Positions 1 through 56,352 of a stretch of DNA of 56,352 nucleotides are shown here, one piece after another. Source of the stretch: Bacteroidota bacterium (lineage in GTDB: Bacteria; Bacteroidota; Bacteroidia; J057); assembly GCA_003696835.1 (NCBI GenBank), contig RFHT01000212.1, positions 1 through 56,352 of the forward strand. The letters are read 5' to 3'. The notes beneath the pieces are model-generated. The model did not search any database, was not told where the DNA came from, and was given only the letters and a program-made list of their open reading frames with translations. A program made the translations under genes and the position numbers. Position 1 is the first letter of the stretch. Every line of letters begins with the position of its first letter.

Positions 1-767
1 AGGGTGTAGAGATCAATGCCATTTTCTCCTTCCTTGCGCCTGAAGCCTTCCAGTATCTTGGAGATATTGCCTTTGGTTACCTGGTACTCGGTGGGCACCG
101 ATATGCCGTAGCCATCGTCCAGAATGACAAATGCCAGGGGAATTTGCATTACTCCGGCGGCATTGATGGCCTCAAAAAATATACCCTCCGCCGCCGCAGC
201 ATCACCCGATATGCAAAAGCTTACCTCCCGCCCGTTGTTGGAAAAGGGTGTTTGGGTGCTCAGCCGGGAGTTTTGGCGGTAGGCTTTGGAAGCCGCCGCA
301 ATGCCAATGGCATGGGTAATCTGCCCGGCCACCGGGGAGAGGGAGGCTGCCACATTCAACTGCTCCTTCAGCTCCAGCCAGTTTCCTTCTGCATCCACCA
401 GAGGGGTGCTGTAGTGGTTGATCATCTGGCGCCCGCCGCTAAAGGCCTCGCGGTCCGCATCGCCGTAAAGCATGGTAAAAAACTGCTGGGGAGTAGCCAG
501 CTCTTTGGCCAGCATAAAGGACTGGTCGCGGTAATAACCTGAGTAAAAGTCGCCGGGCTCAAACACCCGGGCCACCACCACCTGGGGCAACTCTTTGCCC
601 GCACTGCCTGCACCAAACTTGGCTTTGCCAGTGAGCACCTCTCTGCGCAGCAGGCGGCTCAGCTCGCGACTGAGACAACTGTAGTAAAAATCCTGATGAA
701 CACTTTCCCGTGAAAAGGAATGAAAATAAGGGGCTTGCGTTGATGTGGGTACGTTTTTTTTGGGCAT
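1..767 (-). CDS. 2-oxoacid (branched-chain type) dehydrogenase E1, thiamine-diphosphate dependent; partial
   Basis: The gene runs off the left edge, so only the N-terminal 255 or so residues are present. The reading frame begins with ATG at 767 (MPKKNVPTSTQ) and stays open to base 1. Around residues 185-215 it contains the thiamine-diphosphate/Mg signature of E1-alpha subunits (SGDAAAAEG followed about 10 residues later by EAINAAG and then DDGYGISVP). Upstream GAGSAGKE and YYRDQSFML also match the E1-alpha fold. E1 oxidatively decarboxylates a 2-oxoacid and passes the acyl group to the E2 lipoyl arm. In Bacteroidota this family is often a single alpha-beta fusion, which cannot be verified here because the rest is missing. 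A TACTTTTG -7-like box lies about 50 nt upstream at 821-828. The substrate (2-oxoisovalerate versus another 2-oxoacid) is an inference. Confidence 0.85.
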   Translation of the reverse strand, partial: MPKKNVPTSTQAPYFHSFSRESVHQDFYYSCLSRELSRLLRREVLTGKAKFGAGSAGKELPQVVVARVFEPGDFYSGYYRDQSFMLAKELATPQQFFTMLYGDADREAFSGGRQMINHYSTPLVDAEGNWLELKEQLNVAASLSPVAGQITHAIGIAAASKAYRQNSRLSTQTPFSNNGREVSFCISGDAAAAEGIFFEAINAAGVMQIPLAFVILDDGYGISVPTEYQVTKGNISKILEGFRRKEGENGIDLYT

Positions 768-820
768 AACAAAAGTACCTGTATGACGAGGTTCGAAAGG
801 GAATGATACAAGGGTATGTG

Positions 821-828
821 CAAAAGTA
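821..828 (-). promoter_or_regulatory. Candidate -7 promoter box for the E1 dehydrogenase gene
   Basis: On the minus strand this reads TACTTTTG, matching the Bacteroidota -7 consensus TAnnTTTG, and would give a leader of roughly 45 nt before the ATG at 767. A second TACTTTTG copy lies at 770-777, but transcription from it would start inside or past the start codon, so the distal copy is preferred. No good -33 TTTG is seen at the expected spacing. Confidence 0.35.
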
Positions 829-904
829 CGAAAAAAGCAATAAAGATGCTTGGACCTTAGCCGCTCAGCACCCGATTGCGCGCATACACTTCCCAGTGGC
901 CGTG

Positions 905-2002
905 TCATTCTCCTTTTTCTACCACATGGGCCCGGCCGTACAGGGCCACAGTGGGACACACGTGAAACGGAAGGCCATAGAGCACCTCCCCTATGTTTAT
1001 TGCTTCCCACTTTGCCACCTTGAGCACGAGGTGTTCCTCACTCTGCCCCACGGGTTCGTAATCCGTCAGGTTGAGCAAGCGGAGGCGGTTGTTCAGGGCA
1101 TTCTCACTAGCTACCGACTTGTGGCCCAGGTCGGTGGTAATGAGGCCAGGTGCGGGTTTGGAAATAACGCGGGTCATGAGTACAGCAGCGCATTGCAGAC
1201 CCAACTCGGGCACCATGGCATCGTAGCCCGCATCCCATAGCAGGGTGGTACCCGGGCTGCACACTACTCCCGGCCGCATGGCTGCGGCCGAAAAGGCAGG
1301 CGAGCCGCCCGCGATCACCTCCGGCTGCGGTAGCCCGGCAGCCCGTATTTGCTCCAGCAAGGCGTACACCGGTTCAAAGGCTGCATGGCTGGCCTGCTGC
1401 CGCGCCCCTACATCGGCCTGCCGTATGTGGCCGTCGTACACGTGCAGGCCCAGCAGCTCCAGGCCCGGCATGGCGGCCAACTGCTGATAAAACGGAAAAA
1501 TTCGCTCATCCAGCGGATGCCCGGTGCGGTTTTGGCCATTGTTTACGTCCAGGTAAATCCGGGCCTTCAGCCCTGCAGCGGCAGCCTCTTCCGCCAGCTG
1601 GCGCGCTGCGCCGGCATCATCCACCAGCGAAGCCAGCTGCGCATGGGGAAATTGGCGGGCCAAACGCAAAAAGCGGCCAACCTTGGGTCCCGTGAGCTGA
1701 TAGGCCATCAGCACGGTACTTGCACCAGCCTCCAGGCACATTTGCAGCTCCGCGATGGTGGCACACTTAAAGCGGCGTATGCCCGCCTCAAGCTGCATGC
1801 GCATCACTTCGCGCATCTTGTGGGTTTTGACATGTGGCATTAGCCGGGCGGGGTCCCCGCCCACTTGTGCGATCATGCGTTCAAGGTTGTGCCGGATGCG
1901 CTGGGGGTAAACCAGCAGTGCAGGGCTGTCCACTTCCGCTTCGTTGGCGATTTGATACCAGTTCATGGGGGGATTGAGTTGGTTGGTGAAAAAATTGGGC
2001 AT
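905..2002 (-). CDS. D-threonine aldolase / D-serine dehydratase-like PLP enzyme
   Basis: This 365-residue protein belongs to the alanine-racemase N-terminal (fold type III PLP) superfamily, DSD1/D-threonine aldolase branch. The PLP lysine lies in HVKTHK near residue 60. ATIAELQMCLEAGA and DVNNGQNRTG are typical of the TIM-barrel part. The C-terminal half carries the His/Cys metal-binding signature (LPFHVCPTVALY), which in this family binds a divalent cation and distinguishes it from alanine racemase. The expected reaction is cleavage of D-threonine to glycine and acetaldehyde, or beta-elimination of a D-3-hydroxy amino acid; which of the two cannot be decided. An internal ATG at residue 13 (MNWYQIANEAEV) fits the usual family start better and may be the true start (1966). 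The gene lies 137 nt from the E1 gene on the same strand, with its own spacing. Confidence 0.8.
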   Translation of the reverse strand: MPNFFTNQLNPPMNWYQIANEAEVDSPALLVYPQRIRHNLERMIAQVGGDPARLMPHVKTHKMREVMRMQLEAGIRRFKCATIAELQMCLEAGASTVLMAYQLTGPKVGRFLRLARQFPHAQLASLVDDAGAARQLAEEAAAAGLKARIYLDVNNGQNRTGHPLDERIFPFYQQLAAMPGLELLGLHVYDGHIRQADVGARQQASHAAFEPVYALLEQIRAAGLPQPEVIAGGSPAFSAAAMRPGVVCSPGTTLLWDAGYDAMVPELGLQCAAVLMTRVISKPAPGLITTDLGHKSVASENALNNRLRLLNLTDYEPVGQSEEHLVLKVAKWEAINIGEVLYGLPFHVCPTVALYGRAHVVEKGE

Positions 2003-2150
2003 ATCATTGGCCCCTTAAATTGGGCATTATCCTGAAAATAGAAAAAATTTAGGGTAGCATTTTTTGCCTGTCGCATACCCGATAGTTGAACGTAGCGCTT
2101 TTCCTTTTTTTGAGGAAAAATCATAGATTGGGGTTATTTATCAACTCAAT

Positions 2151-3095
2151 ATGAATGCATTAGTGATTTCAGGCGGGGGAAATAAGGGAGCCTACGCTGG
2201 TGGAGTAGCCGAGTTTTTGGTCAAAAAGTGTAAAATGGAATACGATGTGGTGGTAGGCACTTCCACAGGCGGTTTGCTGGCTCCGCTGGTGGCCATCGGA
2301 GAGATTGACAAGCTCAAAGCAACCTTTACCCGTGTTACCCAAAAGGACATTTTCAAAATCTGCCCTTTTATCATCAAAAAAAAGCGGGAAGGCTACCAAA
2401 CGGCCATCAACCACCTGGGCATTGTGCGCATGTTTTTGCGGGGGAAAAAAACCTTTGGCGATAGCTGCCACCTCAAACAACTCATCCGCCACACCTTTAC
2501 AGCCGATGACTTCCGGCGCCTGCGTGCCTCCGGCAAGCGGGTGATCGTTACCGTAGCCAACCTCACCAACGAAGTAATCGAATACAAAAGCTCAGATGAA
2601 TACGACTATGATGCCTTTTGCGACTGGATCTGGGCTTCGGCCAATATGCTTCCTTTTATGAGCCTGTACGAGAAAGATGGCTGCGAATATGGCGACGGCG
2701 GCTTTGGCAATCTCATACCCATACAAAAAGCCATCAACCTGGGAGCCACCTTCATAGATGTGATTGCCCTGCGGCCCGAGATGCGGGTAATTTCTTCCCC
2801 CCCTTCGCGCAATGCCTTTCACGTACTGAGCAAAACCTACGATTTTATGCTCAACCAAATCGGGCTGGATGACCTGCTCATCGGGCAGTTGGAAGCAGCC
2901 CACAAGCGCGTGGATATGCAGTTTTACCACACCCCCCGTATCCTCACCGGCCAAAATTTTATTTTCGATCCCGTACTGCTCAAAGCCTGGTGGGAGGAGG
3001 GCTATGAAGTGGCACTGAAGAGCACCCCCAAAACGCATTGCCTGAAACCCAGTAAAACAGCCCGGCCTGCCGGAGAAGAAAAAGCCGAAATCTAA
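2151..3095 (+). CDS. Patatin-like phospholipase
   Basis: A 314-residue protein with all three patatin signatures: the glycine-rich oxyanion loop GGGNKGAY at residues 8-15, the nucleophile elbow GTSTG with Ser38, and the catalytic-dyad Asp182 in DGGFGN. No signal peptide or membrane segment is seen, so it is probably cytoplasmic or peripheral. Patatins hydrolyse acyl esters of phospholipids with a Ser-Asp dyad. The fold core covers about residues 1-200; the C-terminal 110 residues are not diagnostic. The stop codon is one base from the stop of the convergent DUF202 gene, so the two transcripts must overlap at their 3' ends. The start at 2151 immediately precedes the conserved beta strand (NALVISGGG), which leaves no room for a later start. 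Confidence 0.88.
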   Translation: MNALVISGGGNKGAYAGGVAEFLVKKCKMEYDVVVGTSTGGLLAPLVAIGEIDKLKATFTRVTQKDIFKICPFIIKKKREGYQTAINHLGIVRMFLRGKKTFGDSCHLKQLIRHTFTADDFRRLRASGKRVIVTVANLTNEVIEYKSSDEYDYDAFCDWIWASANMLPFMSLYEKDGCEYGDGGFGNLIPIQKAINLGATFIDVIALRPEMRVISSPPSRNAFHVLSKTYDFMLNQIGLDDLLIGQLEAAHKRVDMQFYHTPRILTGQNFIFDPVLLKAWWEEGYEVALKSTPKTHCLKPSKTARPAGEEKAEI

Positions 3096-3096
3096 G

Positions 3097-3357
3097 CTAT
3101 TGAACGTAATATCGCTTAATTCGCCGCTTCACATACAGTAAGCGCCACAGGCCAATAATAAAAATGGCTGGAGCCATGCCCATCAATATCAGCCCTATCC
3201 AGGCTATGTTTTCAAAAAACTCCACCTTAAAAATCACAATGCCTGAAGCCAGCATGGCTACGGCCGTACGAAAATAGGCCAGAAAGGTGCGTTCATTGGC
3301 CAGGCGGGTGCGCTCTATGGCCAGGTAGTCTCTGTAAGTCAACTCGTTGGTTTCCAT
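3097..3357 (-). CDS. DUF202 (YidH-type) small membrane protein
   Basis: An 86-residue protein starting METNELTYRDYLAIERT. The motif LAIERTRLANERTFLAYFRTA is the hallmark of DUF202/YidH proteins, followed by two hydrophobic segments (about residues 30-46 and 52-74) and a basic tail (VKRRIKRYY). The function is not known; these are inner-membrane proteins, some associated with transporters. An ATG four codons upstream (3369) is an equally open start. A longer in-frame extension to 3597 exists, but it has no family similarity and overlaps the region of another possible gene, so it is rejected. Confidence 0.85.
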   Translation of the reverse strand: METNELTYRDYLAIERTRLANERTFLAYFRTAVAMLASGIVIFKVEFFENIAWIGLILMGMAPAIFIIGLWRLLYVKRRIKRYYVQ

Positions 3358-3473
3358 CTGTAGAAACATTATGCTTTTCAATACCTTTAAAACTGCTTTA
3401 TATACGGATATTTTTTCGACAAATTCCAATCCTTTTCCGATCTGCATCGTATCCAAACAGAAATGCTTACAGA

Positions 3474-3818
3474 ATGAAAAAGCTGAGGAAATATAAGGTA
3501 GAACTGAGTTGTTGTTTGCTGTTGGCCGTCTTATCTCTCCAGCAGTTTGGTGTGGGAAAAAGTGGCTCCTGCCTGGATAATGAGTCCCCTTTTTCATGTT
3601 TCTACTCCCTGAGCGTTCAAGTATTCCCCACAGGCATTCACCCTGCTATGCCTGTGCCCTGGCCCAATGATGATCTCACTGAGGATCTGGTCGTAATTCC
3701 CACTACCTTGCCTCCCACTCTTGTATGTACACAGTCATATTACTTACCTTCCCGTTATACCCCTCCCTCTCATAAGTCTGTTCCCCTTTTTCTGTTGTTG
3801 CAATCCTTTCTCAATTGA
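3474..3818 (+). CDS. Hypothetical small exported protein
   Basis: An open frame of 114 codons beginning MKKLRKYK, followed by a hydrophobic stretch (CCLLLAVLSLQQFG) that looks like an N-terminal signal or membrane segment. The remainder is rich in Pro, Ser and Tyr and ends in another hydrophobic patch (VPLFLLLQSFLN). I recognise no family. Small proteins of this layout occur next to metal or TonB loci in Bacteroidota, but nothing here supports that role. It is the first of three same-strand frames (3474, 3897, 4405) that end at a terminator at 5024-5064. Whether it is translated is uncertain. Confidence 0.35.
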   Translation: MKKLRKYKVELSCCLLLAVLSLQQFGVGKSGSCLDNESPFSCFYSLSVQVFPTGIHPAMPVPWPNDDLTEDLVVIPTTLPPTLVCTQSYYLPSRYTPPSHKSVPLFLLLQSFLN

Positions 3819-3896
3819 AACACAGGGCCTTATTGCCCTTGCTCTGTGTCGTGATCGTTTCAAATTTCAATTTTTGATTGGCTAAATCTGTGTTTT

Positions 3897-4343
3897 ATGA
3901 AAAAGCAGCAACCAACCTCCGGAGCAGCATTTCCTCCTGTTTCGGTATATGATTTCCACAGGGATAATCACCATTGGCTTTCTCAGCTCAGGCATTGGGC
4001 GGGGGAGGAGGCATTTTTCCAAAAATTGCTCGATCAAAACGCCTTGCTGGCATTGAGTGAGGAAGATAAGATCAGATTGGAGCAATTCCAGAATCACATT
4101 CTCTATTATCAGGGAGAAGTATTGCAGGCACTCAGCCATGATATTCGGCAGCACGAAAAAAGCCTCAAACTTTTGATAAGCGGAAAAGCTATAGCCGGGA
4201 GCGAGTTTGTTTCGCGGCAGCATGCCTACCTGGCTGAAGAAGTGCAGGGTGTTCGGCTTCAAATCATGCAGAAAAAGCGTGAACTATTCGGCTTTATCAA
4301 AAAACTAAGCGCTGGCTTCAGGCAAACTGCCAAGCCCAAATAA
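3897..4343 (+). CDS. Hypothetical helical protein, Bacteroidota type
   Basis: A 148-residue, soluble, strongly alpha-helical protein. Visible features are a Trp-rich N-terminal stretch (FHRDNHHWLSQLRHW) and heptad-like helices with many Glu, Gln and Lys (LSEEDKIRLEQFQNH, LAEEVQGVRLQIMQKKRELF), suggesting a helical bundle or coiled coil. There is no signal peptide, metal motif or catalytic motif. Short proteins with a conserved W-x-x-EL-type start are common and uncharacterised in this phylum. It is followed after 61 nt by the HD-domain gene on the same strand and probably shares its transcript, hinting at a joint role; that is inference. Confidence 0.6.
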   Translation: MKKQQPTSGAAFPPVSVYDFHRDNHHWLSQLRHWAGEEAFFQKLLDQNALLALSEEDKIRLEQFQNHILYYQGEVLQALSHDIRQHEKSLKLLISGKAIAGSEFVSRQHAYLAEEVQGVRLQIMQKKRELFGFIKKLSAGFRQTAKPK

Positions 4344-4404
4344 AAAAGCCAGAACGGAATACTGCCTGATCACCCATTTACTCAATACCATTATCCCCCA
4401 AACT

Positions 4405-4983
4405 ATGAGAGCAATCATTCAATACGCCACGAAGTTGTTGCACCAACTGCCAGAGGAGTATGTTTTCCACAACTACTCCCATACCCTGCAAGTGGCTAAA
4501 ATGGCACGCGAAATTGGTGCCTACGAAAATATTTCTTCTTCTGACATGTACGTCTTACTGGTGGCGTGCTGGCTCCACGACCTGGGTTATGCCTTTAGTG
4601 ATGAAAACCACGAGGAGGCAAGCATCCAAATAGCCATTGATTTTTTGAGTCAAGAGGGATTCAGCAAACATAAAATCAGGAAAATATCCAGCCTGATTCG
4701 CGCGACCAAGATGCCGCATCACCCCCATAGCCTGCTGGAAAAAATTATTTGCGATGCAGACCTGGCCTACCTCGGCAGCCGCAACTTCCCGGAACAAAGC
4801 CTTTTGCTAAAACGTGAGCGGGAGTATGTCACAGGCCAATTTATACCTGAAATCCAATGGCATGAACAAAGCCGGGAGTTGCTCGCCAACCACCAGTTTT
4901 TCACCCGCTATGGCCAACGTTTCCTGTTCCCCCAACAACACCAAAATATGAAATTGCTGGAAACAGGGGTTCCTTGTAAGTAA
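4405..4983 (+). CDS. HD-domain phosphohydrolase, stand-alone
   Basis: A 192-residue protein consisting of one HD domain. The metal ligands are visible: His22/His26 in FHNYSH, the doublet His58-Asp59 in WLHDLGY, His69 in ENHEE, and Asp117/Asp119 in CDADLAYLG. HD domains hydrolyse phosphate esters of nucleotides using bound divalent metal. The pattern (YVFHNYSHT, ACWLHDLGY, IRATKMPHHP, DADLAYLGSRNF) is that of the HD module which, in many Bacteroidota, is fused to the N-terminus of the two-helix Pycsar-type membrane effector. Here no membrane segment follows, so the protein is the HD part alone. The substrate is unknown. A stem-loop with a T-rich tail follows at 5024-5064. Confidence 0.82.
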   Translation: MRAIIQYATKLLHQLPEEYVFHNYSHTLQVAKMAREIGAYENISSSDMYVLLVACWLHDLGYAFSDENHEEASIQIAIDFLSQEGFSKHKIRKISSLIRATKMPHHPHSLLEKIICDADLAYLGSRNFPEQSLLLKREREYVTGQFIPEIQWHEQSRELLANHQFFTRYGQRFLFPQQHQNMKLLETGVPCK

Positions 4984-5023
4984 GCAGAGTTGTGTTGTGG
5001 AATCTAGTGCTTCATTCTACCCG

Positions 5024-5064
5024 GCTAAAGGCAGCATGTATTTGCTGTCTTTAGCTTCTTTTTT
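5024..5064 (+). terminator. Intrinsic terminator after the HD-domain gene
   Basis: The 12-bp arms GCTAAAGGCAGC (5024-5035) and GCTGTCTTTAGC (5044-5055) pair with a single G:U, leaving an 8-nt loop, and are followed by TTCTTTTTT. This ends the 3474-4983 group before the convergent dehydrogenase gene. Confidence 0.7.
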
Positions 5065-5103
5065 GGGGAAAAGCGGATATATGCTGGAGGCAAGGTACCT
5101 GTT

Positions 5104-5898
5104 TCAGGTAGCACTTATCCGCCGGGCCATCCAGTAGAAGAGGGCAGGCGCATAGCGCTTGAGGTACACCATGATTACATCCTTGCCCCCTATATACACT
5201 TCCTTTTTACGCCGCTTTACCGCCCTGAGGATCTGCCGGGCACATTGTTCGGCCGAAATGCCCTGAGCCTGGCCGGGGTCCATTTGGGCGTGAGGCGTAC
5301 CATCGCCGGTAAGTGCATTGACCGAAACCTGGGTGCGCACCCTCCCGGGACACACCACGGTGGTATATATCTGGCGGGAGGCCAGTTCCAGGCCCAGGGT
5401 TTCAAAAAAGCCGTGAAGGGCATGCTTGGATGCCGAGTAGGCCGAGCGCATGGGAAAGCCAAATTTGCCCGTGATGCTGCTGACGGCCACAATGTGCCCT
5501 CCCCCCTGCTCCAGCATGTGAGGAAGTACGTATTTGGTGAGGGTAATGTGGCCAAAATAGTTGATTTCCATCAGCCGCCGGTCCACCTCCAGGGTGGTTT
5601 CGTGGGCATACGCGCGCTGGCTCACGCCCCCGTTATTGATGAGCAGGTCCACCCTGCCCATTTGGGCAATGGCCTGCTCTGTGGCTTCCCTAAGGGTTTC
5701 GGGCTGGGTGAGGTCCAGCGGCAGCAGCAGGCAGCGCTTGGCCCCTTCGCCACAGGCGTCGCGCACACGCTCCAGCTCTGCAAGGCGACGGGCCGACAAT
5801 ATGACGCGGGCTCCTGCGTCTATACATGCATATACCAGGGCTTCACCTATGCCGGAAGAGGCACCTGTGATCCATACTACTTGTTGGTCTAAAAACAT
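5104..5898 (-). CDS. Short-chain dehydrogenase/reductase (SDR)
   Basis: A 264-residue classical SDR. Numbering from the ATG at 5898, the NAD(P)-binding motif TGASSGIG is at residues 11-18, the structural NNGG near 88-91, and the catalytic Ser140/141, Tyr154 and Lys158 (YSASK) are intact. The Arg-rich sequence after the second strand (SARRLAELE) suggests NADPH preference. A C-terminal hydrophobic stretch (MVYLKRYAPALFYWMARRI) resembles membrane-associated DhrB/DHRS7-like reductases. The frame is open further upstream to 5991, but MFLDQQVVWITGASSG places the start exactly where SDRs begin. The substrate is unknown. The gene lies 89 nt downstream of the TesA-like gene on the same strand. Confidence 0.87.
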   Translation of the reverse strand: MFLDQQVVWITGASSGIGEALVYACIDAGARVILSARRLAELERVRDACGEGAKRCLLLPLDLTQPETLREATEQAIAQMGRVDLLINNGGVSQRAYAHETTLEVDRRLMEINYFGHITLTKYVLPHMLEQGGGHIVAVSSITGKFGFPMRSAYSASKHALHGFFETLGLELASRQIYTTVVCPGRVRTQVSVNALTGDGTPHAQMDPGQAQGISAEQCARQILRAVKRRKKEVYIGGKDVIMVYLKRYAPALFYWMARRISAT

Positions 5899-5987
5899 AA
5901 GGGGAAGGTTGGGAGTTGAAGAAATGGGATCAGGCTGCTGAGGCCACAAGGCAGAAGCGGTTTTCATCCTGCCGCCCGGGCCCACAC

Positions 5988-6686
5988 TCACAGCAAGGGT
6001 TGGAGGGCCTTCCAGATATTTTCGGCCACAATTTTGTGGCCTTCCGGGGTAGGATGTATGCCGTCGGGCAGGTTGAGCTCGGGCTCACCTGCTACCCCTT
6101 CAAGCAAAAAGGGCAGAAAGGCCGTATCCAGCGAATCGGCCAGGTCTTTGAATACCGTGCGAAACTCCCGGGCATAGTCTTCGCCCAGGTTGGGCGGTAC
6201 TTCCATGCCCAAAAGGAGGATTTTGACCTGGGGATTTTTTGCCCGCACCTGCTCAATGATGGAGCGCAGGTTGCGGCGGGTCTCATCTGGTGGGATACCG
6301 CGCAGGCCGTCATTAGCACCCAGCTCCAGCACAAATATGTCCACCTTCTGGTCCAGCAGCCAGTCGATACGGCTACGGCCATCGGCAGAGGTCTCACCAC
6401 TCAACCCGGCGTTGATTACGTTGTATTTCAGGCCCAGGGAATCGATTTTTTTCTGGATGAGGGCGGGAAAAGCCTCCGAAATTTCGAGCCCGTACCCGGC
6501 TGTGAGGCTGTTTCCAAAAAAAAGGATAGTTTTAACCCCTGTATTGCTACCTGGCTCCTCTTCATCCACCAGGGTAGAATCCAGGGCAGTGGTCGTATCC
6601 GACTGAGCCCGGTTTTTACAGCCCAGCCATGCCGTGAAAAAAATGACTGTGATGAGAATGGGTATGGTTGTGTGAATCTTTTGCAT
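5988..6686 (-). CDS. tesA: TesA-like SGNH esterase/lysophospholipase, lipoprotein
   Basis: A 232-residue SGNH hydrolase. The start chosen at 6686 (MQKIHTTIPILIT) gives a lipoprotein signal with lipobox AWLGC (Cys23), implying an outer-membrane or periplasmic anchor. The nucleophile block reads FFGNSLTAGYG (Ser60), a GNSL variant of GDSL. The block II Gly (INAGLSGET), block III Asn (LGANDGLRG) and block V DGIHPT are intact, so the enzyme should be active. TesA/arylesterase family members hydrolyse thioesters, lysophospholipids and aryl esters. It is divergent from an ABC ATPase/permease pair, the same arrangement as tesA-ybbA-ybbP in Gammaproteobacteria. A minus-strand TAATTTTG box at 6750-6757 could be its promoter. 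Confidence 0.85.
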   Translation of the reverse strand: MQKIHTTIPILITVIFFTAWLGCKNRAQSDTTTALDSTLVDEEEPGSNTGVKTILFFGNSLTAGYGLEISEAFPALIQKKIDSLGLKYNVINAGLSGETSADGRSRIDWLLDQKVDIFVLELGANDGLRGIPPDETRRNLRSIIEQVRAKNPQVKILLLGMEVPPNLGEDYAREFRTVFKDLADSLDTAFLPFLLEGVAGEPELNLPDGIHPTPEGHKIVAENIWKALQPLL

Positions 6687-6749
6687 AAAACGGTGAACAA
6701 ATGCGTCAATATGAGACAAAACCTGTATAAATAACCCCCTGAATCAGGG

Positions 6750-6757
6750 CAAAATTA
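6750..6757 (-). promoter_or_regulatory. Candidate -7 box for the tesA-like gene
   Basis: The minus strand reads TAATTTTG, fitting TAnnTTTG. A TTTG-like -33 (CAAA on the plus strand at 6781-6784) is 23 nt away, slightly beyond the usual 19-21. The leader would be about 60 nt. It lies in the 114-nt divergent region shared with the ABC ATPase gene. Confidence 0.4.
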
Positions 6758-6800
6758 TAGAAATCTTATATATATCCCTGCAAAAATGTGAATATCTGCT

Positions 6801-7472
6801 ATGAATCCAATGTTAAATATTCAACAATTGACTAAAACTTATCAGAGCGGCACTGGCAGCCTTACTGTGCTGAAAAATGTGAGCTTTCAGGTAGCGCAGG
6901 GTGCCAGCCTGGCCATCGTGGGGCCTTCTGGCAGTGGCAAAACCACCCTGCTGGGCCTGTGTGCAGGCTTGGACCGTGCGAGTGCGGGCTCGGTTACCCT
7001 CAATGGGGTAAAGCTGGATGAGTTGAACGAAGACCAACGGGCGGCCATCAGAAACCAGTATGTGGGCTTTATTTTTCAAAATTTCCAGCTACTTCCTACC
7101 CTTACGGCCCTGGAAAATGTGATGGTGCCCCTGGAATTGCGTGGCGAAAAGCGTGCCAAAAGCACAGCCATGGACCTGTTGGCGCGCGTCGGCCTGGCCG
7201 AACGCCACCACCATTATCCCGCTCAGCTCTCCGGAGGCGAGCAGCAGCGCGTTTCTCTGGCTCGCGCCTTTGCCAACAGCCCCCTCATCCTTTTTGCCGA
7301 TGAACCCACTGGCAACCTGGATGAAGAAACTTCGGGTAAGGTGGAAGACCTCCTCTTTGAGCTCAACCGTGAAGCGGGCACTACCCTCATCCTGGTTACG
7401 CATGATACGGAACTGGCTGCCAAAACCCAACGAATTATCCGCCTCAAAGGCGGGGAGGTGGTAGAGGACTGA
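6801..7472 (+). CDS. ybbA: ABC transporter ATP-binding protein, YbbA/LolD type
   Basis: A 223-residue ATPase with Walker A GPSGSGKTT (41-49), Q-loop IFQNFQLLP (91-99), signature LSGGEQQRVSLARA (143-156), Walker B LILFADEPTGNLD and the H-loop in LVTHD. The TGNLD after Walker B is characteristic of the MacB/LolD/FtsE class that works with FtsX-fold permeases as mechanotransmission machines rather than as transporters through a channel. It precedes the 849-residue permease by 169 nt on the same strand, and the tesA-like gene is divergent. By analogy with YbbAP-TesA it probably extracts or presents a hydrophobic substrate to the periplasmic esterase (inference). Confidence 0.9.
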   Translation: MNPMLNIQQLTKTYQSGTGSLTVLKNVSFQVAQGASLAIVGPSGSGKTTLLGLCAGLDRASAGSVTLNGVKLDELNEDQRAAIRNQYVGFIFQNFQLLPTLTALENVMVPLELRGEKRAKSTAMDLLARVGLAERHHHYPAQLSGGEQQRVSLARAFANSPLILFADEPTGNLDEETSGKVEDLLFELNREAGTTLILVTHDTELAAKTQRIIRLKGGEVVED

Positions 7473-7641
7473 GCCGGTAGCAAGTAGGAGTGCAGGGGAG
7501 ACTCCTTAAAGAGATACAGGCCATGGGATTGAAAACCAAAGCCTTCCTTAACCACAGGGTGCACCAAGGAGGCTCCTAAGCCCAATAGGTGTAAACATGG
7601 ACAAATGAAGAAAACACTCATATTCAAAGAAAAAACGCTAA

Positions 7642-10191
7642 ATGCGCATGTCTGAATTTAAATGGTTGTGGAAAATGGCCTGGCGCGACAGCCGCCGCAG
7701 CCGTTCGCGTTTATTGCTGTTTACGGCCTCCATTGTCATGGGTATTGCTGCCCTGGTGGCCATCAACTCTTTTAGCGACAACCTGCGGAATGATATCCAA
7801 AACCAGGCAAAAAACCTGCTGGGAGCTGATCTGGTCATTCAGGCCAACAAACCCTACAGTGACAGCCTGCAACAACTCATAGACTCCATAGGCGGGGAGC
7901 GCGCACGCGAAACCAGCTTTGCTTCTATGGTGTATTTTCCCAAAACGCAGGGCACCCGCCTCATCCAGGTGCGCGCCCTTAAGGGAGGGTATCCCTTCTA
8001 CGGCAAGCTGGCCACGGAGCCGCCCGAAGCCGCTGCCACCTTTCAGCAGGGAAAAAATGCGCTGGTGGATCAGAGTCTCCTCATACAGTACGGCGTAGAA
8101 GTAGGAGATTCGGTAAAAATTGGGCGGGTCACCTTCCTCATTGCCGGCAAGCTGATGCAGATTCCCGGCCAGAATGCTGTGACCTCCACGGTAGCCCCCA
8201 CGGTATTTATTCCCCGCGACTACCTCGAAGCCACCGGGCTGGTGCAAAAGGGCAGCCGTATCAACCACGCTTTTTACTACAAGCTCCCCAAAGGGGTGGA
8301 CGGTGAAAAGTTGGAAGAAAAAATAGAAGGCCGTCTGCGGCGTGAAAGCCTGCGCAGCGAAACGGTGGAAGACCGCAAGCGTCGCATCAGCCGGGCCTTC
8401 ACCAACATGGAACGCTTTCTCAACCTGGTGAGCTTTGTGGCCTTGCTGCTGGGCTGCGTAGGGGTGGCCAGTGCCGTGCACATATATGTGAAGGAAAAAA
8501 TTCCCGCTGTGGCAGTGCTGCGCTGCCTGGGAGCCAGGGGCTCACAGGCGTTTTTCATCTATTTGCTGCAAATTTCCTTCATGGGCCTGGCAGGGGCCAT
8601 TGCCGGAGCAGCCCTGGGGGTATTCATACAACGGGTGCTGCCTGCTGTGCTCATGGATTTTCTGCCTTTTGAGGCCACGGTGTCAATTTCCTGGCCGTCG
8701 GTGGCGCAGGGCATACTCACCGGCCTGGCCATTGCGGTGCTGTTTGCGCTGCTGGTGCTGCTGCCCATACGGCATATTTCTCCCCTTTATACCCTCCGGG
8801 CATCCTTTGAGCACAATGGTCACCGGCGGGACCGGCTAGTATGGCTCATGATTGGCCTCATTGGCCTGTTTGTGTATGGATTTGCCTTCTGGCAAATGCA
8901 GCGGCCGCTGGAAGCACTCTTTTTTGTGCTGGGCATTGGGGCCGCCTTTTTGGTACTGGCAGGCGTGGCCAGGCTCATCAGCTGGGCTGTACGCCGTTTT
9001 TTCCCTGCCAATGCCAGCTACATCTGGCGCCAGAGCCTTTCCAACCTCTACCGCCCCAATAACCAGACCCTGGTACTCATGGTGTGCATAGGCCTGGGTA
9101 CGGCCCTCATTACGCAGCTCTTTTTCATACAGGACTTGCTGCTAAGCCAGGTAGAAATGACGGGCACAGGCAAGCAGCCCAACATGGTATTGTTTGACAT
9201 ACAAAACAGCCAGAAGGAGGAGCTAGCAAGCCTCACCAGCCAGTATGAGCTGCCGCTCATACAGCAGGTACCCATCGTAAGCATGCGCCTGGCTAGCGTC
9301 AAGGGCCGCAGCCGGGCCGAAATTCTCAACGATACCAGCCGCACCTCCAGGCGGGTAGCCCGCTGGGCCGTCAACCGCGAATACCGCGCCACCTACCGCG
9401 ACAGCCTCATCGGCTCCGAAACCATTGTGGCAGGCAAATGGGTGGGCCGGGTACAGGAGGGCGACAGTATTTTTGTGTCCCTGGAGGAAGAGTTTGGCCG
9501 CGACGACCTGGGCGTGGACCTGGGCGATGAGCTGGTATTTGATGTGCAGGGCAGGCTCATCAAAACTTATGTGGGCAGTTTTCGCCAAATCGATTTTGCC
9601 CGCTTCCAAACCAACTTTATGGTCCTCTTCCCGGCGGGGGTGCTGGAAAATGCCCCGCAGTTTCACGTGCTCATTACCCGCACCAACGGCACGGAGACCT
9701 CGGCCAAATTTCAGCGTGCCGTGGTGCAGCAGTTTCCCAATGTATCGGTGATCGACCTGGCCCTGGTGCTCAACACCATTGACGATGTGATCGGCAAGGT
9801 TTCATTTGTGATTCGGTTTATGGCACTGTTCAGCATCATCACGGGTCTGATTGTGCTGCTGGGGTCGGTGATCATCAGCAAATACCAGCGCATACAGGAG
9901 AGCGTACTGCTGCGCACCCTGGGCGCCAGCCGCCGCCAGATTTTGCGCATCAATATGTACGAATACCTCATATTGGGCCTGCTGGCTTCCGTTACGGGCA
10001 TCATTCTGGCCCTGCTGGGCAGCTGGGCCACCGCCATTTACAGCTTTGAAATGGTGTTTGTGCCCAAGCTATGGCCTCCCCTGCTGGTAATTTTCATCAT
10101 CACTGGCATTACGGTGCTGCTGGGTATGCTCAACAGCCGCAGCATTGTCAACAAGCCCCCGCTGGAGGTACTGCGCAAAGAGGTGGGCTAA
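7642..10191 (+). CDS. ybbP: FtsX-like ABC permease, YbbP type
   Basis: An 849-residue protein with the ten-helix layout of YbbP rather than the four-helix MacB layout. There is an N-terminal TM (LLLFTASIVMGIAALVAINS), a periplasmic domain to about residue 255, an FtsX triad of TMs with a broken fourth helix (about 258-445), a second periplasmic domain (about 500-710) and a final FtsX domain (FVIRFMALFSIITGLIVLLG, then LLRTLGASRRQI). The cytoplasmic coupling motifs VLRCLGARGSQ and LLRTLGASRRQ are both present. It forms a unit with the ATPase 169 nt upstream. Substrates of YbbAP systems are poorly known. The start may be the ATG at 7642 or the one at 7648 (MSEFKWLWKMAWRD). Confidence 0.88.
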   Translation: MRMSEFKWLWKMAWRDSRRSRSRLLLFTASIVMGIAALVAINSFSDNLRNDIQNQAKNLLGADLVIQANKPYSDSLQQLIDSIGGERARETSFASMVYFPKTQGTRLIQVRALKGGYPFYGKLATEPPEAAATFQQGKNALVDQSLLIQYGVEVGDSVKIGRVTFLIAGKLMQIPGQNAVTSTVAPTVFIPRDYLEATGLVQKGSRINHAFYYKLPKGVDGEKLEEKIEGRLRRESLRSETVEDRKRRISRAFTNMERFLNLVSFVALLLGCVGVASAVHIYVKEKIPAVAVLRCLGARGSQAFFIYLLQISFMGLAGAIAGAALGVFIQRVLPAVLMDFLPFEATVSISWPSVAQGILTGLAIAVLFALLVLLPIRHISPLYTLRASFEHNGHRRDRLVWLMIGLIGLFVYGFAFWQMQRPLEALFFVLGIGAAFLVLAGVARLISWAVRRFFPANASYIWRQSLSNLYRPNNQTLVLMVCIGLGTALITQLFFIQDLLLSQVEMTGTGKQPNMVLFDIQNSQKEELASLTSQYELPLIQQVPIVSMRLASVKGRSRAEILNDTSRTSRRVARWAVNREYRATYRDSLIGSETIVAGKWVGRVQEGDSIFVSLEEEFGRDDLGVDLGDELVFDVQGRLIKTYVGSFRQIDFARFQTNFMVLFPAGVLENAPQFHVLITRTNGTETSAKFQRAVVQQFPNVSVIDLALVLNTIDDVIGKVSFVIRFMALFSIITGLIVLLGSVIISKYQRIQESVLLRTLGASRRQILRINMYEYLILGLLASVTGIILALLGSWATAIYSFEMVFVPKLWPPLLVIFIITGITVLLGMLNSRSIVNKPPLEVLRKEVG

Positions 10192-10207
10192 GAAACGCTC
10201 AAACAGT

Positions 10208-10242
10208 AGCGGCCCGGTGGCTTCACGCCATCGGGCCGCTTT
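10208..10242. terminator. Hairpin between convergent genes
   Basis: The 14-nt arms AGCGGCCCGGTGGC and GCCATCGGGCCGCT pair with one mismatch across a 5-nt loop. It sits between the convergent permease and epimerase genes. T-tracts are weak on both sides, so this may be a transcript-end stabiliser as much as a strong terminator. Confidence 0.55.
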
Positions 10243-10261
10243 CAGTTTGGGTTTACCCTAC

Positions 10262-11275
10262 TCAAGCGGTGGGTTCTTTCTTTTTGACCTCCCAGCCTTC
10301 GGGCAGTTTTTCAGTAATTTCGATGTTGTCGAATTCCTGTCCCTGACGGGCTCCTACCTTCTTGGCCCATGCCGCCATGCGGGCAATGCCTTCGCGCAGG
10401 CCAATGGCTTCCTCGCGGCCAAACACGCGGTGTGCCTTGCTGTGGTCGGCGTAGGCGTCCACCACTTCGTTGCGGGCACGCAGGTGGGTTTTCTTCAACT
10501 CCACCCCCAGCTCATCGGCCACTACCTGGGCCAGCTCATTGATGGTGTAGGGTTTATCCGCCCCAATGTTGAACACTTCGTTGTAGGCTTCGGGTATGTC
10601 CACACAGGTGGCAATGGGAATGGCCACGTCATCTATGTAGCTGAAGGCGCGGGTTTGCTCCCCGTCGCCAAAAATGGTCATGGGTTTGCCCTGCATGAGC
10701 AGGTTCATAAAAATGCCAATCACGTTGCGGTACTTGTCGCCTATGTTTTGGTTTTCGCCATACACATTGTGGGGGCGAAACACTACATAGTTCAGCCCAA
10801 ACATTTCATGTGCAGCTTTGAGGTCCAGCTCCACGGCGTACTTGGACACGCCGTAGGGGTCTTCGGGCTGAGGCACCATGTCCTCGGTCATGGGCACCTG
10901 ACCGGCTCCATACACAGCTATGGAGGAGGTGAACACAAAGCACTTCACCTTGTGCTTTACCGACTCATTGATGAGGTTGACGCTGCCTATCAGGTTGTTG
11001 TTGTAGTTGAAGCGGCGAATGAAATGTGACAAGCCCTCGGCAGCATAGGCTGCCAGGTGATATACATAATCGAATTTGTATTGGTCAAACAATTGGGTAA
11101 CCAGTTCGTGATCATAGACCGAGCCTTTGACAAAGATCACCCCTTCGGGCAGGTGGTCTTCAAAGCCTCCGCTTAAATCATCCAGAACTACGACTTGATG
11201 TCCGAGAGCCAGGCAATGTTTTGCTACATGAGAGCCGATAAAGCCGGCTCCACCGGTAACGAGAGATGTAATCAT
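10262..11275 (-). CDS. NAD-dependent sugar-nucleotide epimerase/dehydratase (extended SDR)
   Basis: A 337-residue extended SDR. From the ATG at 11275 the NAD-binding motif TGGAGFIGSH is at residues 7-16, and the catalytic Ser117/118 (FTSSIAVYG) with Tyr141-x3-Lys145 (YGVSKYAVE) is complete. FRPHNVYGENQ and the downstream sugar-binding elements resemble UDP-glucose 4-epimerase-like enzymes. The reaction is probably epimerisation or dehydration of an NDP-sugar for surface polysaccharide synthesis; the substrate cannot be assigned. The frame extends open upstream into the preceding glycosyltransferase gene, but no homology precedes MITSLVTGG. It is the last gene of the minus-strand exopolysaccharide group. 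Confidence 0.87.
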   Translation of the reverse strand: MITSLVTGGAGFIGSHVAKHCLALGHQVVVLDDLSGGFEDHLPEGVIFVKGSVYDHELVTQLFDQYKFDYVYHLAAYAAEGLSHFIRRFNYNNNLIGSVNLINESVKHKVKCFVFTSSIAVYGAGQVPMTEDMVPQPEDPYGVSKYAVELDLKAAHEMFGLNYVVFRPHNVYGENQNIGDKYRNVIGIFMNLLMQGKPMTIFGDGEQTRAFSYIDDVAIPIATCVDIPEAYNEVFNIGADKPYTINELAQVVADELGVELKKTHLRARNEVVDAYADHSKAHRVFGREEAIGLREGIARMAAWAKKVGARQGQEFDNIEITEKLPEGWEVKKKEPTA

Positions 11276-11354
11276 AAAAATTTTATTCTTGTTTTGTTGA
11301 TTTATTAAAACATTAACTAAAAGCTTGCAATGTTGGGGCGGCAATCTTCCGGGC

Positions 11355-12260
11355 CTATACGGCCGACAAATTGCGGTGTTTGAGGTGCCAGGTAAGGGCA
11401 CGCACAAAAGACTGAATATGCTTGGTTTGAAACTTGAGCATATAGGTCAGCATTTTTTTGGGCACAATGGCAAAGAGCAGCCACAGGGTAAACATCAGCT
11501 GATGGGCCGGTTTGGTATTGCGCCGCATAAAGAGAATGCGGTTGCGGTTGTGATAATAGGCTTTGATGGGGCTTTCGCGGCCCATAGTAACCGACTCTTT
11601 GTGGTAAATAAGGGACTCGGGCTGGTAGTAAATTTTGTAGCCGGCCCGTTTGATGCGGGCACTCCAGTCGAGCTCTTCATAGTAGATAAAAAACAACTCG
11701 GCAAAGCCGCCTGTTTTTTCTGCCACCTCCCGCTTTACCAACATGGCCGCTCCGTGTGCATATTCGGTATAACTGCCCTGGTCGTACTGGCCGTTGTCCA
11801 CCTCAAACATACCGATGGCCACATTGCGGCCGGTGATGGGGTTGATTTCGGTGTATCCGGCATACTGAATGAGCTCCGGCTGGTCGTAAAAGCGGATTTT
11901 GGGGCACACTACTCCTATTTCGGGATCCTGCTCAAAGGTTTTGAGCAAAGGCTCCAGCATACCGGGAGTTACTTCTGTATCGTTGTTGATGATAAAAAAG
12001 TAATCGCCTTTGGCATACTTCATCCCCAAGTTGTTGCCGCCGGTAAACCCCAGGTTTTTTTCCGAGCGAATGAGGGTAACCTCCGGGTAGTTTGCTTGTA
12101 TGTAGTCCGTGGGGTCTTCTTTGGAATTATTGTCAACCACAATAATTTCAAAGTTTTTGTAGGTCAGGCTTCTGGTGGACTCCAGAAATTCACAAGTAAC
12201 GGGTGTCTGGTTGTAATTGAGGGTAATGAAGGATACTAAAGGTTGGTCTTTACTTTCCAT
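11355..12260 (-). CDS. Glycosyltransferase family 2, rhamnosyltransferase-like
   Basis: A 301-residue GT2 with the typical opening strand VSFITLNYNQ, then IIVVDNNSKED (nucleotide-binding Asp), the acceptor-side loop LGFTGGNNLGMKYA and the DxD-type motif NNDTEV that binds the metal and NDP-sugar. The segment FIYYEELDWSARIKRAGY carries the catalytic E-D/W region. No transmembrane anchor is strong, though the C-terminal MFTLWLLFAIVPKKM may bind the membrane. This class transfers rhamnose or similar sugars to a lipid-linked polysaccharide. It lies between the epimerase (79 nt downstream) and the Wzc-like gene (172 nt upstream). Confidence 0.88.
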   Translation of the reverse strand: MESKDQPLVSFITLNYNQTPVTCEFLESTRSLTYKNFEIIVVDNNSKEDPTDYIQANYPEVTLIRSEKNLGFTGGNNLGMKYAKGDYFFIINNDTEVTPGMLEPLLKTFEQDPEIGVVCPKIRFYDQPELIQYAGYTEINPITGRNVAIGMFEVDNGQYDQGSYTEYAHGAAMLVKREVAEKTGGFAELFFIYYEELDWSARIKRAGYKIYYQPESLIYHKESVTMGRESPIKAYYHNRNRILFMRRNTKPAHQLMFTLWLLFAIVPKKMLTYMLKFQTKHIQSFVRALTWHLKHRNLSAV

Positions 12261-12432
12261 TATTTACTGATTTAACCTTAACCGCCTTAGAAAAGGCACT
12301 TCTCAAATTTTCCGGCTGGAAAGGTACATACGCAGGCCGCTTTTTCAGGCACGATATACCCAGGCTCCTTACGTTGACCTGCTCCATATTTGGAAAAAGT
12401 ATTTTTTGTAAATGATTTATTAGGTTTTAAGA

Positions 12433-14610
12433 TTATTCATTCAAATTATCCATTTCTACTTTGTTCAATACCGGGTTCATCAATTTGCCATTCATAGAGG
12501 CGAGGTACTCAATGGATAGTTTGTCGGGTTGCTTCACCGACGAACGGGCCGAAAAAACGGGCAGTACCTTGTCCACGTACTCAGTCAGCTCTTTGGAGTC
12601 GGCAAAGGTATTGAGCGAGGCCCCTTCGAGAAAAATGTAGTCGTACTGAATGGAGAGCTCATTGAGCAGTTGGCGGAAGTCTCCGTAGGAGAATACCTCT
12701 GAGGGGGTATAGTTTCCGCCTTCACAACCAATGACATCCACACCGTCAAGTCCCGAACTGGAGATGAGTTGCTCACGGGGAATCTCATTGCTTAGGTATT
12801 TTTCCAGGGTAGGTGCTGCGGAGCACATGCGTGTAAGATCGTTGTTTTTGAAGTTGGTATCTATGAGCAATACCTTCTTTTTGTTGAGGCTGAGGGAGTA
12901 GGCCAGCGAAAACAGCAGTGAAGTCTTACCTGTGCCTGCCCTGGGGCTGGTTACGAGGAAAATGCGCGCGCCGGAAGCCACCACTTCATATCGGATTTTT
13001 CGCAGTAGTTGTTTGTAAGTTTCCAGGCTCATGTTTTGGTTGGTTCCCATAAAGAGGGAAACCAGGTCGAGGTTATCCGTTTCCAGCTTATTGAGCGCGC
13101 CCATGAGTTCCATGCCGGTAAGGCGCTTGAAGTTGGAGGGCATTTTGATGCTGATGTCCACATACTCCAGCACAAAGAGCACCACAATGCACAGCGCCAG
13201 GCTCACAATGGCCGAAAGGGCCACGAGTATGAGGGCTTTGCTGGATTCGGGCTTGGAAGGGGGCTGCACCCACTCCACTTGTTTGAGCTGGTTACCGGTA
13301 TCGATTTTGAGGCGTTCGTCATTGAGGCGCTTGGCCACGGCCAGGTACTCGTCCTGGGCCAGGGTCACTTCCCGGCTAAATTCGTCCAGGTCTTTTTTGC
13401 TGTTGGTCATCAGGGCTTTTCTGCCGCGCAGGGCTGCCAGTTCTCTGTCGAGGGTAGAAGCAATGGCCTTGGACATTTTGAGCTCCAGCTCTGCATCCAG
13501 GCGCTTGGACACCAGGTCTTCACGGGCATTGGCGGGGTTGAAGGCTTTTACACTGGCAGTTTGGCTGATCTGCGTTTTGAGCCTGGCCCTCAGCTGGGCA
13601 AGTGAGTCGGCCAAGGCGGCCGAGTTGCCACCGCGGAGTTCCGTTTCCAGTTTGGCGTCGGTGAGCCGCCTGATTTCTTCCTGCAACTCCAGCACCTTGG
13701 AATTGGCCACGCTGGTATAGGCATCCAGGTAGGATTCTTCTCCCGGCTTAAACTTCTGGTCGATGCTCTCAAGGGTGCTTTCCAGGCCGGGGATCTTGGC
13801 CATTTCGCTGTTGCGCAGTATCTCCAGATCGGCAATTTGCTTCACCAGGGCCTCGGCCTGTTTGTCAAAGGCCACGGTGCCTGTTTTGGAACGCAGCGCC
13901 TTCTCCATCTCCATGAGTTCATCCAGCTTTTGCTTCTTTTCCTGGGCCAGCTTGGCATAAAAGGCCACGGCATTTTCCACTTCCTGGCCACGTGATATAT
14001 CGTAGTAGCGAATAAACTCTTTGCAAAGGGTATTCACCACAAAAGCCGACATCTGCGGATTTTTGGAGGTAAAGGTGATGCCGATAAAGTCGGAGCCTGC
14101 GTCGCGTCCAATTTGCAGGTCTTCCATCAGCGTTTTCTGGTCGTAACCGAGGTCCTCCAGTATTTTCACATGCAGGTTGTCGGTTTCTCCCGGATTCATC
14201 AGGGGTTGAATGGAGTCAAGCTTGGTGCGGTAAATGAGCGTAGCCTTGCGGAGTTGCTCGGCCGTATAGTCTTTTTGCAGCTCGTCAAGATCGGCAAAGG
14301 GAGGCTCGCTGCCCTCCAGGTCGTGCAGCGCCAGGCTATATGAAAGCAGCGCAATAGATTGGTTGGACTTGATGCGTTCGATGAGGTTGTTAAACCTGCT
14401 GTCAATTTCAAACCACTGTAGTTGAGGGGTCCAGTTCAGGGGAGTAGGACCTGTTTTTTCAGTAATCCCCGTCGCAATCTGGGCTTTTGCCTTGTAAACT
14501 TTGGGGAGCTTGCGTGTAACCAGAAAAGTGAGCACCATAGACGACATCACAACTGCCGCGATGAGCCATTTTCTTTTTCCCAGTATCCGCAAAAAGTGTA
14601 GTAAATCCAT
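12433..14610 (-). CDS. Polysaccharide co-polymerase with C-terminal BY-kinase-like ATPase domain (Wzc-like)
   Basis: A 725-residue protein. It has a cytoplasmic N-terminus, a TM (about residues 15-31, WLIAAVVMSSMVLTFLV), a long periplasmic coiled-coil Wzz region with PNPR-like sequences (about 40-445), a second TM (about 458-480), then a cytoplasmic P-loop domain. Walker A reads SPRAGTGKTS (about 553-562) and Walker A' VLLIDTNFKNND. The Walker B position reads YIFLEGAS, where BY-kinases normally have an Asp followed by a Pro two to three residues on. The C-terminus (MNPVLNKVEMDNLNE) has no tyrosine cluster. It therefore probably controls chain length and export without classical autophosphorylation, or with a separate kinase. 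It is the first gene of the minus-strand group. Confidence 0.85.
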   Translation of the reverse strand: MDLLHFLRILGKRKWLIAAVVMSSMVLTFLVTRKLPKVYKAKAQIATGITEKTGPTPLNWTPQLQWFEIDSRFNNLIERIKSNQSIALLSYSLALHDLEGSEPPFADLDELQKDYTAEQLRKATLIYRTKLDSIQPLMNPGETDNLHVKILEDLGYDQKTLMEDLQIGRDAGSDFIGITFTSKNPQMSAFVVNTLCKEFIRYYDISRGQEVENAVAFYAKLAQEKKQKLDELMEMEKALRSKTGTVAFDKQAEALVKQIADLEILRNSEMAKIPGLESTLESIDQKFKPGEESYLDAYTSVANSKVLELQEEIRRLTDAKLETELRGGNSAALADSLAQLRARLKTQISQTASVKAFNPANAREDLVSKRLDAELELKMSKAIASTLDRELAALRGRKALMTNSKKDLDEFSREVTLAQDEYLAVAKRLNDERLKIDTGNQLKQVEWVQPPSKPESSKALILVALSAIVSLALCIVVLFVLEYVDISIKMPSNFKRLTGMELMGALNKLETDNLDLVSLFMGTNQNMSLETYKQLLRKIRYEVVASGARIFLVTSPRAGTGKTSLLFSLAYSLSLNKKKVLLIDTNFKNNDLTRMCSAAPTLEKYLSNEIPREQLISSSGLDGVDVIGCEGGNYTPSEVFSYGDFRQLLNELSIQYDYIFLEGASLNTFADSKELTEYVDKVLPVFSARSSVKQPDKLSIEYLASMNGKLMNPVLNKVEMDNLNE

Positions 14611-15496
14611 AATCAGATATACAAATAAAAGATTGAAAACAAAGACTGAATCTGGTCAAAAACCTTCACCTATTTTATATGGAGAATATTTATATTCAAA
14701 TACTGTTCCCTTCTGTTATATTTGCTATATATAAAAAGCTTATCGAAAACAGCACCCTCTATTAATGGGCAAAAGCTACCTGAAGCCAAACCTGAGGTAA
14801 GATTCAGGCGTATTTTGGCACAAATTAGAGATAAATTACGGGAAAAATGCCCGGCATGCGCTTAGCTGACAGTCGTGCCAGATGAGTAGAATAAAATGCG
14901 TGTTGAATCGCATTTTTGAATGGGCGAAAATCCGCGCATTTGTCTCCAAAAAGCTGCAATGCCCCTGCCTTATTCTTTCCTGCCACAATTGGGGGACTCC
15001 TCTGCTTCTGCTTTCTGGTGGGGAACAACCCCTCCAATTTATTAATAAATGGATTTTTTTATCTACATATTTTCAGCTTGTTAGTTTTTTATTTTTCTGA
15101 TACAATAAATATTCCCGGGCCTCCTGTTAGCAGGGAGTGTACCAGGCTCGGGCTGCATACTGAGCAGAACTGAGGACAGGGGAAACAAAAAATACGGCAA
15201 AAGTTTACACCCCAAACAAAGAGGGCGAAAGTTCTGTACGCACAAGCGCCTCATTTTTTGTCAACTTTTCCATAAGTTGGGAGACATTTGGAGAAAAATG
15301 CCCCTCCTGGCAGGCTGTTAAATTTGCGACTGGCAAAAATTGATTCCTGAATGGGGCATATCCAAACTGCAACAGCAAGGGAATAAGGGATCAAAGTATT
15401 AACTTGCGCAAGAGAATTTTCACTAAAAAATTATTCTTATAAACAGAAATTCACATTGATTGCACAAACGCTTTTCAACCAAATTAAGAGAACTCA
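14611..15496. other. AT-rich 886-nt intergenic region between divergent exopolysaccharide genes
   Basis: No convincing gene is present; the short frames show no family features. Visible elements are a TATATTTG box at 14717-14724 (+), an imperfect stem CCCGGGCCT (15114-15122) with AGGCTCGGG (15144-15152) containing a smaller CCTG/CAGG stem, a 6-bp inverted repeat CAACTT/AAGTTG at 15262-15279, a TAAATTTG box at 15319-15326 (+), and the palindrome CTTGCGCAAG at 15403-15412. The length is unusual for this compact window, so it probably holds control elements for both polysaccharide transcripts or a small RNA. Confidence 0.5.
15319..15326 (+). promoter_or_regulatory. Candidate -7 box upstream of the GT2 gene at 15497
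   Basis: TAAATTTG matches TAnnTTTG. No TTTG is found at 19-21 nt; the nearest (15287-15290) is 28 nt away. If used, the leader would be about 165 nt and would include the palindrome at 15403-15412. Confidence 0.3.
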
Positions 15497-16675
15497 ATGA
15501 CGACATTTTTTATCATAAGCTTTTGGATTTGTCTGGCATTGCTCTTTTATGCATACGTTGGGTATGGCATACTCCTTTACATCCTGATAAAACTCAAGCG
15601 GCTCCTGGGTATAGACAAGCCCAAACCCTTTAATGAGGACTACCTGCCGCCCGTAACTTTGCTGGTGGCTGCATACAACGAAGCCGACTTTATAGAGGAA
15701 AAGATACACAACTCGCTGGCCATTGACTACCCCAAGGACAAGCTGAAGTTTTTGTTCATCACGGATGGGTCGGACGACGGCACACCGGACATAGTGGCGC
15801 GTTATCCTGAGATCAAGCTCATGCACCAGCCTCCCCGTGCGGGTAAGATTGCGGCTGTACACCGGGCCATGCCCCATGTGGATACCCCCATTACCATTTA
15901 CACCGACGCCAACACCTACCTGAACAAGGATGTGGTGCGCAAGATGGTACGCCACTATGAGGACCCGCGCGTAGGGGCCGTAGCAGGCGAAAAGCGCATA
16001 CGCTCCAAATCGGCCGACAGCGCCAGCGGCGCAGGCGAAGGCCTTTACTGGAAGTATGAGTCCACCCTCAAAAAGTGGGATTCGGAGCTGTACTCGGTGG
16101 TAGGCGCTGCCGGAGAACTGTTTTCCATTCGTACCGAGCTGCACGAAGAAATTCCCACCGACACGGTGATTGAAGATTTTTATACCACCATGCGCATTGC
16201 CCAGAAGGGCTACCGGGTGCGCTACGAGCCCGAAGCCTATGCCACCGAGGGGCCTTCGGCCTCGGTAAAGGAGGAGCTCAAGCGCAAGGTGCGCATTGCT
16301 GCCGGCGGCATACAGGCCATTGTGCGTCTGGCTCCGCTGCTCAACATTTTCAAATACGGCATCCTCACCTTTCAGTACGTTTCGCATCGGGTGCTGCGCT
16401 GGACGCTGGCACCAGTGGCCCTTTTCTGGCTGATGGTGAGCAACATCGTACTGGCCGCACAGGGCCTGCCTTTTTACCAGTTTACGTTGCTGGCACAGAT
16501 AGCTTTCTACCTGGCGGCTCTGATGGGGTATTTACTCGAAAAAAAGCAACTCAAAGTAAAGGCCTTCTTTGTGCCTTACTACTTTTTTATCATGAACTAT
16601 GCCTGCTATGCGGGTTTCCTCCGCTATGTGAAAGGCTCCCAAAGTGTGCTGTGGGAGCGTGCCAAGCGGGGATAA
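15497..16675 (+). CDS. Membrane glycosyltransferase family 2, poly-sugar synthase-like
   Basis: A 392-residue GT2 with an N-terminal TM (IISFWICLALLFYAYVGYGIL), a cytoplasmic GT-A domain and three or four C-terminal TMs (about residues 285-375). The catalytic elements are VTLLVAAYNEA, FITDGSDDGT, the DxD-type TDANT and the acid VIEDFYTT. The processivity motif QxxRW is replaced by KRKVRIAAGG, so it may transfer single residues or belong to a non-cellulose subgroup. It resembles enzymes that start or extend exopolysaccharide in Bacteroidota. It is divergent from the Wzc-like gene across 886 nt, and a strong terminator follows at 16735-16766, so it is probably monocistronic. Confidence 0.87.
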   Translation: MTTFFIISFWICLALLFYAYVGYGILLYILIKLKRLLGIDKPKPFNEDYLPPVTLLVAAYNEADFIEEKIHNSLAIDYPKDKLKFLFITDGSDDGTPDIVARYPEIKLMHQPPRAGKIAAVHRAMPHVDTPITIYTDANTYLNKDVVRKMVRHYEDPRVGAVAGEKRIRSKSADSASGAGEGLYWKYESTLKKWDSELYSVVGAAGELFSIRTELHEEIPTDTVIEDFYTTMRIAQKGYRVRYEPEAYATEGPSASVKEELKRKVRIAAGGIQAIVRLAPLLNIFKYGILTFQYVSHRVLRWTLAPVALFWLMVSNIVLAAQGLPFYQFTLLAQIAFYLAALMGYLLEKKQLKVKAFFVPYYFFIMNYACYAGFLRYVKGSQSVLWERAKRG

Positions 16676-16734
16676 AGAGGCATCGGGTAGCTGCGCTGCC
16701 CATGCTGCACCACAACTCTGGTGCTCGTTTTTTG

Positions 16735-16766
16735 AACAGGCGGCTTTGAAGCCGCCTGTTTTTTTT
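16735..16766 (+). terminator. Strong intrinsic terminator after the GT2 gene
   Basis: The arms AACAGGCGGCTT and AAGCCGCCTGTT pair perfectly around a tiny loop (16735-16760), followed by at least six T. Confidence 0.9.
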
Positions 16767-16785
16767 ATGTGATAGGTGAATTGTG

Positions 16786-16793
16786 TAATTTTG
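16786..16793 (+). promoter_or_regulatory. Candidate -7 box for the DUF4920 gene
   Basis: TAATTTTG fits TAnnTTTG, with a T-rich -33 (TTTA at about 16764-16767). Transcription would begin near 16799, just past the first in-frame ATG (16798), which favours translation from the ATG at 16819 or 16822. Confidence 0.5.
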
Positions 16794-16818
16794 TGAGATG
16801 AAAACACCAAAAAGTTTT

Positions 16819-17343
16819 ATGATGAAACCTTCAATTACTCCCTTCTTACTTTTTTCCCTCATGCTGCTGTTCAGTTGTGGAAAAAATCAGACTTCCCCTT
16901 CAGGTGAAACTGCCTCCTTCCCGCCCGACAGTGTATCGGCCGATGGAAAAATGAGCTTCCACGGCATGCGCATAGATGAGTCGGGAGCCATACCTGCCGA
17001 AGAGCTGAAGGCCTACATGCTGGCCGGCGGCAAGCCTGAGGTCAAAGTTGCAGGGACGATCAGTGCCTGCTGCCAGGCCAAAGGCTGCTGGATGACTATG
17101 CCGCTGGATGAAGAAACCGAAATGCGCATTCGCTTCAAAGACTATGGTTTTTTTATCCCCAAGGATGCAGCGGGAAAAACTGCCATAGCGGAAGGGCGGG
17201 TATTTACGGATACCCTCTCTGTAGAAGAGCTTCGGCATCTGGCTGTTGACGGCGGCATGTCGGAGGAAGCCGCCGCCGCAGAGATTACCCAACCCGAAGT
17301 CACCCTGGCCTTTGAAGCCTCCGGTGTGATTATCAAGGAATAA
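16819..17343 (+). CDS. DUF4920 lipoprotein
   Basis: About 174 residues. From MMKPSITPF it has a lipoprotein signal ending in LLFSCGKN, so it is anchored by the Cys. The mature part carries the DUF4920 core: VKVAGTISACCQAKGCWMTM with a Cys cluster (CC-x3-GCWM), then RIRFKDYGFFIPKDAAGKTA and EGRVF. The cysteines suggest a metal or redox role in the periplasm, but none is established. An in-frame ATG at 16798 exists, but the predicted transcription start lies at or after it, so 16819 is chosen. The gene lies 16 nt before the aldehyde dehydrogenase gene and may be co-transcribed with it. Confidence 0.82.
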   Translation: MMKPSITPFLLFSLMLLFSCGKNQTSPSGETASFPPDSVSADGKMSFHGMRIDESGAIPAEELKAYMLAGGKPEVKVAGTISACCQAKGCWMTMPLDEETEMRIRFKDYGFFIPKDAAGKTAIAEGRVFTDTLSVEELRHLAVDGGMSEEAAAAEITQPEVTLAFEASGVIIKE

Positions 17344-17359
17344 CTTAATCGATATTTTC

Positions 17360-18910
17360 ATGGAAAAAATAGCTGTAAACGAAATACTTGCAGAGCTGGG
17401 CATAAGAGAAAAGTGTCCGGTCATCCATACGGGCCTGGAGGGCTGGTATGCAGCAGAGCTGCACTACACACCTGTACACGCTGCCGCCGACGGCCGCCTG
17501 CTGGCCTATGTACAATATGCCGATGAAAAGCAGTACGAAATGGTGCTGGAATCGGCGCAGGAGGCTTTTTTGGTATGGCGCGACATACCGGCTCCCAGGC
17601 GAGGGGAGATTGTACGCCAGATCGGCGATGCACTGCGGCGCAATAAGGAAGCCCTGGGCCAACTGGTAAGCCTGGAAATGGGGAAAATTTACCAGGAAGG
17701 GCTGGGCGAAGTGCAGGAGATGATCGATATATGCGATTTTGCGGTGGGCTTATCCCGCCAGTTGTATGGCCTGAGCATGCACTCTGAGCGCAAGCATCAC
17801 CGCATGTATGAGCAATGGCATCCCCTGGGCGTGGTAGGCATCATTTCGGCCTTCAACTTTCCGGTGGCGGTGTGGGCCTGGAACGCCATGATCGCTGCGG
17901 TATGCGGGGATGTGAGTGTATGGAAACCCAGTGAAAAAACGCCCCTGACGGCAGTGGCCTGCATGAACATCGTTTCGGAGGTGCTCAAGGCCAATGAGCT
18001 GCCCGACGGGATTTTCAACATGATCGTAGGTGAGCGGGAAATTGGTCAGCGCATGGCTGCCGATCCCCGCATTCCGCTCATTTCGGCTACGGGCTCTACC
18101 CGTATGGGCAAGGCCGTGGCCGAGACGGTGGCCAAACGCCTGGGCAAAACTATTCTGGAGCTGGGCGGCAACAATGCCATCATCGTGTCGCGGCACGCCA
18201 ACATGCAACTGGCCATACCGGCCATTATTTTTGGGGCTGTGGGCACCTGCGGCCAGCGCTGTACCAGCACCCGGCGCGTGATCATCGACAGCGAAATCTA
18301 CGAAAGTTTCCGCGACAAGCTGGTCAATTCCTACCGCTCGCTGGAGGGGCGCATCGGGCACCCCATGGACCCCAACACCCTCATCGGGCCGCTGATCGAC
18401 CGCCAGGCGGTAGCCAATATGCAGGCAGCCCTGGAGCGGGTACAGGCCGAAGGGGGCAAGCTGCTCTACGGTGGCGAGGTACTGGAAGGCCCCGGCTTTG
18501 AGACGGGCACCTATGTGCGCCCTGCCATTGTGGAAGCACCGCACGACTGCAGCATGGTGCAGCAGGAAACTTTTGCCCCCATTCTCTACCTGATGCAATA
18601 TGACAGCATAGAGGAAGCCATTGCCATCAACAATGAGGTGCCGCAGGGACTGTCCTCTGCTATTTTCACCGAAAACCTCAAGGAATCCGAGCTGTTTCTC
18701 AGCCATCTGGGCTCCGACTGCGGCATTGCCAATGTCAACATCGGCACCTCGGGAGCCGAGATAGGCGGGGCTTTTGGCGGTGAAAAAGAAACTGGCGGCG
18801 GGCGCGAGTCGGGCTCTGATGCCTGGAAGGCCTATATGCGCCGGCAAACCAATACCATCAACTGGTCGGACGACCTGCCGCTGGCTCAGGGTATAAAGTT
18901 TGATATTTGA
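17360..18910 (+). CDS. Aldehyde dehydrogenase, ALDH7 (antiquitin) family
   Basis: A 516-residue NAD-dependent dehydrogenase. LGVVGIISAFNFPVAVWAWN (156-175), the general base Glu267 in ELGGNN and the nucleophile Cys301 in TCGQRCTSTRR are in place, and the RCTSTRR form is specific to the ALDH7 group. Members oxidise alpha-aminoadipic semialdehyde (piperideine-6-carboxylate) in lysine breakdown; in Bacteroidota this homologue is commonly annotated L-piperidine-6-carboxylate dehydrogenase. IGGAFGGEKETGGGRESGSD near the C-terminus is also family-typical. A bidirectional terminator follows. No other lysine catabolic gene is nearby, so the substrate is inferred from family alone. Confidence 0.9.
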   Translation: MEKIAVNEILAELGIREKCPVIHTGLEGWYAAELHYTPVHAAADGRLLAYVQYADEKQYEMVLESAQEAFLVWRDIPAPRRGEIVRQIGDALRRNKEALGQLVSLEMGKIYQEGLGEVQEMIDICDFAVGLSRQLYGLSMHSERKHHRMYEQWHPLGVVGIISAFNFPVAVWAWNAMIAAVCGDVSVWKPSEKTPLTAVACMNIVSEVLKANELPDGIFNMIVGEREIGQRMAADPRIPLISATGSTRMGKAVAETVAKRLGKTILELGGNNAIIVSRHANMQLAIPAIIFGAVGTCGQRCTSTRRVIIDSEIYESFRDKLVNSYRSLEGRIGHPMDPNTLIGPLIDRQAVANMQAALERVQAEGGKLLYGGEVLEGPGFETGTYVRPAIVEAPHDCSMVQQETFAPILYLMQYDSIEEAIAINNEVPQGLSSAIFTENLKESELFLSHLGSDCGIANVNIGTSGAEIGGAFGGEKETGGGRESGSDAWKAYMRRQTNTINWSDDLPLAQGIKFDI

Positions 18911-18943
18911 TCAAGGCGGCCCTGCCTTGGCAGGGGCGGTAGT

Positions 18944-18981
18944 AAAGGGGAGGCTCAGAAAAGCAATGAGCCTCCCCTTTT
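18944..18981. terminator. Bidirectional terminator between convergent genes
   Basis: The 14-bp arms AAAGGGGAGGCTCA (18944-18957) and TGAGCCTCCCCTTT (18967-18980) pair perfectly over a 9-nt loop, with A/T tracts on both sides. It serves both the aldehyde dehydrogenase gene and the lytic transglycosylase gene. Confidence 0.85.
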
Positions 18982-19002
18982 CATTGAAGCTAGCTAGCCG
19001 GC

Positions 19003-19749
19003 TCAATCAGCTTCTGCCTCATCCGGGCCGCTCATTCCCACCTGGTAGGCCGTAGGGAACATGCGCTGCATGCGCCGGTCGATGTCGCTGACGGTCACGC
19101 GTCCGTCGGCGTTTTCGTCCAGGATTTTATTCTGGCGGTAGGCTTTGGCGGGTTTGGCGTAAAGGGTAAAGCAGTCGTCCTGTTTGCGGGCTTTGGGGTA
19201 TAAAATGCCCAGGTACAGATCGGTGAGGCTTTCGTACTCGCCGTAGCGCTGACGCACCTGCTGCAGGTAGAGGTACACGTATTCCAGTTGCTGGAGGTGG
19301 TCCATGTGTGCCAGCCGCTGGATAGACACATTGAGCTCTGCCGCCGTTTGGGGCATAAACTGTATGAGGCCTACGGCGCCGCTGCCCAGCACATTGCGCA
19401 CCCGCGTATCGAATTTCGACTCGGCATACATCACCGCCATGAGCCATTCGGGCGGGATGCGCAGCATGCTGGAAATTTCGCGCACTTTGGCCTCAAAAGC
19501 CTGCAGGTCGGGGGCAAACACTCCTGCCTTGTCGAGCAGGTATAGCCCGGAGGCCTGCTCCTCTACTGGCGGCAAAGCTGCCACGGCTTCTGTATGCTCC
19601 CACAAGCTGTAGGTGGCCAGGTTGCTCCCCACCACCATCACCGCTGTCCACAGGTGTTTCCGAAACAGCCGGGGCAAGAAGGAAGGCAGTGGAATCACAA
19701 GATAGCGCTTGCGCACTGGCCTGGGGTAGTGCGTAGATGTTCTTTTCAT
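19003..19749 (-). CDS. Lytic transglycosylase (SLT domain) with C-terminal EF-hand-like loop
   Basis: A 248-residue protein from the ATG at 19749 (MKRTSTHYPRP). A basic N-terminus and one TM (about residues 33-48) place the rest outside the cytoplasm. The SLT domain has catalytic Glu110 (MAVMYAESKFD), followed by GSGAVGLIQFMPQTA and the Y-rich helix YVYLYLQQVRQRYG. It should cleave peptidoglycan glycan strands to 1,6-anhydro products. Residues 211-222 (DENADGRVTVSD) match a calcium-binding EF-hand/dockerin loop with ligands at positions 1, 3, 5, 9 and 12, an unusual addition. An upstream TTG extends the frame to 19767, but ATG is preferred. Confidence 0.82.
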   Translation of the reverse strand: MKRTSTHYPRPVRKRYLVIPLPSFLPRLFRKHLWTAVMVVGSNLATYSLWEHTEAVAALPPVEEQASGLYLLDKAGVFAPDLQAFEAKVREISSMLRIPPEWLMAVMYAESKFDTRVRNVLGSGAVGLIQFMPQTAAELNVSIQRLAHMDHLQQLEYVYLYLQQVRQRYGEYESLTDLYLGILYPKARKQDDCFTLYAKPAKAYRQNKILDENADGRVTVSDIDRRMQRMFPTAYQVGMSGPDEAEAD

Positions 19750-19760
19750 TGTCCGATATA
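19749..19760 (+). repeat. Left copy of 12-bp direct repeat flanking the toxin-antitoxin module
   Basis: TTGTCCGATATA occurs here and again at 21630-21641. Both copies are followed within 7 nt by a GCCTGC stretch. The copy abuts the start codon of the lytic transglycosylase gene. It could be a chance match or a footprint of module insertion. Confidence 0.4.
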
Positions 19761-19948
19761 GCAGCAAGCCTGCTTGTTTGAGTGAGTGAGATCAAAATAC
19801 TATTTTTTTTAGTATAAAAACAAATGAAATGGAGATTTTATTGCCATTTTTTTTAGCAAAAAGAATCGAGTTTTATAGGGTTGGCATCATTTTTTCCACT
19901 AAATAGTAGCAAAAATGACTGATTATTTCATTTTTATTTACAAAAAAG

Positions 19949-19979
19949 TTGCATAATATTATTTTGCCTCCTATCTTTG
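19949..19979 (+). promoter_or_regulatory. Promoter of the toxin-antitoxin operon
   Basis: The -33 TTG (19949-19951) and the perfect -7 TATCTTTG (19972-19979) are spaced by 20 nt, the Bacteroidota consensus. Transcription would start near 19986, about 30 nt before the toxin ATG. The upstream AT-rich segment holds two TAGCAAAAA copies (19854-19862 and 19907-19915) that could be operator half-sites. Confidence 0.7.
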
Positions 19980-20016
19980 GTGTATGCATTTGCTAAAAAG
20001 GTGAGCCCACTACTGC

Positions 20017-20373
20017 ATGATGGCCAGCACAGAAGAAATAACAGCTTTTCTCCAAACCTTTAACTCCCTGAAGCACCGTTATGGCATGGTTTATTATCCC
20101 ATAGAGCAAAGCTTTCAGACCCTGCTGGCTTGTGAAATGAGTGCCGGGGAGCGGGAGGAAGTGATTGGGCAATTGGAGGTGAGACATTATTGCGAAGGGC
20201 CATGTAAAGGTAAGTGGATTCCACAACGGCCCGAGTGGGAGTTTGCCTGTGTATTCAAAGGCAGGAAGCTGCGCATCAGCTTATCATTGGGTTTGGAGGA
20301 GGGAGCGGTATTTTGCCTGGCATTTCAGGCGGTTTCCCAGGTAGCAGACAGGCAAAGGCCAGAAAAGAAATGA
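20017..20373 (+). CDS. MqsR-like toxin (type II toxin-antitoxin system)
   Basis: A 118-residue soluble protein. The layout FLQTFNSLKHRYGMVYYP, then LACEMSAGEREEVIGQLEVRHYCEGP, then EWEFACVFKGRKLRISLSLG, followed by FCLAFQAV, matches the MqsR-like ribonuclease toxins that in Bacteroidota precede an HTH/SocA antitoxin. In that family the toxin is a translation-dependent or free mRNA interferase of the RelE fold. Catalytic residues are poorly conserved across the family and cannot be fixed from sequence. The start is ATG at 20017 or 20020, about 30 nt after a good promoter. The antitoxin gene follows after 123 nt, toxin first as in mqsRA. A DUF of unknown activity is the alternative. Confidence 0.72.
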   Translation: MMASTEEITAFLQTFNSLKHRYGMVYYPIEQSFQTLLACEMSAGEREEVIGQLEVRHYCEGPCKGKWIPQRPEWEFACVFKGRKLRISLSLGLEEGAVFCLAFQAVSQVADRQRPEKK

Positions 20374-20496
20374 ACAGAAATACTACATATTCACCATTTA
20401 CTTACTCACAACAAACATTGCTTAGCGTCAATGGGGCATGGCTTTGCTGGCTTTTGCACAAGCTGGCAGGCCGTGGCCTCTTTAAACACCGCTGAT

Positions 20497-21510
20497 ATGA
20501 TTCATCAGAATATCAAGAGTCCGTTTACTGGGGGCAGGGTTCACCTCATACGCCGGTGGACACGAGCGCAGTTCAGGCGTGAAAGCTTTGAAATATGTGC
20601 ACACGCATATTTGTGTGCCGATACGGGGCGCGAGTTCAGCACCAAAGAAACGGATGCATTCAATTTGCAGCAGCTATACAACCAATACCGGGCAAAACAC
20701 CAGATTCCCTTCCCGGCAGAAATAAAGGCAATACGTGAGCAGTATGGCCTTTCATCGGCCAAGATTGCCGAAGTGCTGGATTTTGGTACCAACAGCTACC
20801 GGCAGTACGAGCAGGGAGAAATTCCCAGTCTGGCCAACGCCAAACTCATACGGCTGGCAAGAGACCCACAGCATTTCCGCTCATTTGTGGCAGAAAAAAA
20901 AGCTTGCTTCACTCCCAAAGCTTATGAAAAGCTCCAAAAACGCATACAGGAACTTACCCAAAACAACAACTTGCTGCCTCTGGTGGAGTACATCTGGAAC
21001 CACCACACCCAGCCCAACGAATACACTGGCTATGTAAAGCCGAGCCTGGAGAAGGTGGCCCACTATATCATTTTTTTTGCTACGGAAAATAAGCCCCTGA
21101 AAACGCGCATGAACAAGCTACTCTTTTACGGGGATTTCCTCAACTTCAAGCGCACGGGTTATTCCATATCGGGCTGCAACTACCGCGCTATTCAAATGGG
21201 GCCTGTACCCTCGCATTTCCGCGAGCTCTTTGGTCTGCTCGAATCACAGGGGTACATACGCATTGAGGATGAAATATTTGAACACGGAGGAGTGGGCGAG
21301 CGCTTTTACCCGGCTGTACCTTTCGATCCCAGCCTGTTCAGCCCTGAAGAGCTGCAAAGTATGAAAGATACCGTAACGGCTTTTGCCGATACCCGTACCA
21401 AACAAATCATTGCCCTCTCACATGAGGAGTCGGCCTGGAAAGCCAACCAGGAGCAGCGGGAGATCATCAGTTATCTGGCCCATGCCTTTGAGCTTAAAGC
21501 ACTGGAATGA
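20497..21510 (+). CDS. Antitoxin: MqsA-like HTH fused to Panacea/SocA (DUF4065) domain
   Basis: A 337-residue protein, counted from the ATG at 20497. Residues 1-60 align with the MqsA zinc-ribbon domain, but the usual CxxCG/CxxCGE ligands read SPFTGG (8-13) and CADTGRE (40-46), so at most one Cys remains. Residues 70-135 are the HTH (IKAIREQYGLSSAKIAEVL, SYRQYEQGEIPS). After a helical linker, residues 185-300 form a Panacea/SocA domain (TRMNKLLFYGDFLNFKRTG, AIQMGPVPSHFRELF). Such antitoxins bind the toxin via one domain and DNA via the HTH, autoregulating the operon. The frame is open upstream to 20431, but similarity begins near KSPFTGG. A terminator follows at 21648. Confidence 0.8.
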   Translation: MIHQNIKSPFTGGRVHLIRRWTRAQFRRESFEICAHAYLCADTGREFSTKETDAFNLQQLYNQYRAKHQIPFPAEIKAIREQYGLSSAKIAEVLDFGTNSYRQYEQGEIPSLANAKLIRLARDPQHFRSFVAEKKACFTPKAYEKLQKRIQELTQNNNLLPLVEYIWNHHTQPNEYTGYVKPSLEKVAHYIIFFATENKPLKTRMNKLLFYGDFLNFKRTGYSISGCNYRAIQMGPVPSHFRELFGLLESQGYIRIEDEIFEHGGVGERFYPAVPFDPSLFSPEELQSMKDTVTAFADTRTKQIIALSHEESAWKANQEQREIISYLAHAFELKALE

Positions 21511-21629
21511 CAAAACAGCATAAAGTAGCATGCAAGGTAGCTGTTGTACTTGTCTGTAAAGTAAAAGACAGATACCATGATAAAGCGTTATAACAGAGTT
21601 TGCTTGTACATTTCCTAACAGTTCTTTCT

Positions 21630-21641
21630 TTGTCCGATATA
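21630..21641 (+). repeat. Right copy of 12-bp direct repeat flanking the toxin-antitoxin module
   Basis: TTGTCCGATATA, identical to 19749-19760, lies just before the terminator stem. The two copies enclose about 1.87 kb containing the toxin, antitoxin and their promoter. Confidence 0.4.
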
Positions 21642-21647
21642 CATCAG

Positions 21648-21679
21648 GCCTGCAGTACACATACTGCGGGCTTTTTTTT
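21648..21679 (+). terminator. Intrinsic terminator of the toxin-antitoxin operon
   Basis: The arms GCCTGCAGTA and TACTGCGGGC (one mismatch) enclose a 4-nt loop and are followed by eight T. Confidence 0.8.
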
Positions 21680-21760
21680 ATTGGAAAAGGTTGGAGGTGG
21701 TTGGTGCCAGAGAAGACAAAGGAAGGCTCAAAAAATAGCGTCTCCATTTTTTTCACCAGC

Positions 21761-23578
21761 CTAATGCGATTTTTGGGGCCGGGAAGTAAGCAGGTTCACA
21801 GTTTTTTTGCTCCTGTATGTCAGCCAGCCAGCCAGTAGGCCTACCACACAGAAGGCATTCCAGCCCATATCCAGCCAGCCTTGCAAAGCGGGATGCGCTT
21901 GCTGCCCCTCAGCCCAGTTGCTGCCGCTTTCCGGCATCAAAGCACTGGCCCATATCCACAGGCAGGCAGCTGCCAGTACCCACAGGGCCAACTGGCTTTG
22001 CCAGCTAAGGCGGTAAGCACCAGCAGCTTGCTGTTTCCCGGCTGCTGTTTCCAGCGAAAACAAGCCCCCTTCTCTACCCATGTTGGCCCGCTCCAATAAA
22101 TTGTGTTTATTCAGCAGCAGTAGCAGTAAACGTGCAAAATAAAACAAGAGTACAAAATGGCTAGCCAGAAACAGCAGCAACAGCATGCCGTCTCCTAGCG
22201 AGAAAGGCCCTGCCAGCAGTTGCTTGAGAAAGCTTATTTTCTGAACATATCCTCCAAAAAAGGGGAGTCCCGCCAGGGTAGCTGCTGCTACGGCCTGCAT
22301 GGCAGCCAGCAGGGGCATGCGGCGGCCCAGGCCGCCCATAAAGCGGTAATCGGAGGGGTTGAGCGCTGCCGGGCCAGAGCTTTCCAGTATAAACATCTTC
22401 ATGTTGTGTTGCTTCATCAGCTGCTCATTTTTCACCGAGAGCCATGCAGCCGACAGCATGGCCAGTGTTCCGGCAACCCAGCTGCTGAACAGGGCAGCTG
22501 TGGGGAACGAAGCCTGCCTGTCCATGAGCAGCAGCAAGCCTGCCAGGGCCAGCAGCGCATACGCCCAAATATGCTGCAGCAGCCAGCTTCTGTAAACCCC
22601 CACAACCCCAAGCAGCAGCAGGCCACCCGGCACTGTCCACAACCACTCAAAGGCAGCGGGAAGGGCAAGTTGTTTCAGGCTCAGCAGCGTATAAAGTCCC
22701 GCCCCAAACAGCAGGGAAGCATGTCCCCATTGCAGGCTGCGCATAGCCGCTGCATGCTTTCTCATCCATCCCCACCACACATTTGCCCAGGCTTTGAGCA
22801 TAAAGCCCACAAAGAGCAGGAAAAAATTCAGCGCCAAACTAATGGGAAAGAGGTAATGGGTGTTGCTGTGGTTTTTCCAGCTGAGCAATACCTCCCAGTG
22901 CCCCTCTACCAACTGAAGCTGCAGATTGCGCAGCAGCGGCAGGTGCCAGGTGCGAAAACGAAGCATGAGCAGAATGAGTGCCAGCAGAATGAAAATTTCG
23001 CCTAACTTGTTGGCCAGGAAGGTATAAAGAGGTGGCAGGTCCCACTCCTGATAGGGATAGCGATACATACTCGAAAGGGCATAAGCAGCCAGCACCCAGG
23101 CCAGCAACATGAGCGGCAGGTCGGCGCTCATCAATAGCAGCATCACCGCAAAGCTGCACAGGCTGCTGTCGGCCCAAAACGGGGCCGGAGGGACCGAATT
23201 ATCCTCCCCTCTATGGCCGTTTAGCAACAGCAGTAAGTGTATTCCACCTGCCACGGCCATGAGCAGACTTTTCCACTCGTTCAATTCCAGTCCCATACTC
23301 AGGAAGAATGGCAGTTCATCGGCACCCGGGCCTCCACCTACCGGCAAAACCCACCGCAGGTGTACAGCGGGCTGCTCCCGGCAGGCAATCAGTACAAAAA
23401 GGGTGAGTACCCAGGCAGTGAGGCTGGCAGCAAAGGTGCTGATGCGGCCCAGATAGGGAAGCCTGCTACCCACGGCTATTTGCACCAGGTAATTGCCCCC
23501 ATAAATAAACAAAATCAGCAAGCCTATGCCTGCCACAGGGCTGAGATGTGTGCTGCTTATGAAGGAATCAAACGTCAT
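21761..23578 (-). CDS. NuoL/ND5/MrpA-like membrane protein (orphan proton-conducting family)
   Basis: A 605-residue polytopic protein with about 14 hydrophobic helices. The match to antiporter-like complex I subunits is in the helix pattern: FMLKAWANVWW with Lys262 at the TM7 lysine position, WGHASLLFGAGLY with His286 at the TM8 histidine, and TLAGLPFFGGYVQKISFLKQ with Lys447 at the TM12 lysine. The TM5 glutamate that normally follows Trp (W-E-L) is Val here (AWVLAAYALSS), and the helix carrying HAFFKALLF is degenerate. No nuo, mrp or dabA gene is adjacent. It may be a divergent ion-translocating subunit of an unknown complex. The ATG at 23578 is preferred over a GTG at 23590. Confidence 0.68.
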   Translation of the reverse strand: MTFDSFISSTHLSPVAGIGLLILFIYGGNYLVQIAVGSRLPYLGRISTFAASLTAWVLTLFVLIACREQPAVHLRWVLPVGGGPGADELPFFLSMGLELNEWKSLLMAVAGGIHLLLLLNGHRGEDNSVPPAPFWADSSLCSFAVMLLLMSADLPLMLLAWVLAAYALSSMYRYPYQEWDLPPLYTFLANKLGEIFILLALILLMLRFRTWHLPLLRNLQLQLVEGHWEVLLSWKNHSNTHYLFPISLALNFFLLFVGFMLKAWANVWWGWMRKHAAAMRSLQWGHASLLFGAGLYTLLSLKQLALPAAFEWLWTVPGGLLLLGVVGVYRSWLLQHIWAYALLALAGLLLLMDRQASFPTAALFSSWVAGTLAMLSAAWLSVKNEQLMKQHNMKMFILESSGPAALNPSDYRFMGGLGRRMPLLAAMQAVAAATLAGLPFFGGYVQKISFLKQLLAGPFSLGDGMLLLLFLASHFVLLFYFARLLLLLLNKHNLLERANMGREGGLFSLETAAGKQQAAGAYRLSWQSQLALWVLAAACLWIWASALMPESGSNWAEGQQAHPALQGWLDMGWNAFCVVGLLAGWLTYRSKKTVNLLTSRPQKSH

Positions 23579-23781
23579 ATCCAGATACACACAAATATAA
23601 TATATCCCGGCTTGAAAGCTATGAGCAGCTCAATAATTCGTGAAGATTTCCTGCCTTTATTAGCAGATTCCCAATTTTGGTTGGGGCAAATTATGGAAAA
23701 TCCAATGATGCGGAAGATAGCCAAAAGAGCTGTAACTTCGCTGAGGTATCGTCGGTTGACGGCTTTAAAGATGCTCGCATT

Positions 23782-25209
23782 ATGTCAGCTATCAGTGTTT
23801 TCGACATTATCAAAATTGGCATTGGGCCTTCGAGTTCGCACACCATGGGCCCCTGGCGTGCTGCCCTTGCCCTGCTGGCCAGCCTGGAAAAACAAGGGCT
23901 GTTGGAGCAGGTGAGCAAGCTACGGGTATTGTTGTACGGCTCTCTGGCCAAAACTGGCAAGGGACATGGTACGGATATAGCCCTGCTCTTGGGGCTCAGC
24001 GGTGAGGACCCTGTAGAAATAGACCCGGCCTCTATTCAACCCAAAGTAGCCCGCATACAACAGAACCACCAGTTACTGCTGGCAGGCAAACATCCCCTGG
24101 AGTTTGATCCCGCTACCGACCTGATGTTTTTATATCAGGAAAGCCTGCCTTTTCACCCCAATGGGATGCGTTTTGAGGTGGAGTTTACAAATGGGCAAAC
24201 CCTCAGTGAGACCTATTATTCCATAGGAGGAGGTTTTATCGTCAAAGAGGGGGAGGAGGAAGCTCCAGAAGCTGGGGACAGCCCGGCCCTTCCCTACCCG
24301 GTGGAAACGGCCCGGGACCTGGCCAACTGCTGCAATCAGCATGGATGGGCATTGTGGGAACTGGTGATGCAAAATGAGCTGAGCTGGCGCAGCAGGCAAG
24401 CCATAGAGCAGGGCTTACACCACATTTGGCGCAGCATGCTGCAATGCATCTACCGGGGCTGCCACACCGAAGGCCTGCTGCCTGGCGGGCTGGGGGTAAA
24501 AAGGCGGGCTGCCGAAATGAATAAGCGCCTGCTTTCGGGCAGGACCTACCAGGATGTCAACAGTTGGATGGAGGCTATACGTGCAGGCCATCCATCATTC
24601 CGGGAGACCCTCAAATGGGTGAGTTGTTTTGCCCTGGCAGTAAATGAGGAAAATGCCGCATTTGGGCGAGTGGTTACGGCCCCTACAAACGGGGCTGCGG
24701 GGGTGATTCCGGCTGTGCTCATGTATGCGATCTGCTTTTGCGAGGAGGTGTCGGAAGCCGATATAGTCAAATTTCTGCTCGTAGCGGGGCAGATAGGCAT
24801 TTTGTTTAAAAAGGGCGCCACCATTTCAGCCGCCATGGGCGGCTGCCAGGCCGAAATAGGCGTATCCTCATCTATGGCAGCCGCTGCCCTCGCAGAATGC
24901 CTGGGCGGCAGTGTGGAGCAGGCCCTCATGGCAGCTGAAATTGCCATGGAACACCACCTGGGCCTCACCTGCGATCCCGTGGGAGGGCTGGTGCAAATTC
25001 CCTGTATTGAACGCAACAGCATGGGGGCCATCAAAGCCATTACGGCCTGCAACATTGCCCTGGAAAGCGACCCCGCCTCGGCCAAGGTATCACTAGATAC
25101 TGTGATCAAATCCATGTGGGATACTGCCCGGGACATGAATGCCAAATACAAAGAAACCTCTGAAGGTGGCCTGGCTGTTCACATTCCGGTAAATGTGAGC
25201 GAGTGCTGA
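23782..25209 (+). CDS. sdaA: L-serine ammonia-lyase (iron-sulfur, single chain)
   Basis: A 475-residue protein. The N-terminal domain carries [16 protein letters not shown] (the beta-subunit signature) and the C-terminal domain carries [30 protein letters not shown] and [19 protein letters not shown] (the alpha-subunit signature with the Cys ligands of the [4Fe-4S] cluster). The protein ends in SEC, the C-terminal Cys known to occupy the active site in related enzymes. It deaminates L-serine to pyruvate and ammonia. The ATG at 23782 fits the family start ([13 protein letters not shown]); a longer TTG start at 23677 is discounted. It is probably monocistronic. Confidence 0.92.
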
Positions 25210-25253
25210 ATCACAGGGGCCGGGCATTCCTTTATCCGAATCGAATAATTGTG

Positions 25254-25261
25254 TACCTTTG
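25254..25261 (+). promoter_or_regulatory. -7 box for the VWA gene
   Basis: TACCTTTG matches TAnnTTTG, with TTT at 25231-25233 at N20 as a weak -33. The ATG at 25285 lies about 17 nt after the likely transcription start, supporting that start codon. Confidence 0.55.
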
Positions 25262-25284
25262 GGCTACACCTTTACGCATATCAG

Positions 25285-26505
25285 ATGTTCATACCTTTCT
25301 TTTTCGACTTGCGGAAGCACGGGGTAAAAACTTCGCTCAAGGAGTTTTTGCATCTCATGGAAGCCCTGAAAAAAGGCGTTACCGGCCCCAGCATTGAGGA
25401 GTTTTACTACCTCAGCCGCAGCATATTGGTAAAGCACGAGGGGCAGTTGGACCGCTTCGATCTGTTGTTTGGCAAATATTTTCAGGGAAAAACAGAGTTG
25501 GACGAAGATTTTTGGGCCAATATCCCCGAGGAGTGGCTGCGCGCCCAGTTGGCGCGTGCCCTCAGCCAGGAAGACATAGACGCCATCGAAAGCATGGGAG
25601 GTCTGGATGCGCTTATGGAGCGCTTCAAACAATTGATGCAGGAGCAGCAGGAGCGCCACCAGGGCGGCAACAAGTGGATCGGTACGGGCGGCACCTCTCC
25701 CTTTGGCAACAGTGGCTTCAACCCCGAAGGCTTTCGCATAGGCAAGCGCAGCGGCAAGCACGGCAATGCCCTCAAGGTGTGGGAAAAGCGCCAGTATGCC
25801 AACCTCGACGACCGCGTGGAGCTCAATACCCGCAACATGAAGATGATCCTCAAACGCCTGCGCGAGCTCACCCGTGAAGGCATACCCAATGAGCTGGACA
25901 TGAAGGGCACCATTCGCAAAACTTCTGAAAATGCCGGCATGCTGGACATTTCCATGATTCCCTCACGAAAAAACCGCGTAAAGGTGCTCATGCTCTTCGA
26001 TGTAGGCGGGTCCATGGACCCCCACGTGGAGCTGTGTTCCCGGCTCTTTTCGGCTGCCCGCCACGAGTTCAAGCATCTCGAATATTATTACTTCCACAAT
26101 TGCCTGTACGAGCGCGTATGGAAAGACAACCGCCGCAGGGGCGAGCGCATTTCTACCTGGGACCTCATCCACAAGTACAACAAGGACTACAAGCTCATTT
26201 TTGTAGGTGATGCGGCCATGTCGCCCATTGAGATTATGTACAAAGGCGGTAGTGTGGAGTACTGGAATGAAGAGCCCGGCATGGTGTGGCTGCAGCGCAT
26301 GAAGGCTCAGTTTCCCCATCTGGCATGGATCAACCCCACCCCTGCCTACGAATGGCGGTACTACGAATCCACCGAAATTCTGCGAAAATTTCTCGATTTC
26401 CGCATGTTTCCCATGACCATGGAAGGCATTACCCTGGCCATGAAATCGTTAAAAAACCCCAAAATAAAATTTGGCAACGAATCCGACGCTGCTACCTATC
26501 ATTAA
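25285..26505 (+). CDS. VWA-domain protein, CoxE-like
   Basis: A 406-residue cytoplasmic protein beginning MFIPFFFDLRKHGVKTSLKE, the usual start of CoxE-like proteins. Residues 1-200 are helical with a basic, Gly/Asn-rich stretch. The VWA domain occupies about 230-390. Its metal-ion site reads MLFDVGGSMD (Asp near 239), so the canonical DxSxS is DxGxS. CoxE-type VWA proteins normally partner a MoxR AAA+ ATPase that activates another enzyme or complex; no MoxR gene is in this window. The downstream amidase gene starts 16 nt later and may be co-transcribed. Confidence 0.82.
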   Translation: MFIPFFFDLRKHGVKTSLKEFLHLMEALKKGVTGPSIEEFYYLSRSILVKHEGQLDRFDLLFGKYFQGKTELDEDFWANIPEEWLRAQLARALSQEDIDAIESMGGLDALMERFKQLMQEQQERHQGGNKWIGTGGTSPFGNSGFNPEGFRIGKRSGKHGNALKVWEKRQYANLDDRVELNTRNMKMILKRLRELTREGIPNELDMKGTIRKTSENAGMLDISMIPSRKNRVKVLMLFDVGGSMDPHVELCSRLFSAARHEFKHLEYYYFHNCLYERVWKDNRRRGERISTWDLIHKYNKDYKLIFVGDAAMSPIEIMYKGGSVEYWNEEPGMVWLQRMKAQFPHLAWINPTPAYEWRYYESTEILRKFLDFRMFPMTMEGITLAMKSLKNPKIKFGNESDAATYH

Positions 26506-26520
26506 TGCGGCTGTACGGCT

Positions 26521-27924
26521 ATGGTTGAACTATTGATGTACAGGCTTTGGATACATATTGCATTTGCTTTCATAGCCGCAGCCCCCTGGCTGGCCTGCCA
26601 AACCCCTCCTCCCATGCAGCAAAGCGGCCCGGACTGGCAGCTCACCCCCTCGCCTTTTCTGATCAAGGATTCGAGCCTGTACGATTATTTCGACATCGGC
26701 CCGCAGGGAATACGCATGTATGCCAGCCCGCTCAATAAGCAGATGGGCATAGTGGAATGCCAGGTATTTCCCAGTGAGTATGAGGCATTCAGGCAGTTGA
26801 TGGGGCAGCTACCTCCCGATAGCATGCTCAGCTTTTACCTGGCCAAGCGGCACCGGCCGTTGACCGAGCTGACAGACACCCTGTGGAAAGTCAAGCATAC
26901 AGGTTTTTATTACGGCCAGCATGTCGGCATGCCTCTGCTGGGGCTACGCGTGGCCCTGGACCCCGGCCATGTAGCTCTGGATATGCAGGAAGCCGAGCTG
27001 GAAGGCAAATATGTAAAAATGCGGCCCAGCCCGCAGACGCATAATCAGGCCATAGCATTTAACGAAGCCAACCTCACCCTGGCCACGGCTCACCTTTTAC
27101 GGGAAGAGCTGGAGAAAATGGGAGCAGAGGTGCTGCTTTCGCGTACGGAACCTGGCAAGGGAGCCGCCGGCCTGAGCTACCGCGAGTGGAAAGCCACTGC
27201 ACTGGAAAGCACCCTGGCCGAAGAAATGGCCGCAGGACGCATGAGTGAAACCGATGCCAGCTGGTGGCGCAGCCAGGCCAGGGAAGTGGACCTGTACCGG
27301 CGGCTGTTTACCCCCTGGGACCTGCGCAAGCGAGCAGAGAAAATCAATGCCTTCCGGCCCCACCTCACCCTCATCATCCACTACAATATCCACTCCCCCA
27401 ACTGGGAAAAACGCGATGCCCAGGGCTTTTTTACGCCCACCGGCGCCAATTACTGCATGGCGTTTGTGCCAGGCAGTTTTTTGCGGGGAGAGCTGGAAAC
27501 AGCTGAAAACCGCATGGTATTTTTGCGCCTGCTGCTCACCGACCACATTGAGCAATCTATTGCCCTGACCTCCTATTTTATCAAATCTTCCACCCGGCTC
27601 ACGGGCGTGCCCATTGTAAGCCGCCAACACCAACTAAGCTACCTGCACAATGCCTGCATACCCACCCGCATACGGGGCGTCTATGCGCGCAACCTCACCC
27701 TGACTCACCTCATCAGCGGGCCGCTGTGCTATGGTGAGAGCTTGTGCCAGGACAACATTGTAGAAGCCCGGGCCCTCAACGACAAAGACTTTGACATAGC
27801 CGGCATGCCCGCTCCTTCGCGCATACAGGATGTGGCCCGGGCCTACCTGCGCGCGGTGATCCGCTTTGCCCGCGACATCAGCCTGCCCACTGCACCTGCC
27901 CCGGAAAATGCGTATTTGAGATAG
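26521..27924 (+). CDS. N-acetylmuramoyl-L-alanine amidase-like lipoprotein (Amidase_3 fold)
   Basis: A 467-residue protein. The N-terminus is a signal with a possible lipobox (PWLAC), so it is anchored outside the cytoplasm. The zinc-amidase signatures are visible: VALDPGHVA (about 146-154, first His), the Glu in FNEANLTLATAHLL, the strand EVLLSRTE, and LIIHYNIHSPN (second His pair). A helical insert lies between the Glu and the last His motif, making it longer than AmiA/AmiC. It would cleave the lactyl-peptide amide bond in peptidoglycan. The ATG at 26536 (MYRLWIHIAF) is an equally good start. It follows the VWA gene by 16 nt and faces the PorZ-like gene. Confidence 0.75.
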   Translation: MVELLMYRLWIHIAFAFIAAAPWLACQTPPPMQQSGPDWQLTPSPFLIKDSSLYDYFDIGPQGIRMYASPLNKQMGIVECQVFPSEYEAFRQLMGQLPPDSMLSFYLAKRHRPLTELTDTLWKVKHTGFYYGQHVGMPLLGLRVALDPGHVALDMQEAELEGKYVKMRPSPQTHNQAIAFNEANLTLATAHLLREELEKMGAEVLLSRTEPGKGAAGLSYREWKATALESTLAEEMAAGRMSETDASWWRSQAREVDLYRRLFTPWDLRKRAEKINAFRPHLTLIIHYNIHSPNWEKRDAQGFFTPTGANYCMAFVPGSFLRGELETAENRMVFLRLLLTDHIEQSIALTSYFIKSSTRLTGVPIVSRQHQLSYLHNACIPTRIRGVYARNLTLTHLISGPLCYGESLCQDNIVEARALNDKDFDIAGMPAPSRIQDVARAYLRAVIRFARDISLPTAPAPENAYLR

Positions 27925-27950
27925 TAATTTTAATGTTTGGGATAGACCCG

Positions 27951-30266
27951 TCAGTTGTCCCGCCGTATCACAGCAAACTTGCCTATGCAGGGATAGCCAC
28001 CAAACTCATCAGCTATGAGGGCGAGATAAATACCTGACTGTACTTTGCGGCCATATACATCGCGCCCGTCCCAGGTAGCAGTGCCTCCCTGCGACTGTAA
28101 TTCGCGCACCAGCATACCGGAAACAGTGGTGATTTTGATGGTAGCTTTCTCTGAAGAACCGCGTATGGTGATGAGGCCGTCGAAGTCGGTAAATACCGGA
28201 TTGGGGAATACCAGCACCTCCTCGCAGCCCGACTCGCCCTCAGTGGCGTCACTGAGGTAGCTGATGAGACCCGCATCGGTAGCAAAATACACCTCACCGG
28301 TTTGTTGGTCGATGGCGATGTGGTTGACGGTATTGGAAAGCAGGGGGCTGTTTTCGGTGGTAAAATGATGGATGAGTTCATCGCCCTGCCTGCTCACCAG
28401 GTAAGCACCATTACCGGTGCCTATCCATTTGCGGTCGCCTCCATCCACCGCAATGGTGTTGATTATCTCTTCGCGCAGCAGCTTACGGCCTTCAAAAATG
28501 GCGGGGTCGGCGTCAACCACTTTACCCTGTCCGGGGCTGAAGGCATCATAAAACACCATCACCCCTTCACTGGTGCCCACCCAAATAAAACCTTCCTGGT
28601 CTTTGGCCAGGGCATTTACCTCTCCGTTTTGGAGGTTGCCCTGCCCTTCGGGGGCTTTGAGGCTCACTACCACGTCATCCTCCAGCACATCGGGCGTCTG
28701 CTGGTCGTTGTACACCAGCAGTCCATTGCGCTGGTTGATGATCCACTTGGCGCCAAAGTCGTCTATGATCATGTCCAGCATGTGGGCTCCGCTGGGAAAT
28801 AGGCGCTGGGGGATGGTGAACCATTGGCCGTCGGGGGTGAGCATGGCCAGGGCCTCCTGCCCAAAGGCAATGGTCATCCACAGGTTGCCGGCATCGTCCA
28901 TGTCCAGTCCGCTTATGCGAGTTTTGCCAATGTTGGTGGGGTCGCAAATGCCGTCGGTGGTACTGAGCGGTGAGTTTTCACAATCGTAAAAAGCCTGCAA
29001 TTCTCCCTGCTGCAACTTCACCAGCCCCATGCCCCAGCTCCCCATATAAGCCGTACTGCTTTTGCGGTCGTAGTAGCCCCGGGCAAAGCCGGTGTTTACC
29101 CGCTGGGGGTCCAGGCCGCCATTTGCGCGGTTGAGGATTTTCCAGCCGCTCTGCTGGCTGTAATAGTAGATACCGCTGGCATCTCCATCGGGCCCAAAGG
29201 CGGAATTGTAGCCTTTGGGGGCAATGTAAAACTCTCCATTGCCTGCTACTACGCGTATGCTCAGGTTGTTGGTAGGTCCGTCGGGGGTAATGTTTCTCAA
29301 CTCTCCGTTTTGCCAGCGGTCCAGGCCGTTGAAGGCATTGGCCACATAAAAAGCGTCGCCTACCACCAGGGTGTGCTCTACATTGCCCTCGAAAAAGCGG
29401 TCGATACGCTGCCCATCGTTAAAAATGGTGCTGGAACGGCCAATGCGCAGGGCCGACACGGCCTCTTCCTGCACGCTCAGGTGGTCGTGCAGCTCATTGA
29501 AAGGCTCAAAAATGCGCCAGCTCCCGTTTTCCTTCACATACACCGTCTGGTCGGTGCGGGCGTAGAGGGCCCTGGAGTTACTGCCCAATTCCAGCATGCG
29601 CACAGCGGGCGGCAGGCCGTCGGTGCCATTTTCGGTTTGCCAGATGAAGGGGTCGCTCAGGTTGGGGAATTCTTTGCTGGCACTAAGCAGGTTGCCATTT
29701 TCCAACAATACCCACACCCGTCCGTTGTACAGGCTTACCGAAACGGCCGCTTCGCGTGCGGGATTATCTGCAAACTGGGTCACAGTGAATACCGGCAGGC
29801 GGGTACCTAGGCTATATACCACCAGCCCAAACTCGGTGGCTACATAGAGCTGTTCGCCGTCGCTGTCAAACTGGAAGATGCGCTTCTGGGTAAAGAAGGT
29901 GTTGCGTCGGATGTCGCCCAACTGGCTGATTTCGGCCGGGTCGGAAAAGTAGTCGATCATGCCATCGGCGTAGCCGATGAAGATAAGGCCCGTAGCTTTG
30001 TCCAGGTGCATGCTGGTGGCATTGATGCCACTGAGGCCCTCAACGGTAGAAAAGGTGCGTATTTCCTCTCCGGCGTCCTGCCAGCTAAACATGCCCCCCG
30101 TAGTAATGGTATATACCACGCCGTTTTTCTCCACCGAAGTAAGTGCTTTGCGGTGGCTGAGGTAGGCTCTCCAGTCTCCTATGCGGCGGTTGTGCTGGGC
30201 CTGCATGCCCAGGGCTGCACATAGCAGCAGCAGGAGCATAGCCCGGCTATTTATCTTAAACATCAT
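27951..30266 (-). CDS. porZ: PorZ-like type IX secretion component (beta-propeller with C-terminal domain)
   Basis: A 771-residue protein with signal peptide (MLLLLLCAALGMQAQ). The mature start IGDWRAYLSHRKALTSVEKNG and the repeated two-component-regulator-type propeller blades (for example GEEIRTFSTVEGLSGINATS, DDFGAKWIINQRNGLLVYN, GFIWVGTSEGVMVF, DRKWIGTGNGAYLV) match PorZ, the surface protein of the T9SS attachment complex. The C-terminal 80 residues are a sorting-domain-like Ig fold (VFPNPVFTDFDGLITIRGS to FAVIRRDN). PorZ delivers anionic LPS to the sortase PorU in Porphyromonas. The start at 30266 is set by the promoter at 30285-30292; a TTG at 30287 would lie inside it. An alternative is a general two-component-propeller surface protein. 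Confidence 0.75.
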   Translation of the reverse strand: MMFKINSRAMLLLLLCAALGMQAQHNRRIGDWRAYLSHRKALTSVEKNGVVYTITTGGMFSWQDAGEEIRTFSTVEGLSGINATSMHLDKATGLIFIGYADGMIDYFSDPAEISQLGDIRRNTFFTQKRIFQFDSDGEQLYVATEFGLVVYSLGTRLPVFTVTQFADNPAREAAVSVSLYNGRVWVLLENGNLLSASKEFPNLSDPFIWQTENGTDGLPPAVRMLELGSNSRALYARTDQTVYVKENGSWRIFEPFNELHDHLSVQEEAVSALRIGRSSTIFNDGQRIDRFFEGNVEHTLVVGDAFYVANAFNGLDRWQNGELRNITPDGPTNNLSIRVVAGNGEFYIAPKGYNSAFGPDGDASGIYYYSQQSGWKILNRANGGLDPQRVNTGFARGYYDRKSSTAYMGSWGMGLVKLQQGELQAFYDCENSPLSTTDGICDPTNIGKTRISGLDMDDAGNLWMTIAFGQEALAMLTPDGQWFTIPQRLFPSGAHMLDMIIDDFGAKWIINQRNGLLVYNDQQTPDVLEDDVVVSLKAPEGQGNLQNGEVNALAKDQEGFIWVGTSEGVMVFYDAFSPGQGKVVDADPAIFEGRKLLREEIINTIAVDGGDRKWIGTGNGAYLVSRQGDELIHHFTTENSPLLSNTVNHIAIDQQTGEVYFATDAGLISYLSDATEGESGCEEVLVFPNPVFTDFDGLITIRGSSEKATIKITTVSGMLVRELQSQGGTATWDGRDVYGRKVQSGIYLALIADEFGGYPCIGKFAVIRRDN

Positions 30267-30284
30267 AGCTGCTTCTCTTATCGT

Positions 30285-30318
30285 CAAAGGTAGGGTTTAA
30301 GATTTAAACGCAAAAGTA
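30285..30318 (-). promoter_or_regulatory. Promoter region of the PorZ-like gene
   Basis: On the minus strand two TAnnTTTG boxes occur: TACCTTTG at 30285-30292 and TACTTTTG at 30311-30318. With the proximal box the leader is about 13 nt; with the distal box about 40 nt. The TTTG of the distal box could also act as a -33 for the proximal box at N18. Confidence 0.5.
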
Positions 30319-30353
30319 CGCAGCAAAGGCTATTAATGGTAGGTAGAAAAATG

Positions 30354-30361
30354 TATCTTTG
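30354..30361 (+). promoter_or_regulatory. -7 box for tadA
   Basis: TATCTTTG matches TAnnTTTG exactly. The ATG at 30368 is only 6 nt downstream, so the mRNA would be leaderless or nearly so. No clear -33 is seen. Confidence 0.5.
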
Positions 30362-30367
30362 CCCGCT

Positions 30368-30823
30368 ATGTTATCGATCCACACCGACGAGCATTTTATG
30401 CGGCAGGCTCTGCTGCTGGCCGAGCGTGCCTACGAGGAAGGGGAGGTACCCATAGGGGCCGTAGTGGTGAGCCAGTACCAGATCATCGGTAAGGGATACA
30501 ACCAGGTGGAGCGCCTGCAGGATCCCAGCGCCCATGCCGAGATGCTGGCCATTACGGCAGCCTGTGAGTATTTGGGCAGCAAATACCTCAGTGGTTGCAG
30601 CCTGTACGTGAGTATTGAACCCTGCCTGATGTGTGCCGGTGCCATCAGGTGGGCCCAGCTTTCGCGTCTGGTATATGGTGCGCATGAGCCCAAGTATGGC
30701 TTTAGCAGGCTGGAGGCCGGGGTGCTGCACCCCAAAACCCGGGTTACTGCCGGCCTGATGGCGCAGGAGTGTGGAGCCATCATGAAACAATTTTTTCAAC
30801 AAAAACGAAACAACTCACTGTGA
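30368..30823 (+). CDS. tadA: tRNA adenosine deaminase TadA
   Basis: A 151-residue deaminase. His56-Ala-Glu58 (SAHAEML) and Pro85-Cys86-x2-Cys89 (EPCLMCAGAIRWA) are the zinc ligands and the proton-shuttle Glu. VPIGAVVV precedes the active site as in TadA, and RLVYGAHEPKYGF follows it. TadA converts A34 to inosine in tRNA-Arg(ACG). The N-terminus MLSIHTDEHFMRQAL is typical of Bacteroidota TadA, supporting the ATG at 30368 despite the promoter box only 6 nt before it. The stop codon overlaps the GTG start of the next gene (GTGA), so the two are translationally coupled. Confidence 0.92.
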   Translation: MLSIHTDEHFMRQALLLAERAYEEGEVPIGAVVVSQYQIIGKGYNQVERLQDPSAHAEMLAITAACEYLGSKYLSGCSLYVSIEPCLMCAGAIRWAQLSRLVYGAHEPKYGFSRLEAGVLHPKTRVTAGLMAQECGAIMKQFFQQKRNNSL

Positions 30824-31736
30824 AGCGCATTTCACCTTTGCTTTCATGGGGTATTTTGTTGCTGCTTGCCCTGGTGTGGGGCAGCTCGTTTATCCTCATC
30901 AAACGCGGACTGGATGCGTTCAACCCCTTTGAACTGGGTGCTTTGCGCATGGTCATTGCCGGGCTGTGTCTGCTGCCTTTTGGCTTCAGCTATTTCAAAC
31001 ACGTACCCGCCCGGGCGTGGAAACCTCTGCTGCTGGTAGGACTGCTGGGCAATGGTCTGCCTGCTTTTCTCTTTCCCCTGGCCGAGCAGGTCATTGGCAG
31101 TGCCAGTACGGGCATACTCAATACGCTTACCCCCATTTTTGTACTGGTGCTGGGGGTACTGTATTTTGGGCTGCCGTTTTCGGGGGGAAAATTAGTGGGG
31201 GTAGTGCTGGGCCTGCTGGGCAGTGTGCTGCTCATCGTGCTGGGCGAAGGCCACATTTCCCTGGGCGAGCATGTGTTGTACTCGGCTTATGCCCTGCTGG
31301 GCTGCATTGGCTATGCCATCAGCTCCAATATCACCAAAGCCCACCTCAATGAGGTCAACTCCATTGCCATTTCGGCTTTCTCCATCATCTCTATGGCCAT
31401 CCCCTACCTCATTTATTTGCTGTTTGTGTTGTCAAAGGAGCCCATTTTTCTGCGGCCTCATGCGCTGGCATCTCTGGGGTACATCTCTATACTGGCCGTT
31501 TTGGGGACGGTTTTTGCCCTCATCCTCTTTACCGTTTGGTTCAACTCACCGACCCGGTGTTTACCGCTTCGGTGACTTACCTCATCCCCATCGTGGCGGT
31601 GAGCTGGGGCCTGCTCGACGGGGAGCAACTTTCTCCTTATCAGTTTATCGGCATGGGGGTGATTTTACTGGGGGTGTACCTCACTACCCAAAACCCGGCA
31701 AAATCGCTGAGCAAATACCGCAAGCGCAGCCTGTGA
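30820..31736 (+). pseudogene. EamA/DMT-family transporter interrupted by a frameshift
   Basis: Two frames together make a normal EamA (drug/metabolite transporter) protein of about 305 residues with ten helices. The first runs from GTG 30820 to a stop at 31575 and ends off-family as WFNSPTRCLPLR. The second, open from 31536 to 31736, supplies the missing end LVQLTDPVFTASVTYLIPIV, GLLDGEQLSPYQFIGMG and the last two helices. A single missing T in GTTTGG (31534-31539) restores TVLVQLTDP. This is either a real inactivating mutation or a homopolymer error; the rest is well conserved, which favours the latter or a very recent loss. The GTG overlaps the tadA stop. The substrate is unknown. Confidence 0.85.
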
Positions 31737-31748
31737 ATGTATGCTGCC

Positions 31749-32846
31749 CTATTGCTTAACGATTCGCTGAAATCCGAGCCTGTCGCCGTTCTGCACCCGC
31801 AGGAGGTAGAGTGCTGCCGGCAAATTGCGCAATGAAAGGTGATGGGTTTCCCCTGCCAGTTGTTCCGTTTTTACCAATTGGCCGCTTGAATGGTAAATTT
31901 GCACCTGGGCTTCCTCCTGGGGTGATTCGGGCAGGCGTATGGTGAGCTGGTCCGTGGTGGGGTTGGGGAAAAATTCTATGCCTGCTGCCGAAGCTTCTTC
32001 CTCTATATGTACCGAGCCGTCGTCCACCAGCGAATAGGTATGAATCCAGTCCACGTACATGGTATTGATGCTGTCGTTGAGCAGGTCTTGCGGATTGGCG
32101 ATTCCTCCACTCCAGGCGGCGTCAATGGTCCACAAATCCCAAATGATATTCAGGCTTCTGGTAAAATCACGGGTAGTGGTTACACTCCCGGCCGGCTCTC
32201 CATCGAGGTAAAACTGTACGTTGTTTTTGTCTTTCCACCAAACTCCCAGGGTATGGTAGGCTTCATTCCACTTTACGCCTCTGAGGGGGTTGCCTGCTGA
32301 GAGGTTGCGGTTGTCAAAATTTCCTTTTGCGCGTTCATCGTTGCGGTTTACGGTAATAAAGTACTGGGATTGCATCAAATAGGGCCAATCCGTTTTTGAA
32401 GTAATGGAAGGCTTGGAGTTATTTTCACAAATGTCTATTTCATCCCGGTTGTTGATGTCGCCATTGTTCATCCAGAAGGTGTTGTAAGCCGAAATGTGGG
32501 CTGTTTTCATGCTGCACTCGGTGTACATGGGGTAGTTGATCTGCGTTTTGGACCACACCCTGGAAGTTTCAAACCACCTGGTAGAGTTGCTGTCCAGGGT
32601 TGCTTTTATCCAAAGTTTTCCGTCGGTAACGCCGGAGTTTTCAGCCAGCATCTGAACCGGCACCCCGTAATTCCACAGGGATTTAAACCACTTGGTATCA
32701 TCCCAGCTGTCAAATTCGTCGGTGAGGGCAGGCACCACTTCCCATTTCATCCCGGCAGGGGCAGTCGGCTGGCTGAAGACCTGTGTACCAGCCAGCAGGC
32801 AAAAAACAAAAAATGGGGCAAAAGCCCGGATATAGCAGCGTTTCAT
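31749..32846 (-). CDS. Glycoside hydrolase family 16 (agarase-like) with type IX sorting domain
   Basis: A 365-residue secreted enzyme from the ATG at 32846. Signal peptide to about residue 25 (CLLAGTQVFSQ). The GH16 jelly roll has the catalytic ExDxxE as Glu136-Ile-Asp138-Ile-Cys-Glu141, preceded by AYNTFWMNNGD and followed by WDLWTIDAAWSGG. The insertion-free EIDICEN form is closest to beta-agarase/porphyranase-type GH16 rather than laminarinase, so a marine galactan is a likely substrate (inference). Residues about 295-365 form a T9SS C-terminal domain (EFFPNPTTDQLTIRL to FQRIVKQ). A CAAGGGTA box on the plus strand at 32889 (TACCCTTG on minus) may be its promoter. Confidence 0.85.
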   Translation of the reverse strand: MKRCYIRAFAPFFVFCLLAGTQVFSQPTAPAGMKWEVVPALTDEFDSWDDTKWFKSLWNYGVPVQMLAENSGVTDGKLWIKATLDSNSTRWFETSRVWSKTQINYPMYTECSMKTAHISAYNTFWMNNGDINNRDEIDICENNSKPSITSKTDWPYLMQSQYFITVNRNDERAKGNFDNRNLSAGNPLRGVKWNEAYHTLGVWWKDKNNVQFYLDGEPAGSVTTTRDFTRSLNIIWDLWTIDAAWSGGIANPQDLLNDSINTMYVDWIHTYSLVDDGSVHIEEEASAAGIEFFPNPTTDQLTIRLPESPQEEAQVQIYHSSGQLVKTEQLAGETHHLSLRNLPAALYLLRVQNGDRLGFQRIVKQ

Positions 32847-33046
32847 TGAGCTTAGATTTATACAGTTGAGGCACATACTTGCAGCATGCAAGGGTATAAT
32901 TACACATTCTCCATCACCAACGGCAAAGTTTAGCAGCGCTTTTTTCCGTTTGTAGAGTTAATGTACATAAAAACAATCCCCACTTTTTAGCCTGAAAGAC
33001 CAAAAGATTCAATTGTAACTACTACTTCCTCCCAAAGGTTTCCGCC

Positions 33047-33493
33047 TCATTCCTGCTGTTTTTCAACAAAGGCTTTAAATTGCCGCATCCACTTTTCACC
33101 CTGCCTTCTGAACATTCCCGGAAAAAACATGAATATGAGTTTGGGCAGTACCCAACTGACGCGGGTATATTCAAACTCGTATTCATAGCGGGTTTTGGTT
33201 TCTCCAAGCGGAATAAAGCGACATTTCATGGTGTTGTCCATGTGCTTGTGGTGATAGCTTGCTTCAAACGAATCGGGCAAGCGGTTAGCTGTGATGGTTT
33301 CCGTTAACTCCATGCTTCGCTTTCCGTCGGAATAATACATTTTTGAAACGGCTCCATCTTGTCCCATTTGACCACTCAGCAGTACTTTTTTTTGAAATCC
33401 ATCCTGATACTCTCCCAGGTTTTGAGGGTCGGCAAACAGTGCTGCTACCTGGGCCTGAGGTTTATCTATGTCAATAGATCCTTTGAATTTCAT
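33047..33493 (-). CDS. SRPBCC-fold (polyketide cyclase/START-like) protein
   Basis: A 148-residue soluble protein from the ATG at 33493 (MKFKGSIDIDKPQAQVAAL). The opening strand with helix ALFADPQNLGEYQDGFQKK, the long central beta sheet (VSKMYYSDGKRSMELTETI, FEYTRVSWVLPKLIF) and the C-terminal amphipathic helix (GEKWMRQFKAFVEKQQ) define the START-like cavity fold. No catalytic motif is seen. Such proteins bind small hydrophobic ligands; the ligand is unknown. It stands alone between the GH16 gene and the dehydrogenase operon. Confidence 0.78.
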   Translation of the reverse strand: MKFKGSIDIDKPQAQVAALFADPQNLGEYQDGFQKKVLLSGQMGQDGAVSKMYYSDGKRSMELTETITANRLPDSFEASYHHKHMDNTMKCRFIPLGETKTRYEYEFEYTRVSWVLPKLIFMFFPGMFRRQGEKWMRQFKAFVEKQQE

Positions 33494-33583
33494 ATTAAGG
33501 CTGTTGAATAGCAATTAATTAAAATATGCAAAAAACTCTGGCGTGAAAGCGAATGTTTATTTTTCAGGCGTTCCCAAGTATGG

Positions 33584-33621
33584 CCTGCCCCCTGTTGATC
33601 ATTGGGAAAACAGGGGACAGG
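33584..33621 (-). terminator. Terminator-like hairpin after the sulfatase operon
   Basis: The arms CCTGCCCCCTGTT (33584-33596) and AACAGGGGACAGG (33609-33621) pair over 13 bp with one G:U-type pair and a 12-nt loop. It lies 43 nt past the stop of the minus-strand dehydrogenase gene. No long T tract follows on the minus strand. Confidence 0.5.
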
Positions 33622-33663
33622 TTTTGCATGCATCGTATGGCCCGGGCGGACACAGGCAGTTTT

Positions 33664-36264
33664 TTACTGCACCGGCTTTTGATAAATTTCGTGCTGCGGG
33701 TCGCCTCCGGCCAGCAGATAGGCCATGAGGTCGGCAACTTCCTCCTCATTGAGGCGGTTGAGCAGGCCAGGCGGCATGATGGAGATGGGCGAAAGCTCCC
33801 GGCTTTCGATCTGATCCTTCGGAATGCCCACCTTCTGGTTGGGGTCGTAGGGGTTTTGATTGATGAATACTTCAGAATCTGTTTCTTGCAGTACCCTGCC
33901 CACCAGGGTTTTACCGTCCTTGAGGGTAAAATGGGTAGCGGCGTACTGGTCGGTGATGCTGGCACTGGGCGACACCAGGGCCTGTATGATGTCGCCTGTG
34001 GAGAAGCGCGTAGCAATTTGGGTAAGGTCGGGCCCTACATTGCCGCCTTCGCCCCGCATCTGGTGGCAGGCCTGGCAGAGGGCCGCCTGGTACATGCGTT
34101 TACCATTTTCAAAGCTGCGGGCCTCATCCGCTTTTTCGTTCAGTATTTCGCGTATATCACTGGGGTTGTAGTTTTTCCCGGGCCCCTGAGGTCTGGGCAG
34201 TTCAGCCAGGTTGGCTGCAGCCGACTCGTCGTACATACCGGCTATTTCGGCCATTTCGGGGCGCAGGTCTTCGGGCACATTTTCCATGGCCTGCAGGCGC
34301 ACCTGCTCCAAAAATCCCTTAAAGCTCATGCCGCCTTCTGTTTTCATGGCTTCGTAAAACCACTGAAAATAGCGCCTCCTTTGCTCATTGGTCCAGCCCG
34401 ACTTTACATAACTGAGGGTTTTGACGAGAAACAGGTCCTGAGTAGGCGGGCGGTGCTGACTCATTTGGTTAATCACCTCTCCATAGTCATAGCGTTCGAG
34501 GTCGCGGGCGGCTACTTCGGCAGAAATGAGCTGAGGATGCACATCCTGGCTGTCTTCCTGCTCAATGAGGGCCAGGGTTTTTTCGATTACATGCGGAGAT
34601 TCGAGGTAGGCCAGGGTCTGGCAAAGCTCGCGGTTGAGGAAGTCCGAATTGGCCGGGTAGAAGGGCTCCAGTTCCTGGGCGAGGCGCTGCTTCCAGGCGG
34701 GGGCAGGCGGGCCCATGCGGATAAAGAGCAGGTCATACACCCGCAGCAGGTTGAGCTGGTCGGCTTCGGCCAGAGCGCCGAAGTCGAGGCGTGAGAGGGC
34801 CGCCAGGGCGGCGTCCTGCATATCGGGGCTGCCCTGGCGGGCCAGGGCCAGGACGGCATGAATCAAGGCCCGGGGGTCTTTTTCGGAAAGCGCCCGCGCT
34901 TTCCAGCTGTTCACGGGCTGGTGCTCAATGGCTATGCGGGCCGCATAGCGGATAAAGCGGTCGTCGTGGCCAAGGTAGGGCCAGGCAGTATCCACGGCAG
35001 CAGGGTCCTGCCGGTTGTGAAAAGCTTCCAGGCGGTGGCGCAGCGCCCGCAACTCCGCTCCGGTTTCAGTATCTGCTTCAACCGGATCAGTGGGCTCGTT
35101 TCCTGTATAGCTTACCCGGAATACGCGCGAATCCAGCCCTCGCCCACCCGACACCAGGTATAGGGCACCGTCATTGCCCACCACCCCATCGGCCACAGGG
35201 AAGGGCCTCCCGGACAAAAACTCTTCCAGCTCTCCGGTGTAGCTGCTGCCACTGGGATGCAGGTTGACCATGTAAATGGTGCCAAAACTCCAATCGAAGA
35301 TGAACAGGCCCTGCTGATAGCGAGCCGGGAAGGCCGCCCCGCGTCCCATGAGCACCCCTGTGGGTGAGCCCTGCCCCACATCCACCACCGAAGGCAGGTT
35401 GTCGGGGTAGTAGTCAGGCCATTTGCCCGAGCCCGTGCGCCAGCCAAACTCGCTTCCACTCACGGCATGACACAGGCGAATGGGCCGGTACCAGGGAGTA
35501 CCCAGGTCCCATTCCATATCGGAATCAAATACAAACAACTCCCCGGCATCGTTGAAGTCCATGTCATAGGCATTGCGGTAGCCGGCAGAAATGAGCTCCC
35601 ACTCCTTCCCCTCAGGATCGGTTTTGGCTATCCAGCCGCCAGGGGCTTTGATATTGGCTGCATGGCCGCGCGCATCCTTGAAAGGCGGAAAGAGGTTGTC
35701 CTCTCCCCAGTTTTTGGGCAGGCGGGAGGAGAAATGCCCGGGTATTTTGGTGTGGTTGCCTGCAATGAAATAGAGCGATTGGCCGTCGGGGCTCAGGCGG
35801 ATAGCATGGGGGCCGTGCTCCCCCTGGCCATCCAGCTTTACCAGTTCGTCGATTTCATCCAGTTTATCGTCCCCGTCGGTATCCCTCAGGCGGTAAAGCC
35901 CGCTGCTGTGGCCATCTATGCCTTTTCTGCTGTTTACCGACACATACAGGCTGTTGAATGCCCATAACAAGCCCTGTGCATGCCCGATTTCCAGCTCAAT
36001 TTGTTCCACATCTTGCTTGGAAAGCTTTTTACCGGGGGCTGGTGGTTCAAAGCGGTAGAGGTAGCCATCCTGGGCCGAGGCAATCAGTCGCCCCTTTGGA
36101 TCCACCGTAATGGAAACCCAGGACTTCTGTCCCTGTGCACTGGGATGGTAAATTTCTTCTATCTGGAATCCTTCCTGAAGCTGAAATACAGGAGGTTCCC
36201 CACTTTCTGGCTGGCTGCAAGCCAGCAGCAGGCAAAGCAAAAGAGAGAGAAATAATTTGTTCAT
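33664..36264 (-). CDS. Membrane-bound dehydrogenase-type beta-propeller with HEAT region and C-terminal cytochrome c domain
   Basis: An 866-residue lipoprotein (LLLCLLLACSQ). Residues about 25-400 are a PQQ/sorbosone-dehydrogenase-like propeller (ITVDPKGRLIASAQDGYLYRF, RDTDGDDKLDEIDEL, GRAWRTGS-type loops, GRGAAFPARYQQG). A helical HEAT-like region follows (about 400-690). The C-terminal domain holds one c-type haem site CQACH (about 731) in LYQAALCQACHQMRGEGGNVGPD and the LVGRVLQE barrel. This architecture is common in Planctomycetes and Bacteroidota, where it is thought to oxidise a sugar or alcohol periplasmically. It is the last gene of a minus-strand group with a small lipoprotein and a sulfatase. 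Confidence 0.85.
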   Translation of the reverse strand: MNKLFLSLLLCLLLACSQPESGEPPVFQLQEGFQIEEIYHPSAQGQKSWVSITVDPKGRLIASAQDGYLYRFEPPAPGKKLSKQDVEQIELEIGHAQGLLWAFNSLYVSVNSRKGIDGHSSGLYRLRDTDGDDKLDEIDELVKLDGQGEHGPHAIRLSPDGQSLYFIAGNHTKIPGHFSSRLPKNWGEDNLFPPFKDARGHAANIKAPGGWIAKTDPEGKEWELISAGYRNAYDMDFNDAGELFVFDSDMEWDLGTPWYRPIRLCHAVSGSEFGWRTGSGKWPDYYPDNLPSVVDVGQGSPTGVLMGRGAAFPARYQQGLFIFDWSFGTIYMVNLHPSGSSYTGELEEFLSGRPFPVADGVVGNDGALYLVSGGRGLDSRVFRVSYTGNEPTDPVEADTETGAELRALRHRLEAFHNRQDPAAVDTAWPYLGHDDRFIRYAARIAIEHQPVNSWKARALSEKDPRALIHAVLALARQGSPDMQDAALAALSRLDFGALAEADQLNLLRVYDLLFIRMGPPAPAWKQRLAQELEPFYPANSDFLNRELCQTLAYLESPHVIEKTLALIEQEDSQDVHPQLISAEVAARDLERYDYGEVINQMSQHRPPTQDLFLVKTLSYVKSGWTNEQRRRYFQWFYEAMKTEGGMSFKGFLEQVRLQAMENVPEDLRPEMAEIAGMYDESAAANLAELPRPQGPGKNYNPSDIREILNEKADEARSFENGKRMYQAALCQACHQMRGEGGNVGPDLTQIATRFSTGDIIQALVSPSASITDQYAATHFTLKDGKTLVGRVLQETDSEVFINQNPYDPNQKVGIPKDQIESRELSPISIMPPGLLNRLNEEEVADLMAYLLAGGDPQHEIYQKPVQ

Positions 36265-36351
36265 TCGTTGGGGGTTGAAAGGGTAAACAGGAGAATTTGC
36301 CAGAGCCGGTAAGCCAAATCCCGCAATGGCTATGTCAGATGAAATCAGCGG

Positions 36352-36753
36352 CTAAATGAGTGGCTTATGCACTTCAATGAGTCGTCTGTTTTTGACCGCT
36401 TTGCCGTGATGACCTGTTATTTCTGCCACAATTTCATAGTTCCCTTCTGCCTCGGGCAGCTGTATTTCCAGCTCTATCCGCTGCTCGGACTCTTTGTCCA
36501 CCACAACTTCCTGCTGGGTTTGGTACAGTACTTCTTCACCTTTTTTTACCATCAGCCGCACTTCCCCTTCCCAGCCTTTTTCTCCACGAGCTGTAATAAC
36601 AACCGGCACCTGGTGTTTACTGTTGGGTTCAAACTGGTGGGTAAAGTCGTCGATGGTTACAAATACCGAGGAGGTTTCGTATCGTTCTCCCTGGCCGCAA
36701 GCCAGCAGCAGGAAGATGTGGCAAATCAAAAGGGTGTATAACAGGCGTATCAT
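36352..36753 (-). CDS. Small lipoprotein of unknown function
   Basis: A 133-residue protein with lipobox LLLACGQ, so membrane-anchored. The mature part is beta-rich (SVFVTIDDFTHQFE, VPVVITARG, EVRLMVKKGEEVLYQTQ, YEIVAEITGHHGK), resembling a single Ig-like domain. I recognise no family. It lies between the sulfatase (24 nt upstream) and the haem dehydrogenase (87 nt downstream) on the same strand, so it is probably expressed with them and may be a partner of one. Confidence 0.7.
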   Translation of the reverse strand: MIRLLYTLLICHIFLLLACGQGERYETSSVFVTIDDFTHQFEPNSKHQVPVVITARGEKGWEGEVRLMVKKGEEVLYQTQQEVVVDKESEQRIELEIQLPEAEGNYEIVAEITGHHGKAVKNRRLIEVHKPLI

Positions 36754-36777
36754 GCAGGTTAATATTAAGGGTAATGC

Positions 36778-38337
36778 TCAATGTTGCTCACTGTCGGGTG
36801 GCAGGGCATGCTGCTCCGGCTCAGGCCTGCTGCTTGCTGTCTGCTGGTAATGCCTCAGCAGTTGCTCCAGTTGGGCCACGCGCCGGGGCGCTTGCAGGTA
36901 CAAGTTATCATTTTCTCCTATATCTTGTGCAAGGTTGTACAATTGTCCCGGAGCTTCCCCTTCTTTAGGCTCATAATTTTTGGGCTGGGAGAAGCCTCCG
37001 GAGCCTCTACTGGGGATCAATTTCCATTCGTTCTTGCGGATGGCAAATTTTCCTGCCAGGGAATGGTGGATGAGGTCGGGACGCACGGCATCGGGCTGCT
37101 GCTTTCCATCCAGGGCAGGCAGCAAGCTGTAGCTGTCTTCGCCTGCCCCTTCGGGCAGGCGGCGGTTGTGCATGTCCGCAAAGGTGGCCATGAGGTCAGT
37201 GAGGCAGGCCAGGGCTGGCGAGGAGCTGCCCGGCATCACCTTTCCGGGCCAGCGCAGCAAAAAGGGGACCCGATGCCCGGCCTCCCAGATGTCGGCCTTA
37301 CGCCCGCGAAAATGGTAGTTGGCCAGGTGCCCATAGGCCTCAATGTCGGAAGGCCGCCAGTCGGCCCCGTTGTCGCTGGTGAGTATCACCAGCGTATTGG
37401 AGCTCAGCTGGAGGCGGTCCAGGGCGTCCAGCACCCTGCCCACGCAGCGGTCCACCTGCACCACGAAATCGCCGTAGCGACCAGCACCGGAAGCTCCCCG
37501 TACCTCCTTGGTGGGCAGCCAGGGTGTATGGGGGGCTGTGAGGGGGAAATACAGCATGAAAGGCTGCTCAGGCTTGTCAGCACGACCCTCCAGGTAGCTC
37601 ACGGCCTTAGCGGTAAGTTGGTCCAGCACTTCTTCAAACACAAAGTCGGAGGCCACATCCCCGTATCGCCAAAAAACGCCCCTGCCGGCCTTGTCGGGAT
37701 AAACTCCCTCCGTAAACTTCATGGGCAGACCCAATACCTGATGGTTTTCCAGGTAGGCATACGGCTGTATATCCAGGGAAGAGGGGATGATGTAGGAATA
37801 GTCAAATCCGTGGCTGTTGGGGCCGTCAGTAACGCCCTGGCTGTAGTCCACATTTACCGAGTCCAGCTGCCAGGCCGGGCCGTAAGTAAGGGGCCTTTCG
37901 GGGTCTTTTTTTACCCAGTTGAGGCCCAGGTGCCATTTGCCAATACAGGCAGTGTGGTAGCCCTGCTGTTGCAACAGGCTGCCAATGGTGAGGCGGCCCG
38001 GCGCAATGAGGGCTGGGTCGTGGCCCACCAGTACACCCGACTTGAGGCGGGTGCGCCAGCAGTAGCGCCCCGTAAGGAGGCCATAGCGCGTGGGCGTACA
38101 TACCGCCGAAGGCGAGTGCATATCGGTAAAAAGCATGCCCTCACTGGCCAGTCGGTCCATGTTGGGCGTGGGGATTTTGGAGTCCGGGTTAAGGCAGCTC
38201 AGGTCACCATAGCCCAGGTCATCGGCCAGGATGATGAGGATGTTGGGAGCAGTTTCCTCCGGCTGGGGAGAATGGCAGGCCATGAGGCAGGCGCCCAGGG
38301 CCAGCAGACACAGCAGGTATCTCTTGGGAAGATTCAT
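36778..38337 (-). CDS. Arylsulfatase, family S1, lipoprotein
   Basis: A 519-residue sulfatase. Lipobox LMACHS. The metal ligands Asp39-Asp40 (ILADDLGYGD) and the formylglycine signature CTPTRYGLLTG with Cys80 in the C-x-P-x-R context are present, followed by GKWHLG (about 130), the usual Lys-His pair. Being Cys-type it needs the sulfatase-maturing enzyme, which is not in this window. S1 sulfatases desulfate algal or host polysaccharides. The gene heads a minus-strand operon with the small lipoprotein and haem dehydrogenase, and faces away from the AGCS transporter across 189 nt. The -7 box at 38363-38370 (TATATTTG on minus) fits a 23-nt leader. Confidence 0.9.
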   Translation of the reverse strand: MNLPKRYLLCLLALGACLMACHSPQPEETAPNILIILADDLGYGDLSCLNPDSKIPTPNMDRLASEGMLFTDMHSPSAVCTPTRYGLLTGRYCWRTRLKSGVLVGHDPALIAPGRLTIGSLLQQQGYHTACIGKWHLGLNWVKKDPERPLTYGPAWQLDSVNVDYSQGVTDGPNSHGFDYSYIIPSSLDIQPYAYLENHQVLGLPMKFTEGVYPDKAGRGVFWRYGDVASDFVFEEVLDQLTAKAVSYLEGRADKPEQPFMLYFPLTAPHTPWLPTKEVRGASGAGRYGDFVVQVDRCVGRVLDALDRLQLSSNTLVILTSDNGADWRPSDIEAYGHLANYHFRGRKADIWEAGHRVPFLLRWPGKVMPGSSSPALACLTDLMATFADMHNRRLPEGAGEDSYSLLPALDGKQQPDAVRPDLIHHSLAGKFAIRKNEWKLIPSRGSGGFSQPKNYEPKEGEAPGQLYNLAQDIGENDNLYLQAPRRVAQLEQLLRHYQQTASSRPEPEQHALPPDSEQH

Positions 38338-38362
38338 TTGGATGAAGTTAGTGGGTTACAGG

Positions 38363-38370
38363 CAAATATA
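38363..38370 (-). promoter_or_regulatory. -7 box for the sulfatase operon
   Basis: The minus strand reads TATATTTG, matching TAnnTTTG, about 26 nt before the sulfatase ATG at 38337. The -33 element is not clear. It lies in the region shared with the divergent transporter gene. Confidence 0.45.
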
Positions 38371-38526
38371 AGCCAGACTGAAAAATAAATCGTTTGCACA
38401 CTTCTAGCTGAAATACAGCTGGTCCGGGCCCAGCTATGTGCCCGGTAGGGGAAAGAATCGCTTTATTGCTTATATTGGAGGCCCTGAAATAGGCGTCAAA
38501 ATCAACCCATTCACTAGATTCCCGGC

Positions 38527-40413
38527 ATGTTGCAATTTATTGAAGAACTTCTCATAGGTTTTGGAAATGCTGCCTGGGGCACTCCCCTGCTGGTATTGCT
38601 GGTAGGCGGCGGCTTGTTTTTTCTCATTTACTCGCGTTTGTTGCCCTACCGCTATCTGGGTCATGCCTGGGATATTTTGCGGGGCAAGTACGACAAGCCC
38701 GATGAAGAGGGAGACATCAGCCACTATGAGGCACTCTCTACAGCCCTGGCAGCTACGGTAGGGCTGGGCAATATCAGCGGGGTGGCAGTAGCCATGACGA
38801 TGGGCGGGCCGGGGGCATTGTTCTGGATGTGGCTGAGCGCCCTCATAGGGGTGGCCACGAAGTTTTTTACCTGCAGCCTGGCCATCATGTACCGGGGCAA
38901 AGACTCGCTGGGCGAAACCCAGGGGGGGCCTATGTATGTGATTACGGAGGGACTGGGAAAAAAGTGGAAGCCGTTGGCAGTATTTTTTTGCATCGCGGGC
39001 CTCTTCGGCCCCCTGCCTGCATTTCAGGCCAACCAGCTCACCCAAACTATTCGCGACATGCTGCTGTTGCCCAACGGCATACCGGAAAGCTTTATGAGCA
39101 AATTGCTCACAGGCCTGGCCATTACCGCAGTGGTTTCGCTGGTCATCTTTGGGGGGATCAAACGCATAGGCAAAGTGGCAGGCAAGCTGGTGCCCTCTAT
39201 GGTAGCCATCTATGTGCTGGCGGTGCTCTATATCATTTTTACCAACCTGCCCGCAGTGCCGGGTTGTTTTGCCCTCATCTTTGAGGATGCTTTCACGGGC
39301 AAAGCGGTATTGGGCGGGGCTGTGGGTGCCATCATTCTGGCGGGGGTACGCCGGGCGGCTTTTTCCAATGAAGCCGGCATAGGCACGGCTCCCCTGGCCC
39401 ACGGCGCTGCCAAAACCAACGAACCCATACGCGAGGGCCTCATTGCCATGCTCGGACCCATCATAGATACCATCCTGGTGTGTACCATGACCGCCCTGGC
39501 CATTATTATCACGGGTAGCTGGGATGCCAAAGGGCTTGCCTTTACCGGTGAGGGAACCTGGAGAGACTATGAGGTGGAAAGCCGCGTGCGCATACAGGAT
39601 GCCCATACGCAGGCAGGCCTCACAGGCAGGCTCACCGACGCCCATAATTACTACGAATTTATTATCGACAACAAAGGGGAAAGCGCAGCCGTGCTCAACA
39701 AGGTACTCAAAGGCCAGCCCCTGGAGCTGGCCCGCGTGCCTTATCCCATAGAGGCCGGCCAAAACTATCAACTCACGCTTTCTTTTGCTGGGGATAGTAT
39801 CAAGGCTGCGCTCAACGGGCAGACAGTAGCCAGCGTGCGGGATGATAGTTTTACCAGTGGCTTCGCCGGGCTGAAAGCCCGGCATGGCTCCGTCGATTTC
39901 GGGGCTTTCAGGCTGAGCAGCGGAGGGCAGCTACTGGCTGGATACGACTTCAGTAAGTCTGAACAAAAAGCAGCATGGCGTTTTGGCTATGAGGCCAATT
40001 ACTGGAGTGTGGTTCCGGCTGAGGAAGAGACAGAAGAAGCGGGTTTTCTGCAATTTTCAGCCAGCAATGGCATCAGTATTACCCTCAACGCTTTTAGCCT
40101 GGCCATTCCCGGAGCTGGCCCTTACATTTTGCTGCTCTGCATCCTCATTTTTTCCTTCACCACCATGTTTTCCATGTCGTATTACGGTGCCAAATGCTGG
40201 TCATTCCTGGCCGGAGCGCAAAACAAGCATGTTTACAATTTCTTCTACGTAGGCTCCATCATACTGGCATCAGTAGCTTCGCTGGATGCTGTAATAGGGC
40301 TCATTGATGGCATGTACGCCATGATGGCGATTCCTACCATGGTGTCGGCCCTGCTGCTGGCGCCCAAAGTGCGGCAGGCCACAGTAGATTATTTCAAACG
40401 GCTCAATTCCTAA
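38527..40413 (+). CDS. Alanine/glycine:cation symporter (AGCS) with an inserted LamG-like jelly-roll domain
   Basis: A 628-residue protein; ordinary AGCS carriers are about 450-500. The N-terminal part (1-333) is a complete AGCS start: LSTALAATVGLGNISGVAVA, GGPGALFWMW, QGGPMYVITEG, GLFGPLPAFQANQ and SNEAGIGTAPLAHGAAKT, the last being the signature motif. After ALAIIITGSWD the fold is interrupted by about 175 residues (334-510), then resumes with NAFSLAIPGAGPYILL, FTTMFSMSYYGAKCW and the last helices. The insert lies in an extramembrane loop, probably periplasmic, and looks like a concanavalin-A/LamG jelly roll. The carrier part should use a Na+ or H+ gradient to import Ala/Gly or a related small amino acid; the substrate may be altered. 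It is divergent from the sulfatase operon. Confidence 0.88.
   Translation: MLQFIEELLIGFGNAAWGTPLLVLLVGGGLFFLIYSRLLPYRYLGHAWDILRGKYDKPDEEGDISHYEALSTALAATVGLGNISGVAVAMTMGGPGALFWMWLSALIGVATKFFTCSLAIMYRGKDSLGETQGGPMYVITEGLGKKWKPLAVFFCIAGLFGPLPAFQANQLTQTIRDMLLLPNGIPESFMSKLLTGLAITAVVSLVIFGGIKRIGKVAGKLVPSMVAIYVLAVLYIIFTNLPAVPGCFALIFEDAFTGKAVLGGAVGAIILAGVRRAAFSNEAGIGTAPLAHGAAKTNEPIREGLIAMLGPIIDTILVCTMTALAIIITGSWDAKGLAFTGEGTWRDYEVESRVRIQDAHTQAGLTGRLTDAHNYYEFIIDNKGESAAVLNKVLKGQPLELARVPYPIEAGQNYQLTLSFAGDSIKAALNGQTVASVRDDSFTSGFAGLKARHGSVDFGAFRLSSGGQLLAGYDFSKSEQKAAWRFGYEANYWSVVPAEEETEEAGFLQFSASNGISITLNAFSLAIPGAGPYILLLCILIFSFTTMFSMSYYGAKCWSFLAGAQNKHVYNFFYVGSIILASVASLDAVIGLIDGMYAMMAIPTMVSALLLAPKVRQATVDYFKRLNS
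39526..40056 (+). other. Jelly-roll (LamG/concanavalin-A-like) insert inside the AGCS transporter
   Basis: The segment encodes residues 334-510 of the transporter. It is beta-rich and has the usual signature order of this fold: GTWRDYEVESRVRI, AGLTGRLTDAHNYYEFII, LNKVLKGQPLELARVP, PIEAGQNYQLTLSFAGD, IKAALNGQTVASVRDDSF, GFAGLKARHGSVDFGAFRL. After that come YDFSKSEQKAAWRFGY and YWSVVPAEEE, which look like strands normally found at the start of such domains. No frameshift separates it from the carrier parts; both borders are in frame and the codon character is continuous. Confidence 0.7.
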
Positions 40414-40414
40414 G

Positions 40415-40454
40415 GCAACTGCCCTGTGGAAATGGGGTTCCACAGGGCAGTTGC
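40415..40454. terminator. Long perfect hairpin between convergent genes
   Basis: The 17-bp arms GCAACTGCCCTGTGGAA (40415-40431) and TTCCACAGGGCAGTTGC (40438-40454) pair perfectly over a 6-nt loop. It separates the AGCS gene from the convergent zinc-ribbon gene. There is no T tract, so it may act as a bidirectional 3' end. Confidence 0.65.
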
Positions 40455-40496
40455 TATAGCGTTTAGCCGGCCAGGGCAGTCCATACAGCTTTTTGC

Positions 40497-41255
40497 TCAG
40501 GCTTCCTGGGCCATGGCTTCTTCTACTTCGTCGAAAAAGCTGTGGTCCACCAGTATGCGGCCGCAGTTTTCGCAGTGAATGAGGCGTCGGCGCTGCTTGA
40601 GCTCTATGTGTACCTGAGGCGGAATAATGGAAAAGCAGCCGCCACAGGCGTCGCGGTCGGTCATCACCACAGCCAGGCCATTGCGCATGTTCATGCGTAT
40701 TTTGCGGTAGCCCTGCAGGTAGCGTTCCTCTACTTTGGCCGAAGCTTCCTCAATGGCTTTGAGTAAGTTTTCTTCTTCCTTTTGGGTATCATCGACAATG
40801 CGCTCCAGCTCCTTTTGCTTTTCTTCAAGCTCGCGCTTTTTGTCATCTACTTTGTGCTGGGTGCGTTCGAGCAATTCCTCTTTCTGCTCGATTTGCTCCA
40901 GAAACTGCCGGATTTTTTTCTCCGAAGTGAGGATTTCGAGGTTGGCGTACTCAATTTCTTTGCGAAGAGCTTCGTACTCGCGGTTATTTTTCACGTTCAT
41001 TTGCTGCTCTTCATATTTTTTTATTTGAGCACCAAATTCTTCGATTTTATTTTTCTTTGCATTAATCTCATCATTGAGCCGCTTTATCTCATCCTCAATG
41101 CGGTTTCTACGCGTAATGAGGCCCTCGAGGTCATCTTCCAGGTCACTCACTTCTTCGGGCAAGCTTCCCCTGAGGCGGTGAATTTCATCTAGTTTAGAAT
41201 CCAGCACCTGCAGGCGGGTGAGCGCTCTGAGTCTTTCAGCAACAGGGTTATCCAT
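40497..41255 (-). CDS. Coiled-coil zinc-ribbon protein (CT398/DUF164 type)
   Basis: A 252-residue protein. Residues about 10-185 are a long coiled coil with heptads of Leu/Ile and Glu/Lys (LDEIHRLRGSLPEEVSDLED and EEKQKELERIVDDT). The C-terminal zinc ribbon has CGGC (about 204-207) and CENC (about 229-232). The family, related to Chlamydia CT398, is thought to bind nucleic acid or sigma-54 partners, but its role in Bacteroidota is unknown. It follows the Nif3 gene by 63 nt on the same strand, a pairing common in many bacteria. Confidence 0.85.
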   Translation of the reverse strand: MDNPVAERLRALTRLQVLDSKLDEIHRLRGSLPEEVSDLEDDLEGLITRRNRIEDEIKRLNDEINAKKNKIEEFGAQIKKYEEQQMNVKNNREYEALRKEIEYANLEILTSEKKIRQFLEQIEQKEELLERTQHKVDDKKRELEEKQKELERIVDDTQKEEENLLKAIEEASAKVEERYLQGYRKIRMNMRNGLAVVMTDRDACGGCFSIIPPQVHIELKQRRRLIHCENCGRILVDHSFFDEVEEAMAQEA

Positions 41256-41318
41256 ATTGATATATTATTTTTTAGTTATTGATAAAATAAAAGGCGTCTC
41301 TATAGAAAGAGAACGATT

Positions 41319-42113
41319 TCAGGCGAAATATCTGACAGGGTTGGTTACCACTTTTGACAAATGAACCGCAAAGTTAGGAAATTTTTCTAACAAATATTCA
41401 CTTATCAAGTGGGAAGTAAATTGCTCGGATTCGTAATGCCCAATATCCAGGAGCAGGAGCTTGGATTCGTTGTCGAAAAACTTGTGGTAAGTAATATCGG
41501 CTGTAACGAAGGCATGTGCCTGCTGCTGTATGGCCTGCTGAGTGAGGAAGCTGCCGGCTCCTCCACATACAGCTACGCGCTGAATGTGCTCAAGGGGTGC
41601 ATCGGCATAGCGTATGCCTCCGCATCCGAAGGCATTTTTCACGTGCAGCAAAAACTCCCTTTTGGTCATAGGTGCCGGCAGCAGCCCAATTTTGCCAGAG
41701 CCGGCCTCCGGCAGGGAAGCTTCAGCTGCTTTGGGAGAGAGAAATGCTACTTGCTGCAATCCCAGCTGCTGGCATATCCGTTGGTTGACCCCGCTCCTGA
41801 TGTTGTCGAGGTTGGTATGACAGGCATATAGGGCAATGTCGTTCTTAATGGCCAGCATAATGGCACGGCTCACGTAGTCTTCTCCATTGAGGCGCCTGCG
41901 TGCGGTAAACCAAATGGGATGATGGGCAATGACGAGCTGGCAATTGCGCTCAATGGCCTCCTGTATTACCTCCTCTGTCATGTCCAGGTTTATCAGCGCT
42001 GCCGAAACCTCCATTTCGGGCCAGCCTACCAGTAACCCCACGTTGTCGTAGCTTTCAGCCAGGGCCGGGGGGGCCCATTCTTCCAGTACAGCCGCAATTT
42101 CTTTTACTTTCAT
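41319..42113 (-). CDS. Nif3-like dinuclear metal-centre protein
   Basis: A 264-residue protein with the two Nif3 halves: WAPPALAESYDNVGLLVGWP, VIAHHPIWF (two metal-binding His), YACHTNLDNI (Cys-His-x2-Leu-Asp) at the first half, and GHYESEQF (His and Glu) at the C-terminus. The family binds two metal ions in a hexameric toroid and is often called GTP cyclohydrolase I type 2, a name with weak support. Many Bacteroidota members are about 365 residues because of an inserted CutA1-like domain between the halves; this one lacks it. It lies between the infB terminator and the zinc-ribbon gene. Confidence 0.9.
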   Translation of the reverse strand: MKVKEIAAVLEEWAPPALAESYDNVGLLVGWPEMEVSAALINLDMTEEVIQEAIERNCQLVIAHHPIWFTARRRLNGEDYVSRAIMLAIKNDIALYACHTNLDNIRSGVNQRICQQLGLQQVAFLSPKAAEASLPEAGSGKIGLLPAPMTKREFLLHVKNAFGCGGIRYADAPLEHIQRVAVCGGAGSFLTQQAIQQQAHAFVTADITYHKFFDNESKLLLLDIGHYESEQFTSHLISEYLLEKFPNFAVHLSKVVTNPVRYFA

Positions 42114-42146
42114 GCTTTAAAGGGAGATATTCAGCCTCAAAAACTC

Positions 42147-42179
42147 AACATGTCACCCATAGTAAATGGGTGACATGTT
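42147..42179 (-). terminator. Terminator of the rimP-nusA-infB operon
   Basis: The 14-bp arms AACATGTCACCCAT (42147-42160) and ATGGGTGACATGTT (42166-42179) pair perfectly with a 5-nt loop. On the minus strand the stem is followed by GAGTTTTTG. It lies 18 nt past the infB stop. Confidence 0.8.
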
Positions 42180-42197
42180 TATTTGATCAAGCATTGA

Positions 42198-45100
42198 TTA
42201 CAGTTTTCTTCGGATTTCATTCACCTTGTAAGCTTCCAGCACATCGCCTACTTTGATGTCGTTGTAGTTTTCTACGGTTGCACCAAACTCCTGGCCATGA
42301 ATGACTTCTTTTACGTCATCCTTGAAGCGTTTGAGCGAAGAGAACTTGCTGTCGTAAATTACCACGCCATCGCGTATGATGCGCACCTTGTCGTCGCGGT
42401 TTAATTTACCACTGGTGACATAGCAACCAGCCACGGTGCCCACTTTGCTGACCTTGAAGACCTCGCGTACTTCTGCCGTACCGAGAATTTCTTCTTTGAT
42501 TTCGGGAGAGAGCAGGCCTTCGAGAGCGTCTTTTACGTCGTTGATGGCGTCGTAAATCACGCTATAGGTTCGCATTTCAATGCCTTCGCGCTCAGCCAGC
42601 TGGCGGGCAGTGGCATTTGGGCGCACGTTAAACGCGATGATGATGGCATCGGAAGCCGATGCGAGCATGACGTCGCTTTCGGTAATGGCCCCCACGCTTT
42701 TGAGGAGGATATTGACCTGCACTTCTTCCGTAGAGAGCTTGAGCAGGGCACCGGCCAGGGCTTCAACGGAGCCATCCACATCACCACGAATGATGATGTT
42801 GAGTTCTTTGAAGTTGCCAATGGCACGGCGGCGGGTAATTTCTTCCAGCGTGATGTGCTTGGTTTGGCGGAACTGCTGCTCGCGGAAGAGCTCGGACCGC
42901 TTTTGGGCAATGGTTTTGGCCTTGCCGTCTTCGGTAAATACCTGGAACTTGTCGCCAGCCTGAGGCTGGCCGGAGAGGCCGAGCATCTGCACGGGCTTGG
43001 AAGGTCCAGCTTCTTCAATGCGCTCCCCCTTCTGGTCGATGAGGGCCCGCACTTTGCCATAGTGGATACCGGCTACCATTTCATCGCCAATTTTGAGGGT
43101 TCCCTTTTGTACCAGCAGGGTGGCCACGTTGCCGCGCCCTTTGTCCAGGCGGGATTCAATGACAGTACCTGTGGCAGGCCGGTTGGGGTTGGCCTTGAGC
43201 TCGAGCATATCGGCTTCGAGTATCACCTTTTCGAGCAGTTCATCCACATTCTGGCCGGTAAGGGCAGAAATTTCCTGCGACTGGTATTTGCCGCCCCAGT
43301 CTTCTACGAGCAGGTTCATTTCGGCCAGTTGGCCTTTAATGCGTTCGGGGTCGGCCCCGGGTTTGTCGATTTTGTTAATGGCAAATACCATGGGCACCTC
43401 TGCGGCCTGGGCGTGGTTGATGGCCTCACGGGTCTGAGGCATGACGGCATCGTCGGCAGCGATGACGACAATGACCACATCGGTAACTTTTGCACCTCTG
43501 GCCCGCATGGCGGTAAAGGCTTCGTGCCCGGGGGTGTCGAGGAAAGTAACGTTGCGCCCGCTTTTGAGTTTTACTTCATAAGCACCAATGTGCTGGGTAA
43601 TGCCCCCGGCCTCTTCAGAGGTCACATTGGTTTTGCGCAAGTAGTCCAGCAGGGTGGTTTTGCCGTGGTCCACGTGTCCCATCACGGTGATAATGGGGCT
43701 GCGTGGCTGCAGGTCTTCGGGTGCATCTTCTATTTCCTCTTCTTCAAATTCTTTTTCCGTTACGTCTATAAACTCTACGCGGTAGCCGTACTCTTCTGCC
43801 AGAATAGAAAGCAGCTCTGCATCCAGGCGCTGGTTGATGGAAACCATCATACCAAGTTCAAAACTCTTGGTGATGATTTCGTTGACGGGCACCCCAAGGA
43901 GGTTGGCAAACTCATTGGCGGTGATAAATTCGGTCAACTCCAGTACCTTGGCCTCTTCTTCCCGCTGACGGCGGAATTCTTCTCGTTTCCGGGCTTCTTC
44001 TTCCCGTTTTTGGCGGCGTAGCCGCTGGCGCTGGCGGGAGGGAGCCTGGCTCATCTGGGCCCTGGTTTCGCGTATAGATTTTTCTACCTCCTGCTCCGAG
44101 ACTTTCTCTTTCTTTCTGGACTTTCCACCCGACCCGTCGCTTCCTTTGCCGGAGTCTTTCACGTCGGCTTTTACAGGCGACTTGCGCTTGCGCTTGCGGC
44201 GGCGGCGGCGGCGCTTCTTTTTATCGGCGTCATCTCCTTCAGTTTCGCCGCTCTGGCCGTTTTCGGTGGTGGTAGTTTTCTCTTCTTCTTCTTTAGCTTT
44301 TGTTTTGCGTTTTCTTTTGGGTTTATCGGTGGGAAGTTCGATTTTGCCCATGACCTTCAGCCCTCTGAGGTTGGGGGTACGGTCATCGGCGCGCATCACG
44401 TCCTCTTCTTCGGAGCTTTCTTCTACTATTTCTGCTTCGGTTTGCTCAGTCACCTCTACTTTTTCAGCTACGGCTTCTGTTTCCTGCTGCTCTTCGGCAG
44501 GCGTATCAGTTGTACTTCTTTTACGCCGCCTTTTGGTTTTGGGAGGCGCTTCTTCGGCCGGGCTTTCGGCTTTGGTTTCTTCGCTTACCCCACTTTCTTC
44601 CAGCACAGGCGCTTCTTGCTGCTCAGCAAGCTCTTCCTGCACTTCAGGCGTTTCTTTTTTCTTGGGCGCTTCTTTTTTCCTGCTCTTCCTGCCTTTTTTC
44701 CCGGTATCCAGTTTGTCCAGTTCTATTTTCCCAACAATTTTGAGCTTGGGCTCCGCTTTTTTCTCCTCGACGGGCTCCGCTACAACTTCTTTGGATACAT
44801 CATTTTCGGAAATGGGGGGCGCTTCAGGCACTTCCGTTTTGACCTCTTCAGTCCCGGTGAGGGGCTCAGTTTTTTTGGCAAGCGGAGGTTTGGGCTCCAC
44901 AATTTCTTTTTGAGCCTGAATAATCTCTTCCGGTTTTTTTGCCGAGGGGGTCAGCTTGCGTCTTCTGGGCCGTATGGAATGGCGAAGCTGCTCGGCAGAG
45001 ACATGGGAATTTTCCGGGTCTGTCTCTTCCAGCTCTACCCCGTCAGGGCCGGTTTTCACCCGGGTTCCCACCCGGTTTTCTTCCCTGCGCTTTTCTATGA

Positions 45101-45305
45101 TTTCCTCGGCTTTTTGTCTCAGCTGTTTTTCTGAAGCAAATTCCTTTAACAGCACATCATAGAGCTCTCCGGGCAGCTTGGTGTTAGGGCTGCTATCCAC
45201 CTCATGCCCTTTTCCATGAAGGTGCTCTACGATAGTGTCTATACTAACGTTAAATTCTTTGGCAACTTTGAACAACCGATATGTCTGCTTCTTTACTTCT
45301 GCCAT
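42198..45305 (-). CDS. infB: Translation initiation factor IF-2
   Basis: A 1035-residue IF-2. The N-terminal IF2_N domain ([21 protein letters not shown]) is followed by a long charged, Lys/Glu-rich linker (about residues 75-460, with a run of Arg/Lys near 365) and a second IF2_N-type region. The GTPase domain has [12 protein letters not shown] (about 541), DTPGHEAF and NKIDKPG. Domains II, III and IV follow, ending in IRRKL. IF-2 brings initiator tRNA to the 30S subunit and promotes subunit joining. It is the third gene of the rimP-nusA-infB operon, 117 nt after nusA. Confidence 0.97.
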
Positions 45306-45374
45306 TCTGTGAAATTAAACAGCCCTGAAAATCAAAGCCGTCTGTAAAATAAGTTTAAAATTAAGAAATCTGTC

Positions 45375-45410
45375 AAATAAATATTCGAAATATCATGACA
45401 ATATTTATTT
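45375..45410. repeat. AT-rich inverted repeat in the nusA-infB spacer
   Basis: The arms AAATAAATATT (45375-45385) and AATATTTATTT (45400-45410) are perfectly complementary over 11 bp, with a 14-nt spacer. It lies between nusA and infB, 70 nt before the infB start. It could be an RNA hairpin or an operator. Confidence 0.5.
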
Positions 45411-45422
45411 CTTTCTTCTACC

Positions 45423-46679
45423 CTAGTCTTCAAACTCAGCCCTGAGCACATTTAAAACGTGCTCTACGGTTTCGCGGTCGAGGTCGGTGCGGCGCTCCAG
45501 TTCCGAAACGGAAAGGTCGATCACACTTTTGGCGGTATCACAGCCAATGCGTTTGAGCTCGTCAATGATCCACTGCTCTATTTCATCGGCAAATTCTTCG
45601 AGGTCCACGTCTTCTTCACCCGGATCGAGCTCGCGATAAACATCCAGCTCATAGCCGGTGAGTTTGCCGGCTAGCTTGATGTTCAGGCCATTTTTACCAA
45701 TGGCGAGGGAAATCTGGTCGGGTTTGAGGAATACCTGTGCGGTGCGTTCCTCTTCGTTGAGCTTGATGGAAGATATTTTGGCTGGACTCAATGCGCGCTG
45801 AATGTACAGCAGGTCATTGGAGGTATAACTGATAACGTCTATGTTTTCGTTGCGCAGCTCTCGCACAATGCCGTGTATGCGGGAACCTTTCATCCCCACG
45901 CATGCCCCTACGGGGTCAATGAGGTCGTCGTAGCTGGCTACGGCCACTTTGGCGCGCTCGCCGGGTTCTCTTACGATGCCACGAATTTCTATGAGGCCAT
46001 CGTATATTTCTGGCACTTCCTGTTCGAAGAGCTTTTCGAGAAACAGGGGCGAGGCGCGTGAAATGACGATGCGGGGGTTGTTGTTTTTCATACTTACCTC
46101 CAGCACTACTGCGCGCAGGGTATCGCCTTTTCGGAAGCGGTCTTTGGGAATCTGCTCACTGCGTGGCAGGGTGAGTTCGGTGCCTTCATGCAGCACCAGG
46201 ATCTCATTTCGCCATACCTGATAGACTTCTCCCACAATAATTTGCCCCACCAACTCCTGGTATTGCTCTACGATGGAGGCTTTCTCCAGGTCGCGTATCT
46301 TTTGTGTCAGGGTTTGTTTGGCTGTTTGTACAATTTTCCGGCCAAAATCGAAAAAGCTGATCTCTTCGGCCAGTTCGTCGCCCACCTCGTAGTCGGGGTC
46401 TATCATCAGGGCTTCGCTCAGGGGAATCTGACGGGTTTCGTCTTCGAGGTCGGTATCTTCTACCACCACTCGTTCGCGAAAGCCCTGAATATCACCTTTG
46501 TCCACATTGACGATGATTTCAAAGTTTTCGTCTGAACCATATTGTTTACGGATCATGGTGCGAAATACTTCTTCCAGTACGCCCATGAGGGTGGCGCGGT
46601 CTATGTTTTTGAAGCGCGAAAACTCTGTAAACGCTTCGACAAGGTTAACCTTGGTATCAACTACTTTTTTTCTTGCCAT
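45423..46679 (-). CDS. nusA: Transcription termination/antitermination factor NusA
   Basis: A 418-residue NusA. The N-terminal RNAP-binding domain spans 1-130. The S1 domain (GEVYQVWRNEILVLHEGTEL, about 145-200) is followed by KH1 and KH2 (GACVGMKGSRIHGIVREL; SLAIGKNGLNIKLAGKLTGY, about 230-350) and a short C-terminal helix-hairpin-helix-like segment (SVSELERRTDLDRETVEHVL). Length is typical for Bacteroidota, which lack the second acidic repeat. NusA stimulates pausing and intrinsic termination, relevant because a terminator-like hairpin lies in the leader of this operon. Confidence 0.97.
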   Translation of the reverse strand: MARKKVVDTKVNLVEAFTEFSRFKNIDRATLMGVLEEVFRTMIRKQYGSDENFEIIVNVDKGDIQGFRERVVVEDTDLEDETRQIPLSEALMIDPDYEVGDELAEEISFFDFGRKIVQTAKQTLTQKIRDLEKASIVEQYQELVGQIIVGEVYQVWRNEILVLHEGTELTLPRSEQIPKDRFRKGDTLRAVVLEVSMKNNNPRIVISRASPLFLEKLFEQEVPEIYDGLIEIRGIVREPGERAKVAVASYDDLIDPVGACVGMKGSRIHGIVRELRNENIDVISYTSNDLLYIQRALSPAKISSIKLNEEERTAQVFLKPDQISLAIGKNGLNIKLAGKLTGYELDVYRELDPGEEDVDLEEFADEIEQWIIDELKRIGCDTAKSVIDLSVSELERRTDLDRETVEHVLNVLRAEFED

Positions 46680-46749
46680 TTTTTTAGAGCTTCTTTCATT
46701 GAGCTGCCTGGAAAAAGGCCATTAGACTGTGCTGTATGGGCGGATGCAG

Positions 46750-47238
46750 CTAAATGATTACTTTTGATCTTTTTATGTCTTTAAAAAATATCGTATGCGT
46801 TTGTGGTGCATCTGCGTCGGTCTTTCTCTTCTGTTTCCCGGGTTTCGTTTTGGGGGAAACGGGCGTCAGTACAATAGATTCATCTGCCACTGTAGTAAGT
46901 TTTCCTTCAATTAACCTGCCATCTTCGAGCAGTACCTGCAGTTTCCGTCCGGTATTTTTGAGGTACTGCCGGTGCAGGACCAGAGGCGACCCTATACCTG
47001 GGGAAGAAACTTCCAGCTCATAACTAAAGGAAAAGCTGTCGCTTTCTTCCAGCCATTTTCCGATGTGCCTGCTGATAGTTGCACATTCGGCCAGGCTGAT
47101 GCCGCGGTCTGTATCTACTTTCACAGAGAGCACATTGCGCTTGCCGCGAATCAACTGCGCTTCCACCAAAAATGCATGGGGATTGGCTTCCAGCACACGT
47201 TGTTCTATCTGCTGATAGATTGATTCTGTCAATATCAT
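46750..47238 (-). CDS. rimP: Ribosome maturation factor RimP
   Basis: A 162-residue RimP from the ATG at 47238 (MILTESIYQQIEQRVLE). It has the alpha/beta N-terminal domain (HAFLVEAQLIRGKRNVLSVKVDTDRGISLAECATISRH) and the SH3-like C-terminal part with YELEVSSPGIGSPL and RQYLKNTGRKLQVLLEDG, the family signature. RimP assists late 30S assembly. It is the first gene of the operon, followed by nusA after 70 nt. Two upstream codons extend the frame to 47259 but lie within the leader hairpin. Confidence 0.93.
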   Translation of the reverse strand: MILTESIYQQIEQRVLEANPHAFLVEAQLIRGKRNVLSVKVDTDRGISLAECATISRHIGKWLEESDSFSFSYELEVSSPGIGSPLVLHRQYLKNTGRKLQVLLEDGRLIEGKLTTVADESIVLTPVSPKTKPGKQKRKTDADAPQTHTIFFKDIKRSKVII

Positions 47239-47240
47239 AC

Positions 47241-47269
47241 AAAAAAATAAGGGAGACAACCTCCCTTTT
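47241..47269 (-). promoter_or_regulatory. Terminator-like hairpin (attenuator candidate) in the rimP leader
   Basis: On the minus strand AAGGGAG pairs with CTCCCTT across a 5-nt loop and is followed by ATTTTTTTGT and then the rimP ATG. A GC-rich stem plus seven T directly before the start codon is an intrinsic-terminator form placed in a leader. Confidence 0.65.
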
Positions 47270-47293
47270 AATCAAAGAGCCATTATAACAACA

Positions 47294-47324
47294 CAAAATT
47301 AACACTTTTTTCTACAATTTCAAA
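47294..47324 (-). promoter_or_regulatory. Promoter of the rimP-nusA-infB operon
   Basis: On the minus strand TTTG (47321-47324), 19 nt, then TAATTTTG (47294-47301), an excellent match to the Bacteroidota consensus. Transcription should begin near 47287, giving a leader of about 50 nt that consists mainly of the hairpin at 47241-47269. Confidence 0.75.
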
Positions 47325-47453
47325 GCCAAAATACTGGCATAAAACCAGGACTTTTGGCATTTGGGGTACATATACAAGTGGGAATGTTTGCCAAACTCGT
47401 ACCTTGGCGTGCTTTTACTCCATTTCACCTGGAAAGGCAAGGGCTGAATATAC

Positions 47454-48854
47454 ATGACAGAAGAATCCAGATCAACTGCCTACCTAAGGCATTTTCGCGA
47501 AACGGTTGTACTTTCTGTGCCGGTCATCATCGGGCAGTTGGGCAATATATTGATGGGCGTAATCGACAACCTCATGATTGGCCGCCTGGGCTATACGTAC
47601 CTGTCGGCTGCGGCCCTGGGCAACGGTATTTTCTTTATCATCATTGTGCTGGGTATGGGCATCACCTTTGCCATCCCTCCGCTGGTGGCAGCTGCTGATG
47701 CTGAGGGGAATAAATCCCTTTGCAGCCAGTATTTGCGGCAGGCTACCTATGTGGCTGCAGCCTGCAGTGTGGTACTGTGTATGCTGATGTGGCTGGCCAT
47801 ACTGGCCCTGCCTTATTTACAACAACCGCCCGAAGACGTACGCCTGGCTACTACTTATACCCATATCCTGAACTGGTCGGTGTTTCCCATGCTGATATTT
47901 CTGGTGTTCAAGCAGTTCAGCGACGGGCTGTCTTTTACGGTACCTGCCATGGTTATTACGCTGCTGGGACTGGGCTTCAATACCCTGGCCAACTGGCTAC
48001 TCATCTATGGGCACTGGGGCCTGCCGCGCATGGAGCTTGACGGCGCGGGCTATGCCACCCTGCTTAGCCGAATATTGATGATGCTGCTGATGGTAGGCTT
48101 TGTGTGGAAGCATGCCCGTTTTCGTCCGTACCGGCTGTTTCGTTTTTGGCACCGCCTACAACTTGCCACCATGCGCAAGATTATTGCCATCGGGCTGCCT
48201 TCGGGTTTTCAGTTTTTTTTCGAGGTGGGGGCGTTTTCGGGCGCGGCTATTATGGTGGGGGTCATCGGGGCGCCTGAGCGTGCCGCTCACCAGATCGTGA
48301 TACAGCTGGCAGCCACGACCTATATGGTCACTTCGGGTTTGTCGGCGGGTACTTCTATACGGGTGGGCAATGCCCTGGGGCTGCGGGATGGGATCAATGC
48401 CCGCCGGGCCGGCTTTGCCGGCCTGGGGCTGGCAGCAGCATTTATGCTGCTGATGGCAGGCATTTTTGTGCTGGGCCGCCACTGGATTCCGGCCTTTTTT
48501 GTGGAGGATGCCCGGGTATTGGAGATCGCCGCCCAGTTAATGATCATTTCTGCCTTTTTTCAGCTGTTTGACGGGGTGCAATGTGTGGCCCTGGGGGCTT
48601 TGCGAGGACTGCAGGACGTCATGGTGCCTACCCTCATCACCCTGCTGGCCTATTGGGTCATTGCGCTGCCGCTGGGGTATGTGCTCGCATTTGAAACACA
48701 GTGGGGCGTGGAAGGGCTGTGGTATTCTTTTGTGGCAGGCCTGGGTTTTGCCGCTATTTTTCTCAGCTGGAGGTTCTGGCGCATGACCACCCGGGCCGAA
48801 GGCGTGGGTTTGAGGAAAGCGAGCGTACAAACGGGGGTTGGCCAATCGGGCTAA
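47454..48854 (+). CDS. MATE family efflux transporter
   Basis: A 466-residue, 12-helix protein. The MATE signature is clear in both halves: VLSVPVIIGQLGNILMGVIDNLMIGRLG in the first helix pair and FFFEVGAFSGAAIMVGVIGA, AGTSIRVGNALG in the second. The family exports cationic drugs or metabolites using Na+ or H+. The substrate is unknown. The start at 47454 (MTEESRSTAYLRHFRE) places the first helix at about residue 17. The gene is divergent from rimP across 215 nt and is followed by the Rpn gene after 80 nt. Confidence 0.92.
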   Translation: MTEESRSTAYLRHFRETVVLSVPVIIGQLGNILMGVIDNLMIGRLGYTYLSAAALGNGIFFIIIVLGMGITFAIPPLVAAADAEGNKSLCSQYLRQATYVAAACSVVLCMLMWLAILALPYLQQPPEDVRLATTYTHILNWSVFPMLIFLVFKQFSDGLSFTVPAMVITLLGLGFNTLANWLLIYGHWGLPRMELDGAGYATLLSRILMMLLMVGFVWKHARFRPYRLFRFWHRLQLATMRKIIAIGLPSGFQFFFEVGAFSGAAIMVGVIGAPERAAHQIVIQLAATTYMVTSGLSAGTSIRVGNALGLRDGINARRAGFAGLGLAAAFMLLMAGIFVLGRHWIPAFFVEDARVLEIAAQLMIISAFFQLFDGVQCVALGALRGLQDVMVPTLITLLAYWVIALPLGYVLAFETQWGVEGLWYSFVAGLGFAAIFLSWRFWRMTTRAEGVGLRKASVQTGVGQSG

Positions 48855-48900
48855 AAGTCAAAAACCTTGTATGATTCATGGGGAAATTTTCTGGTAATTT

Positions 48901-48923
48901 ATTTATTTCACATCGAAATAAAT
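48901..48923 (+). repeat. Perfect inverted repeat upstream of the Rpn-type nuclease gene
   Basis: ATTTATTTC (48901-48909) and GAAATAAAT (48915-48923) are complementary over 9 bp with a 5-nt spacer. It lies 11 nt before the preferred ATG (48935) and could be an operator or hairpin controlling translation. Confidence 0.55.
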
Positions 48924-48934
48924 TTCTATCTTCC

Positions 48935-49870
48935 ATGATTCACCAGGATATTCTATGGAAAGGCATCATTGAGGATTTTTTCCCCGACCTCATGGCGTTC
49001 TTCTACCCCGAAGCCCTTCCTGTGCTGGACTTCACCCAGGTGGAGTTTCTCGATAAGGAATTGCAGCAGCTTTTTCCCGAATCTGCCACCAAATCCCGCT
49101 TTGCAGATAAGCTCGTTAAGGTGGGCACCAGAAAAGGGGCGGAATTTTGGCAGCTGATCCATATTGAAGTACAGGGGTACTCCGACAAACAGTTTGAGGA
49201 GCGCATGTTTCGCTACTACTATCGCATTTTTGAGCGTTATGGCCTGCCCATTGAAGCCCTGGCTGTACTGGTAGATCCCATTATCCAATATCACCCACAT
49301 GCGTACCAACAAAAGAGTTTCCGTACCAGCCTCACCTATGAGTTTCATACTTACAAGCTGCTCCGGCAAGAACGGGCCTCTCTGGAGGCCGACCCCAATC
49401 CTTTTGCTATGGTTATGCTCACGGCCTATGAGGCGCTGCAGGCCGCTGGTTTAAATGACCAATCTCTGTTGGAACTCAAACTTCAGCTTTTTCGTAAACT
49501 GCTGAAAAGGGGCTATGATAAACGCGCCATTTCAAGGCTTACTACTTTCATCAAGTATTACGTACATTTTGCCGAACCAGAGATGAATGTTAAATTTGAT
49601 GAGGAAATCGTTGAAATTGCTCAAAGTTCTGAACACATGGGAATCATAGAAGCCATATTACACGAAACCGAGAAGGAAGCTTTTACTAAAGGAAGAGTAA
49701 AAGGCCGCGAAGAAGGACGTGAAGAAGGCCGCGAAGAAGGAATCGAGCAAAGTGTTGAAAAACTGCTGCGGAAGGGATTTGGCGTTCAGGAGGTGGCTCA
49801 ATTGCTAGAACTCGAGGAGTCCTTTGTGCAAAAGATCTTCCAAAAGCTGCCCCCAAAAAGGGAAAGCTGA
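48935..49870 (+). CDS. Rpn-family recombination-promoting nuclease (PD-(D/E)XK)
   Basis: A 311-residue protein from the ATG at 48935 (MIHQDILWKGIIEDFF). The nuclease domain has an acidic residue near FFPDLMAFF and the core strand with Glu-x-Gln in QLIHIEVQGYSD, followed by FEERMFRYYYRIFERYG, typical of the Rpn/YhgA group. The C-terminus carries tandem GREE-type repeats (KGRVKGREEGREEGREEG) followed by a helical tail (VQEVAQLLELEESFVQKIF). Rpn proteins cleave DNA and some act against phages; in E. coli the C-terminal part is also made separately and restrains the nuclease. An upstream ATG at 48878 overlaps the inverted repeat and is less likely. Confidence 0.82.
   Translation: MIHQDILWKGIIEDFFPDLMAFFYPEALPVLDFTQVEFLDKELQQLFPESATKSRFADKLVKVGTRKGAEFWQLIHIEVQGYSDKQFEERMFRYYYRIFERYGLPIEALAVLVDPIIQYHPHAYQQKSFRTSLTYEFHTYKLLRQERASLEADPNPFAMVMLTAYEALQAAGLNDQSLLELKLQLFRKLLKRGYDKRAISRLTTFIKYYVHFAEPEMNVKFDEEIVEIAQSSEHMGIIEAILHETEKEAFTKGRVKGREEGREEGREEGIEQSVEKLLRKGFGVQEVAQLLELEESFVQKIFQKLPPKRES
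49703..49738 (+). repeat. 12-nt tandem repeats in the Rpn gene
   Basis: GGCCGCGAAGAA, GGACGTGAAGAA and GGCCGCGAAGAA follow one another, encoding Gly-Arg-Glu-Glu units. In-frame tandem repeats of this type vary in copy number between strains in Rpn genes. Confidence 0.75.
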
Positions 49871-49885
49871 GGCTAGTGGCTTACA

Positions 49886-52800
49886 TTAATCTTCCATCTT
49901 AATACCGGGCATCCAGTCTTTTTCAAAATCCTGTACACTGAGCTCTTCTACCTCTCGCATCACATCAACGGGTGTGATGCGAAAGTGGTAGCGGTAGGGC
50001 TGGTTGGCTGGTAATAACCACTGCTTATCCACAGGGCGCCCTGGCTGCATACCTCCCACCCCCATTTGCGCCAGGTCAATGTAGAGGTGTATGGCATCCT
50101 GCAATGGCAATTCCCAATTATGGCGGTAGTTATCCCAGTGGCTTTCCAGTGGATAGGCATTGGCCGTAAAGCTCACCAGTGGCATACCGCTTATCAGCAG
50201 GCCTTTACCGCTATTGTTGGTCAGGCTCAACCAGCGCACATCAGTTTTACAGCCAAAGGCCTGTGGCCGCAGGTAGGGAGCGCGTACGGTGGCTGCATGT
50301 TGAGTAAAAATACCCAGTTGGGCGCCGGCTTTGCGGTTGCTGTAACTTTCATGGGGGCCCCTGCCATACCATTTAACAAATTCATAGTCAGGAGCCATTT
50401 GGAGGTGCATCCCTATACGTGGGATGGCAGGCAAGGGGTTTTTTACTTTTTCGAAATCCAGACGATAGTCCAGCACCACATCTCCACTACCAAAGATGGC
50501 ATATATGAGGCGGCAGCGCACATTGTGAGGGGGCACAAGGTACTCTACGCCTATGCGTATGAGGGCATCGTGCACTTTCTCCAGACAGGCTTTGCGCACA
50601 TACATGCGCTGGTGAGCATCCTCCCACATTTGGGCTTCGGCAGCATAACCCGATGCGCGGTCCATATCGGTCATGGCCCGCAAGAAAAAGGGGGCAAATC
50701 CTTGCTGCAATAACTCATCTCCCTTGTAGCGGTAAGAAGTAATGGTGCCTTTGTCGCGATCAAAGGTAAGGCTGAACTCATCGGTTGAAATGATCCATGT
50801 TCGTTTCTGTTTGCGCACGAGCAGCTCTGGCAGGCCTTTGGTTTCAACCACTTCGGGTTTGTAGCGCTCGCGCAGGATAAACTGCGCCCGTGCCACTTCG
50901 TGGCCCTGGGGCAGCAGGCCATCCTCCTGCTTAAGCTGAAAGCTCAGATCGAGTACATATTCCTGCCCAGCCTGTGGGCTAAATGGCGCAATGGGAATCT
51001 CGAGGGTGTCGGCAGCGCCGGGCTCAAGTTGCAGGTTGAGCACTGTGCCGCTTTGCCGGGCCACGCCATTGGCCAGCACCTGCCAATACAGAGCCAAGTG
51101 GCTCAGTGGGCGGAAATCATAACGGTTTTCTATTCTGATTCGCCCTTTTTTGACATTGAGCGCTGCTACTTTCACCGGCTGAAAGAGGTGTTTCACCTCC
51201 TTCAGGGCAGGATGGGGTACCTGTGCACTTGAAACAAGGCCTTTCAAACAGAAATTGCTGTCGTGCGGCAGGGAGTCGGGGCCGATGTCGCCGCCGTACA
51301 ATAATACGCTGTCCAGGGTGTTGACATCCAGCATGAGGGCTTCGTCTTTCCATGGCCCCAGAAAGCCCCCCTGCACCACCGGCTTTGCCATGAGGCTGTC
51401 CCAGAAGGGGTCGAGTCCCCCCAGGGCATTGCCCCAGTTGTAGCCGCATTCTGCCAGTACAACGGGCCTTCCATTTGTTTTTTCGCCTATTTCATCCAGC
51501 TCTTCCAGCGCGGGATGCTGCAAAAACACCACATCTGTATTCCATTCCAGTCCGGCCTGCTCGTACAGCACCGGGCGGCTGGGATCGTAGCCTTTCAGCC
51601 ATTCGTACATGCGGTAAAAGTTTACTCCATTGCCCGCATCTGTGCCCATGCTCCAGGCAATGACGCTGGGGTGGTTTTTGTCGCGCTCAACCATGCGTCT
51701 GAGGCGGTCGAGGTGTGCCTGCTGCCACTGGGGTTTGTTGCCCAGGGGTTTGGTCCGAGGCAAAGGGGATGCCTTCCGACTCTATATTGGCTTCGTCTAT
51801 GACGTAAAAGCCGTACTGGTCGCATAATTCGTAAAACAATTCGGATTGGGGATGGCCTTTGGTGCGAATGGCGTTGATGTTGTGCTGCTTCATCAGGCTG
51901 AGGTCTTTGCGAAGGGCGGCCTCAGTGAGGACATGTCCCGTATGGGGGTCATGCTCCTGGTAGTTGACGCCCCGCAGGCTAAGGGGCTTACCATTGAGCA
52001 GTAGCTTTCCATTGTGTACCTCCACATTGCGGAATCCAATTTTTACGGGCACCACCTCCAGTACTTCACCAGCCTCATTTCGCAAAGTAAGCAGCAGGGT
52101 GTACAAATGGGGGGTTTCGGCTGTCCAGGGCATGGGAGCTGGCAGGCTTTCGGCAAATACTACTGCGGACTGGGATTTGGACTCCAGCCGGAACATTTGG
52201 TTGGTGGCAAAATCGATGACATTCCAGCCGTCGGGGTCAATCAGCTCGGCCTCCAGCCAGTACTGCTGTATGGCTTTGCTCAGCTCATTGGTGAGTGTTA
52301 CTTCTACTTCCAGTTTTCCTAGCTGCTGCTGCACGTCCAGGCCTGCACGCACCGAAATGTCGGAGATATGAACGCGGGGCCTGGCTTCGAGGTACACCTC
52401 CCGCTCTATGCCACTGAGGCGCCAGCTGTCGTGGCATTCCAGCAGGCTGCCATCGCTCCAGCGATAGACCTCCACTGCCAGTACATTTCTGCCTGGCTGT
52501 ACATATTCGCTGATGTCGAAGGTAGCGGGCAGCTTGCTGCCCTGGCTGTAGCCCACTTTCAGGCCATTTACCCACAAGTAAAAGGCAGAACTCACCGAGC
52601 CGAAGGTCAGCCACACTGAGCGGCCACTCCAGGAACGGGGGATATGGAAATATTTGCGGTACTGGCCCACCTGGTTGGTGGCTACGGGCACAGCCGTGGG
52701 CGCGGTGTCTGGCCGGGCAAATTCGTAACGGTTGTTTAGGTAAAAGGGGATGCCATAATGGTGCATTTCCCAGTTGGCGGGTACGGCTATGCTGTCCCAG

Positions 52801-53099
52801 CTAAAGTCGTCAAAAGTAGTGCGGTAAAAATAGTCCTCACGGGCATGTAGTTTTTCAGCCCAGTAAAATTTCCAATGACCATTCAAGGGTTGGTAGAAAC
52901 GCGAAAAGCCGGGCTTGGCCTTCAGCGCCAGGTTGTGATTTTCATAGGAAAAAAAGCTGGAACGAGCAGCCATTTTGTGGATGCCTGTCACCTGCGGGTT
53001 TTGCCAGTCGGCTTTTTTCTGTGCCCACGCCCAACCCCCACATAGCAGCCCTATGGCTAATCCACTTTTGATCAGACCGATCAAAGAACCCATGCGCAT
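49886..53099 (-). pseudogene. Glycoside hydrolase family 2 (LacZ-like beta-galactosidase) with frameshift and altered active site
   Basis: Two frames make one LacZ-like enzyme of about 1070 residues. The first (53099 to 51687) holds the signal peptide, GH2 sugar-binding and Ig domains and the start of the TIM barrel (YGFYVIDEANIESEGI). The second, open from 51763 to 49886, continues at LGNKPQWQQAHLDRLRRMVE and includes the Bgal_small_N domain (YGRGPHESYSNRKAGAQLG). Removing one C from the CCCC run (51745-51748) restores DQTLGNKPQW. The acid/base motif, normally WSLGNEAGNG, reads WSMGTDAGNG (Asn-Glu to Thr-Asp), and the region after the nucleophile Glu (VVLAECGYNWGNALGG) is also unusual. It is either a pseudogene or an enzyme with changed chemistry. 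Confidence 0.85.
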
Positions 53100-53201
53100 G
53101 TGTGAAAACTTTGTTTGCTAGTAACGTGCATACAAGGTAAATATTTTTGAGGAGAATTGCGATTTCCCCTCCAAAAAGGCCACGACTGCCTCATGTACAC
53201 C

Positions 53202-53226
53202 AAAAAGGGGGCCTGAACGGCCCCCC
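53202..53226 (-). terminator. Intrinsic terminator of the metalloprotease gene
   Basis: On the minus strand GGGGGCC pairs with GGCCCCC over a 5-nt loop, followed by five T. It lies 27 nt past the metalloprotease stop. Confidence 0.85.
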
Positions 53227-53252
53227 AAACATGTACAAATATATAAAACGCC

Positions 53253-55058
53253 CTATTTTGCCAATACAATTTTTTCCACCAGCTGTTTTTCGCCTGCCTG
53301 CAGCACCAGGTAATACACCCCGGCGGCCAGTTGTCCGGCCTGGAAGGGATATTCGTAGCTGCCTGCAGCCTGTTGCTGGCCATTTACCACTTTGCCCACC
53401 ACTTGTCCCAGGGTATTGCGCACAAACACGTTTACGGTGGCGGTTTGGGGCAGGGTGTAAGCAATGGTGGTGCTTCCCTTAAAGGGATTGGGGAAACTCC
53501 TGATGTTGAAATCCTGCATGCTTGATACCTCACTCACCACGGTATGTTCGCTGCCGGCAATTTCGCTGCCGGCCAGGGTGGCTTCTTCTCTGCCCGTGCG
53601 CAGGGGGGTGCAGTTTTCGAGGTAGGCCCGAAACTTGCTGCCCGACCTGGCCCGGAAACCCGGCCGCAGGGTAACGCGGCGGCTGGCTTTGAAGCTACCC
53701 TCAGAGCCATTGAGGTACACAAAATTGGGATAGGTGGCGTTATTTTGAATAGTGAGCGAGGCTGCTGCATGTATGGCCTCATCTTTCTTCACGGTGGTGC
53801 TGGTATAGTAGGCATGGGTGTAGCTGGTATAATGGTCGGCTATGCCGGGTCCATAGATGTTATGTGCAGCTACGTTGTTTTGGGTGCTGTTGCCCGTGAT
53901 ATACCAGCTTGCCGTGGGGGCATGGTAGTAGTAATTGTTGGGGCCGGAGAACTCATTGACGCGGGTACAGGGGCTGGCACCACAGGCTGAGCCGTAAGCC
54001 ATCACCGTGCGGAAGTAGCCGCTGGGGTTTCCGTAACCGCGATAGTTGGACGAGCCACCGTAAGCAGTGGGGTCGTGATTGGCGCGGTGGTTGTGGCCAG
54101 TCTCATGCCCGAAGGTATAGCCGTTGATGTAGGTGTAGTTGGTTACGGCAAACACACTGCTGAAATTGCTGCTCACCCAGGCAATGCCCGTGCCGTTGAT
54201 GGCCAGCAGGTGGCACATATCTGCCCGCCAGCGGGCCCGTTCGCTGTGGATGTTGTCCATGTAGCCATCGATGGGGTTGGTGAAGCGGTTCAGGTTGGTC
54301 TGCTGGCTGCTGCTTTCGGTATAGTTGACCTTCATGGCCCTGGCCAGCTCCAGACGGTGGCCTATGCCACTGTTGGCATAGCCGGTATTGGTGAGCTTGA
54401 TGGCCAGGTTGATGGTGCTCAGCGGGTCGGCCAGGGCAGCCCCTACGGCGGTGGTATAAGCCACCAGTACGCGTATGCGGCAGTTGCCTGCGGAGCGGGA
54501 GGCATCTTCCTCGCCTTCTTCCAGCCATTCGCGCGGCATCTGGCGCCGGATATCTTCGGGCTTGCTCTGCATGCTTTGGGGTACCTCCAGCTGCCGCTCG
54601 CCTGTGCCACAGGCTTCAAACTGAGCCTGATCCACTTCGATAATGGCGTGTTTGCCTCCGGTAAGCGGGCGTATGCTGTAGATTTTATCTTCTACCTGAA
54701 TGTGGCCCGTGAGCATGTCGCCGTTGCGAATGAGGTGTACCTGCCCGGCGGCTCCGCTGACTTCGCCCAGGTAAAAGGCGCGCTTGCCTTCGAGGGCTTC
54801 TTCTTCTTTTTTGATTACCTGAAAGCTCGCTCCGTCAGGCAAGTTCAGGGTAAAGGCGGTCGAGCGCATGACCTCAAAATTGACGGAAGAAACGCTGACG
54901 TTGCCGGAAGTGCCTTCCTCTTCTGCTACCTGCAGGTAGTAGGCCTGCTGGCGGTCGAGTGCTGAGCGCGACTCGGTGTTGAAGAGGTTCTGGGTCCATC
55001 CGGTGCTGAGTATGAGCATCATCAGCCCCAAACTCAGCCATTGATGTATGTGTAACAT
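53253..55058 (-). CDS. Secreted zinc metalloprotease (metzincin, M12B-like) with type IX sorting domain
   Basis: A 601-residue secreted protein from the ATG at 55058. Signal peptide to about residue 22 (LSLGLMMLILSTGWTQ). An N-terminal propeptide-like region (25-165) is followed by a metzincin catalytic domain whose extended zinc motif HETGHNHRANHD (about residue 318) fits HExxHxxxxxHD; the Met-turn is probably VMAYGS. A C-terminal beta region and T9SS sorting domain (SFPNPFKGSTTIAYTLP to LVEKIVLAK) end the protein. It should be exported by type IX secretion and degrade proteins at the surface. The gene follows the surface-adhesin-like gene by 70 nt on the same strand. Confidence 0.88.
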   Translation of the reverse strand: MLHIHQWLSLGLMMLILSTGWTQNLFNTESRSALDRQQAYYLQVAEEEGTSGNVSVSSVNFEVMRSTAFTLNLPDGASFQVIKKEEEALEGKRAFYLGEVSGAAGQVHLIRNGDMLTGHIQVEDKIYSIRPLTGGKHAIIEVDQAQFEACGTGERQLEVPQSMQSKPEDIRRQMPREWLEEGEEDASRSAGNCRIRVLVAYTTAVGAALADPLSTINLAIKLTNTGYANSGIGHRLELARAMKVNYTESSSQQTNLNRFTNPIDGYMDNIHSERARWRADMCHLLAINGTGIAWVSSNFSSVFAVTNYTYINGYTFGHETGHNHRANHDPTAYGGSSNYRGYGNPSGYFRTVMAYGSACGASPCTRVNEFSGPNNYYYHAPTASWYITGNSTQNNVAAHNIYGPGIADHYTSYTHAYYTSTTVKKDEAIHAAASLTIQNNATYPNFVYLNGSEGSFKASRRVTLRPGFRARSGSKFRAYLENCTPLRTGREEATLAGSEIAGSEHTVVSEVSSMQDFNIRSFPNPFKGSTTIAYTLPQTATVNVFVRNTLGQVVGKVVNGQQQAAGSYEYPFQAGQLAAGVYYLVLQAGEKQLVEKIVLAK

Positions 55059-55128
55059 GATGGTTCGTTTTTGTAAGTGAATTGATAAGTAATCATCCTT
55101 GAAACAAGCTGCTTTTGCTGCTTGCAGC

Positions 55129-56196
55129 TTATTTGCGCAGTTCGGCCCTGAGGGCTTCAATCTCCTTTTGCTGCTGAATGATGTACAGGGTCAATTCCTC
55201 TATTTTTTCCATCATTTTTTGCTGCATTTCGCCCACTGCTATGCCCTCAGCTTCCACGGTAGCGGCGGCAGGTATGCCGGGCAGGTGCTTTTCGGTGGCA
55301 ATGTGCTGCTCCAGATCGGCCAGGGGCATGAGGTCGTAGTCCTCGGCAAATACGTAGTCGGGCCAGCTGCCAGACATTTCCACGCGCACTTCTTCGCAAA
55401 TGATGCGCCCGTCAACTGCCAGGCGGTAACCGGCGGGCAGGGTTTGGGTGCCTATGGTAACGCCCGAACGCTTGAAGGGATCGAGAAAGATTTTTTCGCC
55501 CACATTCTGAGGCGTCACAAAGAGGTTGGTATTGCCAAATCCCAGGTCCACAGCAGCGCCGTCGGTACGCATGGCAATCCAGTGATTGGTGGAGTTCTCC
55601 TTGAGCTGAATGCGGTTGCCGCGCACGTCCAGCTTGTACTGGGGAGCAACGGTACCTATGCCCACATTGCCGCCTCCCTGAGTCATGAGAACGTTTTTGT
55701 TGGTGTTGTAGTTGAGGTACAAGCCGCTGAGGCCGTCAATTTCATTGCCGTCGAGCAGCATCACCTGGGTACCTGCCTGCAGCTTGAGCCCGGCCGTGGT
55801 GCCGTTGTTATCTGGGCCAATGATATGCAGCTTGGCACCGGGCACGTTAGTTCCCAGTCCCACATCGCCATTGTCGCGAAAAATGATGCGGTTTTGGGTG
55901 TAGTTGGTATCGTTGACGGTATTGAACACCAGGTGTTTGCCCCCGCTGAGGGTGCCTACTTCCCAGCCAAAGCCGGAGCTGTGGCGCACCACCAGGTTGC
56001 CTTTGGCGGAGTTTACGCGCAGGTCGCCCCATACATCTACTTTATACTGGGGCAGGATGGTTCCTACACCTACATTGCGCTGGTAATGAATGCCATTGGC
56101 ATTGGGCAGCCATTGGGCCTGACGGCTGTTCATGCCCAGAAAGGCCAGTATTGCCATAGCGGCAAGCATGAGTTTGGAAGGATTGGTTGATTTCAT
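55129..56196 (-). CDS. Tail-fiber/adhesin-like surface protein with beta repeats and C-terminal coiled coil
   Basis: A 355-residue exported protein with N-terminal signal (LMLAAMAILAFLGMNSRQAQ). The mature part has three copies of a GVGT-x-PxYKLDV-type repeat (VGVGTILPQYKVDVWG, VGLGTNVPGAKLHI, VGIGTVAPQYKLDVRG), common in Bacteroidota surface proteins related to phage tail fibres. The C-terminus has the conserved segment YVFAEDYDLMPLADLEQHI, EKHLPGIP and a coiled coil (EEMQQKMMEKIEELTLYII), as in trimeric fibres. There is no obvious intramolecular chaperone Ser-Lys protease motif. It probably forms a trimeric surface fibre. It precedes the metalloprotease gene by 70 nt. Confidence 0.78.
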   Translation of the reverse strand: MKSTNPSKLMLAAMAILAFLGMNSRQAQWLPNANGIHYQRNVGVGTILPQYKVDVWGDLRVNSAKGNLVVRHSSGFGWEVGTLSGGKHLVFNTVNDTNYTQNRIIFRDNGDVGLGTNVPGAKLHIIGPDNNGTTAGLKLQAGTQVMLLDGNEIDGLSGLYLNYNTNKNVLMTQGGGNVGIGTVAPQYKLDVRGNRIQLKENSTNHWIAMRTDGAAVDLGFGNTNLFVTPQNVGEKIFLDPFKRSGVTIGTQTLPAGYRLAVDGRIICEEVRVEMSGSWPDYVFAEDYDLMPLADLEQHIATEKHLPGIPAAATVEAEGIAVGEMQQKMMEKIEELTLYIIQQQKEIEALRAELRK

Positions 56197-56352
56197 GATT
56201 GTAGAATTAAAATGGTAAGTGCTTACTCTGTTTAAGGCTTTTCAGCTTCTGCCTGAATCGAAAAGAACGCTTTGGCCATAAGATGCCCGCCCCCCTGAGG
56301 GGAACAACCGGCACTATGGGAAAGGGAAATACGGCAGAGGGTGTAAGTGATC

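Follow-up and report, generated by a model that had tools for sequence, protein, structure and literature searches.

The gene at positions 38527..40413 (+) of the window (the whole stretch of 56,352 nucleotides that was analysed) very probably encodes an intact AGCS carrier with a jelly-roll domain inserted in the loop between TM7 and TM8 (EL4). AGCS is the sodium:alanine symporter family, whose members couple the import of alanine/glycine-like amino acids to Na+. The window is contig C343 of a fragmented metagenome-type assembly (6.19 Mb, 842 contigs, 89% complete), and the relatives of this genome are Bacteroidota. The gene was assigned from its open reading frame (628 residues, zero internal stops) and from profile matches, and it was divided into three parts: an N-terminal carrier part from the first helix to the end of the LeuT-type TM7 (residues 1-333; 38527..39525 (+)), the inserted segment in EL4 (residues 334-511; 39526..40059 (+)), and a C-terminal carrier part from the EL4b helix and the LeuT-type TM8 to the end (residues 512-628 and the stop codon; 40060..40413 (+)).

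The transporter core is intact. The family profile PF01235 matched the 628-residue protein in two stretches (399 bits in total; cut-off, 24), of which the first covers residues 57-340 and the second lies in the C-terminal part, and TIGR00835 matched residues 17-622 (397 bits; cut-off, 273) with the entire model (1-424) covered. Identity with orthologs was 60-76% for the N-terminal part and 48-63% for the C-terminal part, the latter diverging no faster than it does in the orthologs themselves. The window protein had 0 deviations at the 133 positions where at least 95% of 49 orthologs agree; 102 of these positions are invariant, and all 102 were retained. In the AlphaFold model (50-row alignment), the pLDDT of the carrier core, including the N-terminal part, was mostly >90. 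When this model was searched with Foldseek, the top match was AgcS of Methanococcus maripaludis (6CSE/6CSF; TM 0.91 by target length for 6CSE), which has the whole transmembrane core and the LeuT-type fold in common with the window carrier. The 6CSE chain was aligned to carrier residues 13-337 and then 513-617; on the AgcS side the match breaks at 331 and restarts at 334, whereas the window carrier has 178 residues between. Thus, by family profile, by core residues, and by the AgcS/LeuT fold, the protein belongs to AGCS, and the sequence-only reading, which described the AGCS signature and helices as intact and in one frame around the insert, was right on this point. The carrier is probably an active transporter.

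The bounds of the insert were taken from the ortholog alignment, in which it comprises 178 residues (534 bp), in frame, nearly as first proposed (residues 334-510; about 175 residues), and the carrier sequence restarts after it at the next expected residue. The orthologs have 2-10 residues at this site, and nearly all of them have 3, as does L036 (SW-QDASESGINIT). The G+C content of the insert differs between the codon positions (0.62/0.45/0.58), as it does in coding DNA. The tetramer GCCA occurs at the left edge (39526..39529 (+)) and again directly past the right edge (40060..40063 (+)), and the flanks joined at a single GCCA copy give GSWDASNGISIT, which is ortholog-like. Since GCCA is a common tetramer, this repeat is a weak sign and only hints at microhomology joining. 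Transposition was considered and rejected; the longest match between the junction regions was 7 bp, lay off the edges, and was as expected by chance.

The location of the insert was assigned from the helix order mapped onto the LeuT fold: one extra helix, the LeuT-type TM1 (with GLGN), TM6 (with SNEAG), TM7 (to residue 329), the insert, a short helix (515-526), and TM8 (from 531). On this basis, we infer that the insert sits in EL4 on the extracytoplasmic side, that is, in the periplasm, which agrees with the extramembrane loop proposed from the letters. In the LeuT fold, EL4 faces outside and forms a lid that moves above the outer vestibule as the carrier goes through its transport cycle. EL4, which links TM7 and TM8, has been described as a moving lid in LeuT and SERT, and antibodies bound to EL4 of SERT change the transport cycle (PMC8253976). 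A large extracytoplasmic domain on a LeuT-fold amino-acid carrier is also found in the complexes of ACE2 with B0AT1 or SIT1 and of 4F2hc with LAT1; however, in those complexes the domain is a separate polypeptide, whereas in the window carrier it lies within the lid loop.

The insert columns were left out of the phylogenetic tree of the carriers (154 rows, some of which represent one locus from two collections). In this tree, the window gene was nested in a 115-row clade, of which the other 114 rows lack the insert. In a sister AGCS clade (22 rows, one of which is cut by a contig end), an insert was present at the same loop (71-155 residues where complete), with a single origin (SH-aLRT 96). 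The sequence-only reading had taken a short loop as normal for AGCS; this stood for the 114 clade rows and did not stand for the sister clade, in which large unrelated inserts are common. A profile of the sister inserts gave -0.6 bits on the window insert, a score equalled by 209 of the 377 reported shuffles, as against 43 and 54 bits on held-out true members. Consequently, although the sister clade has its 71-155 residues at the same site, it is extremely improbable that the window insert is an ordinary EL4 extension of AGCS diverged past recognition: it has no similarity to the sister inserts, the gene sits in the other clade, and the remaining rows of its own clade are without any extension. 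The claim that the insert differs from an ordinary family extension was therefore upheld by a search for the very match that would contradict it.

The sister-clade carriers (L023, L026, L028, L145-L162) thus share with the window gene the family and the insertion point, and one member, L001, belongs to the window genome itself; however, their inserts are unrelated in sequence to the window jelly roll, clade-wide, and older, and three examples had no Pfam match. Because the two kinds of insert are unrelated, EL4 of AGCS has, from these sequence comparisons, gained domains at least twice. Some details of other AGCS genes are recorded here. Three AGCS genes were found in the window genome, all with additions outside the usual core. 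L001 (G000:C111) has the clade-wide EL4 extension, and the gene is cut by a contig end. L003 (G000:C443) has a signal-peptide-like N-terminus and roughly 170 residues ahead of the first core helix, a region without a significant Pfam match; an N-terminal addition of this type recurs in L014, L015, L025, and L027. The sister-clade member L145 (G198:C3:20900-23700) has an EL4 insert of 155 residues, without a Pfam match, in which a motif resembling F-Y-[LV]-D-E-x-x-[ST]-x-T-F-[NT]-G-x-I occurs twice.

A jelly-roll insert in other AGCS carriers was found in none of the 12 family genomes, the 396 phylum genomes, or the best 80 loci of the genome-contig collection, and a second copy of the insert was not found in its own genome. 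Scans of the genome-contig and viral-contig collections with the insert found no donor. Within its own genome, the nearest domain to the insert query was found on contig C567, in a protein with tandem DUF1080 domains (27% identity, E=0.11). A tandem PF06439 pair in a single lipoprotein-like protein is encoded at G000:C567:17106-18185 (L167, L239), and a total of 17 PF06439 matches were counted in the window genome. The event looks like a recent one-off domain insertion, private to the window genome among the genomes searched. No AGCS carriers with inserted domains were found in the literature searched, and we are aware of no LeuT-fold transporter described with an entire domain inserted in its moving lid.

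An insert seen once in an assembly of 842 contigs, with a close relative found nowhere, might also have been produced by the assembler, which would have joined a piece of another gene into the carrier gene. We consider this very unlikely, since the reading frame is kept across both junctions, the segment measures exactly 178 codons, the one loop concerned is that in which the sister clade also has inserts, and there is no second copy in the genome to mislead the assembler; the continuation of the carrier at the next expected residue also speaks against such a fault.

As to the identity of the insert, sequence comparisons confirmed that residues ~338-465 (39538..39921 (+)), the jelly-roll body, belong by homology with the CBM66/DUF1080 branch of the concanavalin-A-like jelly rolls. 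The profile and homology matches exceed chance and cover this part of the insert only. The motifs named in the sequence-only reading are all present (NYYEF at 374, LNGQTVASVRDD at 429, and GFAGLKA at 445), and its assignment to a LamG/concanavalin-A-like domain was correct as to the concanavalin-A-like jelly roll and incorrect as to LamG proper, the closest relatives being of the CBM66/DUF1080 type. PF06439 (cut-off, 26.8 bits) gave 27.3-28.3 bits on the insert or the body (27.3 bits in the Pfam search of the insert), 27.9 bits in the genome scan, and 24.4 bits on the whole protein; the alignment spans profile positions 41-181 of 187, and positions 1-40, the N-terminal strands, are unmatched in the insert. 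With phmmer, the single insert sequence matched CBM66 of levanase at E=0.004, and a profile of the insert and six homologs matched it (4B1L, chain residues 44-161) at E=6e-9. Overall, the matches of the insert to characterised families amounted to 27-40 bits.

A six-frame search of 396 phylum genomes yielded homologs of the insert in other Bacteroidota (best E=1.4e-10 to 1e-4), most of which stand at the N-terminus of calcineurin-like phosphatase proteins and have ~28% identity. The proteins concerned (L169-L173, L175) are those that we take, from reading their sequences, to be calcineurin-like phosphatase proteins; they start with a CBM66/DUF1080-type jelly roll like that of the insert. The alignment of the seven sequences (the insert and its homologs) keeps G, W-x-DY, G, R, YY, D, D, and G-x-x-G. 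These phosphatase-protein jelly rolls are the nearest relatives found and have the G, W-x-DY, R, YY, D, and G-x-x-G residues in common with the insert; however, they are N-terminal domains of apparently exported proteins, and their first strands, unlike those of the insert, follow the canonical order. CBM66 of Bacillus subtilis levanase SacC (4B1L, 4AZZ, 4B1M) likewise has a homologous jelly-roll core, but it is an appended module of secreted enzymes with N-terminal strands preceding the core, whereas the window domain lies inside a membrane carrier and its N-terminus is without them. The two characterised members of CBM66 bind polysaccharides (fructans, xanthan) (PMC11002231).

The DUF1080 proteins include proposed periplasmic 3-keto-glycoside hydrolases and 3-keto-disaccharide hydrolases, and some have glycosidase activity (PMC9007349). 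Together with the match to PF06439 just over the cut-off and the number of PF06439 matches in the window genome, this raises the possibility that the insert is itself catalytic, a 3-keto-glycoside hydrolase or lyase acting beside the carrier. From the profile comparison this appears very unlikely, as the first ~40 profile positions are missing, the true members of the family (PF06439/DUF1080, BT2157 type) in the genome score far higher (up to 194 bits), CBM66 and the N-terminal domains of the phosphatase-like proteins are closer relatives, and the carrier moves amino acids, not sugars.

The first canonical strands of the jelly roll are missing at the N-terminus of the insert, and the insert tail (residues 466-511; 39922..40059 (+)) had no detectable relative in the profile and sequence comparisons. 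A circular permutation, in which the tail would represent the first canonical strands, was examined with three profiles and was not supported. Rotation of the insert raised the PF06439 score from 27.3 to 32.8 bits, and seven shuffled tails reached 28.5-32.1 bits; the score of the rotated insert was reached by 50 of 1000 shuffles with a local DUF1080 profile and by 241 of 1000 with a profile of the phosphatase domains. As far as the sequence goes, the tail might still supply the missing first strands. For the insert, of which no close homologs were found, AlphaFold predicted nothing but strands, with a pLDDT of 33.7 when the insert was modelled alone and mostly <50 in the full model; the prediction is thus uninformative on the fold and does not speak against a jelly roll.

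The neighbourhood of the carrier gene was also considered. Upstream, 36778-38337 (-) encodes a sulfatase, 33664-36264 (-) a cytochrome-c protein, and 31749-32891 (-) a protein that has a type IX sorting tail and shows a weak ConA-like match. Downstream are a zinc-ribbon protein (-) and, on the strand opposite to the carrier, genes that we presume to encode NIF3-like, IF-2, and NusA proteins. In six related loci, the orthologs adjoin neither the sulfatase nor the cytochrome-c protein nor any other neighbour that was tested; a link of the carrier to sulfated glycans is therefore unsupported, and the divergent sulfatase operon, which had been offered as evidence, loses its weight. Substrates of the glycopeptide or amino-sugar kind, also proposed, were not supported. 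No Rfam families were found near the carrier gene. Separately, 27951-30287 (-) of the window encodes a PorZ-like component of type IX secretion (PF21544, 69.5 bits), which also matches a C-terminal sorting domain weakly, and this gene, with the sorting tail encoded at 31749-32891, suggests a type IX secretion system.

As for the role of the insert, we tentatively favour a jelly roll that serves on the lid as a module for docking a glycan or a partner in the periplasm, at somewhat less than even odds. An importing carrier core with a lid-borne docking module is, as a whole, the best explanation that we can infer, although it too falls a little short of an even chance. An in-frame gain of 534 bp has placed a CBM66/DUF1080-type jelly roll in the TM7-TM8 loop. 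By this explanation, the core would still use Na+ to import a small amino acid such as alanine or glycine, and the jelly roll, standing on the EL4 lid, would dock a periplasmic glycan or protein partner. Docking could hold the carrier near the release of its substrate, for example, at the breakdown of peptidoglycan or of oligosaccharides and peptides, and a bound ligand could bias the lid, which in turn could alter the transport rate. Since the sister clade has an independent insert at EL4, this position tolerates and keeps additions. The occurrence in one genome, the lack of a neighbourhood link, the first strands, which are missing or come from the unmatched tail, the low scores against characterised families (27-40 bits), and the low pLDDT of the insert are points against docking. 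The sensing or capture role put forward from the letters is a guess.

Given a single example, a neutral insertion is almost as likely as docking. A foldable domain might have entered a permissive external loop by illegitimate recombination and might have no particular role, having simply not yet been lost; we regard this as a serious possibility that also does not reach an even chance. It would fit the presence of the insert in one genome only and in no relative of the same family, the acceptance of other inserts by EL4 in the sister clade, the neighbourhood that is not conserved, the carrier core without any sign of change, and, weakly, the GCCA at both edges. However, the insert has kept the residues conserved among the jelly rolls and an open frame of 178 codons despite the nearest relatives being only ~28% identical, so that the domain has either been maintained for long or come from an unsampled donor.

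A further form of the docking explanation is a lid-gated symporter, in which the jelly roll, by binding a glycan or a peptidoglycan fragment in the periplasm, would directly open or lock EL4; this is improbable. If it were true, amino-acid import would be conditional on the ligand, and a sensor would stand inside the moving gate of a LeuT-fold symporter. For comparison with the inserted form, many orthologs with the empty site are available in the lineage. Both independent insertions mark EL4 in the AGCS family as a site that naturally accepts periplasmic domains, and EL4 suggests itself as a place of attachment for a sensor on a symporter, which raises the question of whether binding on the outside can gate import.
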